Below, piece after piece: positions 1 to 37,899 of a stretch of 37,899 bases of DNA; the first letter of the stretch is position 1, and every line of letters begins with the position of its first letter. The translations under genes and the position numbers were made by a program. The notes beneath the pieces were generated by a model, which was not told the DNA's origin, ran no database searches, and saw only the letters and a list, made by a program, of their open reading frames with translations. Source of the stretch: a virus. The stretch is taken from the IMG/VR virus record IMGVR_UViG_3300044655_000842, positions 1 to 37,899 of that record. One strand, written 5' to 3'.

Positions 1-174
1 TCGTTTGCAACGCAAACCTTGATGCCAAGGTTGATTTTCATAAAACTGTTCCCATGCTTCACTAGAACCACCAACTTCTGTTTCGTTAGTATCTATTTGC
101 ACTTCGTTTTCGTCAACGCCTGTAATTACTTTGACAACAATGTTGTTTTCATTTATAAACGCATAATGTGCCAT
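1..174 (-). CDS. 5' part of tail-associated protein (duplicate of 37486-37863)
   Basis: This is the same gene as the complete copy at the right end, cut by the left edge. It starts at the ATG complementary to 172-174. The single difference from the full copy (position 83) changes a Gly codon GGA to Glu GAA. It should not be counted as a separate gene once the genome is closed into a circle. Confidence 0.9.
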   Translation of the reverse strand, partial: MAHYAFINENNIVVKVITGVDENEVQIDTNETEVGGSSEAWEQFYENQPWHQGLRCKR

Positions 175-210
175 AGTTATATATTCACCACCCCAGAACC
201 AGCAGTAAAT
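1..210. repeat. Left copy of 210-bp terminal direct repeat
   Basis: These bases match the last 210 bases of the window except at position 83, where T stands against C at 37772. The repeat covers the last bases of the glycine-rich gene and the 5' part of the next late gene. It most likely reflects assembly of a circular or circularly permuted genome. A physical terminal repeat of the T7 kind is possible but less likely, because the repeat sits in the middle of the late gene block and not near the terminase genes. Confidence 0.95.
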
Positions 211-1025
211 GTGTAAACAGTATTTGTTCCCACAACTGCGCTTGTAGATGTCAAACCAGCACCCACTGTCAATACATAGGGTTGTGGCACTGCAATAATA
301 ACTAAACCACTTCCACCTGTTCCACCAGTGGGTGTGTTACCATGATTTGCGCCACCACCACCAGAACCAGAGTTTGCTGTTGCATTTGTTGGCTGTGTCC
401 CAGCGCAATTTCTTCCACCATTACCGCCACCAGCAGTTCCAATACCTACCGATGCACCTGTGTAAGTGCTTCCGCCGCCACCACCGCCACGAGTTACTGC
501 ACTACCAAAAACAGTGCTACTGGCAAGACCAGCACCACCAGCACCAGGCGTTCCAGAACTGCAGTTACAACCACTAGTTCCAGTGCCACCAACTGCACCA
601 GCACCACCACCGCCACCCATTGTTGAACCGCCGTTGCAATCGCCAGCGCCACCACCAGCCGCATATCCGCCAGTGCCACCAGCCTGACCTGATGTAGTGC
701 CGTTTATTCCACCGTCGGCTGATACTGTGCCTATTAAACTTAAAGTGCCATTGCTTGCGGCTACACCGCCACCACCAACAATTACTTGATAACTTTCGCC
801 TACAACCATTTTTAATTTTGCTTGATTGGTGTTTGTGCCACTAGGAGTTCCCGCAGTGCATTCAAGTTCACCAGCACCACCACCCGATGCGTAATAAAAA
901 ACGCCGCCACCGCCGCCGCCGCCCAGCAAATAAAAATCAACTAATGTAGAAGGCGTAACACCAACTCTGCCAAAATTACTCACAGAATTTTGTTGAAGCA
1001 GTGTGCGCTGACCGTATCTAGACAT
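177..1025 (-). CDS. Glycine-rich tail fibre or adhesin protein
   Basis: This 282-residue protein is probably a receptor-binding or fibre-tip protein. The N-terminal ~30 residues are ordinary sequence; the rest is a glycine-rich domain with many runs of 4-7 glycines, separated by short polar segments and a few cysteines (for example CNC near the middle). The last 50 residues return to a beta-type sequence after GSGLVIIAVPQPY. Glycine-rich domains with this kind of ending are common in phage adhesins and may form a polyglycine sandwich. It lies in the late block among short fibre-like genes, 9 bp after the 119-aa gene and 2 bp before the next start. The repetitive GGT codons produce long false open frames on the other strand. 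Role is inferred from composition and position. Confidence 0.7.
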   Translation of the reverse strand: MSRYGQRTLLQQNSVSNFGRVGVTPSTLVDFYLLGGGGGGGVFYYASGGGAGELECTAGTPSGTNTNQAKLKMVVGESYQVIVGGGGVAASNGTLSLIGTVSADGGINGTTSGQAGGTGGYAAGGGAGDCNGGSTMGGGGGAGAVGGTGTSGCNCSSGTPGAGGAGLASSTVFGSAVTRGGGGGGSTYTGASVGIGTAGGGNGGRNCAGTQPTNATANSGSGGGGANHGNTPTGGTGGSGLVIIAVPQPYVLTVGAGLTSTSAVVGTNTVYTFTAGSGVVNI

Positions 1026-1034
1026 CGCTGAACT

Positions 1035-1394
1035 TTATACCGTTATTCGGTTTACGAACCCGTGAATTGAAATTACGTTTGTTGCCGCAGCAAAAGCAGC
1101 AATCGTTGTGGCAGAACCGCTATACGACAAAATTAGACCAGCAGTTATCAAATATAAGCCTGACTCAGCAGGCACAATAAACTCAATAATGTCACCGCTA
1201 CCTGTGCCACCCCACTCAATAGTCAATTTTCTATTGGTTGTATCAGTATTCATTGCATACAACCAAACTTCGTCAATTGTTGAAGCAGTCGTAGTAGTCG
1301 TGTGAATGTTGGTTCCAGGACTTGTGGTTGCGGCAACAAGAATGCCTCGCCCGTTTGTACTTCCACCTAATTTTACTTTACTGAATGTTGCCAT
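1035..1394 (-). CDS. Small virion or tail-fibre-associated protein (unrecognised)
   Basis: A 119-residue protein rich in Thr, Ser, Ala and Gly, with a predicted all-beta character (segments around TNRKLTIEWGGTGSGDIIEF and GLYLITAGLILSYSG). It starts at ATG with a good ribosome site (GGAG, minus strand) and follows a 33-nt gap that holds one of the GGAAC-TATTA motifs. The position between the fibre-like 98-aa protein and the glycine-rich adhesin suggests a virion component, for example a small fibre or capsid decoration protein. No family was recognised, so the function is inferred from context only. Confidence 0.6.
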   Translation of the reverse strand: MATFSKVKLGGSTNGRGILVAATTSPGTNIHTTTTTASTIDEVWLYAMNTDTTNRKLTIEWGGTGSGDIIEFIVPAESGLYLITAGLILSYSGSATTIAAFAAATNVISIHGFVNRITV

Positions 1395-1405
1395 TTGTTA
1401 TCTCC

Positions 1406-1427
1406 TAATAAGTAGTTAAATCGTTCC
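1406..1427 (-). promoter_or_regulatory. GGAAC-N12-TATTA junction motif
   Basis: On the minus strand the sequence reads TAGGGAAC, then 12 nt, then TATTA, followed by AGGAG and the ATG of the 119-aa gene. The TAG is the stop codon of the upstream gene (1428-1724). It is one of six similar motifs at gaps in the late block. Confidence 0.45.
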
Positions 1428-1724
1428 CTACGAAAATACTGCACCTTCAACAGGGTTATAAGCCGCAACAGATGCGCTATTAACCCATGCTGAACCGTTG
1501 TACGACAACAACTGTCCGCTGGAAGCGGACGTTATTGTGACATCATCTAAACCATCCAAAGTGGTAACTCCAGCAGCGACAAGACTGTTGATATAACTAG
1601 CCACATTAGCAGCCGTAATCTTCTTACTAACAGGAGTACCGTCAACACTATCAACAACAACAAACAGGTCGCCCGAAGCCAACTCGGTTAAGGCATCTAG
1701 TTGTGTTATCTTTTTATCAGCCAT
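1428..1724 (-). CDS. Short tail-fibre-like structural protein
   Basis: A 98-residue protein beginning MADKKITQLDALTELASGDL. The pattern of KITQL, then a GDLFVVVD segment, then an ITAANV segment, is typical of the N-terminal parts of phage tail fibre and virion proteins; here it is a free-standing short protein. A TTG codon at 1730 would add two residues, but ATG at 1724 is preferred because a GGAG site sits 7 nt upstream of it. It overlaps the end of the preceding gene by 8 bp. The ending (SGQLLSYNGSAWVN) resembles a fibre repeat. Virion role is inferred from these features and from the neighbours. Confidence 0.65.
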   Translation of the reverse strand: MADKKITQLDALTELASGDLFVVVDSVDGTPVSKKITAANVASYINSLVAAGVTTLDGLDDVTITSASSGQLLSYNGSAWVNSASVAAYNPVEGAVFS

Positions 1725-2010
1725 TGCCAATCTCCATCAAAATAAAACCACCGTCTTCTAATAGGAAGTCTGTTCCATCTTCCTGTTCCAAGTTAAAAAC
1801 AGCAAAATCTGGGTCATTCCAATACGAATTAGCCAAATCAGCACGAGTAGTACCGACAGCCCCAGTAGCAACATAAAAATCATAACCAAGGGTATTGCGA
1901 AAGTTGTAGCCGTTATCCAGAGCAAAGGCGTACATCAAATCGCCCAAAGTAGACAAAGTAGGATATTGCGCCTTTAACGCAACATACATCGCATCATTAG
2001 TTGTAGCCAT
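1717..2010 (-). CDS. Hypothetical late protein
   Basis: A 97-residue acidic protein (LEQEDGTDFLLEDGGFI near its end) with aromatic residues spread through the middle. It overlaps the terminase small subunit gene by 14 bp and the following gene by 8 bp, so it is translated in the late block. No domain was recognised. The position between the terminase small subunit and fibre-like genes suggests a small virion or fibre-assembly protein, but the sequence does not show this. Confidence 0.55.
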   Translation of the reverse strand: MATTNDAMYVALKAQYPTLSTLGDLMYAFALDNGYNFRNTLGYDFYVATGAVGTTRADLANSYWNDPDFAVFNLEQEDGTDFLLEDGGFILMEIGNG

Positions 2011-2443
2011 AGCCCCCTACTGTCTTTGCTGAATCCAAACGCAACTGCTGCTCACTAGCGGCGGAAGCCGCAATTAACTCAGCCAACTGCGCATCCGACA
2101 ACTCCGAAACCTTGCCAGAATGTTCAACCTGCAACTGAACAGGCGCAAGCCGCCCAGTAGCCTGAAGATACAACTTAGCACTATTGTTATCACCATCCAA
2201 AGCACGTTGAAACAAATTATCCAACAACTGCTGAGTCCGCTCAGGACTCCCCTGAGACTCAGCAACACGCCTCTCCCAAGCAGCCTTAAACGCAGGCTTC
2301 TTCTTCCACCTACGCAACGTAGACTCATCAATCTCCTCAGCGTGAGCATACTTCTCCTGAGAAGAAGGGACACGAGCGACACTAGGTGTACATAGCCAAT
2401 CTAAAAATTTTTGTTGTCGGGCATCCAATAATTCCGTCATCAC
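1997..2443 (-). CDS. terS: Terminase small subunit
   Basis: A 148-residue protein that probably recognises phage DNA for packaging. The first ~60 residues form a helix-turn-helix-like region (QQKFLDWLCTP ... ESTLRRWKKKPAFKAAWERR), the usual fold for DNA recognition in small terminases. The middle (RTQQLLDNLFQRALDGDNNSAKLYLQATGRL) is the helical segment that typically follows it and builds the oligomer ring. The start is GTG at 2443 or ATG at 2440. It is the first gene of the minus-strand block, next to the tandem 11-bp repeats. It lies about 5 kb (counted around the circle) from the large subunit, with fibre and lysis genes in between. Confidence 0.8.
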   Translation of the reverse strand: MMTELLDARQQKFLDWLCTPSVARVPSSQEKYAHAEEIDESTLRRWKKKPAFKAAWERRVAESQGSPERTQQLLDNLFQRALDGDNNSAKLYLQATGRLAPVQLQVEHSGKVSELSDAQLAELIAASAASEQQLRLDSAKTVGGYGYN

Positions 2444-2461
2444 AATAGAGTTACCTGTTCC
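2443..2461 (-). promoter_or_regulatory. GGAAC-N9-TATTG junction motif upstream of terS
   Basis: The minus strand reads AGGAAC, 9 nt, TATTG and then runs directly into the GTG/ATG start of the terminase small subunit. It matches the motif seen at five other late-gene gaps, with G in place of the last A. Confidence 0.4.
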
Positions 2462-2465
2462 TAAT

Positions 2466-2531
2466 TGTTACAGGAATGTTAAATCTTTGTGACATTTGTG
2501 TAACATTTCTGTAACAATCATGTAACATTCT
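2466..2531. repeat. Six tandem 11-bp repeats, iteron-like
   Basis: Six consecutive units with exact 11-bp register start at 2466, 2477, 2488, 2499, 2510 and 2521. The last four read TGTGACATTTG, TGTAACATTTC, TGTAACAATCA and TGTAACATTCT; the first two (TGTTACAGGAA, TGTTAAATCTT) are more diverged but keep TGTNA. The spacing is about one helical turn, so a protein would bind the same DNA face repeatedly. It lies between the divergent early and late units and next to terS. It could be a replication-initiator array, an operator array or a packaging recognition site. Confidence 0.75.
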
Positions 2532-2565
2532 AGATAAAACCCAATCGCTGTCTAGGCTGTAACCA

Positions 2566-2584
2566 GATAATGAGAATCATTCCC
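2566..2584. promoter_or_regulatory. Fur/Zur-box-like palindrome
   Basis: The 19 bases GATAATGAGAATCATTCCC match the classical Fur box GATAATGATAATCATTATC at 16 of 19 positions and contain the inverted pair AATGA/TCATT. The central part also resembles actinobacterial Zur operators (TGAAAATCATTTTCA). It lies between the 11-bp repeats and the first early gene. The match may be chance. Confidence 0.3.
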
Positions 2585-2648
2585 ATTAGGGAACAGCACT
2601 CTTTTTAGTAGGGGGGACTGAGGGGGGTCAGTGCCTGACTGTTAGATA

Positions 2649-2666
2649 GCCACCCCTTAGGGTGGC
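2649..2666 (+). promoter_or_regulatory. Hairpin in the leader of the early unit
   Basis: GCCACCC, loop CTTA, GGGTGGC forms a perfect 7-bp stem about 44 nt before the first early start codon. No T-tract follows, so it is not a typical terminator. It could mark the 5' end of the early transcript. A short palindrome ATAGTACTAT follows at 2676-2685. Confidence 0.45.
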
Positions 2667-2709
2667 GGTTTAAGGATAGTACTATTTACAGCAAAGACAG
2701 AGGAAGTGT

Positions 2710-2997
2710 ATGCCAAAACTACAGCGAATAGACGGAAAAGTTAAACACTATGCGTACACCCCTGAAGGTAAACGTCAATACGAACGTGACAGGGCTAAAG
2801 CAAAAATGAGTCCGTCAACATGGAACGAAGACGAAGCGGGTTTACCTTATGTGTACACAAACCCTAAGATGGCTAAAAGAAAACGTTCTACACCTAAGGT
2901 GGACCAATCTAAACGCCGTAAACCGACACCAGTTAAATCCAAAAAACAAGGCATGGGTGGACCTAGTTGGGGTGAGTTCCCTAAACCCACAAAATAA
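2710..2997 (+). CDS. Small basic protein, first gene of plus-strand unit
   Basis: A 95-residue Lys/Arg-rich protein with a GAGGAAG ribosome site before ATG. The N-terminal part (KHYAYTPEGKRQYERDRAK) looks like a short globular region; the C-terminal half is Lys- and Pro-rich and probably disordered. The stop TAA and the next ATG overlap by one base (TAATG). Together with the next two genes it forms a cassette of small basic proteins. Such composition suits nucleic-acid binding, but no family was recognised. Confidence 0.65.
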   Translation: MPKLQRIDGKVKHYAYTPEGKRQYERDRAKAKMSPSTWNEDEAGLPYVYTNPKMAKRKRSTPKVDQSKRRKPTPVKSKKQGMGGPSWGEFPKPTK

Positions 2998-3398
2998 TGG
3001 GTTACACAAAACCATCACTACGGGCAACAATCGTAGCGTCAGTAAAAGCAGGAACCAAAGGTGGACGTTCAGGGCAATGGTCAGCACGTAAAGCACAACT
3101 AGTAGCCCAAAAATATGAAGCCGCAGGCGGCGGATACACAGGAAACAAAACCAGTAAACAAAAATCTTTATCCAAATGGGGTAAAGAAAAATGGCGAACC
3201 AAATCAGGTAAACCATCCACCCAAGGACCCAAAGCCACAGGTGAACGCTATTTGCCATCATCAGCCATAAAATCTCTTAGCGCCGCAGAATACGCTGCAA
3301 CCAGTCGCAAAAAACGTGAAGGCACTAAAAAAGGTAAACAGTTTGTACCAAACACACCAGCAGCAAAAAAGGCTGGACGCAAAGCAAGAGGTAAATAA
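2997..3398 (+). CDS. DUF5872-like basic protein
   Basis: A 133-residue basic protein. Residues ~18-50 contain KGGRSGQWSARKAQLVAQKY followed by GGGYTG, which I recognise as the core of the DUF5872 family, known from phages and large DNA viruses but without an established function. The C-terminal part is Lys-rich (SRKKREGTKKGKQ ... KKAGRKARGK) and probably disordered. It is joined by one-base overlaps (TAATG) to both neighbours, so the three basic proteins are likely translated together. A role in binding DNA or RNA is inferred only from charge. Confidence 0.7.
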   Translation: MGYTKPSLRATIVASVKAGTKGGRSGQWSARKAQLVAQKYEAAGGGYTGNKTSKQKSLSKWGKEKWRTKSGKPSTQGPKATGERYLPSSAIKSLSAAEYAATSRKKREGTKKGKQFVPNTPAAKKAGRKARGK

Positions 3399-3712
3399 TG
3401 GCTAAACAAAAAACAACCGCAAGACAAGCCGCAACCAAAGCCTACAAGACGGCAGCATGGACACGCAAAGAAGGCAAAAACCCTGAAGGCGGACTAAACG
3501 CCGCAGGCATAGCATCCTACAGAAAACAAAATCCAGGGTCAAAACTGTCAATGGCTGTCACCACCCCACCCAGCAAACTAAAACCAAACTCAAAAGCGGC
3601 GAAACGCCGCAAATCATTCTGCGCCCGAATGAGCGGCATGCCAGGACCAATGAAAGACTCCAAAGGACGACCAACACGCAAAGCGCTAAGTTTGCGTAAA
3701 TGGAACTGTTAA
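3398..3712 (+). CDS. DUF6321-like basic protein
   Basis: A 104-residue basic protein. It contains GGLNAAGIASYRKQNPGSKL, then KRRKSFCARMSGMPG, and ends in ALSLRKWNC. This order is what I recognise as DUF6321, a family of unknown function in phages and large viruses, often found beside DUF5872. The two cysteines at fixed places (SFCARM and the terminal Cys) are conserved features of the family as I know it. It is the last gene of the basic cassette; a 566-bp stretch without convincing genes follows. Confidence 0.7.
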   Translation: MAKQKTTARQAATKAYKTAAWTRKEGKNPEGGLNAAGIASYRKQNPGSKLSMAVTTPPSKLKPNSKAAKRRKSFCARMSGMPGPMKDSKGRPTRKALSLRKWNC

Positions 3713-3930
3713 ACTATACAAAACTAGGGACTCCGTTCCAAACAACCCCCACCCCCATCCAGCAAAGACAAAACAAGCGGTTCATATCCGCCACTTGCAT
3801 CTCGCCCTAGACTATTAGAGTCACATGTCCGCGAGGGGTGGCGACCCCCCCATGCACCCCCTCAACGTGTGCGGACGTGTGAGATGTTACACGCACTAGC
3901 GCCCGCCCCCACATAAAGAGCCATAATGTT

Positions 3931-3936
3931 TATAAT
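3931..3936 (+). promoter_or_regulatory. Possible -10 box TATAAT
   Basis: A perfect TATAAT with similar ATAAT-containing sequences on both sides (CATAATG, CATAATT). No good -35 hexamer is visible at 17 nt upstream. It is in a gene-free region upstream of small early genes, so a promoter is plausible but not certain. Confidence 0.3.
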
Positions 3937-4043
3937 CTGCCCATAATTTTTAGGGTTGCCACACGTGTGCGAGGGTGCGAGCGGGCGTGTTGGAAGTGGC
4001 TTGTTTTTGTGTTGCCTCGTATGCGGGCGGGCGGTCGGGCGGT

Positions 4044-4214
4044 GTCACGTGTTGAAGTAGTTAGGGCAGTGTTGTTGGCAACGATGACATGATGATGATG
4101 TGCTTGAGTGCATGTGCTTGGACGCATGTGTTGAAGTATTGTTGTTGTGTTGTCGTTGCTGATGACATGCTTCAGTGTGTGTGTTCATGGTCGTGGACGT
4201 ATGTGTTGAAGTTG
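4044..4214 (+). repeat. Three spaced copies of GTGTTGAAGT motif
   Basis: GTGTTGAAGT occurs at 4049-4058, 4128-4137 and 4203-4212, so at spacings of 79 and 75 bp. The last two share a longer form, GGACGYATGTGTTGAAGT, and are part of a degenerate tandem repeat of about 75 bp in which GATGACATG also recurs upstream. Two more copies lie at 4590 and 5497, each upstream of a gene. This suggests a regulatory or replication site specific to this phage. Confidence 0.7.
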
Positions 4215-4278
4215 TTTGTTTGTCGTTGCCGTTCGGTAACGATTACCTAGTCATGCTACGGCATGGGAGAGTGAGTGA

Positions 4279-4494
4279 GTGATGAATTCATTAACCGAAG
4301 GTTTGGTCATTATGGCTGACCCTGATTTTCATGCGAATTGGTTGCGTGAGCAAGAACGCAAGGTTTTTCGTGCCAATTTTAAGGCACGTCAAGCGATGCA
4401 ACGTTTTCAGCCGTCAGTCGTGAGCGAGGACGTGATTGCTCGTGAAAACCGTCACGATGAATTGGTTGAGTTAATGAACGGCTACGCCGTTTAA
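4279..4494 (+). CDS. Small hypothetical early protein
   Basis: A protein of up to 71 residues, helical and charged, with a core NWLREQERKVFRANFKARQA. The start is uncertain: GTG 4279 or ATG 4282 follow a GGGAG site within a GTGAGTGAGTGA run, while ATG 4312 (MADPDFHANW) follows GAAGG. The third GTGTTGAAGT motif lies about 70 bp upstream. No family was recognised. Confidence 0.5.
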   Translation: MMNSLTEGLVIMADPDFHANWLREQERKVFRANFKARQAMQRFQPSVVSEDVIARENRHDELVELMNGYAV

Positions 4495-4520
4495 GTTTTG
4501 CCCGTTTCTCCTTGTGGGCA

Positions 4521-4566
4521 GGGTAGCGCTGGTGCGCTTGTTGAGGTTCAATTCCTCACTATCCGC
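4521..4566 (+). other. tRNA-like fold with a T-arm
   Basis: TGAGG, loop TTCAATT, CCTCA (4542-4558) has the exact form of a tRNA T-arm. It is enclosed by a 6-bp stem GGGTAG (4521-4526) with CTATCC (4559-4564; one G-T pair). Between them is a small hairpin CGC-TGGT-GCG. There is no anticodon arm, no room for one, and no CCA, so it is not a normal tRNA gene. It could be a tRNA remnant, a tRNA-mimicking RNA or a chance fold. Confidence 0.35.
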
Positions 4567-4589
4567 AATACGGTAGCATGTGCGTCCTC

Positions 4590-4608
4590 GGACGTATGTG
4601 TTGAAGTA
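4590..4608 (+). promoter_or_regulatory. Fourth copy of GTGTTGAAGT motif
   Basis: GGACGTATGTGTTGAAGTA lies 87 bp before the start of the 83-aa gene. It is identical to the copy at 4195-4213 over the first 18 bases. Confidence 0.6.
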
Positions 4609-4695
4609 GAATATTGAACGGTGGTCACGACATGGTGTTGTGGCATTAGATGTACGTGAACGTACAGCCGTTCCCTAGAGTGGAAGGACACTTTA

Positions 4696-4947
4696 ATGGC
4701 TAAGAAATCAGCAAAGACAGCAACACCCGTACTCGTTGGTCGGTTCGCTAAGATTGACAAGGATTGGGCTGTTGCGTTTCCTGCAAGCACTCCAATCAAG
4801 GTTGGTACGATTGTTACGGTTATGACCGCTGACAAGCGTGAGAAGCAAGTTCGCACCAATTCTGAAGGGGTTGTGTTGTTTGATGTGAAGTCGGGCACGG
4901 TCATGAGTGAGATTTTCTACACGTTTGACCGTGTGGCAAGCAAGTAA
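4696..4947 (+). CDS. Small early protein, beta-rich, unrecognised
   Basis: An 83-residue protein with a strong GGAAGGA ribosome site before ATG. A lysine-rich start (MAKKSAKTATP) is followed by alternating hydrophobic segments typical of a small beta-barrel (VLVGRFAKI, WAVAFPAS, VGTIVTVMT, VVLFDVKSGTV). It stands alone, with its own motif copy upstream and a terminator-like hairpin at its stop codon, so it may form a single-gene transcript. Such a gene is often expressed early and strongly. No family was recognised. Confidence 0.6.
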   Translation: MAKKSAKTATPVLVGRFAKIDKDWAVAFPASTPIKVGTIVTVMTADKREKQVRTNSEGVVLFDVKSGTVMSEIFYTFDRVASK

Positions 4948-4965
4948 AACCCTTTAGGGGTTTTA
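4945..4965 (+). terminator. Hairpin terminator after the 83-aa gene
   Basis: TAAAACCC, loop TTTAG, GGGTTTTA forms a perfect 8-bp stem that begins within the stop codon. The 3' arm ends in TTTT, but no longer T-run follows. It is palindromic enough to work in both directions. Confidence 0.55.
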
Positions 4966-4967
4966 CG

Positions 4968-5014
4968 GGTTCGGGCATGTGCCGAGTTTGTGAGGTTCAT
5001 AACCTTGCCGAACC
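4968..5014 (+). other. Second folded element, possible three-way junction
   Basis: GGTTCGG (4968-4974) pairs exactly with CCGAACC (5008-5014). Inside are a GC-ATGT-GC hairpin and a hairpin AGGTT-CAT-AACCT (4993-5005). It shares the 9-mer TGAGGTTCA and the layout of the element at 4521-4566. Neither is a full tRNA. The two may be copies of one structured RNA. Confidence 0.35.
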
Positions 5015-5088
5015 GCTAGCGTGTGTGGTAGTATCATGCACGTGGCAGATAGTGTCTGCGCAATGACCAGTCAGTAGGGTTAGTTTCC

Positions 5089-5150
5089 TATAATCTGATT
5101 GGATTGTAAATCACTGCGGGTAGCGGGCTATAATACACCCCCGCTACCCG
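5089..5150 (+). promoter_or_regulatory. Two TATAAT boxes, one inside an 11-bp inverted repeat
   Basis: TATAAT occurs at 5089-5094 and 5129-5134. The second lies in the 12-nt loop between CGGGTAGCGGG (5117-5127) and its exact reverse complement CCCGCTACCCG (5140-5150). A weak -35 (TTGTAA, 5104-5109) is 19 nt upstream of it. A repressor dimer on the arms would cover the -10 box. The downstream genes are the small proteins at 5191 and 5349 and perhaps the AAA+ gene. Confidence 0.55.
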
Positions 5151-5190
5151 TAAACGGATACTTTATCAACATAAACAAGGGAGATGAGTA

Positions 5191-5349
5191 ATGTTATCAC
5201 GTAAATGGGTATATGAAGTTGAACGGTGTTTGGGTACACATAAATTCAAAGCGTTTCTGATTGCCTGTAATCGTAGGCGGTGGGATTTAGACGAGTTGGA
5301 TTTTTGGGAAAACTTTGAGATGAACTTTGGTGTGAAAGTGGGCGAGTGA
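5191..5349 (+). CDS. 52-aa hypothetical protein
   Basis: ATG follows a strong AAGGGAG site. The 52 residues (beginning MLSRKWVYEVERCLGTHKFK) are rich in Trp, Arg and Phe and look like a compact helical protein. The stop TGA overlaps the next ATG (TGATG). It is the first gene after the inverted-repeat promoter. No family was recognised. Confidence 0.5.
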   Translation: MLSRKWVYEVERCLGTHKFKAFLIACNRRRWDLDELDFWENFEMNFGVKVGE

Positions 5350-5483
5350 TGAAAAATTTATTGGGTTACACATTAGATATGTTGTGCCGTTTAACACGTC
5401 ACCGCTGGTGTCACGTTATAGGTAAGTGGTCGTGTGATTTACTTGACCAGCCGACAAACCAGCGTGTTGATGAACACTTCTAA
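5349..5483 (+). CDS. 44-aa hypothetical protein
   Basis: A short frame (MKNLLGYTLDMLCRLTRHRW...) coupled to the previous gene by a one-base overlap. It has three cysteines and a His/Trp-rich middle (RHRWCHVIGKWSC), so metal binding is possible but unproven. The fifth GTGTTGAAGT motif follows 14 bp after its stop. Confidence 0.45.
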   Translation: MKNLLGYTLDMLCRLTRHRWCHVIGKWSCDLLDQPTNQRVDEHF

Positions 5484-5496
5484 TATACACGGACGT

Positions 5497-5515
5497 GGAC
5501 GTGCGTGTTGAAGTA
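5497..5515 (+). promoter_or_regulatory. Fifth copy of GTGTTGAAGT motif
   Basis: GGACGTGCGTGTTGAAGTA lies 74 bp before the AAA+ ATPase start. It is followed by a hairpin of TCGGTTG with CAGCCGA (about 5523-5546). Confidence 0.6.
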
Positions 5516-5588
5516 ATAGATTTCGGTTGGCAATTCCGTCAGCCGATTAAACAAATGCCCTAGTCGGGCAGAAAGAAAGGGTAATGTT

Positions 5589-6881
5589 ATGGCAGGGAAG
5601 GCTATGAATGTTATTAGCGTTAATTGTGTGGACAAGAAAGCACGTGTCCAGTTTCCGAACGGCAGAGAGTACGATTATAATATTGAGTCGTTGGATAAAA
5701 ACACGTTGATTGCTATGTATAAACGTGTGTTTGACCGCACTTGGTCTGGCAAGCCGATGGCGAAAACTCGTGAAGAAATATTAACGTGTGTGTTAAATGC
5801 GGTTCAGTATCATGTGAGCAACGGTGAAACGTTGTTGATTGCTAAGCCGTTACCTCAACCAACACAACCAACGCTACCAACGTCAGCACCTACGGCTTCG
5901 CCGTCTGTGCCGACTGGTGACAAGGTTGCTAACGCTGTTCGTGACGTGATTCAGGACGCTCTGCGGTCTGTTGGCGTAGACGAGGACGCTGTTCGCAAGT
6001 TGATTGACAGTGCGTTGGAATCTGAACGTGTCAAAACGTATGAGATGATTAAGGATACTCGTCCGTTAATCACTAGGGTTGTTTTGCCGACTGGCGAAGA
6101 ACGTCCCGTGACTGGTTTAACGCATGAGATATTCCCTAAGGTTCTCAAAGCGGTTGCTTGTGGTGAACATGTGTGGATGACTGGTAGCGCTGGTGTTGGC
6201 AAATCCAAGATTGCCCGTCAGGTTGCGGAGTCGTTGGGTTTGGCGTTTAGTGCCGAGCCGTTCAATTCGCAGTCATCTAAAGCGGATATCAAAGGCTACA
6301 AGGCTATTAGCGATAACCTGTATCAGTCTACGGGGTTTCGTGACCGTTATGAACACGGTGGCGTGTTCTTGATGGACGAAATTGACGCTAGTAATCCGAA
6401 TATTCTGACCGTGTTGAACGATGCGTTATCTAACGATAGTATGTCGTTTCCTGACGGTATGGTTAAGCGTCACCCGAAGTTTGTTGCGGTTGCTGCAGCG
6501 AACACGTGGGGTAATGGTGCTACTGCCGAATATGTTGGTCGTGCGCCGATTGACGGTGCTACGATTGACCGTTTCACGATGATGCACGTTAAGATTGATG
6601 AACGCCTTGAGACTGAACTTGTACGTGGTACGGGTTTGGATATGGAACATGGTTCAACGTGGTTGAATATTGTGCGTACTGCACGCCGTAACGTTGATAC
6701 TCATGGTCTTAAGGTGATTGTGTCGCCTCGTGCTAGTATCGGTGGTGCGAAACTGTTGGCTGGTGGTTTCACATGGCAGGACACGATTGAAATGCGGTTG
6801 CTCAAGGGTGTTAAGCCTGATATTGTTAGCAAGGTTATGGAGTCAATTATTGTGCCGAAAGGTGCGCCTGTAGAAGTATAA
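5589..6881 (+). CDS. MoxR/CobS-type AAA+ ATPase
   Basis: A 430-residue ATPase. Residues 1-90 form a small N-terminal domain and 85-110 a Pro/Thr-rich linker. The AAA+ core runs from about 165 to 400: Walker A GSAGVGKS (199-206), Walker B VFLMDEID (259-266), sensor-1 Asn about 305 (AAANTWGNG) and Arg residues near 318 and 328 (GRAPIDGATIDRF) suited to act as arginine finger. The insert before Walker B (SKADIKGYKAI) is typical of the MoxR/CobS clade. These ATPases are chaperones that usually work with a VWA-type partner, and the next gene may encode that partner. The C-terminus (PVEV) lacks the HbYX motif used to dock on a proteasome. A GTGTTGAAGT motif lies upstream. Confidence 0.85.
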   Translation: MAGKAMNVISVNCVDKKARVQFPNGREYDYNIESLDKNTLIAMYKRVFDRTWSGKPMAKTREEILTCVLNAVQYHVSNGETLLIAKPLPQPTQPTLPTSAPTASPSVPTGDKVANAVRDVIQDALRSVGVDEDAVRKLIDSALESERVKTYEMIKDTRPLITRVVLPTGEERPVTGLTHEIFPKVLKAVACGEHVWMTGSAGVGKSKIARQVAESLGLAFSAEPFNSQSSKADIKGYKAISDNLYQSTGFRDRYEHGGVFLMDEIDASNPNILTVLNDALSNDSMSFPDGMVKRHPKFVAVAAANTWGNGATAEYVGRAPIDGATIDRFTMMHVKIDERLETELVRGTGLDMEHGSTWLNIVRTARRNVDTHGLKVIVSPRASIGGAKLLAGGFTWQDTIEMRLLKGVKPDIVSKVMESIIVPKGAPVEV

Positions 6882-6891
6882 TGTTCGTGAC

Positions 6892-6935
6892 TACCAGTTC
6901 ACGTTCGTATCCTTCCCTGCGGGCGTGGACTGGTA
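6892..6935 (+). other. 12-bp hairpin between AAA+ gene and partner gene
   Basis: TACCAGTTCACG (6892-6903) pairs with CGTGGACTGGTA (6924-6935) with one G-T pair; the loop is 20 nt. No T-run follows, so it is more likely an RNA processing or stability element or a leaky terminator that sets the ratio of the two proteins. Confidence 0.5.
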
Positions 6936-6980
6936 TGTTAAATTATTAGGGAAACAACAACTACTACGATTGGAGATATT

Positions 6981-7835
6981 ATGAGGCAGTTTATACATGA
7001 TTATGTTAGCCCGTCAGGTTCAGTTAAGACTGGCGTTTGGGTTGAAGAATATGATACACTGGCAGATTTGTTGGTGGACGCTAAAAGTAACAAGAAACGT
7101 AAGTCGTCTGATAAACGTGATAGACCCGATTGGCGTGGGTCTGCTAGTTTAGATGAGGCTTGCGATTTGGGTACACGTGGTTGGCATGAGATACGTCCTG
7201 AGGTTGATAAGTTGATTAATTCGCTGGACAATATCATTAGCGCTACGTTTGGTAACTTGTTTGAGACTAAGTTTAATATCACTGGCGAGTCGGGTGATAT
7301 TGACCGTTATCTTATGGGTGACCCTGAGTGTATGATTGATTATGTTGATGTGCCACAAACACGCATGGGGCGTGTTGTGCGATTATTGGTCAATGGTACT
7401 GTCAATAGCGGTATTTCAGCGGAGACAATCAAGCAACGTGGTGCGATGATATGTTCATTGGTTGATATCATTAACCGTTTGGGTGTCGGTGTTGAGGTTT
7501 ATAGCGAGATTGCGACTTCTAGTGGCAACAAATATCATAGTATGCTTACGAAGTTGCATGATTCGCAACAGTTGTTGGACATTGATAATTTGATGTTCGC
7601 AATTGCTCACCCGTCTATGCTTAGGCGTATATCGTTTTCCAATATGGAGATGTCTAAGTGGGAAGAAGCGAAGAAAATTATTGGTGGTAGTTACGGTTCA
7701 GCGTCTAATTGCAAAATGAAATCGCATGTTAATGCAGATGTTGTGATTGAGAACTTTGAGTCAGGCACTGGTGATTTTGAGGCAGATGGTATGAAGTTTA
7801 TTATGTCCACGATTACGGGATTGGGGTTGGTATGA
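6981..7835 (+). CDS. Probable partner of the MoxR-type ATPase
   Basis: A 284-residue protein that starts at ATG after TGGAG. It begins with MRQFIHDYVSPSGSVKTGVW and has a Lys/Arg-rich stretch at ~37-50. The C-terminal half contains MICSLVDIINRLGVGVEVYS, which resembles a strand-helix-strand unit of a VWA-like Rossmann fold, followed by ISFSNMEMSKW. I recall similar proteins paired with CobS/MoxR-like ATPases in actinophages, often described as DUF7192 or VWA-like. A clear DxSxS metal site is not seen. Its direct position after the AAA+ gene supports a two-component complex. The stop overlaps the next start (ATGA). Confidence 0.55.
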   Translation: MRQFIHDYVSPSGSVKTGVWVEEYDTLADLLVDAKSNKKRKSSDKRDRPDWRGSASLDEACDLGTRGWHEIRPEVDKLINSLDNIISATFGNLFETKFNITGESGDIDRYLMGDPECMIDYVDVPQTRMGRVVRLLVNGTVNSGISAETIKQRGAMICSLVDIINRLGVGVEVYSEIATSSGNKYHSMLTKLHDSQQLLDIDNLMFAIAHPSMLRRISFSNMEMSKWEEAKKIIGGSYGSASNCKMKSHVNADVVIENFESGTGDFEADGMKFIMSTITGLGLV

Positions 7836-7975
7836 TAGAGGAATGGTGGTATCGTATAGCGTACTGGTTAGAGAATGATACGCCTAGTAAACGTTTGTTT
7901 GCGAAAGCGTATCAAGTGTTAATTGCGTTATGTGTTATAAATATAATAATCAAACTACTTATGAAAGGGTGGTAA
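7832..7975 (+). CDS. 47-aa single-pass membrane protein
   Basis: ATG overlaps the stop of the partner gene by four bases. The N-terminal half is amphipathic and aromatic (MIEEWWYRIAYWLEN); the C-terminal half has one hydrophobic span of about 17 residues (VLIALCVINIIIKLL) and a short basic tail. The coupling to the ATPase pair suggests the three act together, possibly at the membrane. No family was recognised. Confidence 0.5.
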   Translation: MIEEWWYRIAYWLENDTPSKRLFAKAYQVLIALCVINIIIKLLMKGW

Positions 7976-7979
7976 TGTA

Positions 7980-8594
7980 ATGGGTACAGTATCAGCAGTG
8001 TTATTGAAGTGTGGTTCGGGTGTTGAACCTGAACCCGTTGTGATTAATGGGTTAGAGTCAATTCAGTCGTTGGTTGGTGGCAATATTGAGGCTGTGCGTG
8101 TTTTTGCGCAGAAACGAGATACTGACGAACCATTTGAGTTGGTTGGTTATTGCGATGATGAAGGGCGAATTAAGGATTCGGAAATGAATTGGCTTGCCAG
8201 TGCGTTGTTCCGTCAAGAGATTCGTGGTAACGTTGTTGTTGTCACTGACGCTGGTGACGGTGAGGACGGTGATGTTCCTGATACGTTTGTCAAATGGTTG
8301 ATGAGCAGTTTCTTGCAACGTGTAGCCGAAACCTATAATGAAGCAACTGTTATTGCGGAAGTAATGAGGTTCGCTGTAGAAAATCATCTTGTTCCCGAAG
8401 AAGAAATTATGGAAGTGATGAACTCTATGGGTCAAGATATTGCAGATGAGGGTCAAACACCTGAAACGATGCAAAAAATGAATGAATTGTTGGATAAAAT
8501 ATTGAAAGCAGTTCACGATTATAATGCGGAACAAGATGGAGTGCAATTGGTTGGTGAGATTGAAGATTGGCTTAAAACAGAAACGGAGAAATAA
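7980..8594 (+). CDS. Hypothetical acidic protein
   Basis: A 204-residue protein, strongly acidic, with a beta-type N-terminal half (residues 1-90) and a long helical C-terminal half (from about 105 to the end, EVMRFAVENHLVPEEEIMEVM). It starts 4 nt after the small membrane protein and shares one base with the next start (TAATG). The position after the AAA+ module suggests it may belong to the same functional group. No family was recognised. Confidence 0.6.
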   Translation: MGTVSAVLLKCGSGVEPEPVVINGLESIQSLVGGNIEAVRVFAQKRDTDEPFELVGYCDDEGRIKDSEMNWLASALFRQEIRGNVVVVTDAGDGEDGDVPDTFVKWLMSSFLQRVAETYNEATVIAEVMRFAVENHLVPEEEIMEVMNSMGQDIADEGQTPETMQKMNELLDKILKAVHDYNAEQDGVQLVGEIEDWLKTETEK

Positions 8595-8764
8595 TGAAAG
8601 CACCATTAGGGAAAACATTATATCCGAAAGGGTATTACGAATGTGCGTTATGTGGGCATGGTGTAGAAATCCATGTCCGCATGACAGACAAACCCATGTG
8701 TGGCAAGCATGGGGTTATGAAACTATCTAAGAAACCTAACGGTTTCGGAAAGGAATCAGAATGA
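8594..8764 (+). CDS. 56-aa zinc-ribbon-like protein
   Basis: ATG shares a base with the preceding stop, and its own stop overlaps the next ATG (ATGA). The frame contains two metal-binding knuckles, CALC (residues 17-20) and CGKH (36-39), separated by 15 residues, as in a small zinc ribbon. The start MKAPLGKTLYPKGYYECALC and the tight overlaps at both ends support a real gene although it is short. Confidence 0.6.
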   Translation: MKAPLGKTLYPKGYYECALCGHGVEIHVRMTDKPMCGKHGVMKLSKKPNGFGKESE

Positions 8765-8973
8765 ATCTTTATCGTGGTACGTTCAGTATTTCGTTTGACG
8801 TTTACGCCAATAACGAAGACGATGCTGCCGATAATCTATATACACAACTAGATGAATCTATAACGCATGGTATCAGCGCTGCGGCGTTCGCATTACATGA
8901 CGACATAGATGTATTAAGCAAAGATATACAATTCCAAATAGATTGGGACAACTACAGAAACGGAGATAAATAA
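8761..8973 (+). CDS. 70-aa hypothetical protein
   Basis: A short acidic protein with alternating strand and helix (GTFSISFDVYANNEDDAADN, then a helix, then IQFQIDWDNY). This looks like a small alpha/beta fold. It follows an AAAGGA ribosome site and is coupled on both sides. No family was recognised. Confidence 0.55.
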   Translation: MNLYRGTFSISFDVYANNEDDAADNLYTQLDESITHGISAAAFALHDDIDVLSKDIQFQIDWDNYRNGDK

Positions 8974-9176
8974 TGAGTACAATTATATGGTTAGGTGAAG
9001 ATATTAAAGGTTACCGTCCTGATTGGACTGACGACCAGTGTGATTATGTTATGGACGAAATCGGTACACGGTTATCTGAAGCGTGTATTGAGTTTGGGCA
9101 TGATATAATGGAAGGATTAATTCAAGAATTTGAGGCAGAACAAACCGAAGATGATTGGTGGGACGCAATAAAATGA
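8973..9176 (+). CDS. 67-aa hypothetical acidic protein
   Basis: The start shares one base with the preceding stop. It is helical and acidic, with a Trp/Asp-rich end (QTEDDWWDAIK). The stop overlaps the next ATG (ATGA at 9173). No function can be assigned. Confidence 0.55.
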   Translation: MSTIIWLGEDIKGYRPDWTDDQCDYVMDEIGTRLSEACIEFGHDIMEGLIQEFEAEQTEDDWWDAIK

Positions 9177-9784
9177 CAACAGAACAATGCGGAATAGCAT
9201 CACACGAAGAATTATGTCTATGTGACGTTCGCCCTGCCAAATCAGTCATGGTGTCCAAAGACGCTGTGTTTGACATGTGGCAAGGTGAACGAATAGCAGA
9301 AATTTTAGGTCATGTCAAAGGTCGGGAATGGACTAATGACACAATCCTAGAATATTTAGAAACATTGTTGTATGTTCATGACTTGTGGGCAGAATATGGC
9401 GGAATCTATTATGCTAATGAATCCGACATTATACCTCTACAGTTCCCTGAATCTTACAATAGTTTGCAGAAATGGAAACTGATTCGTGACAGTGTAATGG
9501 CTGCCGCACATCAGCACCCAACGCTGCACGTTATAGATATACTGAAACGGCTTAATGTTTCATTGGAACAGTTTATTTGTGCCGTCAGTATCAATAAACA
9601 TAAACATGTTATGACGGAAGAACAGTTTTGCAACTTTAGCACGCTCATGATTGAAACTGAAGGAAAAAATTATGCTGGTATTGCCCGTTTGTTCCAAACA
9701 GGCAAAACCACTATGACGTATTGGAAAAAATTATTCAGAGTTAGCAGAGACATCAAGAAGTCAAATAACAGAAAGGTATACTAG
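9173..9784 (+). CDS. Hypothetical protein with C-terminal helix-turn-helix
   Basis: A 203-residue protein. A TTG at 9155 would give six extra residues, but ATG 9173, which overlaps the preceding stop, is preferred. The N-terminal part has three cysteines (CGIASHEELCLCDV). The end (residues ~165-190, KNYAGIARLFQTGKTTMTYWKKLF) reads as a helix-turn-helix in which a resolvase-like or Trp-repressor-like recognition helix contacts DNA. It is followed by a basic tail. It could be a transcriptional regulator of this unit; the evidence is only the motif. Confidence 0.5.
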   Translation: MTTEQCGIASHEELCLCDVRPAKSVMVSKDAVFDMWQGERIAEILGHVKGREWTNDTILEYLETLLYVHDLWAEYGGIYYANESDIIPLQFPESYNSLQKWKLIRDSVMAAAHQHPTLHVIDILKRLNVSLEQFICAVSINKHKHVMTEEQFCNFSTLMIETEGKNYAGIARLFQTGKTTMTYWKKLFRVSRDIKKSNNRKVY

Positions 9785-9788
9785 AACC

Positions 9789-9944
9789 ATGAGAGAAAAT
9801 GAAACAACAGAACAAATGAATGAAAGAATCCGTAAACATAAACAAAAAGTTTATAACGAAATCAAGAATGACCCCAGCGAAAAAGCCCAAAAATTATGGG
9901 CTAAATTGAAACAAGAGTTCCCTAATTTAGATGGTCAGTTATGA
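9789..9944 (+). CDS. 51-aa charged helical protein
   Basis: A Lys/Glu-rich frame (MRENETTEQMNERIRKHKQK...) 4 nt after the preceding stop. It is probably one or two long helices. The stop overlaps the ATG of a 20-aa membrane peptide. No family was recognised. Confidence 0.45.
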   Translation: MRENETTEQMNERIRKHKQKVYNEIKNDPSEKAQKLWAKLKQEFPNLDGQL

Positions 9945-10003
9945 AGATTGTCTATGCTGTAATTGTATTAACAGTTATTTATATTCTATTACTTAATATC
10001 TAA
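9941..10003 (+). CDS. 20-aa hydrophobic micropeptide
   Basis: MKIVYAVIVLTVIYILLLNI is almost entirely hydrophobic with one Lys at position 2, which is the pattern of a single transmembrane helix. ATG overlaps the previous stop (ATGA), so it can be translated by coupling. The next gene follows with an AAAGGAG site. Very short frames can be chance, but such composition and coupling together make a real peptide plausible. Confidence 0.35.
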   Translation: MKIVYAVIVLTVIYILLLNI

Positions 10004-10012
10004 AAGGAGAAA

Positions 10013-10819
10013 ATGATGCGGGTAGATGAACTAAACAAAATAGTTTACATTAGACAATCTTGGCTTGGTGATATGGCTATTTGTCCAGAACGTGCCAGAC
10101 TTGGTTTAGTTCGTCCAGAGTTCCGTACAGGTTCTGACGCAACCATTATAGGTACTTCAATCCATACAGGTATTGAAGCAGTCCTTAATGGTTCGGCAAA
10201 GGATTTTGGTGATATGTTAGAGTTTGTTGCCAATGATTATGAGTCATTGGAAACAACCAACTATAAGAAAACTAACATTAATCAAGAGGAAATTCCACAG
10301 TACCTAGAATCCATGTCAAAGGCTTTCTACGATACAATTTTACCTAAAGTAAAATTGGGTGGCAAAACAGAACACCCGTTTAAAACCCCTTTAGGCATAG
10401 ACGTAAACGGTTATGCTGTTTGGCTTGAAGGCACAATTGATTATGTTGATGATGATGGTGTTGTGTGGGATTGGAAAACAGCAAAGCGGTCTTACAGCCA
10501 GTCCACTAAACAGAAATCCGCTATTCAACCAACAGTTTATACTTATGCGGTATCTGAACAGTTGGGGCTTGAACCGAAGTTTAATTATGGTGTAATGATT
10601 CGGCAACTAGACCCGAAGGCACAGATTGTGCCAATTTATCGGGGTGCTGAACATTGGAATTGGTTAAAACATCATGTTCGTGGCGCAGTAACAATGGCGT
10701 TGCGAACTGGTGTAGATAATCAATGGATAACGAATGATGAAAGTGCGTTATGTTCAGAGTCATGGTGTTCGTTTTGGAGTGTCTGCAAAGGCGCTTTCAA
10801 TTGCCATGACGTTGAATAA
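10013..10819 (+). CDS. RecB/Cas4-like PD-(D/E)XK exonuclease
   Basis: A 268-residue nuclease with a strong AAAGGAG site (ATG 10013 or 10016). The catalytic region is EGTIDYVDDDGVVWDWKTAK (Asp ~143, Asp 153, Lys 155), followed by a Q-x3-Y motif (QPTVYTYA, about 172-179), the standard RecB-nuclease order. His 51 (GTSIHTGIEAVL) fits the upstream His of the family. Cys 24 and a C-terminal group (Cys 247, 252, 258, 264) suggest an iron-sulfur cluster as in Cas4 and AddB. It opens the replication block, so a role in recombination or end processing is likely. No CRISPR array is present. Confidence 0.8.
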   Translation: MMRVDELNKIVYIRQSWLGDMAICPERARLGLVRPEFRTGSDATIIGTSIHTGIEAVLNGSAKDFGDMLEFVANDYESLETTNYKKTNINQEEIPQYLESMSKAFYDTILPKVKLGGKTEHPFKTPLGIDVNGYAVWLEGTIDYVDDDGVVWDWKTAKRSYSQSTKQKSAIQPTVYTYAVSEQLGLEPKFNYGVMIRQLDPKAQIVPIYRGAEHWNWLKHHVRGAVTMALRTGVDNQWITNDESALCSESWCSFWSVCKGAFNCHDVE

Positions 10820-10866
10820 GGGTATGATATAGTTAGTTCACAACAACAAACAGATAGGAGATAGTT

Positions 10867-11313
10867 ATTACTACAGTAAACAGAGACCAATCAATTGTTA
10901 TTCAGGTTGCAGGTAAAATTGCTGCCGATATAACACCCAAGACAGATGATGTTCAAATGAATATCGCTAATTTTGTCTTGGCATTAGATGCAACGGTAGA
11001 CGCATTGTTTGCCAAAATGGGTATGACGGGCGAAGCACCAACGCAAGAAGAAATGTTGGTTCAAGCGTTCCCAAATAGCCAAGTAGTAACACAGCCAGCA
11101 CAGCCAGCGTTTCAACCAGCACAAGGCGGTCAGGTTCGTATCAAAGGTACGCAACATGGTCCGATTCCAGCATGGTTGTACACTGAATGTGCAAAGAAAG
11201 GTGTCACCGAAGTTTGGGACAACCGTGACGGTTTAGCAGTGAACCCTAAACGTCCTTGGTTTAAATCAACCACAGGTACAGAAGCGTTTTGGGAACCACG
11301 AGTTAGACGGTAA
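10867..11313 (+). CDS. Hypothetical replication-associated protein, probable ATT start
   Basis: A 148-residue protein if it starts at ATT 10867; the first ATG in frame is only at 10957 and has no clear ribosome site. ATT lies 6 nt after an AGGAG site, an in-frame TAG at 10855 limits any further extension, and the 30 codons before the ATG read as normal protein (TTVNRDQSIVIQVAGKIAAD). The middle (residues ~60-90) is Gln/Pro/Ala-rich linker. The C-terminal domain (KGTQHGPIPAWLYTECAKKG, then VNPKRPWFKS) is a module I associate with actinophage proteins next to replicative helicases. Single-strand DNA binding is a guess from that context. Confidence 0.6.
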   Translation: MTTVNRDQSIVIQVAGKIAADITPKTDDVQMNIANFVLALDATVDALFAKMGMTGEAPTQEEMLVQAFPNSQVVTQPAQPAFQPAQGGQVRIKGTQHGPIPAWLYTECAKKGVTEVWDNRDGLAVNPKRPWFKSTTGTEAFWEPRVRR

Positions 11314-11316
11314 CCG

Positions 11317-12393
11317 ATGACCGACCCCGATTATGTGGGTCGTTGGGCAAAGTTAGGGCGTGGGGAAATTCTTCCCACGCCCGACTTGTCTACGGCATCA
11401 CTTTCATATTATACACCTTTACATAAAGCCGCAGATGATTATGTTCACTGGGCGCAAACACCACAAGAACGAATCTATTTAGGTTTCCATGAAATAGATG
11501 CACAAATGCGTGGTATTGCACCATCAGAGATGTGCATTATAAACGGTTACTCTCATAGCGGTAAAACGTTGGCGTTGCTACAAATTCTTGTAGCCAACAA
11601 AGACAAACGGGTAATCTATTTCTGTCCCGATGAACCACGAACATTAACATTAATCAAACTTGCCTGCGTAACACACGGCATTGACGCAAACATTCTAGAA
11701 GAACGCATATCACAAAACGATAGACAATCCATAGAGTTGTTGCGCAACACAGCATTAGAACACTTCCCTAGTTTGGCGGTGTTTGACCAAACTGTGTCGT
11801 TGATTGAAATGGAACGTGCATTATCAGAAACAATAGACGTATTAGGTGACCCACAACTAATCGTTGTGGACTATTTGGATTTGATTACAGGTGGCGGAGA
11901 AGATGTCCCATCTAAAGCCAACAGCATTAAAGCGTTCGGTAAACGTCATAATATTCCGTTGATTGTTTTGCATCAGTCAAGTCGTACTGCTGGTGCTGAC
12001 GGACGTAAAATGACTATCAGTTCAGGTGCTTATGGTGGTGAACAACAAGCAACACACATTGTTGGTGTTCGCCGTAAACGGTTTGAAATAGAGGGACACA
12101 TTCGTGACCTACAAGAAAAACTAGACAAAGCCTCAAACGCTGAACGTATAATGTCCAAGATAGAAGAACTGCAATACAATTTGCGTATCCACATGGATAC
12201 TGTCACGTTGAACTTGGTTAAGTGTAAACGTCCTGCGTCCGTCTTGTTGGACGATATGGATTTCTTGATTGAGGCAGGAACGGGTCGGTTGAAAAGGTTA
12301 GAAAACGGGGTGCTACCATACCGACTTGAAGAAAATATTGTGCAACCCGAAGTAGAACAATTATCCATGCAAGAAATTCTCACAGATTGGTAA
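11317..12393 (+). CDS. DnaB/RecA-fold replicative helicase
   Basis: A 358-residue ATPase. Walker A is GYSHSGKT (77-84), a catalytic Glu is likely at 106 (FCPDEP), Walker B is LIVVDYLDLI (181-190), and HQ (219-220) fits the glutamine-type sensor of the DnaB clade. Arg residues at about 252-255 (VRRKR) could serve as arginine finger. It lacks the N-terminal primase-binding domain of bacterial DnaB, so it is a short phage type. It begins 3 nt after the preceding gene and is followed directly by the primase, which makes a helicase-primase unit. Confidence 0.8.
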   Translation: MTDPDYVGRWAKLGRGEILPTPDLSTASLSYYTPLHKAADDYVHWAQTPQERIYLGFHEIDAQMRGIAPSEMCIINGYSHSGKTLALLQILVANKDKRVIYFCPDEPRTLTLIKLACVTHGIDANILEERISQNDRQSIELLRNTALEHFPSLAVFDQTVSLIEMERALSETIDVLGDPQLIVVDYLDLITGGGEDVPSKANSIKAFGKRHNIPLIVLHQSSRTAGADGRKMTISSGAYGGEQQATHIVGVRRKRFEIEGHIRDLQEKLDKASNAERIMSKIEELQYNLRIHMDTVTLNLVKCKRPASVLLDDMDFLIEAGTGRLKRLENGVLPYRLEENIVQPEVEQLSMQEILTDW

Positions 12394-12402
12394 AGGGGGT
12401 AT

Positions 12403-13317
12403 ATGATAGACGACAAACTATTAGACAATTACATCAAGTTGTTTCGTGGTCGTGGTGACGTTTACGGCACAGACAGTGGCGGTTGCGCTAAACTACCATT
12501 GAACCGTGACACATTTGAACGTCACTTAACAGGCACAGAACGTATCGGTGTATATCCGATTGTCCCCATTGACGGTGTGCCGTCCGTTGTGTGGGGCTGT
12601 TCAGATTTTGACTTAGGATTAGAGAAATCTTTATATCAAGCCCGACAGTTACATGACGCACTACGTGCAGGTGGTGTCATCTCGTGGATAGAACGTTCAC
12701 GTTCCAAAGGCTACCATGTTTGGGTGTTTGCCACAGAACCAGTGTCCGCCGAGATTATGCGCAACATGCTATTGGCTGCACATCAAGTCGCTGACGTACC
12801 AGCCACAGAAGTAAACCCCAAACAAACCACACTAAAACACGGACAATACGGCAACTATGTCCGTCTACCATACCCCAACTACACTGACGACACAACACAC
12901 AACCAACGAGTTCTAAACCCCAACGACTTCCAATCAGTTCTACATATCTGCGACTTCGTAGCAATGGCTACAGCCAACCGTACATCACCAGCCGACATCG
13001 CCCGCCTCGCTGCACATTATAAACCTGTAATCAAACCAACCCCAGGCATTATGCCCACAGAATATGACGCAACATTAGACGAGGCTATGCAAGTTCTGTC
13101 TCCGCTAGGTAAAGTCATTTGGCGTGACGGACCATTACCGTCCAAAGACCGTTCATCAACATTAGCCAAACTCGGTTACGAGTGCGTCAAATCGGGACTT
13201 AACCCTAGTCAAACCAAAACCATTATCAAAACCGCTGACAAGCGGTGGGGCAAATATCATTTACGTCCCAACGGCGACCTAGAAATAGACAAACTAGTTA
13301 TACGGGTACACTCATGA
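12403..13317 (+). CDS. Archaeo-eukaryotic-type primase (AEP, TOTE-like)
   Basis: A 304-residue protein. GCSDFD (65-70) gives the two metal-binding Asp residues and IERSRSKGYHVWVFA (96-110) gives the Ser-x-GxHxW signature of the AEP fold, close to the type seen in TOTE-like primases. The C-terminal third is helical (about 200-300, ending KWGKYH ... IDKLVI) and may be a PriCT-like accessory domain. It follows the helicase by 9 nt and overlaps the Ntn hydrolase gene by 4 bp. AEP enzymes can also extend primers, which matters because no DNA polymerase gene was found. Confidence 0.8.
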   Translation: MIDDKLLDNYIKLFRGRGDVYGTDSGGCAKLPLNRDTFERHLTGTERIGVYPIVPIDGVPSVVWGCSDFDLGLEKSLYQARQLHDALRAGGVISWIERSRSKGYHVWVFATEPVSAEIMRNMLLAAHQVADVPATEVNPKQTTLKHGQYGNYVRLPYPNYTDDTTHNQRVLNPNDFQSVLHICDFVAMATANRTSPADIARLAAHYKPVIKPTPGIMPTEYDATLDEAMQVLSPLGKVIWRDGPLPSKDRSSTLAKLGYECVKSGLNPSQTKTIIKTADKRWGKYHLRPNGDLEIDKLVIRVHS

Positions 13318-13898
13318 CAACCATTCTAGCAATACAAGGTGACGACTATTGTGCAATCGGTTCAGATTCACAATGGACAGATGATTACGGGCGTGTCGGC
13401 AAAATGACACAATCCAAAATAGTGACAGTCGGCAAATACTTTATAGGTGTCGCAGGCGACACACGTGGCGCAAACATCATACAACACGTATTCAACCCAC
13501 CACAACTACCACCCAAACTATCAGGCAACAAACTCACAAAGTTTATAGTCAGCCAATTCATTCCAGCCTACAGAGAATGTTTAGAACAAAACGGTTTAGG
13601 TTTACCACAATACGAATCCAATCCAGCAGAAGCATCTATAGACACATTAGTGTGCGCTAACGGTGTTATCTACCAAATAGACTCCGACTACAGCACGGAA
13701 ATGGACGCAAACAATCTGTACGCTATCGGCTCAGGGTCACATTATGGGCTGGGTGCAATGCAAATGTACGCTAGTAATAAAAGAATAACCCAGACATCAG
13801 CGAAACGTGTTCTGATAAAATCATTAACTATCAGCGCCAAATTTGATGGTAACTCTGGCGCACCATTCCACACATTTATGCAGATTAGGAAAACATGA
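13314..13898 (+). CDS. Proteasome beta/HslV-like Ntn hydrolase
   Basis: A 194-residue protein starting at ATG 13314, which overlaps the primase stop. The sequence begins MTTILAIQGDDYCAIGSDSQ. If Met is removed, Thr1 is the free nucleophile, Asp17 falls exactly at its family position and Lys34 (SKIV) matches Lys33 of the family within one residue. YAIGSGSHYGLGAMQ near residue 140-155 corresponds to the GSGG region carrying Ser129 in the proteasome and HslV. The protein is close to HslV length, with no propeptide. Related proteins are known in phages of proteasome-bearing hosts; their targets are not known. The neighbours are replication genes. Confidence 0.85.
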   Translation: MTTILAIQGDDYCAIGSDSQWTDDYGRVGKMTQSKIVTVGKYFIGVAGDTRGANIIQHVFNPPQLPPKLSGNKLTKFIVSQFIPAYRECLEQNGLGLPQYESNPAEASIDTLVCANGVIYQIDSDYSTEMDANNLYAIGSGSHYGLGAMQMYASNKRITQTSAKRVLIKSLTISAKFDGNSGAPFHTFMQIRKT

Positions 13899-14242
13899 AA
13901 AAAGCACACAGCCAGTTCATAGAAACAAAACCCATACCAAAAGGTCGCCCAAGAATGACCCGATACGGGCGTGTCTATACGCCAGCAACAACCCTAGAAT
14001 CGGAAAGCATTATACGCAACACATACTCAGGACCAAAATATGAAGGTGACGTTGTTTTGGTTTGCACATTCAAAAAAGAAGGCATCACTATCAGCATACA
14101 TGAAACTAGTCCCAAGGTTAAAACGAAAACAAAACTACGTGGCGACCTAGATAACTACATAAAGTTATTGATGGACGGATTGAACGGTGTTGCGTGGAAT
14201 GACGATAAACAAGTAACAGTGATTGTGGCAGGTAAAGAATGA
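13895..14242 (+). CDS. rusA: RusA-type Holliday junction resolvase
   Basis: A 115-residue protein of typical RusA length. RGDLDNYIKLLMDGLNGVAW (83-101) followed by NDDKQV gives the catalytic Asp84, Asp86 and Asp103/104 and the conserved Lys90. The N-terminal PIPKGRPRMTRYGRVYTP is the usual DNA-contacting start. It resolves branched DNA before packaging and probably acts with the two nucleases of this block. The start overlaps the preceding stop by 4 bp. Confidence 0.9.
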   Translation: MKKAHSQFIETKPIPKGRPRMTRYGRVYTPATTLESESIIRNTYSGPKYEGDVVLVCTFKKEGITISIHETSPKVKTKTKLRGDLDNYIKLLMDGLNGVAWNDDKQVTVIVAGKE

Positions 14243-14700
14243 CAAAAAAATCTGACTACGATATTGGACCAATGCCCCACGATTGGCAAACAGACCTGTC
14301 GTTTGGACATAAAGGTGAAAAACTTGTATCCGAATTTTTAGAAAAGATTAGTAGCGGTGCGTTTGAAGTTAAAACAGACCGATACCGTAACGGCAGAATG
14401 GTGTTAGAAATGGTGCAGAATCCTCGCCGCCGTCTTGACGACAACGGCGAACCATTATGGCAACCATCAGGTTTAGCAGTGACAAAAGCGGAATGGTGGG
14501 TGTACGTGTATGCCCTTGACGGTTCGTTTGTGATTGTGTCTGTGCCACGCATTAAACGTTATTTGAAAGCCAACAAAGATAGATTCAACCCCAAAAACTA
14601 TCATAAGTTTGCGTGGCGTAGCGGTAATCCCAGCATGGGATACCTGCTACAACCTGAAGATGTTATGGACATGATGATAAATGAGAAATATGATTCCTGA
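14239..14700 (+). CDS. Putative PD-(D/E)XK nuclease
   Basis: A 153-residue protein. GHKGEKLVSEFLEKISSG (23-40) followed by AFEVKTDRYRNGRMVLEM (41-58) reads as a restriction-endonuclease fold: a helix with conserved Glu27, then a strand with Glu43-x-Lys45, then a strand with Glu57. The central Asp of the motif is not certain. It overlaps rusA by 4 bp. It may be a second DNA-processing enzyme for replication intermediates or host DNA. Confidence 0.65.
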   Translation: MTKKSDYDIGPMPHDWQTDLSFGHKGEKLVSEFLEKISSGAFEVKTDRYRNGRMVLEMVQNPRRRLDDNGEPLWQPSGLAVTKAEWWVYVYALDGSFVIVSVPRIKRYLKANKDRFNPKNYHKFAWRSGNPSMGYLLQPEDVMDMMINEKYDS

Positions 14701-15034
14701 AAATATACCTAATCAAAAAAAATATCGTTCCACCGAAATAGAATGGTTAATGCAACCATACGAACAAGAAAGCGATTACGATGATGATATCGTGTTGTTT
14801 GACGCTGTTTCCGAAACCGTAGCATCTATGGACGAAACGGATAGGCAGATGATATACTTGATATACTATGAAAGAAGGACGTTTCAAGAAGCGGCACGTA
14901 TTGTGGGGATATCTGCAAAATCGCATGCGTGGCGTAAAACTAAATCAGCGATACAAAAACTGGAAGTTTTGTTAAAACAAAACCCAGTTATTATGGATAT
15001 ATTAAACAAAAAATATGGCATACTAGGAGAATAA
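14681..15034 (+). CDS. Sigma-70 region 4-like protein
   Basis: A protein of 117 residues from ATG 14681 or 114 from ATG 14690. The 20-bp overlap with the nuclease gene makes the start uncertain. Residues ~53-95 match the order of sigma region 4: DETDRQMIYLIYYERRTFQE, then AARIVGIS, then a recognition helix AWRKTKSAIQKLEVLL. There is no region 2, so it is not a full sigma factor; it may be an activator or a sigma-like protein that redirects host RNA polymerase to late promoters. It is the only clear candidate regulator of late genes in the window. Confidence 0.65.
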   Translation: MRNMIPENIPNQKKYRSTEIEWLMQPYEQESDYDDDIVLFDAVSETVASMDETDRQMIYLIYYERRTFQEAARIVGISAKSHAWRKTKSAIQKLEVLLKQNPVIMDILNKKYGILGE

Positions 15035-15537
15035 TGAAAAAACAGTACACGACATTTAACAAAGCGGCTGATGCGGCATTGACAAAACTGCGGGTAGAAG
15101 CATCAACAACTTTGCCCGACCCCAAAATGTTTAAACCGATAGAAACCTACATTAGTAAATGGGTTAAAAGTTTACAACTTGGTAACGCTGAAGAATCCGA
15201 CACAGAACTAGCAATATTAGTGCTAGAACGTGCAGGCATACAAGCATTGCAGTGGCTACTGGACAATCACCCACCGTTCCAACATGAAGAAATGGTGGAG
15301 TTGTTGTGCCGTAAACAACACGACTATGGACACAACAACATCACCAACTTCGGGATTATTGGTGTCGCAATTCGTATATGCGACAAAATTGCACGTATAG
15401 ACAACCTAAGTAAACGTAGCCAACCCAACAACGAATCATTAGTAGATTCATACATTGACATTGTGGGCTATGCTATGATAGCAATTATGTTGAACGAAGA
15501 TTCGTTCAAATTACCGTTGAAAGGAGATAAGCGATGA
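15034..15537 (+). CDS. MazG/DUF1599-like nucleotide pyrophosphohydrolase
   Basis: A 167-residue protein. The conserved part is C-terminal: CRKQHDYGHNNITNFGIIGV (92-111), then RICDKIARIDNL (114-125), then NESLVDSYIDIVGYAMIAIM (133-152). This is the pattern of the DUF1599 (nucleotide modification associated domain 1) and all-alpha NTP-PPase group, with Asp/Glu residues for Mg-NTP binding. The N-terminal 85 residues are a helical extension without recognised family. It may tune dNTP or alarmone levels during replication. It shares one base with each neighbour or overlaps by 4. Confidence 0.7.
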   Translation: MKKQYTTFNKAADAALTKLRVEASTTLPDPKMFKPIETYISKWVKSLQLGNAEESDTELAILVLERAGIQALQWLLDNHPPFQHEEMVELLCRKQHDYGHNNITNFGIIGVAIRICDKIARIDNLSKRSQPNNESLVDSYIDIVGYAMIAIMLNEDSFKLPLKGDKR

Positions 15538-15707
15538 CAGTCACGGTTCGCTGTAACAACTGTAAACACGTTTTTCAAAACGATGAAAAACGAACAATCG
15601 GTTGCTATTGTGACAGCGATGCCCCAACATGGATAGCGGTCGCACCAAATGGTCGTGTGCTATCCATGTCCTATTCCAATTATGATATACTAGGGGAAAC
15701 AAAATGA
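15534..15707 (+). CDS. 57-aa zinc-binding protein
   Basis: ATG overlaps the preceding stop (ATGA) and the stop overlaps the next ATG. The first half carries CNNC (7-10) and CYC (24-26), which fits a small zinc knuckle, followed by a short beta hairpin (APTWIAVAPNGRVLSMS). The double overlap supports it as a real gene. Confidence 0.6.
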   Translation: MTVTVRCNNCKHVFQNDEKRTIGCYCDSDAPTWIAVAPNGRVLSMSYSNYDILGETK

Positions 15708-15934
15708 GTGAACAAACAGAATCAAAATATGGTAAAGAAGGAACACAGTACTCAATAGGTGAAGATAAAATATTCATCAACATGGAGTTCGTAATCTCAA
15801 CCCTAATGGGCGTAATCGTAGTAATGCGAGACATCTTAGGCAAAGATTTTAAATCAGAAAACGGATTAGAAATAGACCAAATTGTAGAAGGAATTGCACA
15901 ACAACTATATGACCAAATTACCGCAAATAACTAA
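15704..15934 (+). CDS. 76-aa hypothetical protein
   Basis: A short protein with a charged N-terminus, a hydrophobic middle (FVISTLMGVIVVM, about 29-41) that could be a membrane helix or a buried helix, and a helical acidic C-terminus. A GGGGAAAC sequence lies before its ATG. No family was recognised. Confidence 0.5.
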   Translation: MSEQTESKYGKEGTQYSIGEDKIFINMEFVISTLMGVIVVMRDILGKDFKSENGLEIDQIVEGIAQQLYDQITANN

Positions 15935-16070
15935 CATAGAAAAACTACGCCACGAACTAGCCGTAATGAAAAAAGAACTGAAACGTTACGGGTCACCACA
16001 AACATTCATAAACAAAGTAGCCGACATAGAAGTGGCTATACGCAAACTGGAACACTTCCGTGACATCTAG
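15909..16070 (+). CDS. 53-aa coiled-coil-like protein
   Basis: The frame starts at ATG 15909 inside the end of the preceding gene (26-bp overlap). It is Lys/Glu-rich with two helices (IEKLRHELAVMKKELKRYG and FINKVADIEVAIRKLEHF) that have heptad-like spacing. Without it a 125-bp gap would remain between the flanking genes, which supports coding. No family was recognised. Confidence 0.5.
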   Translation: MTKLPQITNIEKLRHELAVMKKELKRYGSPQTFINKVADIEVAIRKLEHFRDI

Positions 16071-16347
16071 TGAACATGACTGGGACCCTGAGGACTTAAA
16101 CGAACTGTTATATTTGTTTGACAAAGACGACATCAGCGAACTAGAAGGCATATTCACCAACATCATCAAAGACGACAGTGACGGATTCGTAGTAGAGTTC
16201 GTCATCTCTGTCCTTGCTGCACGAGAACTAGTAGAACTATACCTACAGGCACAGACTGGCGATGAAATCGCCAAAGAAAAAAGTTGGCATGAATACTCTA
16301 AGATTATAGCCGAATTGACACAAGCATTAAACTTGCACGACAACTAA
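16060..16347 (+). CDS. 95-aa acidic protein, last gene of plus unit
   Basis: It starts at GTG 16060 inside the previous gene. The protein is very acidic in its first half (EHDWDPEDLNELLYLFDKDD) and helical after that (VVEFVISVLAARELVELYL). Its stop codon overlaps the stop codon of the convergent 1748-aa gene. No family was recognised. Very acidic small phage proteins can mimic DNA, but there is no direct evidence here. Confidence 0.6.
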   Translation: MTSSEHDWDPEDLNELLYLFDKDDISELEGIFTNIIKDDSDGFVVEFVISVLAARELVELYLQAQTGDEIAKEKSWHEYSKIIAELTQALNLHDN

Positions 16348-19300
16348 GGTTGTTGTTCTTCTAACTGTTGTGCTTCTTCTTGGTTAACAAGTTTTTCTAA
16401 ATCTTTTATCAATTCGTTAGTAGCCCATTTTCTGCGTACAATTTCAGATTCTTGTTGCTTCTCACCAATTTCACGTGCTGGCACACCAAAATAGTTCCAC
16501 CAACTAGAAACCATACGTTCTTCTAATGTATCTTTGCCACCAAACACACCGCCAGTAACACGATTAAATTGTCCTAATGCAGGGAAAACCGATTCCAAAA
16601 TATAGTTCACACGTGAATCCATAACAAGATTTTTGTTTTTATCATAATAAACATATTTCGTACCCATCAATGGACCCAAAAACTTTGCTATAAAAGCGGT
16701 ATAACCTTTGACTTCATCTTGTCGGAATGGTCCAGTACTAATACCAAGTTGTCTGTTTGCCAACAATTCTGCTGGCAACTTAAACGGCAACCCTGCTTGT
16801 CCCAAAACACCTTGAGGTGTTGTAATGGATTGCAACTGTTGCGCCAAACGAATATGAGGTAAATCGGGGGTCAACACCCAGTTACCCATAATACCCAAAG
16901 CATCTTTATCAGCAATCCATTTTGGCATAATCAAATTAGGATTAACAGGGAAAGATTTTTTAACTCTTTCATATTCATAATATGCTTTAGGTCGTGCCAT
17001 CATTTGTGTTAACTGCAATGGAACATTGCGACTTGTCCAAACCCAAAACGGCACAACCCGTTTTGCCACTTTATCCAACTTAGACAAATCACTATAATCA
17101 AAATGGATACGATTAATACGTGTTACAGCCTCATCAAAAGTTTGACCCTTGTTGAACGAATCTATAGCCATTGGCAAACGCAATGCCCGTTCAACAAACT
17201 TATTTTTACGGTTATAGAATTGGAAATATTTATCGGTCAATACCGCACCACGCCGACCAATAGTAGGCGCTGCAAAGTCGTCCGTAACACCATGACCTGT
17301 AGCCAAAACAACTTGAATAACCCATTCCGCTTTAGCCAACTCGTTCGGGTCAGTAATCTTAGCCCGTTGAGTCCAGTTAGCAAAAGTATCACCCTTAGCA
17401 ATACCACGTTTAGTTTCATTTTGAAACGTAGCCCATTTCAAACCTTGCTCAATAGCGTCATTGGTAACACCATCGGCATAATTCATAAACATACCCGAAA
17501 AACCGTTACGAACAAAAAACCCAGGCGTACTAGTAACCCAACGTTTCCAATAATTGTTTACTCTGTCTAAGTTTTTCATCCAAGATTTAAACTCAACTTG
17601 ATTAAGAAGTTTTTTAACATTTGGACCCCAAACATCTAAAACTTCCTTAGGCATTTGTAAACCCATACCCTTAATTTCTTCCCAACCTTGTTCCGCAACA
17701 TCGTTAACAAGTTTGCCATTCAACAAACCCATTTCAGCCATCTGCAACCAATCCAAACTTTCTTCAAGTTCTTCGTTGACAGCAGCCAACTTCAACTCAT
17801 CAGCATGCAATATGGTTGTAACACGGTCATAAGCCTCAGCGACTTTTGGCTCATCAATCAAACTACTAGTTTCAATAGACTTCAATACCTTATCAACATA
17901 GGCGGAATTACTTGCGCCAGTAGAACCTTTAGCAGGTTTGTTTTTAATCAACAAAATCATGTCCTGAATTTCTTGTTTCAAACCAGCGCCAGTGCCTTCA
18001 GTCCAAGCCTCTAAAACTTTTGCTTGGTCCAACAACATAGGTAAACGTTCTTCATACTTTAAACGTTGAGTATTTAATTCCGCAACACCAAACTTCGCCT
18101 CAATCTGCTGTCTTACCTCTTTGTCTATGCTGTCATAAACTTTTTTTAACTCAGCATCAGCAGTTGCAAGTTTTGCTAAAACTTGCTCACGTGGCACATA
18201 TTTTCCATCAACCAAAACACTATTAGCATTACGCAGGTTCATTAAAGTACGGAAAGCAGTATCCTGTTTTTGTGTTTCTTCTAACTGTGCGGTAAGTTCG
18301 GAACGTTTAGCCAACGATTCCTCAATATCAAGACCCATGTTGCGGAGTTTTTCATTATTATCCAGCAAAGACAACTGGTGCATTTCCATAGTGGAATCAA
18401 GAGAGTTCTGCAAAAACTTGTTACCTTTAACAGTTTGCCAAGGGTCAGTTGGTGCTTGCCCAATCTTGGGTGTTTTCCAATTATCGGGAACCAACACAGC
18501 CCATTCATCTGAAGCAAAATGATAACCGTCACCAAAAATATTTGACGCAGGCATTAATACACCCCTGTAACCATTACCTGCCGCATCATCAACAAGATTT
18601 TTAAACCACCATTGTGACGCAATACCGCCAACAGCATCAGAGTTATTAGGGCTAAAAGAATATGCAATTCTTTGTTGCACATCTTTAAACCACTCAAAGA
18701 ACTGTCCAAGTTCATTATGGGTCAATTTTTCAATTTCGCCAGATGCCCTAGCAGCGTCAATACGAGTTTTCATATCCCATAATCCAGATAAAAGTTCCGC
18801 TTTTTCTGGATTAACTCGCACAAATGTTTCATCTAAAACACCATTATTTTCAATCATATTAGCAATATCGGATTCCGATATGTATTCGGTTATGCCAACC
18901 TGTCGCCATGCTTTATTTAAATCCTCAGCCCAAAATTCTGGATTCAAAAAAGCAGAGAACGTTTCGGGGTCACGCAAATCCAACAATTCACCCTCAGGAA
19001 TAGCATGACCAGCAATCGCATCATCCATTTGACTAAACGTACCAAACTCATTATCCATAGGTGCAGTTGTAAAAATTTGAAACGGCACAGGCTCACCGCT
19101 GGTGTCGGGAACAAAACCATAAATCCAACCCTCGCTAGCATAGGTTGCATTATTTTTTACTTCATTAATGCGTTGGATTGCTTCAAGTTCTGTTTCGTTT
19201 TCAATTAATTTGTTTTCTAAAAATTGACGTTCTTCAATAGATGTTTCAGGTAGTGCATCTATTTGTTCACGTATAAAGTTGTTTTGCGCAACACGGCTCG

Positions 19301-21590
19301 CTTCACGAGCCTCAATAGCGTCTGCGCCGCCAGCAGCACGGACAATTCGTTCAGCCAACCATTCTGCACTTTTGCCCTCAAAATCGTTGGCATTAGGATA
19401 CCATGACAAATACTCTTTATGAAGTTCTTGTAATGTAAGGAAACGGTCAGCAGTGCCTTCGGTTAATGCTTTTTCAAAAGCATCAACTTGTTTAACCAAA
19501 CTAATTATAACATCATTAGACTCGCCTTTGAGTTCAGCCTTAAGTTTGGTGGCGGCTTTAGTTGCCTTATTTAATGTTTTCTTAATTTTTGCTATTTCTT
19601 TCAAAATGGTTTCAGTTTCGGCAGTAACACTAACTCTTTGAGCAATTTTGCCCGACAAAACATCAATAGCGATTTGGGAAACATTTTCTAATTCTGTTGC
19701 CGCCGCTTCCTTTGTCCCCGCTAATTTCTTTACACCACGAGAAATACGACCCTTTAACGAACGTTGCGTAGCAAGCAACTTCGTTGCAACATCTTCAAGT
19801 TCTGCAACAAGTGCGGCATCAGGAACAACGTGTTTAATTAATGGCTTAATAACAGCAGGACCAAAATCCATCATTCTGTCATAATATGCTGTACGTTCCA
19901 TCATTCTGCTATAAGAATGTAAACTGTCCATCATGATAGTGGGAATATCTGTTTTGAACCAAGGAATATTAATTTTGCGCATAGAAATTTCGTTGATAGC
20001 CTCAATGCTACCAACGATAACATCTTCGTCCATAAATTTTTCAGCATGGACAAGGTTGCCTTCTGCATCAAATGTTGCGTCACGCAACTTACGATGACTA
20101 GAAATACCTTTACCCGTTTCTATGTCCACACCGCTAAAATCTAAGTCATCAAACCACTTAGTTTTATAACCTTCAGAAACCATCCATTCTCGTGCCTCGT
20201 CAGTCATTGAGTGATACAGGTGGTCGTCTATTACGCCAAGTTCATTTGGTAAAGCACCCCATTTGTTACGTATTTGTTGAACTCTATAATCGTCAACTGC
20301 TTGGTATGCTTCATCATCCCATTTTTTGAAAGCATCAACAATGTTTTGTACTTCTTCGCTGCTTGCATAAACAGGGCTACGGTTTTCAATAATTTTGTAT
20401 AATTCTTGTTGTGCAGTATCAGGCAACTGTTCAACCGCACGTAAAATTCCATATCCTTTAGCCAAATGTGTTTGACTAAAACCAGCAGCCCTACCTCTGC
20501 TTCTAAGACTTGCTGAATGTTCCGCTATACCACCTAAATATGTGCTAATCCAATCATCACCAGATTTTATACCACGTCCAACACCAACAGCAACCAAAGG
20601 CGCAACACCACCACGAGCAGTTTTTATAGCCCAATTAGGTTTATATTTATAAAGAACATCACCAACATAAGGGCTAACTTCACCCAAAGTGTGTCTCCAC
20701 GCTTTAGCAATAGCGCTACTATTTTTAATTTCATAACCCATATATTTTACGCCAACAAAAATGTTTTCATTTTTGCGAACATAATCAGGTAATTCAACAG
20801 CACCATAACGAACAACATTATCCAACAAATTAGGAATGGATTTAAGTTCGGGATATTTTGGATATAGTTCTGTTACAACTCTAGTGGCTAATGCAACCTT
20901 TTGTGCTTTAGATGCTTGACTTGCAGGCAAACCAACATAGGTTGTTGGGTCCGTAGCAACATCAGCAATAAACTGTAAAGTACCACCAGCAACACCACCC
21001 ATTCCAGTAACGGAATTTTTACCAAACAATTTAAAGTTAGGGTCTTTTGCTTGGCGAACAAAATCTTTCCAACTAGCCTCAATTTTTTGACCTTTATAAA
21101 TACCCTTTTTATAAGATAAAGGTTCAGCATATCCAAGACGAGTTAACTGAGTAAGACCCTCGGCAAGTTCGTTAATGGCAGATTGACCATAGCGCTGTAC
21201 GGGTTTAACTGCTTCAACAGTTGCTTGCAAAACTTCTTTAGGTCCTTCACCAACGGTATAGTTAATGATTTGACCCAAGGTATTAAATATTCCACCTGTA
21301 ACACTTTTAGGGGTTTTACCAGTTTCTTTTAATTGTTGCAAACTTTCAAGAATATCTTTTTGTGCTTGCGGTTGAAACGGCAAAAATCGTGTTAATGAAC
21401 CAGCCTTATTAACAGCCTTACCTAATGCAAATTTTTCTTTGTTTAAACTAGGTGATTGACCAGCAGAAACAACAATTGTTGTTACACCATTTGCATCGGT
21501 ATATGTAGTGTTGCCCTCACTGTCTTTGCCATAACCGTAGTCTGTAGTTTGTTTTTTAACAAACGGTGAACGTGTTATGCCAGTTGCCAT
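16344..21590 (-). CDS. Very large virion protein, putative DNA-ejection protein
   Basis: A 1748-residue protein that takes up about 14% of the genome. The N-terminal ~300 residues include small-residue, Gly-rich segments (TGMGGVAGGTLQFIADVATD). A coiled-coil region lies at about 600-720 with many Lys/Glu heptads. The C-terminal third has segments such as WKRWVTSTPGFFVRNGFSGM (~1350-1380) and FWVWTSRNVPLQLTQMMARP (~1515-1535), which I have seen in large internal proteins of other phages. No enzymatic motif is clear. As last gene of the late block in a tail-tube-less phage it is probably an internal protein that leaves the head with the DNA. A tape measure is less likely. Confidence 0.65.
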   Translation of the reverse strand: MATGITRSPFVKKQTTDYGYGKDSEGNTTYTDANGVTTIVVSAGQSPSLNKEKFALGKAVNKAGSLTRFLPFQPQAQKDILESLQQLKETGKTPKSVTGGIFNTLGQIINYTVGEGPKEVLQATVEAVKPVQRYGQSAINELAEGLTQLTRLGYAEPLSYKKGIYKGQKIEASWKDFVRQAKDPNFKLFGKNSVTGMGGVAGGTLQFIADVATDPTTYVGLPASQASKAQKVALATRVVTELYPKYPELKSIPNLLDNVVRYGAVELPDYVRKNENIFVGVKYMGYEIKNSSAIAKAWRHTLGEVSPYVGDVLYKYKPNWAIKTARGGVAPLVAVGVGRGIKSGDDWISTYLGGIAEHSASLRSRGRAAGFSQTHLAKGYGILRAVEQLPDTAQQELYKIIENRSPVYASSEEVQNIVDAFKKWDDEAYQAVDDYRVQQIRNKWGALPNELGVIDDHLYHSMTDEAREWMVSEGYKTKWFDDLDFSGVDIETGKGISSHRKLRDATFDAEGNLVHAEKFMDEDVIVGSIEAINEISMRKINIPWFKTDIPTIMMDSLHSYSRMMERTAYYDRMMDFGPAVIKPLIKHVVPDAALVAELEDVATKLLATQRSLKGRISRGVKKLAGTKEAAATELENVSQIAIDVLSGKIAQRVSVTAETETILKEIAKIKKTLNKATKAATKLKAELKGESNDVIISLVKQVDAFEKALTEGTADRFLTLQELHKEYLSWYPNANDFEGKSAEWLAERIVRAAGGADAIEAREASRVAQNNFIREQIDALPETSIEERQFLENKLIENETELEAIQRINEVKNNATYASEGWIYGFVPDTSGEPVPFQIFTTAPMDNEFGTFSQMDDAIAGHAIPEGELLDLRDPETFSAFLNPEFWAEDLNKAWRQVGITEYISESDIANMIENNGVLDETFVRVNPEKAELLSGLWDMKTRIDAARASGEIEKLTHNELGQFFEWFKDVQQRIAYSFSPNNSDAVGGIASQWWFKNLVDDAAGNGYRGVLMPASNIFGDGYHFASDEWAVLVPDNWKTPKIGQAPTDPWQTVKGNKFLQNSLDSTMEMHQLSLLDNNEKLRNMGLDIEESLAKRSELTAQLEETQKQDTAFRTLMNLRNANSVLVDGKYVPREQVLAKLATADAELKKVYDSIDKEVRQQIEAKFGVAELNTQRLKYEERLPMLLDQAKVLEAWTEGTGAGLKQEIQDMILLIKNKPAKGSTGASNSAYVDKVLKSIETSSLIDEPKVAEAYDRVTTILHADELKLAAVNEELEESLDWLQMAEMGLLNGKLVNDVAEQGWEEIKGMGLQMPKEVLDVWGPNVKKLLNQVEFKSWMKNLDRVNNYWKRWVTSTPGFFVRNGFSGMFMNYADGVTNDAIEQGLKWATFQNETKRGIAKGDTFANWTQRAKITDPNELAKAEWVIQVVLATGHGVTDDFAAPTIGRRGAVLTDKYFQFYNRKNKFVERALRLPMAIDSFNKGQTFDEAVTRINRIHFDYSDLSKLDKVAKRVVPFWVWTSRNVPLQLTQMMARPKAYYEYERVKKSFPVNPNLIMPKWIADKDALGIMGNWVLTPDLPHIRLAQQLQSITTPQGVLGQAGLPFKLPAELLANRQLGISTGPFRQDEVKGYTAFIAKFLGPLMGTKYVYYDKNKNLVMDSRVNYILESVFPALGQFNRVTGGVFGGKDTLEERMVSSWWNYFGVPAREIGEKQQESEIVRRKWATNELIKDLEKLVNQEEAQQLEEQQP

Positions 21591-21614
21591 GAAAGTCCTT
21601 AAATTAGTATCCTA

Positions 21615-21633
21615 TAATAAGAATACTTGTTCC
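21615..21633 (-). promoter_or_regulatory. GGAAC-N9-TATTA junction motif
   Basis: The minus strand reads TTTAGGAAC, 9 nt, TATTATAGG in the 42-nt gap before the 1748-aa gene. The TAG is the stop codon of the 482-aa gene. Confidence 0.45.
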
Positions 21634-23081
21634 TAAAACTCGGAAGTTCTGGCAGCCTTTGCAGCGGTTATACCCGCAGCCCGTTTAGCCGCTTCTTCTT
21701 CAGCCTTACGTTTAGCCTCAGCGGCTGCTTTTGCAGCCTCATCTTCGGTTTTAGTATCTTTAGTAGTTGTAGTTTTATCTTCAGGACCATATTTAGCCAA
21801 TGTTTCTGCACGTATAGCCGCAGCCCTATCTTCCATATCTCGTTGTCTAGCATAGACAGATTCTTGGGCTTGCGCACGTTGCAATGCGATATCTTGCAAA
21901 CGTTTATTCAAATCAGCCTGCATACCAGCCTTAATACGTGGTTCTTGACCAGCCAACCCTTGAAGCGCAGCAGTAGTAGCACCAGTAGCAGCACGTTTGC
22001 TGGCAACATCAAAGTTTTGTTGACCAATATTTAATTGATTAGCAGCCCATTTGCCTAAATCGGAAGTGCTAGTGGCAAACTGTTTAGCAAAATCGCTAAC
22101 AGCCTGAACCTCGCCAGTGCCAGCACCCTGAGATTGTAATGCAGCCAACAAAGGATTTGTTGGCGCTTCCAATGTCGTAATAGGAACATTTTGATATGCA
22201 ACACTATCAACAAATGACTTAAGGAAATCTTCACCTGCACCTTTAACCTGTCCACGTGCTGTTTCAAAATCCTTGCTAAGCAAATCTAGTTGTGTGGCAA
22301 ATTCATCATTTGCCATTTGACTCATTGGGTCATAAAGTTCTTTAATGCGTTGCAAACCTTCTAATGTTCGTTTACCAGCAGCCGATTCAAAAACTTGTGC
22401 AGCAGCCTCACCGCCACGTATACCACGAACACGTGCAACTGCCTCAAGTGCATCCTGTCTTGCAGCAGCACGATTTTCGGCATCAATGACAAATTGATTT
22501 TGACGGTTTTCTTGCGCTAATTGAAATTCACGGTCACGTTTTTCTTTAGCCAAAGCATCCAAACGTTCTTGCGCACGTGCGGCAGCAGCACTGCCAGCAG
22601 CAGCCCTAGACAAAGCCAACTGTGCCTCACGGTACTTGTCCTCACGTGCATTTTCTTCCGCACGAACCCTATCTTGGTAGACTCTATCAGCAATTTCTTT
22701 TGCACGAGCGGCAGCATTTTCTCTTTCAACTTGTTTATCATTTAAATATGTTTGAATTGGCAACAATTTTGCTGTATACCAAGCCGCACTTGGTTCAGAA
22801 CTAGTTGCTTCTCTATATGCTTTTGCTGCATCATCAATTTTTGCTATTTCTTTATTTAAATCAAAACCACCAGTTGAACCAGTAGAAGTAACATTAATCG
22901 GTGTTTTAACTACAGGCGGCAAAGTTGTACCAGTAGTAGTAGTCGGCGCTACCGTTGTTGTAGTTTTTGGTGTTGTCGTTGCTGTAGAAGGTACTGTAGT
23001 TGTTGTTGTTCCACTAGGAGTAGACCCATCTTGAGTCACTAATACCCATGTACCTTTTTGATAATCAAATCTAAACGACAT
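21633..23081 (-). CDS. Coiled-coil virion protein with Thr-rich segment
   Basis: A 482-residue protein. Residues ~18-65 are a Thr/Pro-rich low-complexity stretch that probably acts as a flexible linker. From about 80 on it is mostly helical, with long Ala/Glu/Arg-rich coiled coils (ENAAARAKEIADRVYQDRVR and onward) and a Lys/Ala-rich C-terminus. Such composition and the place next to the giant protein suggest an internal core or ejection protein like those of T7. No family was recognised. Thr-rich runs are typical of actinobacterial secreted proteins. Confidence 0.6.
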   Translation of the reverse strand: MSFRFDYQKGTWVLVTQDGSTPSGTTTTTVPSTATTTPKTTTTVAPTTTTGTTLPPVVKTPINVTSTGSTGGFDLNKEIAKIDDAAKAYREATSSEPSAAWYTAKLLPIQTYLNDKQVERENAAARAKEIADRVYQDRVRAEENAREDKYREAQLALSRAAAGSAAAARAQERLDALAKEKRDREFQLAQENRQNQFVIDAENRAAARQDALEAVARVRGIRGGEAAAQVFESAAGKRTLEGLQRIKELYDPMSQMANDEFATQLDLLSKDFETARGQVKGAGEDFLKSFVDSVAYQNVPITTLEAPTNPLLAALQSQGAGTGEVQAVSDFAKQFATSTSDLGKWAANQLNIGQQNFDVASKRAATGATTAALQGLAGQEPRIKAGMQADLNKRLQDIALQRAQAQESVYARQRDMEDRAAAIRAETLAKYGPEDKTTTTKDTKTEDEAAKAAAEAKRKAEEEAAKRAAGITAAKAARTSEF

Positions 23082-23089
23082 AATACCCC

Positions 23090-23527
23090 CTAGTAGGCAG
23101 CATACTGCTTAAGAGCAGTAGCCGAACTAATAATATCTCTTTGTTTCTGTAAACGTAACTGTGCTAAATAATCCTCAAGGTCAGCCTGCGACTGTGCCTC
23201 ACTCATAGCGATACGGTTCTGTTCATCTTGTAACATTTGTGTTTCATCAGCAAGCGCACGTTGCATGTCTGCAGCATAACGTTCCAAACCTTTGCGTTGA
23301 ATACCTGAAGCCACAGCAGGACCAGCCAAACCACGCTGACCGTAGCCAGCCATTTTGGGACGGAAACCTTCAGTAAGTTTACGTGTCAAATCCGCTATAT
23401 TGCGTGTGCCACGTTGCTGCCCAAGAAACGCAGCCTGTTGATTTGCTATGGATGTTGCGGAACGGCGTTTACGTGCAGACGCTTCAGCCATTCCGTAATC
23501 ACCGTAATATGCGTCTATCATTGACAT
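23090..23527 (-). CDS. Small helical virion protein
   Basis: A 145-residue Ala/Gln/Arg-rich helical protein (MSMIDAYYGDYGMAEASARK at the start; a long helix at ~80-135). A turn region GYGQRGLAGPAVASG lies at about 60-75. It sits between the nozzle-type genes and the coiled-coil protein, 8 bp before the latter. It is probably a small internal virion protein like those preceding ejection proteins in podoviruses. The function is inferred from position. Confidence 0.55.
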   Translation of the reverse strand: MSMIDAYYGDYGMAEASARKRRSATSIANQQAAFLGQQRGTRNIADLTRKLTEGFRPKMAGYGQRGLAGPAVASGIQRKGLERYAADMQRALADETQMLQDEQNRIAMSEAQSQADLEDYLAQLRLQKQRDIISSATALKQYAAY

Positions 23528-23531
23528 AATG

Positions 23532-23675
23532 TTACCTAGTTGCTTTCAACTGTTTTAGTTCATCTATTTCTTTTTGTAAACGTTCTAGTTCAGCCTGAAG
23601 TGACACAAAAATGTTTTGTAAAACATTTTTGTCCACACTTGTCAGCAGAGACAGAGAGTTAACAGACCAAGCCAT
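23532..23675 (-). CDS. 47-aa coiled-coil protein
   Basis: ATG shares one base with the preceding stop (TAATG). The frame reads MAWSVNSLSLLTSVDKNVLQ and continues into a heptad-like helix (LQAELERLQKEIDELKQLK). It fills the 146-bp gap between its neighbours. It is probably a small trimerising or dimerising virion component. Confidence 0.6.
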   Translation of the reverse strand: MAWSVNSLSLLTSVDKNVLQNIFVSLQAELERLQKEIDELKQLKATR

Positions 23676-23971
23676 TAGCCAAATACCTGTGAACCTAACA
23701 CAACTTGCTCGCTGTCGCCAGTTATACTTGAACCAGATGCTGCTGCTGTTAAACGACCAGCAGCGTCAACCGTAATATTTGCTGTTGTATATACACCAGC
23801 AACTACGCCTGTTGTACTCATGGCTGTTGAGTTTATAGCGCCAGCGTCAATGTTTGTGCCTGCCGCTAAATTTTCACAGAAAGTTTTTATAGCAGAAAAG
23901 TTTGCGTTAACTTCTGATGCGATAGCGGCTGTGCCGTTAACAAAACTGTTTGGAATAGTAAGTGTAGCCAT
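23675..23971 (-). CDS. Short fibre-like structural protein
   Basis: A 98-residue protein beginning MATLTIPNSFVNGTAAIASE followed by VNANFSAIKTF, the pattern found at the N-termini of phage fibre proteins (a strand, then a helix 'INANF' repeat). The rest is Thr/Ala/Gly/Ser-rich beta sequence. It lies 2 bp after the 537-aa gene. It may be a short fibre or a fibre-attachment protein. Confidence 0.65.
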   Translation of the reverse strand: MATLTIPNSFVNGTAAIASEVNANFSAIKTFCENLAAGTNIDAGAINSTAMSTTGVVAGVYTTANITVDAAGRLTAAASGSSITGDSEQVVLGSQVFG

Positions 23972-23973
23972 TG

Positions 23974-25587
23974 TTATCCTTTAACCTGTCTAGGTTGATA
24001 TTTGTATCCGATGCTGTTAATACCCCACAACTGTCCCAATGGACCATTAAATTCTAATTGAACAGTTTGGGCTAAACCCAAATTGTTTCCAGTAATCAGC
24101 AAAGAACTAACAGCACCAGTGGACCAATTATCTCCCCAATTACTGGACCCCCAAACCATACCTAAGTTTATTGGAGATTGAACCAAATTGAACGTTCTAC
24201 GTTCATTACCTTCCGATTCATCAAAATCATGATAAACCTTGACACCAATAGTTTGAGTTGATGTAGATTGTTTAATAACAAACTCTGGGCGGCGAAACAT
24301 CTTACGTTGCGTATACGAACCAGCGTCAAACCATTTAGTGCGATATTTGCTGGTGTAGGAAATATCGCTGCCAGTAATATTATCAAATTCTTGGTCATAC
24401 ATGTCAACTCGCAAAATATAAGGCAAAGTTGGATGAGTCAATAAACGATATTCAACATTAGACGCATTATGCCAATTACATCCAGCAGTCAAACCCTTGC
24501 CGTCTGCAGTTGAAAACTGCATCCAAGAACCCCTAGCACCAATAGTCGGGTCATAAACAAAATTAACAGTACTATTGGTTGCAGTACCAGTTTTAGTGTA
24601 TGCTGCAGAAACCCACAGCCGTTGACCAATCCAACTCAAATGAAAACTGTCTTCAACACCAACAGTAATATAATTTAACTCAATAATTGGTCTAAGGTTT
24701 TCAAAAATGTCTGCAATACTAGAACCATTATAATAATATACTCCCTCAGGGTTAGAAAAGAAATACACGCCTTTGTCGCTGACAGCAAGATTATGTGGTG
24801 TATCAATACCAAGATTACTAGAAACTTCCACAATTTGAAAATTGTCGGAATCGTAACCAAACAAAGCAAAAATTGCGTTCGGTTTAAAAATAATTAACTG
24901 ACCAGCGACAGTAGCCAAACCAGTAATACGATTACCGCCAGCATTAATCTCAATATAATCATCCGAAGCCCAGTTCTCAGGCGCATTTTCCAACGACCAA
25001 TGCAAACGGTTCGGATAATCAACACCATTAATACGCACATTAGCCGCAAACATCTTATTAGCATGAACATGCAACAACTCCGCTGTTGGCATTTTACGTT
25101 CTGAAGTAGTTGGTGTAGTTTGCCAAGCATGAGGCGCAACACCACTCGCTGTCAATGCCGTAGCATAAGTACTAGCAGTATCCCAGACATATCCACCGTT
25201 GCCAGCGGTCCCAACAGCAATATAAAGTTTAGTACCCCATTGCGCAAAACTTGCGCCATGCGTACTAGTAACAACAATAGGATTACCAGCACTGTATTCC
25301 AACAAACTAAAATCAGAACCAGTAGACTGATAAATTCTAGTTTCTGTAGATAGCATTATGCGTGGTGTAGCACCATAAAACGGAAACAACGATTGTGGTG
25401 TCCAAGTACCAGAAACCGCTGTACTGTTAATGCGGCGCATACCACCACGACTAAACACACCACCTCTAGGGTCAATTTCAACATTCAACATATCAGGAGA
25501 TTCGTTATCAGCCAACTGAAACTGGTCGGCACGAAAGTTAAGCCCCCCAGTAAAATCTTTCAGTTCACGAACACGAACTCTAGCCAT
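23974..25587 (-). CDS. Tail nozzle/hub-type structural protein
   Basis: A 537-residue beta-rich protein. It starts MARVRVRELKDFTGGLNFRA, then a segment SPDMLNVEIDPRGGVFSRGG, the common beginning of podovirus tail proteins that continue the neck into a nozzle or tubular part. The body has repeated strands with Trp and Gly (GQLWGINSIGYKYQP at the end) that could form a beta-propeller. It overlaps the adaptor-like gene by 8 bp. The assignment is by start motif, size and position after capsid and adaptor genes. Confidence 0.65.
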   Translation of the reverse strand: MARVRVRELKDFTGGLNFRADQFQLADNESPDMLNVEIDPRGGVFSRGGMRRINSTAVSGTWTPQSLFPFYGATPRIMLSTETRIYQSTGSDFSLLEYSAGNPIVVTSTHGASFAQWGTKLYIAVGTAGNGGYVWDTASTYATALTASGVAPHAWQTTPTTSERKMPTAELLHVHANKMFAANVRINGVDYPNRLHWSLENAPENWASDDYIEINAGGNRITGLATVAGQLIIFKPNAIFALFGYDSDNFQIVEVSSNLGIDTPHNLAVSDKGVYFFSNPEGVYYYNGSSIADIFENLRPIIELNYITVGVEDSFHLSWIGQRLWVSAAYTKTGTATNSTVNFVYDPTIGARGSWMQFSTADGKGLTAGCNWHNASNVEYRLLTHPTLPYILRVDMYDQEFDNITGSDISYTSKYRTKWFDAGSYTQRKMFRRPEFVIKQSTSTQTIGVKVYHDFDESEGNERRTFNLVQSPINLGMVWGSSNWGDNWSTGAVSSLLITGNNLGLAQTVQLEFNGPLGQLWGINSIGYKYQPRQVKG

Positions 25588-26296
25588 TATCCGCTAAATC
25601 CTTACCCATGTTAAGCATCCAACCCTGAAAGGTTGGACGACCAGAAGTTTGCCCCTGAGACAAACGCAAATGCCCATGACTACTAGGTTTCATAATGTTT
25701 TCTTTAGCCAAGACAACACCTTCATCAAAAGCACGTTTATATTCCTGAGCCATAACCGTATCCTCAAGACGTTGATACACACGACTGCAAGCATAATACA
25801 CCAAAGGAAAATGCAAAGACGGACTAGCATCTACAGCACCACCACTAGTAACCCAATCAATCGGTTCACGATAAGCACGAACTTTCAAAGTACGAACATT
25901 GTTCGGTTTAGGAAACAAATGAATTTTGCCTTCCCAAATAGAATAAAACAACGGGTCACTAGAAGTATCATACGAACCAATATACGTGTTTTCCGCCATG
26001 TCATGTCCAACCATCTCTAAACGCAACCCAGTACCCGTAGGGTCAACAATAGAAATAATCTGACCAATAGGGTCAGCCGTGAAAGCACTAATGGTGTATT
26101 CTCGTTGCTCAGCAACAGTATTGAAAGTAAACGACTTTTCTAGGAAAGACCAGCGTTTCTCCATATCCAATATACGGTAGTATCCGTCACGGATATAAAC
26201 ATTTAATAACGAATCTGGTAGGTCTTCTGTGTCTAGGTCTGTGATGTCACGGATAGTTTGACGCAACGTTGTTGCGGTCATTGTTGCGTATGCCAT
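25580..26296 (-). CDS. Head-to-tail adaptor-like protein
   Basis: A 238-residue protein. The start (TATTLRQTIRDITDLDTEDL, then LLNVYIRDGYYRILDMEKRW) is the helical pattern of gp4/tail-tubular-A-type adaptors that bind beneath the portal; beta segments follow (EYTISAF, SIVDPTGTGLRLEM, KVRAYREPIDW). The C-terminal helix (ACSRVYQRLEDTVMAQEYKR) fits the same group. It lies after the 82-aa gene and overlaps the nozzle gene. Confidence 0.7.
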   Translation of the reverse strand: MAYATMTATTLRQTIRDITDLDTEDLPDSLLNVYIRDGYYRILDMEKRWSFLEKSFTFNTVAEQREYTISAFTADPIGQIISIVDPTGTGLRLEMVGHDMAENTYIGSYDTSSDPLFYSIWEGKIHLFPKPNNVRTLKVRAYREPIDWVTSGGAVDASPSLHFPLVYYACSRVYQRLEDTVMAQEYKRAFDEGVVLAKENIMKPSSHGHLRLSQGQTSGRPTFQGWMLNMGKDLADNG

Positions 26297-26298
26297 TG

Positions 26299-26547
26299 TT
26301 ACTCCTCTGAATCAATTTGTTCAGCCACTTCAGCCAAATTGACAGCCTGACGGTAATGCCCGACACATAGTTCTTGCCCCTTCATACGGTTAGCGCCACA
26401 AGTGTCGTCATTGCCCATACATTTGTTGCCCCGACCCAAGTATTCGCCGCTGGCAGCAGCCAACGGCGCATCAGCAACAGCGGAAAGCCTATAGTGGTCT
26501 ACTGGTTTGCCGTATAATGCGTATGTTGGGATTGAGTTGTTCATCAT
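26299..26547 (-). CDS. 82-aa zinc-binding protein
   Basis: It starts at tandem ATG codons 26547/26544. Cys43, Cys50, Cys61 and His64 (NKCMGNDDTC ... LCVGHY) form a likely C-x6-C-x10-C-x2-H metal site. A GGAAC-TATTA motif runs into the start codon. It lies in the head-tail gene group, 2 bp before the adaptor. It may be a small head or assembly protein; no function is established. Confidence 0.6.
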   Translation of the reverse strand: MMNNSIPTYALYGKPVDHYRLSAVADAPLAAASGEYLGRGNKCMGNDDTCGANRMKGQELCVGHYRQAVNLAEVAEQIDSEE

Positions 26548-26565
26548 AATATGGGTATCCGTTCC
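26547..26565 (-). promoter_or_regulatory. GGAAC-N9-TATTA junction motif
   Basis: The minus strand reads TAAGGAAC, 9 nt, TATTATG, where ATG is the start codon of the 82-aa gene and TAA is the stop of the 174-aa gene. TATTA overlaps the start codon, which argues against a plain -10 box for this gene. Confidence 0.45.
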
Positions 26566-27090
26566 TTAAGGTAATGTTGATAATACTTTTTCTAACATTT
26601 TACGACCATACTTGTTACCCACACTGGCTTTACGGGTCAAAGCACCGACAGGTTTAGTTACCCCTTTAGCAAGCAACCCCAAACCTTTCATTGCTGTAGC
26701 GCCACCTCTTTGAGTATATAACCAAGCATTTAAAAGGTCACCTTTAGTTCCTTTGCCAGTTAAAATATTTTCTAATTGATTTAACGGCAATAAAGACTCA
26801 CCTGCAAAAGATACTTTTTGACCATATTTATCTTCTGACCGTATAATTCCAGGACTTTTTTTATTCCATCTCAATAAATCAGCCAACTGTGCATCTAAAT
26901 TTTCTTTACCAAAACGAACAACACCAGACAAATTTATCATATCGTTAAATGGTCCAAAACCAGGTTTTGTTTCAATAATAGATTTAGTACGTTGTTCGTA
27001 CTCAAACCCTTTCGGGTCAGCAGCCATTTTAGCCAAATCCAACGCAGAATTAACCTTGCGCTTATAACGTTGGTTACGAGGAGTAACCAT
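26566..27090 (-). CDS. Hypothetical late protein, basic
   Basis: A 174-residue protein with basic N-terminus (MVTPRNQRYKRKVNSAL) and a Gly/Lys-rich C-terminus (KGLGLLAKGVTKPVGALTRK). The middle is mixed alpha/beta. It shares one base with the preceding 419-aa gene. It belongs to the group of three basic proteins downstream of the capsid gene. No family was recognised. Confidence 0.55.
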   Translation of the reverse strand: MVTPRNQRYKRKVNSALDLAKMAADPKGFEYEQRTKSIIETKPGFGPFNDMINLSGVVRFGKENLDAQLADLLRWNKKSPGIIRSEDKYGQKVSFAGESLLPLNQLENILTGKGTKGDLLNAWLYTQRGGATAMKGLGLLAKGVTKPVGALTRKASVGNKYGRKMLEKVLSTLP

Positions 27091-28349
27091 TACTTCCTCT
27101 TTGGTGCTTTAGAACCTTTTGATTGTTTTGCTCGGAACGCTGCCAAACGTGCATTAAGTTCCTCGGCAGTTTCCTGTCGCCTGCCAGAACGCAAAGGCAC
27201 ACTAGGTTTAACATTATAACCCTCGCCACCCTTGCCAAGAACTGCTCTTGCAGCAGCCACATCAGCAGATGTGGTCAATTTAACATTCTTAAGTTCCTCA
27301 GCAGTATACTTTCTTGCCGACACAGACAAAGGTTTAACCTTCGGACGTTTCGCTGCATTTGCGTCCTGCGCCGCAACAAGTTTACGTTCAGAAGCCAAAG
27401 CAGACAAACGCTTCTCCCTAGCCTTAGCAGACTCAGGACCCTTAACCTTAGGACCAGTTGAAGTACCAGTACCTCTGTTACGGGCAGCGTCAGCACGTTT
27501 ACGTTCCAAAGCCTCAAGACGCATATTTGTTTCTTTGTCCTGACGAACCTGATAATCTCTACGAGAATCTTTAGGTTCAGCACCTTTTCTAACTCTATCC
27601 TTTTTGGCACGGAAAGCCATTCTGCCAGCCTCAGTATCCAACTCCTCTGGAGTCATCTTACCCAAATTCTTTAACCTAGTATCAACACCCCTAGATAGTT
27701 TATCCAAGTTTCTTTCAGCAAAAGACTTGATTTCTGATTCAACATTCTTGCGAAGCGATTTAACTTGCGCAGGACTAAGTTTACGACCATCCTTCTGATA
27801 TAGTTGAATAAGTTTATAAGCCTCTATGTTAACCTGTTTATCTAACATGCCACCTTGGTTTGCCAATAAACGAGTCTTAAAATCAACCGAGTTCATTTTC
27901 TTTGTCAAAGCATTACTAATCAAAGGATAACCTTGTTGACGCATCATCTGCGGAGTCATCCTTGTTTCAACCTTGCTTTTTTCCTTATTGAGGAATCGTT
28001 CTCGGTTTGCTTTCTTTTGTGCTGCTTTATCTGCTGCTCTTTTATCAGCACCCATAGCACGGCGTTCAGCATCAGCCTGCTGGTTAGCCAAACGGCGTTC
28101 CGCCTTAGTCATCGGTTTAGAAGCAGGCTTACTTGGTTTGGGGCTTACTGTCTTTGCTGTTTTGCTACTAACCTTAGGTTTTCCACCTTTGCCTAAAGCC
28201 TTTTGAACAGCAGATTTTGCTGTGCTGGCAAGTTTGCCAGCATCATCTGCAACATTTCTTGCAGCAGAGACAGCAGGTTTGCGGGCTTCTAAAAGTCGTT
28301 GAACAATAGCCTTGGCGATATCGTCCGCAGAAGAACCACCTCTAGCCAT
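27090..28349 (-). CDS. Long Lys/Arg/Ala-rich virion-associated protein
   Basis: A 419-residue, very basic and mostly helical protein with low-complexity Lys-Pro-Ser segments (KVSSKTAKTVSPKPSKPASK, ~59-78) and long charged helices (residues ~80-140 and 260-350). Sequences of the type ERRLANQQADAERRA also occur in the next gene upstream (EREARRQANRDNWAK), so the two may be related. High positive charge suits neutralising DNA inside the head or binding it during packaging. No enzyme motif is visible. It overlaps both neighbours by one base. Confidence 0.55.
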   Translation of the reverse strand: MARGGSSADDIAKAIVQRLLEARKPAVSAARNVADDAGKLASTAKSAVQKALGKGGKPKVSSKTAKTVSPKPSKPASKPMTKAERRLANQQADAERRAMGADKRAADKAAQKKANRERFLNKEKSKVETRMTPQMMRQQGYPLISNALTKKMNSVDFKTRLLANQGGMLDKQVNIEAYKLIQLYQKDGRKLSPAQVKSLRKNVESEIKSFAERNLDKLSRGVDTRLKNLGKMTPEELDTEAGRMAFRAKKDRVRKGAEPKDSRRDYQVRQDKETNMRLEALERKRADAARNRGTGTSTGPKVKGPESAKAREKRLSALASERKLVAAQDANAAKRPKVKPLSVSARKYTAEELKNVKLTTSADVAAARAVLGKGGEGYNVKPSVPLRSGRRQETAEELNARLAAFRAKQSKGSKAPKRK

Positions 28350-28912
28350 TACTTTTTATCCTTTTTGTTTTTGTTGCGACCTTTTGATGTTGCTTTGCGA
28401 GCCTCAACAATATTTCCACCATATTTTTCTTCTAAAGTTGCAGCCCACTTAGCCCTGTTTGCCGCTTTGCGTTCTTCACGTTCAATGGCTTTCATTTTGT
28501 TGTATGCTTCACGTTCTTTAGCCCAATTGTCACGATTGGCTTGACGGCGGGCTTCACGTTCCATTTTATCAGCCGAACCTGATTTGCTACGTTTGGCTTT
28601 AATATTATCAACACGAGCCCATTCTTCTTGCATTAAAGTTTCCATACGTGCTTTAGCCTCAGCCTTTGAAGCACCTGGTTTTAATGGCGGTATATCTTGA
28701 CTAGCGGGTTTGCTTTTAGGTGGATTCTTGGGCAACTTAGGTTTTGCTGGTTTTGCTGGTTTCGCTGCTTTACCAGTCATCTCAGACATAATCTTTGAGA
28801 TGTCATCAGCCAAATTGCCACCAGCCTTAGCAACATCATCCAACACACCTGATTTTTTCAGGTTTTGCATGACTGCTTTTAAAATTTTGTCTGGGTCTGG
28901 GACCTTTGGCAT
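28349..28912 (-). CDS. Basic helical protein downstream of capsid gene
   Basis: A 187-residue protein. The N-terminal 45 residues are an ordinary helical region (DKILKAVMQNLKKSGVLDDV). A KPAKPAKPK type Lys-Pro linker follows at about 52-70. The rest is a charged helix (ARMETLMQEEWARVDNIKAK and onward) with a Lys-rich tail. It follows the capsid gene after a terminator-like hairpin and resembles its downstream neighbour in composition. The function is unknown; an internal head protein is possible. Confidence 0.55.
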   Translation of the reverse strand: MPKVPDPDKILKAVMQNLKKSGVLDDVAKAGGNLADDISKIMSEMTGKAAKPAKPAKPKLPKNPPKSKPASQDIPPLKPGASKAEAKARMETLMQEEWARVDNIKAKRSKSGSADKMEREARRQANRDNWAKEREAYNKMKAIEREERKAANRAKWAATLEEKYGGNIVEARKATSKGRNKNKKDKK

Positions 28913-28932
28913 AAAACTCCTATAAAATGAAA

Positions 28933-28961
28933 ATGGTAGGGGGCTTTTTTCCCCCTACCAT
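28933..28961 (-). terminator. Strong hairpin after the major capsid gene
   Basis: ATGGTAGGGGG (28933-28943) pairs perfectly with CCCCCTACCAT (28951-28961), 11 bp, with a 7-nt loop. On the minus strand it lies 37 nt after the capsid stop and is followed by TTTTCATTTT. It probably terminates part of the transcripts so that capsid mRNA is more abundant than that of the genes below it. Confidence 0.7.
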
Positions 28962-28997
28962 ATCACGGGTTGTTCCCAACCCACAACATAAACGCTA

Positions 28998-29936
28998 TTA
29001 AGCGGTTTTTGCTGTAAGTTTGCCTTGCTTCTTTGCGTTGCGGCAAGTGAGGTTGCCGTAGCACATAATCAAAGCATAACGTGCATCCAAGTTTTCTGGG
29101 CGCACGAACTCTGTTTGCTGGAACCACTTACCTGAGTGACCAACAAGAGTGAGGTACTTGCTGTTGATGAAGTACATTACACCAGCGGTGCAACTTACGT
29201 CAAACACTACAGGTGCAGCCTTGAACAGAAGGTTCTGGAAACCAGCATCTGCTGTCTTGGCATCTGTGTAGCGCAATTGTGGTTGCAACAAAGCCTCGTA
29301 CTTTTCAAACAATGTTTGAGTTGTAAGCACTAGGTCTGGGTGGTCGTTACCAACCGACACCGTGTTGTATGCTGTAGCCATCTGAGCGATAGTCAAAGCA
29401 CCTGCGGTGTTTTCTTCGTATGAACGCCAGTACTCGTTACCAGCAGTTGCACGGTTGATGTTACCGACAGTTCCTGAAGCCTCAACGATGTTGCCGAGAC
29501 CGTTCCAGTCTTTGCCGCTGTTGCCAGTTCCGTCTGCGTAGAACATGTCGTTGAAACCTTCACGCATTGACTCCTCAGCCTGCATGATTTTGGCTTCCAA
29601 CAAGTTGATGATTTCTTGTTCACCGTTGTTCTTTGCTTCCTCAATACCGCTAATTGCAATTGATGCAGCGTACTGCTTCCAATCGTATTCAGCAGCAGTG
29701 ATGCCTGTTTGTGCTGTCAACGAGATGGTGTCGTAACCTGAGTACGAAGCCACTGTTGTGTTCTGTCCGTAAATAAGTGGCTCAACAATTTTTGTGCCAC
29801 CGTTAAGCATACGGATGCGACCCTTTGACATAAGGTGGTTTGTCAGAACTCGGTCTGAGAACACGTTATCTGTCAATTGGTCACGATAATTTGCGAGCGT
29901 TGTTGAAAGCAACGCATCAAAGTTTACGTTAGACAT
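28998..29936 (-). CDS. Major capsid protein
   Basis: A 312-residue protein of the usual size for an HK97-fold capsid subunit without a long propeptide. The N-terminal arm is MSNVNFDALLSTTLANYRDQ; ISGIEEAKNNGEQEIINLLEAKI forms the long spine helix; NDMFYADGTGNSGKDWNGLG fits the region after it; the C-terminal part has beta segments and WFQQTEFVRPENLDARYALI. Gene order portal, scaffold, capsid and the following strong hairpin both support the call. A GGAT-type ribosome site precedes ATG. Confidence 0.85.
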   Translation of the reverse strand: MSNVNFDALLSTTLANYRDQLTDNVFSDRVLTNHLMSKGRIRMLNGGTKIVEPLIYGQNTTVASYSGYDTISLTAQTGITAAEYDWKQYAASIAISGIEEAKNNGEQEIINLLEAKIMQAEESMREGFNDMFYADGTGNSGKDWNGLGNIVEASGTVGNINRATAGNEYWRSYEENTAGALTIAQMATAYNTVSVGNDHPDLVLTTQTLFEKYEALLQPQLRYTDAKTADAGFQNLLFKAAPVVFDVSCTAGVMYFINSKYLTLVGHSGKWFQQTEFVRPENLDARYALIMCYGNLTCRNAKKQGKLTAKTA

Positions 29937-29968
29937 TATAATCCTTTATAATAATAGTTGTTAAATGG

Positions 29969-30745
29969 TTAATTAGCACCCATTTGACGTTTGGCGGCAG
30001 CCCAAGCCTCGGAAACTGATTTAATTGGGGCAGCCTTGTCTGTCGTAGTAGAACTGGTAGCAGAGGAACCCCCTGAAACCACACTGGCAGCCCGTTTTGC
30101 TTCAAGCACACTTTCGTCTGCTTGCTTCAAACGTTCTTTCGCTGCCGTTTCTAACTTGGACTGTGCCACAATTTTATCAAAAGCCAATTGCTTATACACG
30201 CCTTCCAAATCGGTTGTATTCATACGCAAAGCGGATGACACAACTTCTTTTACATCAAAATCACTATACTTGTTTTGCAAACCCGCAATTTCTTTTTCAA
30301 TTTGTTGCTGATTTTGAAATTCCTCAAATGACGCTACACGTTTATCAAGTTCACGAATCTTACGTTCCTCTGGGGTCAAAGATTCTTCATCTATCGGGTC
30401 AACCTGCGGTGCATTTTGTACACCATAATGTTGAGACAATAAACTGAGTGTCGCTGCTGGGTTATTCTCTAAAGCGGCTTGAAGTGTTGAAGCAAATTCT
30501 ATTTTTTCACGTTGCTGAGACAATTCTTGCGTTTTCCGAGTATAATCGGCTTGACGTTGATAACCTGCAATAGCCTCACTAAGTGGGACTTGCAATTCCT
30601 CTCCATCCAACTTTACTGGAACTCTATAGTTAGAGTATTCCTGCACGTTCAATGTAGGTGTATCGGGTGTTTCTGTGACTACACTATCAGATGTGGGTGA
30701 CCCTTCAACTGGTTCCGCTGACTGTGTTGCGATTTCATCGCTCAT
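29969..30745 (-). CDS. Scaffold protein
   Basis: A 258-residue acidic protein directly upstream of the capsid gene. The first ~45 residues are a disordered Glu/Ser/Thr segment, then a short beta unit (VPVKLDGEELQVPLSEAIAG), then a long Gln/Glu-rich helix (QADYTRKTQELSQQREKIEF), and at the end a Lys/Arg-rich tail (KSVSEAWAAAKRQMGAN) as used to bind capsid subunits. This arrangement is typical for phage scaffolds. There is no sign of a protease domain. Confidence 0.8.
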   Translation of the reverse strand: MSDEIATQSAEPVEGSPTSDSVVTETPDTPTLNVQEYSNYRVPVKLDGEELQVPLSEAIAGYQRQADYTRKTQELSQQREKIEFASTLQAALENNPAATLSLLSQHYGVQNAPQVDPIDEESLTPEERKIRELDKRVASFEEFQNQQQIEKEIAGLQNKYSDFDVKEVVSSALRMNTTDLEGVYKQLAFDKIVAQSKLETAAKERLKQADESVLEAKRAASVVSGGSSATSSTTTDKAAPIKSVSEAWAAAKRQMGAN

Positions 30746-30774
30746 ATTTCTCCTAGAATCCGTAATGGTTGTTC

Positions 30775-30795
30775 TAATACTATTCTAGGCGTTCC
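30775..30795 (-). promoter_or_regulatory. GGAAC-N11-TATTA junction motif
   Basis: The minus strand reads TAGGGAAC, 11 nt, TATTAGAAC in the gap between portal and scaffold genes. It overlaps the first of three hairpins. Confidence 0.45.
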
Positions 30796-30851
30796 CTAGA
30801 CGGGGGGTATGGTGGATACCCCCCGCTGGTTTAGATGCGTCAAAACGCATC
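30784..30851 (-). other. Three consecutive hairpins between portal and scaffold genes
   Basis: The gap holds TCTAGG-CGTTC-CCTAGA (30784-30800), CGGGGGGTAT-GGTGG-ATACCCCCCG (30801-30825, perfect 10 bp) and GATGCGT-CAAA-ACGCATC (30834-30851, perfect 7 bp). None has a T-run. They could protect or process mRNA, or partly terminate, so that scaffold and capsid are made in larger amounts than portal. Confidence 0.65.
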
Positions 30852-30871
30852 CTAGAGTGTCTGGTGACCTA

Positions 30872-32605
30872 TTAGGCGGGTAGAGGTGGCTGCTGTTGTG
30901 CTGCTGTTTGTTGGGCAGCCAACATTGCTTCAACTTCAGGGCTGGCAGGTGGCGCACCAGCAGCACCAGCAGGACCAGCAGGCATACCTTGTTGTTGCGG
31001 TGCAGCATTAATGAACTCGTCAGGGTTCTTCACACCAAAACCCATCTGCAACACATAGGCAGCAAGTTTACCCATGTCAACAATACCTGCACCAGCGAAC
31101 GGTGCAAGTGCATCAACCATTTGTAATGCCATTTGACGGCGGAACGACTCATTTGCTGGCTGTGTTGAACCTGCAGCAACCTCAAAATCAAAGTCACCTT
31201 GCAGATAGTCACGGTCAAAGTTCACCCAAACAGGTTCCCCGTCTTTGCCCATAACACGTGCCACCTGCTCACCAATCATATACTGTTGAGCCAACTGCAC
31301 CATACGGCGACCAATTTCTGCAATAGCCTGTTCAACAGTAGCCAACTTGTCTGAGGTTCTAGCATTGGCTGCATCTTGCATCAACGATGTTTCGGTTGCG
31401 GTGCGGCGAATCTCTGATACGCCGCCACGTTGAAATTCTGTAACACCAGAAATACGGTCAATGTCACCAACAATAAGATTGGTTTGATTATAGAACTCTG
31501 GCGGGTTAATAACTGCTGGGAAAGCAGAGACAACAGCCCCCAAACTTTCATCAGAAATAACAGGAACCATAACGTTATCTTGGTCAGATTCCAACGCTGT
31601 GCGACCCAACTGGTCAAATGCGTTTTCCTTGTATAGATATTTACGCGCAAACTTTTTGCGATGATTCATCATCTGTGAACGTGTTTCGTTCAATTCTTTT
31701 TGCAATGGTTCAATAGATTCCAAATCACCCATCGGATAGAAATGGTCAGGGATGTCATAGTTGCGCAACATTACAAACGGTTGCCCAAACGAGTACGGCA
31801 TCTTTATAGGTTTAACTAAAAAGTTTTCACCCTGTTCCGAGAAAATACTCATCATGTTGCTGGCTACATCATAGAATTCCCAAATTTCTGCGTATCCAGC
31901 ATTTTTGTCGTGAATCTTTTTACGTGACGGGTCATCAGCATAACGGCTAACAGCCATAACTTTAACCTGCTCACGAGCAGCCTTGTTGTAGCGTTTGTCT
32001 TGTTTAACATCGTTGATTGGTCGGCGGATACGTTGAGCAATCCAACGAATATCGTGCATATTTGTTGCATCTGGGTCAACAAACACGTCATTAGGTGAAA
32101 CCCGTTCAGCGAACGGGCTGTCTTCCAAAATTATGCTAGTTGGTGTTGACTCGCCACCTTCAACAGCATCAGAAACCTCTGTGTCTCCACCTTGTGTGTC
32201 TTCTTCTTCAACGAAACGGTAACCAACTTTCATCCAACCATGTCCGACAGTTAACATGTCTTTGACTGCACGGCGGAAATGTGAACGAATATCACGATGT
32301 TTCCACCAATAATTAACTACCGCTTCAGCGATAACAGCCTGAGCAGCATTATCTGGATTAACAGCATTGACAGAAATCTTCGGATAGTTTACCGAAATAC
32401 TAGGCGAAATAACGTTAATAGTGGAAAACGAAATATTAACCAACATACGGTCTTCAGTTTTATAGTCGTCAAAATGACGACCTTTATACATGTCAACCAT
32501 GCGCCGCCAAGTACCATCATAACCATCTTCTTTACGCCACTTACGGCTAGACTCAATACGTTGTTTAGATTGAGCCAAATAATCACTCAAATTTTTCTTA
32601 GCCAT
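30872..32605 (-). CDS. Portal protein
   Basis: A 577-residue protein of typical portal size, between terminase and scaffold genes. The N-terminus has ESSRKWRKEDGYDGTWRRMV and MYKGRHFDDYKTEDRMLVNI, followed by NYWWKHRDIRSHFRRAVKDM and GHGWMKVGYRF, a pattern of P22/podovirus-type portals. SPFAERVSPNDVFVDPDATN and IAQRIRRPINDVKQDKRY match the wing region; LNETRSQMMNHRKKFARKYL is the stem/crown helix. The C-terminus (~540-577) is a Pro/Ala/Gln-rich disordered tail. Confidence 0.85.
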   Translation of the reverse strand: MAKKNLSDYLAQSKQRIESSRKWRKEDGYDGTWRRMVDMYKGRHFDDYKTEDRMLVNISFSTINVISPSISVNYPKISVNAVNPDNAAQAVIAEAVVNYWWKHRDIRSHFRRAVKDMLTVGHGWMKVGYRFVEEEDTQGGDTEVSDAVEGGESTPTSIILEDSPFAERVSPNDVFVDPDATNMHDIRWIAQRIRRPINDVKQDKRYNKAAREQVKVMAVSRYADDPSRKKIHDKNAGYAEIWEFYDVASNMMSIFSEQGENFLVKPIKMPYSFGQPFVMLRNYDIPDHFYPMGDLESIEPLQKELNETRSQMMNHRKKFARKYLYKENAFDQLGRTALESDQDNVMVPVISDESLGAVVSAFPAVINPPEFYNQTNLIVGDIDRISGVTEFQRGGVSEIRRTATETSLMQDAANARTSDKLATVEQAIAEIGRRMVQLAQQYMIGEQVARVMGKDGEPVWVNFDRDYLQGDFDFEVAAGSTQPANESFRRQMALQMVDALAPFAGAGIVDMGKLAAYVLQMGFGVKNPDEFINAAPQQQGMPAGPAGAAGAPPASPEVEAMLAAQQTAAQQQPPLPA

Positions 32606-32802
32606 TATATGTCCCTACCTTTATGCCACCCAATATGTTCATCCAATTTTGTTCCAACACTATCAACTTTATTAGCAACCTTTTGCAACAAATCCCTAGA
32701 TTCGGCATGTTGACTAGTGTTTTCTGAACGTAACTTGTTTAAAACAACCACCACTGGACCCGTAATCAAAGCAACAACAATGGGGACAATGACGGCTTCC
32801 AT
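32605..32802 (-). CDS. 65-aa membrane protein, holin-like or DUF2746-like
   Basis: One N-terminal transmembrane helix (VIVPIVVALITGPVVVVLNK, residues 4-23) is followed by a charged coiled-coil tail (ESRDLLQKVANKVDSVGTKL). This layout occurs in small actinophage membrane proteins, some of them annotated as holins or DUF2746. It shares one base with the portal gene, away from the endolysin cluster, so a role in lysis is only one option. Confidence 0.5.
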   Translation of the reverse strand: MEAVIVPIVVALITGPVVVVLNKLRSENTSQHAESRDLLQKVANKVDSVGTKLDEHIGWHKGRDI

Positions 32803-32803
32803 A

Positions 32804-33028
32804 TTACATCCAATTAGTTACAGGCTCAGCCTGCACTCCATTGATAGCCGCATCCGCCACAATTTTGCGCTGTTTCTCAGCAATAGTATCCCCATGAAAG
32901 TTGTCTTTGCCGTAAGTAAAACCCAAACGAACACTTTTTATGTGGCAGCCGAAACAAATTGCACCACGATGGGGCAATTCTTCATCATAAAACTGTCTAG
33001 AACATTCTTCGCAAGTAAAATTTGTCAT
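32804..33028 (-). CDS. 74-aa zinc-ribbon protein
   Basis: CEEC (6-9) and CFGC (25-28) form a clear zinc ribbon at the N-terminus; the C-terminal half is a basic helix (TIAEKQRKIVADAA). It lies between terminase and portal and has a GGAAC-TATTA motif right before its ATG. Small zinc-ribbon proteins of this kind are common near phage packaging genes; the role is unknown. Confidence 0.6.
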   Translation of the reverse strand: MTNFTCEECSRQFYDEELPHRGAICFGCHIKSVRLGFTYGKDNFHGDTIAEKQRKIVADAAINGVQAEPVTNWM

Positions 33029-33029
33029 C

Positions 33030-33049
33030 TAATAACACTTTCTTGTTCC
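33030..33049 (-). promoter_or_regulatory. GGAAC-N10-TATTA junction motif
   Basis: The minus strand reads TTGGGAAC, 10 nt, TATTAG directly before the ATG of the zinc-ribbon gene, 4 nt after the terminase stop codon. Confidence 0.45.
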
Positions 33050-33053
33050 CAAA

Positions 33054-34655
33054 CTACCTAAAAGGAGTCTGACTGCGCACATTATGTGCGCCAATAGGTG
33101 TTTTTTCCGCTTTTCTACCCCCAAAAATATGTTTTTCCCACCACAACAAACTATTTTCAGGCGGTTTACTAGACGGACGATACTCAGGCAACCAAACATA
33201 CTTCAACATCTGATTAGCAATAGCCAAAGAAATAACACGGTCATCATGCGGACTACCAGACATCTTACCGTTTTCCTTCCGAACAAAAGTACGTAACTCC
33301 GCAATAGTCAAACGGTCATAAACCTGCACAGTATCAGTACGCATAGCAGCAGACAACTCATCAATAGCCAAAGGTTTAGTAGTAGCCGTAGTACGCCACC
33401 CCAAAATATCCGTAGCCTCAGGACGAACATGCGCCAAACGGCGCTGCTTATAAAGATTCTTATAACCATGCTTCTGAGCAGCCTTAAGAGTAGTCAAACC
33501 ATGATTATTATTCTCAATACCTAATAACGCAGTATTATACCACCAACCCAACTCAGCCAACATCTCACCAAACAAATCTGGTTCAATACGACCATGCCAA
33601 GTAGCGACAACAACACCACTTTTAGCCTCTATGATATGGGCAGAACTATAGTCACCGTAAGATAAACCTTCAGCAACGTCAGCGCCAATTACATAAACAG
33701 ATTCTTTTTGTGGAAAAGCCCAAACATGCAACTCGCCGTTATCGGAATAACGAAACTCGCCATTACCATCAGAATACAAATGATAATACCCACGACTAGG
33801 TTCCACAACAGACATATCATCCAACATTTGAATATCAAAAACAGGATTACCCGACTTAATAAATGCTTCCTCGGGGAATGTTGGGTACTCTTGGTGTAGT
33901 TGCCAAGGGTGCATGTTTGCCGCCTTAGCATTATACCAATCTTGGTTACGTTCACCGTCCGCAGACCAAGGAAAAAAGATGCCTTTAAACTTGTTGGCGT
34001 TGGTTTGAGAACCAACCCACAACTCGTGATAAAAATTACCTGAACCATTAGCAGTAGACAAACCAATCACACGACCACCAACGTCCGTAACAGGTTCAAT
34101 AGAAGCCCACGCTTCCTCAGCATTAGGCAAAAACGCCCACTCGTCAACAATAACCAAATACACAGACTCACCACGAGCAGGGTCATTACTAGACGGCAAC
34201 GACTCTATAGCGGATTCGTTATCAAATACCATCTTTAATTGATGTTCTGTAACTTGTTGCGGACCACGCAACTTAAACCATTGCGGCAAAAACTTGTAAC
34301 CATACTTAGCCTTAGACAACAACTTCACAGACTCACGTTCAGTGCGACTCAACATAACAATAAAACGGTCAGCAAAAAAATATGCTAACCAAAAACTATA
34401 GGCGGCAGCCAACGTACTAAAACCAATCTGACGAGCCTTTAAGACGATACTGTAACGTTCACTCATCCAAGTTTTGACAGTTTCTATTTGCGCTGGACGT
34501 AACTTAAACAAAATACGTCCCTTTTGCGGATGTTTTACATACCAATATTTTTCACAAAAATAAGAAAACGCAGCCAACTGCTCATCAACACTGGCATTTT
34601 CAGGTCCACGACACTTACGAAACTCTGCTTCGTTTAACAGTTCATTTAATTCCAT
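33054..34655 (-). CDS. terL: Terminase large subunit
   Basis: A 533-residue ATPase-nuclease that packages DNA into the head. ATPase: adenine-binding FKLRPAQ (50-56), Walker A-like KARQIGFST (73-81), Walker B VYLVIVDEWAF (165-175), and coupling motif GLSTANGSGN (198-207). Nuclease: Asp326 (VIGADVAEG), Glu381 (LLGIENNNHG) and Asp471/472 (SPHDDRVISLA) give the RNase H-type metal site. All key residues are present. It shares one base with the lysozyme-like gene upstream. Packaging type cannot be told from the sequence alone. Confidence 0.95.
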   Translation of the reverse strand: MELNELLNEAEFRKCRGPENASVDEQLAAFSYFCEKYWYVKHPQKGRILFKLRPAQIETVKTWMSERYSIVLKARQIGFSTLAAAYSFWLAYFFADRFIVMLSRTERESVKLLSKAKYGYKFLPQWFKLRGPQQVTEHQLKMVFDNESAIESLPSSNDPARGESVYLVIVDEWAFLPNAEEAWASIEPVTDVGGRVIGLSTANGSGNFYHELWVGSQTNANKFKGIFFPWSADGERNQDWYNAKAANMHPWQLHQEYPTFPEEAFIKSGNPVFDIQMLDDMSVVEPSRGYYHLYSDGNGEFRYSDNGELHVWAFPQKESVYVIGADVAEGLSYGDYSSAHIIEAKSGVVVATWHGRIEPDLFGEMLAELGWWYNTALLGIENNNHGLTTLKAAQKHGYKNLYKQRRLAHVRPEATDILGWRTTATTKPLAIDELSAAMRTDTVQVYDRLTIAELRTFVRKENGKMSGSPHDDRVISLAIANQMLKYVWLPEYRPSSKPPENSLLWWEKHIFGGRKAEKTPIGAHNVRSQTPFR

Positions 34656-35074
34656 TATTTACCCCAAGGCTGCCAACCATTGCCGTTACGTTCTTCAGAG
34701 TACTCAAAAATAGCCAAACCAGCACGTAAATTCACATCAGGAATCAACAACTGTTTACACGAACTCAAAATACCTTGAGACTGCAACCACCCACTAGGAT
34801 TATATCTATTGGGTAGACACCAAAACTGGTTGATTTGCAACAAACCACCAGACCCACCATTAGGGTCACTAGGGTTAAACACACTGGGAAAGCAACGTGA
34901 CTCACGCCACATCACATAATCTAACTTAGACAACTCCTTACGGGACCAACCCACATCCAAAGCATCATCCAACCAATGCCCACACTTACCCACCAACTCC
35001 CTAGATACCGCATGAACATGACTAATAGGCATAATTAGACATGCAACAATAATGGATACAAACCATTTACGCAT
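34655..35074 (-). CDS. Secreted lysozyme/transglycosylase-like enzyme
   Basis: A 139-residue protein with a signal peptide (residues 1-22, hydrophobic VSIIVACLIM, likely cut after VHA). The mature part has YVMWRESRC with probable catalytic Glu58, then GSGGLLQINQFW (74-85), the two core motifs of SLT/lysozyme-like muramidases. Cys61, Cys86 and Cys106 may form disulfides in the periphery. It could be an exported endolysin that cleaves glycan strands, or a virion-bound enzyme. The neighbour 30 bp away is the M15 peptidase. Confidence 0.75.
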   Translation of the reverse strand: MRKWFVSIIVACLIMPISHVHAVSRELVGKCGHWLDDALDVGWSRKELSKLDYVMWRESRCFPSVFNPSDPNGGSGGLLQINQFWCLPNRYNPSGWLQSQGILSSCKQLLIPDVNLRAGLAIFEYSEERNGNGWQPWGK

Positions 35075-35103
35075 AACACCATCCTAACAGATTGTTATTT
35101 AGA

Positions 35104-35637
35104 TTATTGCAAAAATTCTTTCACAGCCACAGGAACATCATCCCCAGCCACATAACGGATATGCCAAGGCTCAGACTGAACCTCGTGACTAAACCCAAAC
35201 TTGTCCTCGTTAGCCAACAACCAGTCCAATATTTTACCATTAGCGTTAGCGACATCAACAGCCAATCCCAACATGTGACGGCTACAAGTTTTAGGGTCAT
35301 CATTAGGTGCAGCCAAAGGCGCAAAACCACGTTTTAGCCACCATTTCTGACCATTCCAAGTCCTGCTGGTAGAATTAGCAACAGGTTCTTTTCTATAACG
35401 TTGCAGAAACGCTGTCTTCTGCTGTTCAATGCTACGAAACTGGTCACCCAAACTAGTTGGCTTTAAAGTAATACCATCCTTAGCGGCAGCAGCAACCATC
35501 GCATCCCACGCATCCGCAGCACACAACTCCATTTTGCCGCCACTAACAGTTTTACGCAAAATATCTGGCGTAACCTCACTAGGTTTTTTCCCTGCTAAAT
35601 GGCTACAGTATTTTACTGTAACAACAGGATACGGCAC
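35104..35637 (-). CDS. M15-family D-Ala-D-Ala carboxypeptidase-like endolysin
   Basis: A 177-residue protein that starts at GTG 35637, sharing one base with the preceding stop (TAGTG). The zinc site of VanY/M15 peptidases is complete: SRHMLGLAVD (119-128) gives His121 and Asp128, and EPWHI (156-160) gives Glu156 and His159. It cuts peptide cross-bridges or D-Ala ends in peptidoglycan. No signal peptide is seen, so it would need a holin. The first ~60 residues (CSHLAGKKPSEVTPDI) may be a separate small domain. Confidence 0.85.
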   Translation of the reverse strand: MPYPVVTVKYCSHLAGKKPSEVTPDILRKTVSGGKMELCAADAWDAMVAAAAKDGITLKPTSLGDQFRSIEQQKTAFLQRYRKEPVANSTSRTWNGQKWWLKRGFAPLAAPNDDPKTCSRHMLGLAVDVANANGKILDWLLANEDKFGFSHEVQSEPWHIRYVAGDDVPVAVKEFLQ

Positions 35638-35867
35638 TATTTACCGAACGCCTTGCTGATTTCATCAGCCGACAACTCGCCATCAACACTAGCAGCAGCC
35701 AACTTTTGAACAACACCAAACAACGCTGTTAATCCAGCAACACCAGCAGACTTAACAACATCAACACCCAAAATAGCGCCACCAGTAATAATTGGCAAAG
35801 CACTCGCAATAAACAACGAAATCAAACGCTGCCCAAGGTCTAAACTTTTTGCAATCATGTTATTCAT
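35637..35867 (-). CDS. Putative holin, 76 aa
   Basis: Two hydrophobic stretches (LISLFIASALPIITGGAILG, residues ~14-33, and AGVAGLTALFGVVQKLAAA, ~41-59) and a charged C-terminal tail (DGELSADEISKAFGK). Size, membrane spans and position right before the M15 endolysin gene fit a holin. It overlaps the preceding 56-aa membrane protein by 8 bp. Confidence 0.65.
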   Translation of the reverse strand: MNNMIAKSLDLGQRLISLFIASALPIITGGAILGVDVVKSAGVAGLTALFGVVQKLAAASVDGELSADEISKAFGK

Positions 35868-36030
35868 TTTTATCCTTTTTTGTAAAAGTGATTATGGAAT
35901 GAACCATAATCGCTGCACCTGTAAGAAAAGTTGCCTGTCTAAGAGTAGGACCAGACAAAGTAATCAAAACCATGCCAGTTCCCGCCCATGTCCACGCATT
36001 ATCCACAAGGTAATCCAATATTTTTTTCAC
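35860..36030 (-). CDS. 56-aa membrane protein, second holin-like gene
   Basis: It starts at GTG 36030, sharing a base with the stop of the Thr-rich gene (TAGTG). One or two hydrophobic spans (WTWAGTGMVLITLSGP and ATFLTGAAIMVHSIITF) are followed by a basic tail (TKKDKNE). It overlaps the putative holin by 8 bp. It may be a co-holin or antiholin. The overlaps at both ends support it as a real gene. Confidence 0.6.
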   Translation of the reverse strand: MKKILDYLVDNAWTWAGTGMVLITLSGPTLRQATFLTGAAIMVHSIITFTKKDKNE

Positions 36031-37349
36031 TATCGTCTAACCCTAGGGGCAGGCAACATTGTTAATGTTGCCCCAATAGCCACCAAAGTACGCCGTTCGC
36101 TAACAGGAATGTTTGACCCCGTAGGAACATAGTTTTCAAACTGTGAACCAAAAATGTCAATCACTCCCTCAAATGCTTGTCGTACTTCAGTCGGGGCTGT
36201 TTGAACAGCCTCTACAATTAACGCAGCCTGTTCCTCTGTTAAATCAGCAGGGACAACCTCGGAAAACAACTGTTCGGCATCTTCTTGACTAATCACCTCA
36301 AGAATAGCCACATTAGAAACCAACTCTGTTGCCTGTTCGCTGGAGATATCTGCAGCCAACACAGTTTCTATAATGGCAACAATCTGCTCTGGTGTTGCTT
36401 CATCAATAAATTCTATAATCGCAGAAAACTGTTCATCATCAATAAGTTCATCTTCAAGGAACAGTACACTAGTAGTTGATGAACTCTGTACTGCTAATTG
36501 TGTTGTTTCTGATATATCTTCCTCTGGCTCTAGCGGCTCTGTTGGCTGTTCTGTTTCGTCAAGAACAGACTCATCTTCAATCTCGGGAAAAAATGTCTCG
36601 GGAATGGTTGTCTCATCAGGCTCAACAGGTTCTACAAAAGTCTCGTCAGGATAGGTTGTAGATGTTTCGGGTTCTGTTGTTTCGGTTTCGTCAATTGTGG
36701 TGGCGGGTTCGTCTATGGTTTCTTCAGGTTGAGTCTCGTTGGTGGGACTAGATTCAGGTTCAGGTTCAGGAACCGTAGTTGATGTTTGAGGTGGCGTATA
36801 AGGTGGCTCAGTTGTTGTGGTCGGGGCTACTGTTGTACTTGTCGTGGATGTGGTTGTTGATGTCTGAACTGGCTCTGTGGTTGTGGTCGTTGATGTGGGA
36901 AGGGTTGTCGTAGATGAACTCGTGGTCGTGGAAACTTCGGTTGTGGTTGTTGAAGTGGTTGTTGAAGGTGAAGTTGTAGTCGTTGAAGAAGTAGAAGAAG
37001 TAGAAGAAGTAGAAGAAGTGGTGGTAGTTGAAGAAGTAGTTGAAGGTGGAGTTGTAGTAGTTGTAGTAGTACTAGATGTAGTAGTCGTTGAAGTTGTGGT
37101 AGTTACCGAAGCACCATATGACCAAGCATACGGTTGCTGTGGTGCACCATTTTGCCAGTTAATGCAGTCAGCCCAAGTCGGATATAGCCCAGCCAAATAA
37201 TCGGCTTCGGGTTGTTGCATTTGCCAAGAACCACTACCCGTAGTGCAAGTCCAAGTTGTATAAGTTGCTTCAGCGTTCGCTGTTTGTGGGAAAAACGAGA
37301 ACAGGATTGCTGGTAGCGGAATCAACCACTTTGTGAAATTGCTTCCCAT
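36030..37349 (-). CDS. Secreted Thr/Ser-rich protein with repeat helices
   Basis: A 439-residue protein from the ATG at 37349, which follows TAGGAAA; an upstream ATG at 37409 would put 20 extra residues before the signal peptide and is rejected. Parts: signal peptide (~1-26, ending TANA), a small Trp/Cys-rich domain (WTCTTGSGSW ... LYPTWADCINW), a Thr/Ser low-complexity stalk (~70-180), an acidic Pro/Glu/Thr region (~180-270), and helical repeats with EQ motifs (TPEQIVAIIETVL, SSEQATELVSN, TEEQAALIVEAVQ). A short hydrophobic end (TLVAIGATLTMLPAPR) could anchor it. The same layout occurs in actinobacterial surface proteins, so this gene was probably taken from a host. It may change the host surface or attach to it. 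Confidence 0.7.
   Translation of the reverse strand: MGSNFTKWLIPLPAILFSFFPQTANAEATYTTWTCTTGSGSWQMQQPEADYLAGLYPTWADCINWQNGAPQQPYAWSYGASVTTTTSTTTTSSTTTTTTTPPSTTSSTTTTSSTSSTSSTSSTTTTSPSTTTSTTTTEVSTTTSSSTTTLPTSTTTTTEPVQTSTTTSTTSTTVAPTTTTEPPYTPPQTSTTVPEPEPESSPTNETQPEETIDEPATTIDETETTEPETSTTYPDETFVEPVEPDETTIPETFFPEIEDESVLDETEQPTEPLEPEEDISETTQLAVQSSSTTSVLFLEDELIDDEQFSAIIEFIDEATPEQIVAIIETVLAADISSEQATELVSNVAILEVISQEDAEQLFSEVVPADLTEEQAALIVEAVQTAPTEVRQAFEGVIDIFGSQFENYVPTGSNIPVSERRTLVAIGATLTMLPAPRVRR
36985..37020. repeat. Four 9-bp tandem repeats in the Thr/Ser stalk
   Basis: GAAGAAGTA occurs three times in a row from 36985 and a fourth time with GTG at the end. On the coding strand it makes TSS repeats. 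The whole stalk region (about 36830-37110) is a chain of similar GT-rich triplet repeats. It is prone to length change. Confidence 0.8.
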
Positions 37350-37489
37350 TTTCCTAGCGGGCAAGATTGTCTGCGTAAACGAGTTTTGAATACAACAAAA
37401 CAACCACACTCTTTACAAGTTTTAGTTGGCGCAAATAATCGGTCACATTGCTCACAAATTGCTAATCGCTCAGCAATTAACTTGTTCAC
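37322..37489 (-). CDS. 55-aa zinc-ribbon protein, DUF6171-like
   Basis: It starts at GTG 37489, overlapping the preceding stop (GTGA). The 55 residues contain ICEQCDRLF, then TKTCKECGCFV, KTRLRRQSCPLGKW. This is a pattern I recognise from DUF6171-like small phage proteins with four to six Cys. It overlaps the next gene by 28 bp. Function unknown. Confidence 0.7.
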   Translation of the reverse strand: MNKLIAERLAICEQCDRLFAPTKTCKECGCFVVFKTRLRRQSCPLGKWEAISQSG

Positions 37490-37863
37490 GCATCAACCCA
37501 AGCGTGTTTATGTGGACTCCAAACATATTCAAAACCATCATTTGGATACGGGACAGGTGCTTGCCAATCATTGTTTTCATCTAATACCCAATTCGTAAAT
37601 GGTTGCGGTGCAACAAATTCATCGGCGACAGCGTCATAGGTCCAGCCGATGCCAGCGTATTGTTTACGGAAATTATTATTGTAAGAAGTTCGTTTGCAAC
37701 GCAAACCTTGATGCCAAGGTTGATTTTCATAAAACTGTTCCCATGCTTCACTAGAACCACCAACTTCTGTTCCGTTAGTATCTATTTGCACTTCGTTTTC
37801 GTCAACGCCTGTAATTACTTTGACAACAATGTTGTTTTCATTTATAAACGCATAATGTGCCAT
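37486..37863 (-). CDS. Tail- or fibre-associated protein (complete copy)
   Basis: A 125-residue protein beginning MAHYAFINENNIVVKVITGV. This start, followed by an acidic turn and then Trp- and Tyr-rich strands (FRKQYAGIGWTYDAVADEFV ... NNDWQAPVPYPND), is common in small phage tail-fibre-associated proteins of cyanophages and related aquatic phages. It follows the glycine-rich adhesin by 2 bp once the genome is closed. The 5' half of the gene is repeated at the left end of the window with one amino-acid change. Confidence 0.7.
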   Translation of the reverse strand: MAHYAFINENNIVVKVITGVDENEVQIDTNGTEVGGSSEAWEQFYENQPWHQGLRCKRTSYNNNFRKQYAGIGWTYDAVADEFVAPQPFTNWVLDENNDWQAPVPYPNDGFEYVWSPHKHAWVDA

Positions 37864-37899
37864 AGTTATATATTCACCACCCCAGAACCAGCAGTAAAT
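37690..37899. repeat. Right copy of 210-bp terminal direct repeat
   Basis: It matches 1-210 except at 37772 (C here, T at 83). See the left copy. The genome unit is therefore 37,689 bp. Confidence 0.95.

Follow-up and report, generated by a model that had tools for sequence, protein, structure and literature searches.

Between the two divergent gene blocks of a 37,899-bp virus record, which is referred to here in its entirety as the window, lies an array of six units that repeat at exactly 11 bp (positions 2466 to 2531), and we consider this array to be a candidate tandem operator at which a winged-helix response regulator of the OmpR/PhoB family, supplied by the host, would bind, a reading to which we assign a probability of roughly 0.6. 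PhoB is the likeliest member of that family, and that it is itself the binder is a somewhat less than even bet. The operator reading is favoured because the phase of the array is conserved, because the array sits at divergent starts, because similar arrays precede promoters elsewhere and because its architecture is that of a PHO box, which appears to be the best match among known sites. We infer the identity of the binder, its host origin and the sign of regulation.

The array and its genomic setting

Read on the plus strand, the six units are TGTTACAGGAA (starting at 2466), TGTTAAATCTT (2477), TGTGACATTTG (2488), TGTAACATTTC (2499), TGTAACAATCA (2510) and TGTAACATTCT (2521). They consist of a TGTNACA core, palindromic except for its middle base, and four variable bases, and the array as a whole is assigned to no strand. 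A preliminary description of this DNA had reported six TGTNA units at exact 11-bp spacing, and this was borne out by the coordinates, by shuffling and by TRF. When all fixed periods from 8 to 24 bp were considered, runs of TGTNA reached at most three units in 100 Markov shuffles, as against six in the window, and the four-unit TGTNACA pattern at 11 bp, allowing up to two mismatches, has three matches in the window, all of them within the array, where none is expected; TRF detects the array with a period of 11 and 3.8 copies (2488-2529). The same description had set the last four units apart as a group, and indeed four same-direction units of the form TGTNACATTYN, PHO-box-like and with GTAACA on the early strand, occupy 2488-2531 (plus strand). 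To this we add the refinement that the two units nearest terS (2466-2487) are better read on the terS (minus) strand, as TTTAACATTCC TGTAACAATTA. As four units read the early strand and two the opposite one, the array is a 4+2 composite held in a single helical phase. No Rfam match indicated an RNA element at the array.

The array is positioned between a plus-strand early block and a minus-strand block led by terS. Plus-strand genes span 2.7 to about 15.5 kb, starting with a gene for a protein without assigned function (2710-2997, plus strand), and their products include small basic proteins, a CobS-like ATPase, a nuclease, a DnaB-like helicase, an AEP primase, RusA and a sigma-region-4-like protein. 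Genes of the minus strand fill two stretches, one leading from terS (2443) to the contig start and the other from the contig end to 16.3 kb; terL, a P22/SU10-like portal, an adaptor and tail proteins are among their products. Several relatives carry terminal repeats of 73-127 bp, as in circular assemblies, and terS is therefore plausibly the first gene of the late block. The terS gene encodes the small terminase subunit (1997-2443, minus strand; phrog_2538, E 5.7e-07); its start could be ATG at 2440 instead of GTG at 2443 (GTGATGACG).

Several shorter elements flank the array. The motif YTAGGGAAC, which resembles a gene-start or late-promoter element, is present at both divergent starts, as TAGGAACAG on the terS side (2455-2463, minus strand) and as TTAGGGAAC on the early side (2586-2594, plus strand), and it also marks the starts of many late genes across these genomes; we regard it as a candidate for a phage-specific promoter or gene-start element that is as yet without a name. 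A further copy is found in the window at 30799 (minus strand), and at late-block gene starts of relatives (L370-L389) the motif recurs with a TATAGTAT-like sequence 6-12 bp on. A fixed −35/−10 reading of YTAGGGAAC-TATAGT was tried and set aside, as the spacing shifts by several bases and a promoter could not be called with certainty. Upstream of the early-side copy, the window's clade has a Fur-family-like palindrome and other relatives have an 11-bp ACAAGT pair. In the window the palindrome, TGAGAATCATTCCCA (2571-2585, no strand), stands directly before the motif, is imperfect and is not clearly above chance, while its perfect, Fur/Zur-like form, TGAGAATNATTCTCA, occurs in several relatives. 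Finally, a sigma70-like candidate promoter directed toward terS, TAGACA-N16-TAGAAT (2527-2554, minus strand), has a −10 hexamer that overlaps the first array unit in that direction. As a promoter it is weakly supported: the sigma70-like search returned 2 matches in the window against 1.1 expected in shuffles, and the candidate is found in 8 of the 13 sequences of the window's clade and is absent from the other clade.

It had been suggested in the preliminary description that related phages be searched for an array at the same place with a changed sequence and an unchanged 11-bp phase, and precisely this occurs among the relatives gathered via TerS (48 loci), namely arrays of 4-6 units upstream of terS with altered spacers and unaltered phase. 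The window's clade retains six units with substitutions, and one member (L010) is short by exactly one 11-bp unit, from which it follows that the phase survives a change in copy number. Clade 2 (L019-L032, with L056 and L058 alike) has four units, TGTAACANAAC TGTAACAAAGA TTTAACACAAC TGTAACANNCT, in which core positions 2-7 hold 2.0 bits of information and the four spacer bases 1.3-1.75 bits; in L028 only degenerate TGTTAAC units are left, still in the 11-bp register when read by eye. In several clade 2 phages a second four-unit GTAACA array occurs about 1.15 kb from the first, and such second arrays (L022 405, L023 3760, L026 878, L029 3762 and L035 3702) have a stop codon on one side and a terminator-like hairpin on the other. 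The locus is devoid of a TGTNACA array in L036-L045, and among those loci that were read an ACAAGT pair stands 11 bp apart, or nearly so, beside the early-side motif. The distance from the array to the terS-side motif is 1, 2, 3, 6 or 16 bp in relatives, mostly 1-3 bp, and is not helically phased.

PHO boxes and arrays in other genomes

The PHO box is built from direct repeats of an 11-nt unit, of whose bases seven are conserved and four less so (PMC4415409). The array shares with it the 11-nt direct repeat, the 7+4 pattern of conservation (clear in clade 2 and weaker in the window's clade), a tandem arrangement that requires at least two head-to-tail units and here has four in one direction at 2488-2531, and a position upstream of gene blocks. 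It differs in that the window has an array of the 4-6-unit type and of mixed direction, and in that the adjacent genes are those of packaging, with terS, and early genes without assigned function rather than phosphate genes.

Near-identical GTAACA arrays do stand before bacterial pstS, pstC, Pho4 and Na/Pi transporter genes, as revealed by a blind scan for three GTAACA at 11 bp in which each bacterial or archaeal species was represented by a single genome. Phosphate transport was the annotated class that stood out beside the arrays among the matches listed: the 81 ORFs next to intergenic arrays, again among the matches listed, included by Pfam 4 PBP_like_2 (PstS type), 4 PHO4, 3 Na_Pi_cotrans, 3 with a PhoU domain, 2 BPD_transp_1 (PstC) and 2 OmpR/PhoB-type regulators, while 81 control ORFs from the same loci yielded no phosphate family among 25 families listed, singletons lower in the list being possible. 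Two of the PHO4 genes (L186 and L192) are divergent from a gene for an OmpR/PhoB-type regulator, with the array in between. The phyla in which arrays precede phosphate genes are unrelated (Bacteroidota, Nitrospirae, Nitrospinota and a deltaproteobacterium), and at pstC of Nitrospirae and Nitrospinota the array ends some 9-10 bp before a GATAAT hexamer, a gap that fits a PHO box standing in for the −35.

The same scan placed 11-bp GTAACA arrays 14-194 nt upstream of tyrosine integrase-like genes of Bacteroidetes (L141, L153, L172, L193, L198 and L200), and six Arm-DNA-bind members appeared in the Pfam tally of array-adjacent genes, among the matches listed; these arrays are perhaps arm-type integrase sites. 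As a reading of the phage array, integrase arm sites were rejected, no integrase having scored above the Pfam cut-off in the phage records searched.

Comparable arrays are also present in viruses. A scan of viral contigs showed that in many of the marine T4-like kind gene starts are preceded by four units, and a second scan, in which TTTACA-N16-18-TATAAT was required downstream, returned 93 stretches, or 100 sites once joined, a count that includes related, non-independent contigs. Measured from the last unit, the −35 is 14-15 bp away at 58 of these sites, 24-25 bp at 21, 35-36 bp at 13 and 19-21 bp at 8, where degenerate last units may account for some of the longer distances seen with fewer units; four-unit arrays were placed exclusively at 14-15 or 24-25 bp among the 100 sites. 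Steps of about 10.5 bp are the mark of a protein that has to keep to a single side of the helix with respect to RNA polymerase. In the marine viral contigs L249-L467, four-unit GTTACA arrays stand before TTTACA-N17-TATAAT, for example at 8040-8123 of L319. These GTTACA arrays share with that of the window the core, the 11-bp period, usually four units and the position upstream of promoters; they differ in that a canonical sigma70 promoter follows them at a helical distance that is fixed, and in the genes that they drive, which include CobT-like peptidases, CobS-like ATPases and small early proteins without assigned function. No such array was found in the named marine T4-like phage HTVC008M or in the gp41 surroundings of P-SSM3 and S-SCSM2R, and BLAST of a marine array against named phages gave weak matches only (E near 0.2-8).

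Candidate binders and competing explanations

The preliminary description had sought the binder among phage proteins, and the evidence directs us to a host regulator instead. The OmpR/PhoB-type C-terminal domain (PF00486) has no match in 26 phage records, the window included, so any binder of this family would be the host's, and a phage-encoded OmpR/PhoB regulator was set aside on this ground. As to the host, the phage collection held no nucleotide relative of the window, a search of the phage for tRNA genes found none, and relatives of TerL, MCP and early proteins indicate different hosts. SD-like sites at 31 of 39 genes disfavour Bacteroidetes hosts. Some phage proteins have actinophage relatives, and WhiB, a marker usual in actinophages, was found in none of the records searched.

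We propose that each 11-bp unit would take up one monomer of the phosphorylated regulator, with the monomers aligned head to tail on one face of the helix, and that the bound regulator would set the firing strength of the divergent phage promoters, above all that of the terS-led late block. Its effect could be of either sign, since activator-like and repressor-like positions are both present: the end of the array just upstream of the terS-side YTAGGGAAC motif, by 1-3 bp in most relatives, would suit an activator, and in the window's clade a regulator lying over the −10/start region of the TAGACA-N16-TAGAAT candidate would be placed to repress. Several points speak against a PhoB-type operator, namely that the neighbours are not phosphate genes, that the distance to the terS-side motif is unphased, that L036-L045 and HTVC008M are without the array, that the sigma70 candidate is confined to the window's clade and that sites of other regulators fit too.

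Those regulators, MtrA, GlnR and WalR, belong to the same family as PhoB, and their sites likewise fit an 11-bp period. If one of them were the binder, which we think unlikely, the late genes would be tied to the cell-cycle, envelope or nitrogen state of the host. The MtrA consensus GTAACCNNNNNGTAACC (PMC12323332) and the GlnR box GTnAC-n6-GTnAC (PMC10704036) of Actinobacteria have GTAAC cores 11 bp apart, as does the array, which reproduces the GlnR box four consecutive times, in sequence form only, and the S. aureus WalR motif TGTHH-N6-WGTNDD (PMC10746227) fits it as well; moreover, some array-adjacent genes of Clostridia encode CAP and NlpC/P60 proteins and are not phosphate genes, and the actinophage relatives of some phage proteins would be in keeping with an actinobacterial regulator. 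However, GTAAC is followed in nearly all units by A where the MtrA consensus has C, the phages lack WhiB and the host is not shown to be actinobacterial, and it is phosphate transport that stands out in the blind scan, among the matches listed.

Of the three options raised in the preliminary description, the one that gained is an operator, through its phase, its position, the promoter-upstream arrays elsewhere and its PHO-box form, while a TerS site and replication iterons both lost ground. An operator might also serve a phage-encoded DNA-binding protein that does not belong to the OmpR family and brings about the change from early to late transcription; the array does lie between divergent blocks, and a sigma-region-4-like protein (14681-15034) and uncharacterised early proteins exist, but a private regulator would leave unexplained the same core and period before bacterial phosphate genes and unrelated T4-like promoters, and we rate this as quite improbable. 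A terminase (pac/cos) recognition site bound by TerS would account for the location of the array directly before terS, a frequent place for such sites, and the P22-like portal suggests headful packaging. The array, however, is not found wherever the DNA-binding segment of TerS is conserved, for this HTH segment is nearly identical in the array-less L038 and L045 (DDSTLRRWKKKPAFK) and in the window (DESTLRRWKKKPAFK); with a second array about 1.15 kb away in clade 2 and similar arrays at promoters of unrelated phages, a TerS site is very improbable. The chance that the units are replication iterons seems slighter still. In-phase tandem repeats near early genes, in a genome that encodes a DnaB-like helicase and an AEP primase, would suit them, but no initiator was recognised among the proteins covered by Pfam/PHROG scans, similar arrays stand at promoters elsewhere, and the GC skew, which had been proposed as a check for an origin, merely tracks the coding strands and is uninformative.

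Possible coupling to the host's nutritional state

Control of phage genes by host response regulators is documented for a few cyanophage genes: host PhoB binds promoters of cyanophage S-PM2d, and PhoBR controls the phage pstS of P-SSM2 (PMC10976474). The candidate operator would share with these promoters that a phage promoter is read by the response regulator of a host two-component system; the cyanophage sites differ in their consensus (PyTTAAPyPyT/A), in serving auxiliary and replication genes and not a terminase-led block, and in phage type and host. Predicted Pho boxes in phage genomes are unreliable without binding data (PMC10976474), a caution that applies to the array of the window. 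If the array does bind host PhoB, whole phage gene blocks, packaging included, would be directly coupled to phosphate stress, and it would become possible to test a question of long standing, namely how the lytic phages of waters poor in nutrients time their bursts when the host starves.

A broader proposition, which we put forward tentatively and hold to be doubtful when its parts are taken jointly, is that in a widespread group of aquatic phages the master early/late promoter region may be wired directly to host nutrient sensors, to that for phosphate by a PhoB array and, in some phages, to one for metal by a Fur-family box, and that the four-unit, helically phased array may be a general and so far undescribed early-promoter module of marine T4-like phages. 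Were such wiring real, the start of particle production would be gated by the nutritional state of the host; the marine module, for its part, could provide a strong signature by which to search for phages that respond to the two-component systems of their hosts.

Three other products of the window may be mentioned. The 117-aa protein encoded at 14681-15034 matches sigma-70 region 4 only and is a candidate phage factor for redirecting RNA polymerase. Positions 13245-13898 encode a phage protein of the Proteasome/HslV fold, whose nearest solved relative is the beta-proteobacterial proteasome homologue BPH. The small basic early protein encoded at 2997-3398 is 54-72% identical to proteins from phages of SAR11, Roseobacter and Methylophilales, the phage backbone being unrelated, in an apparent case of recent exchange among aquatic phages.
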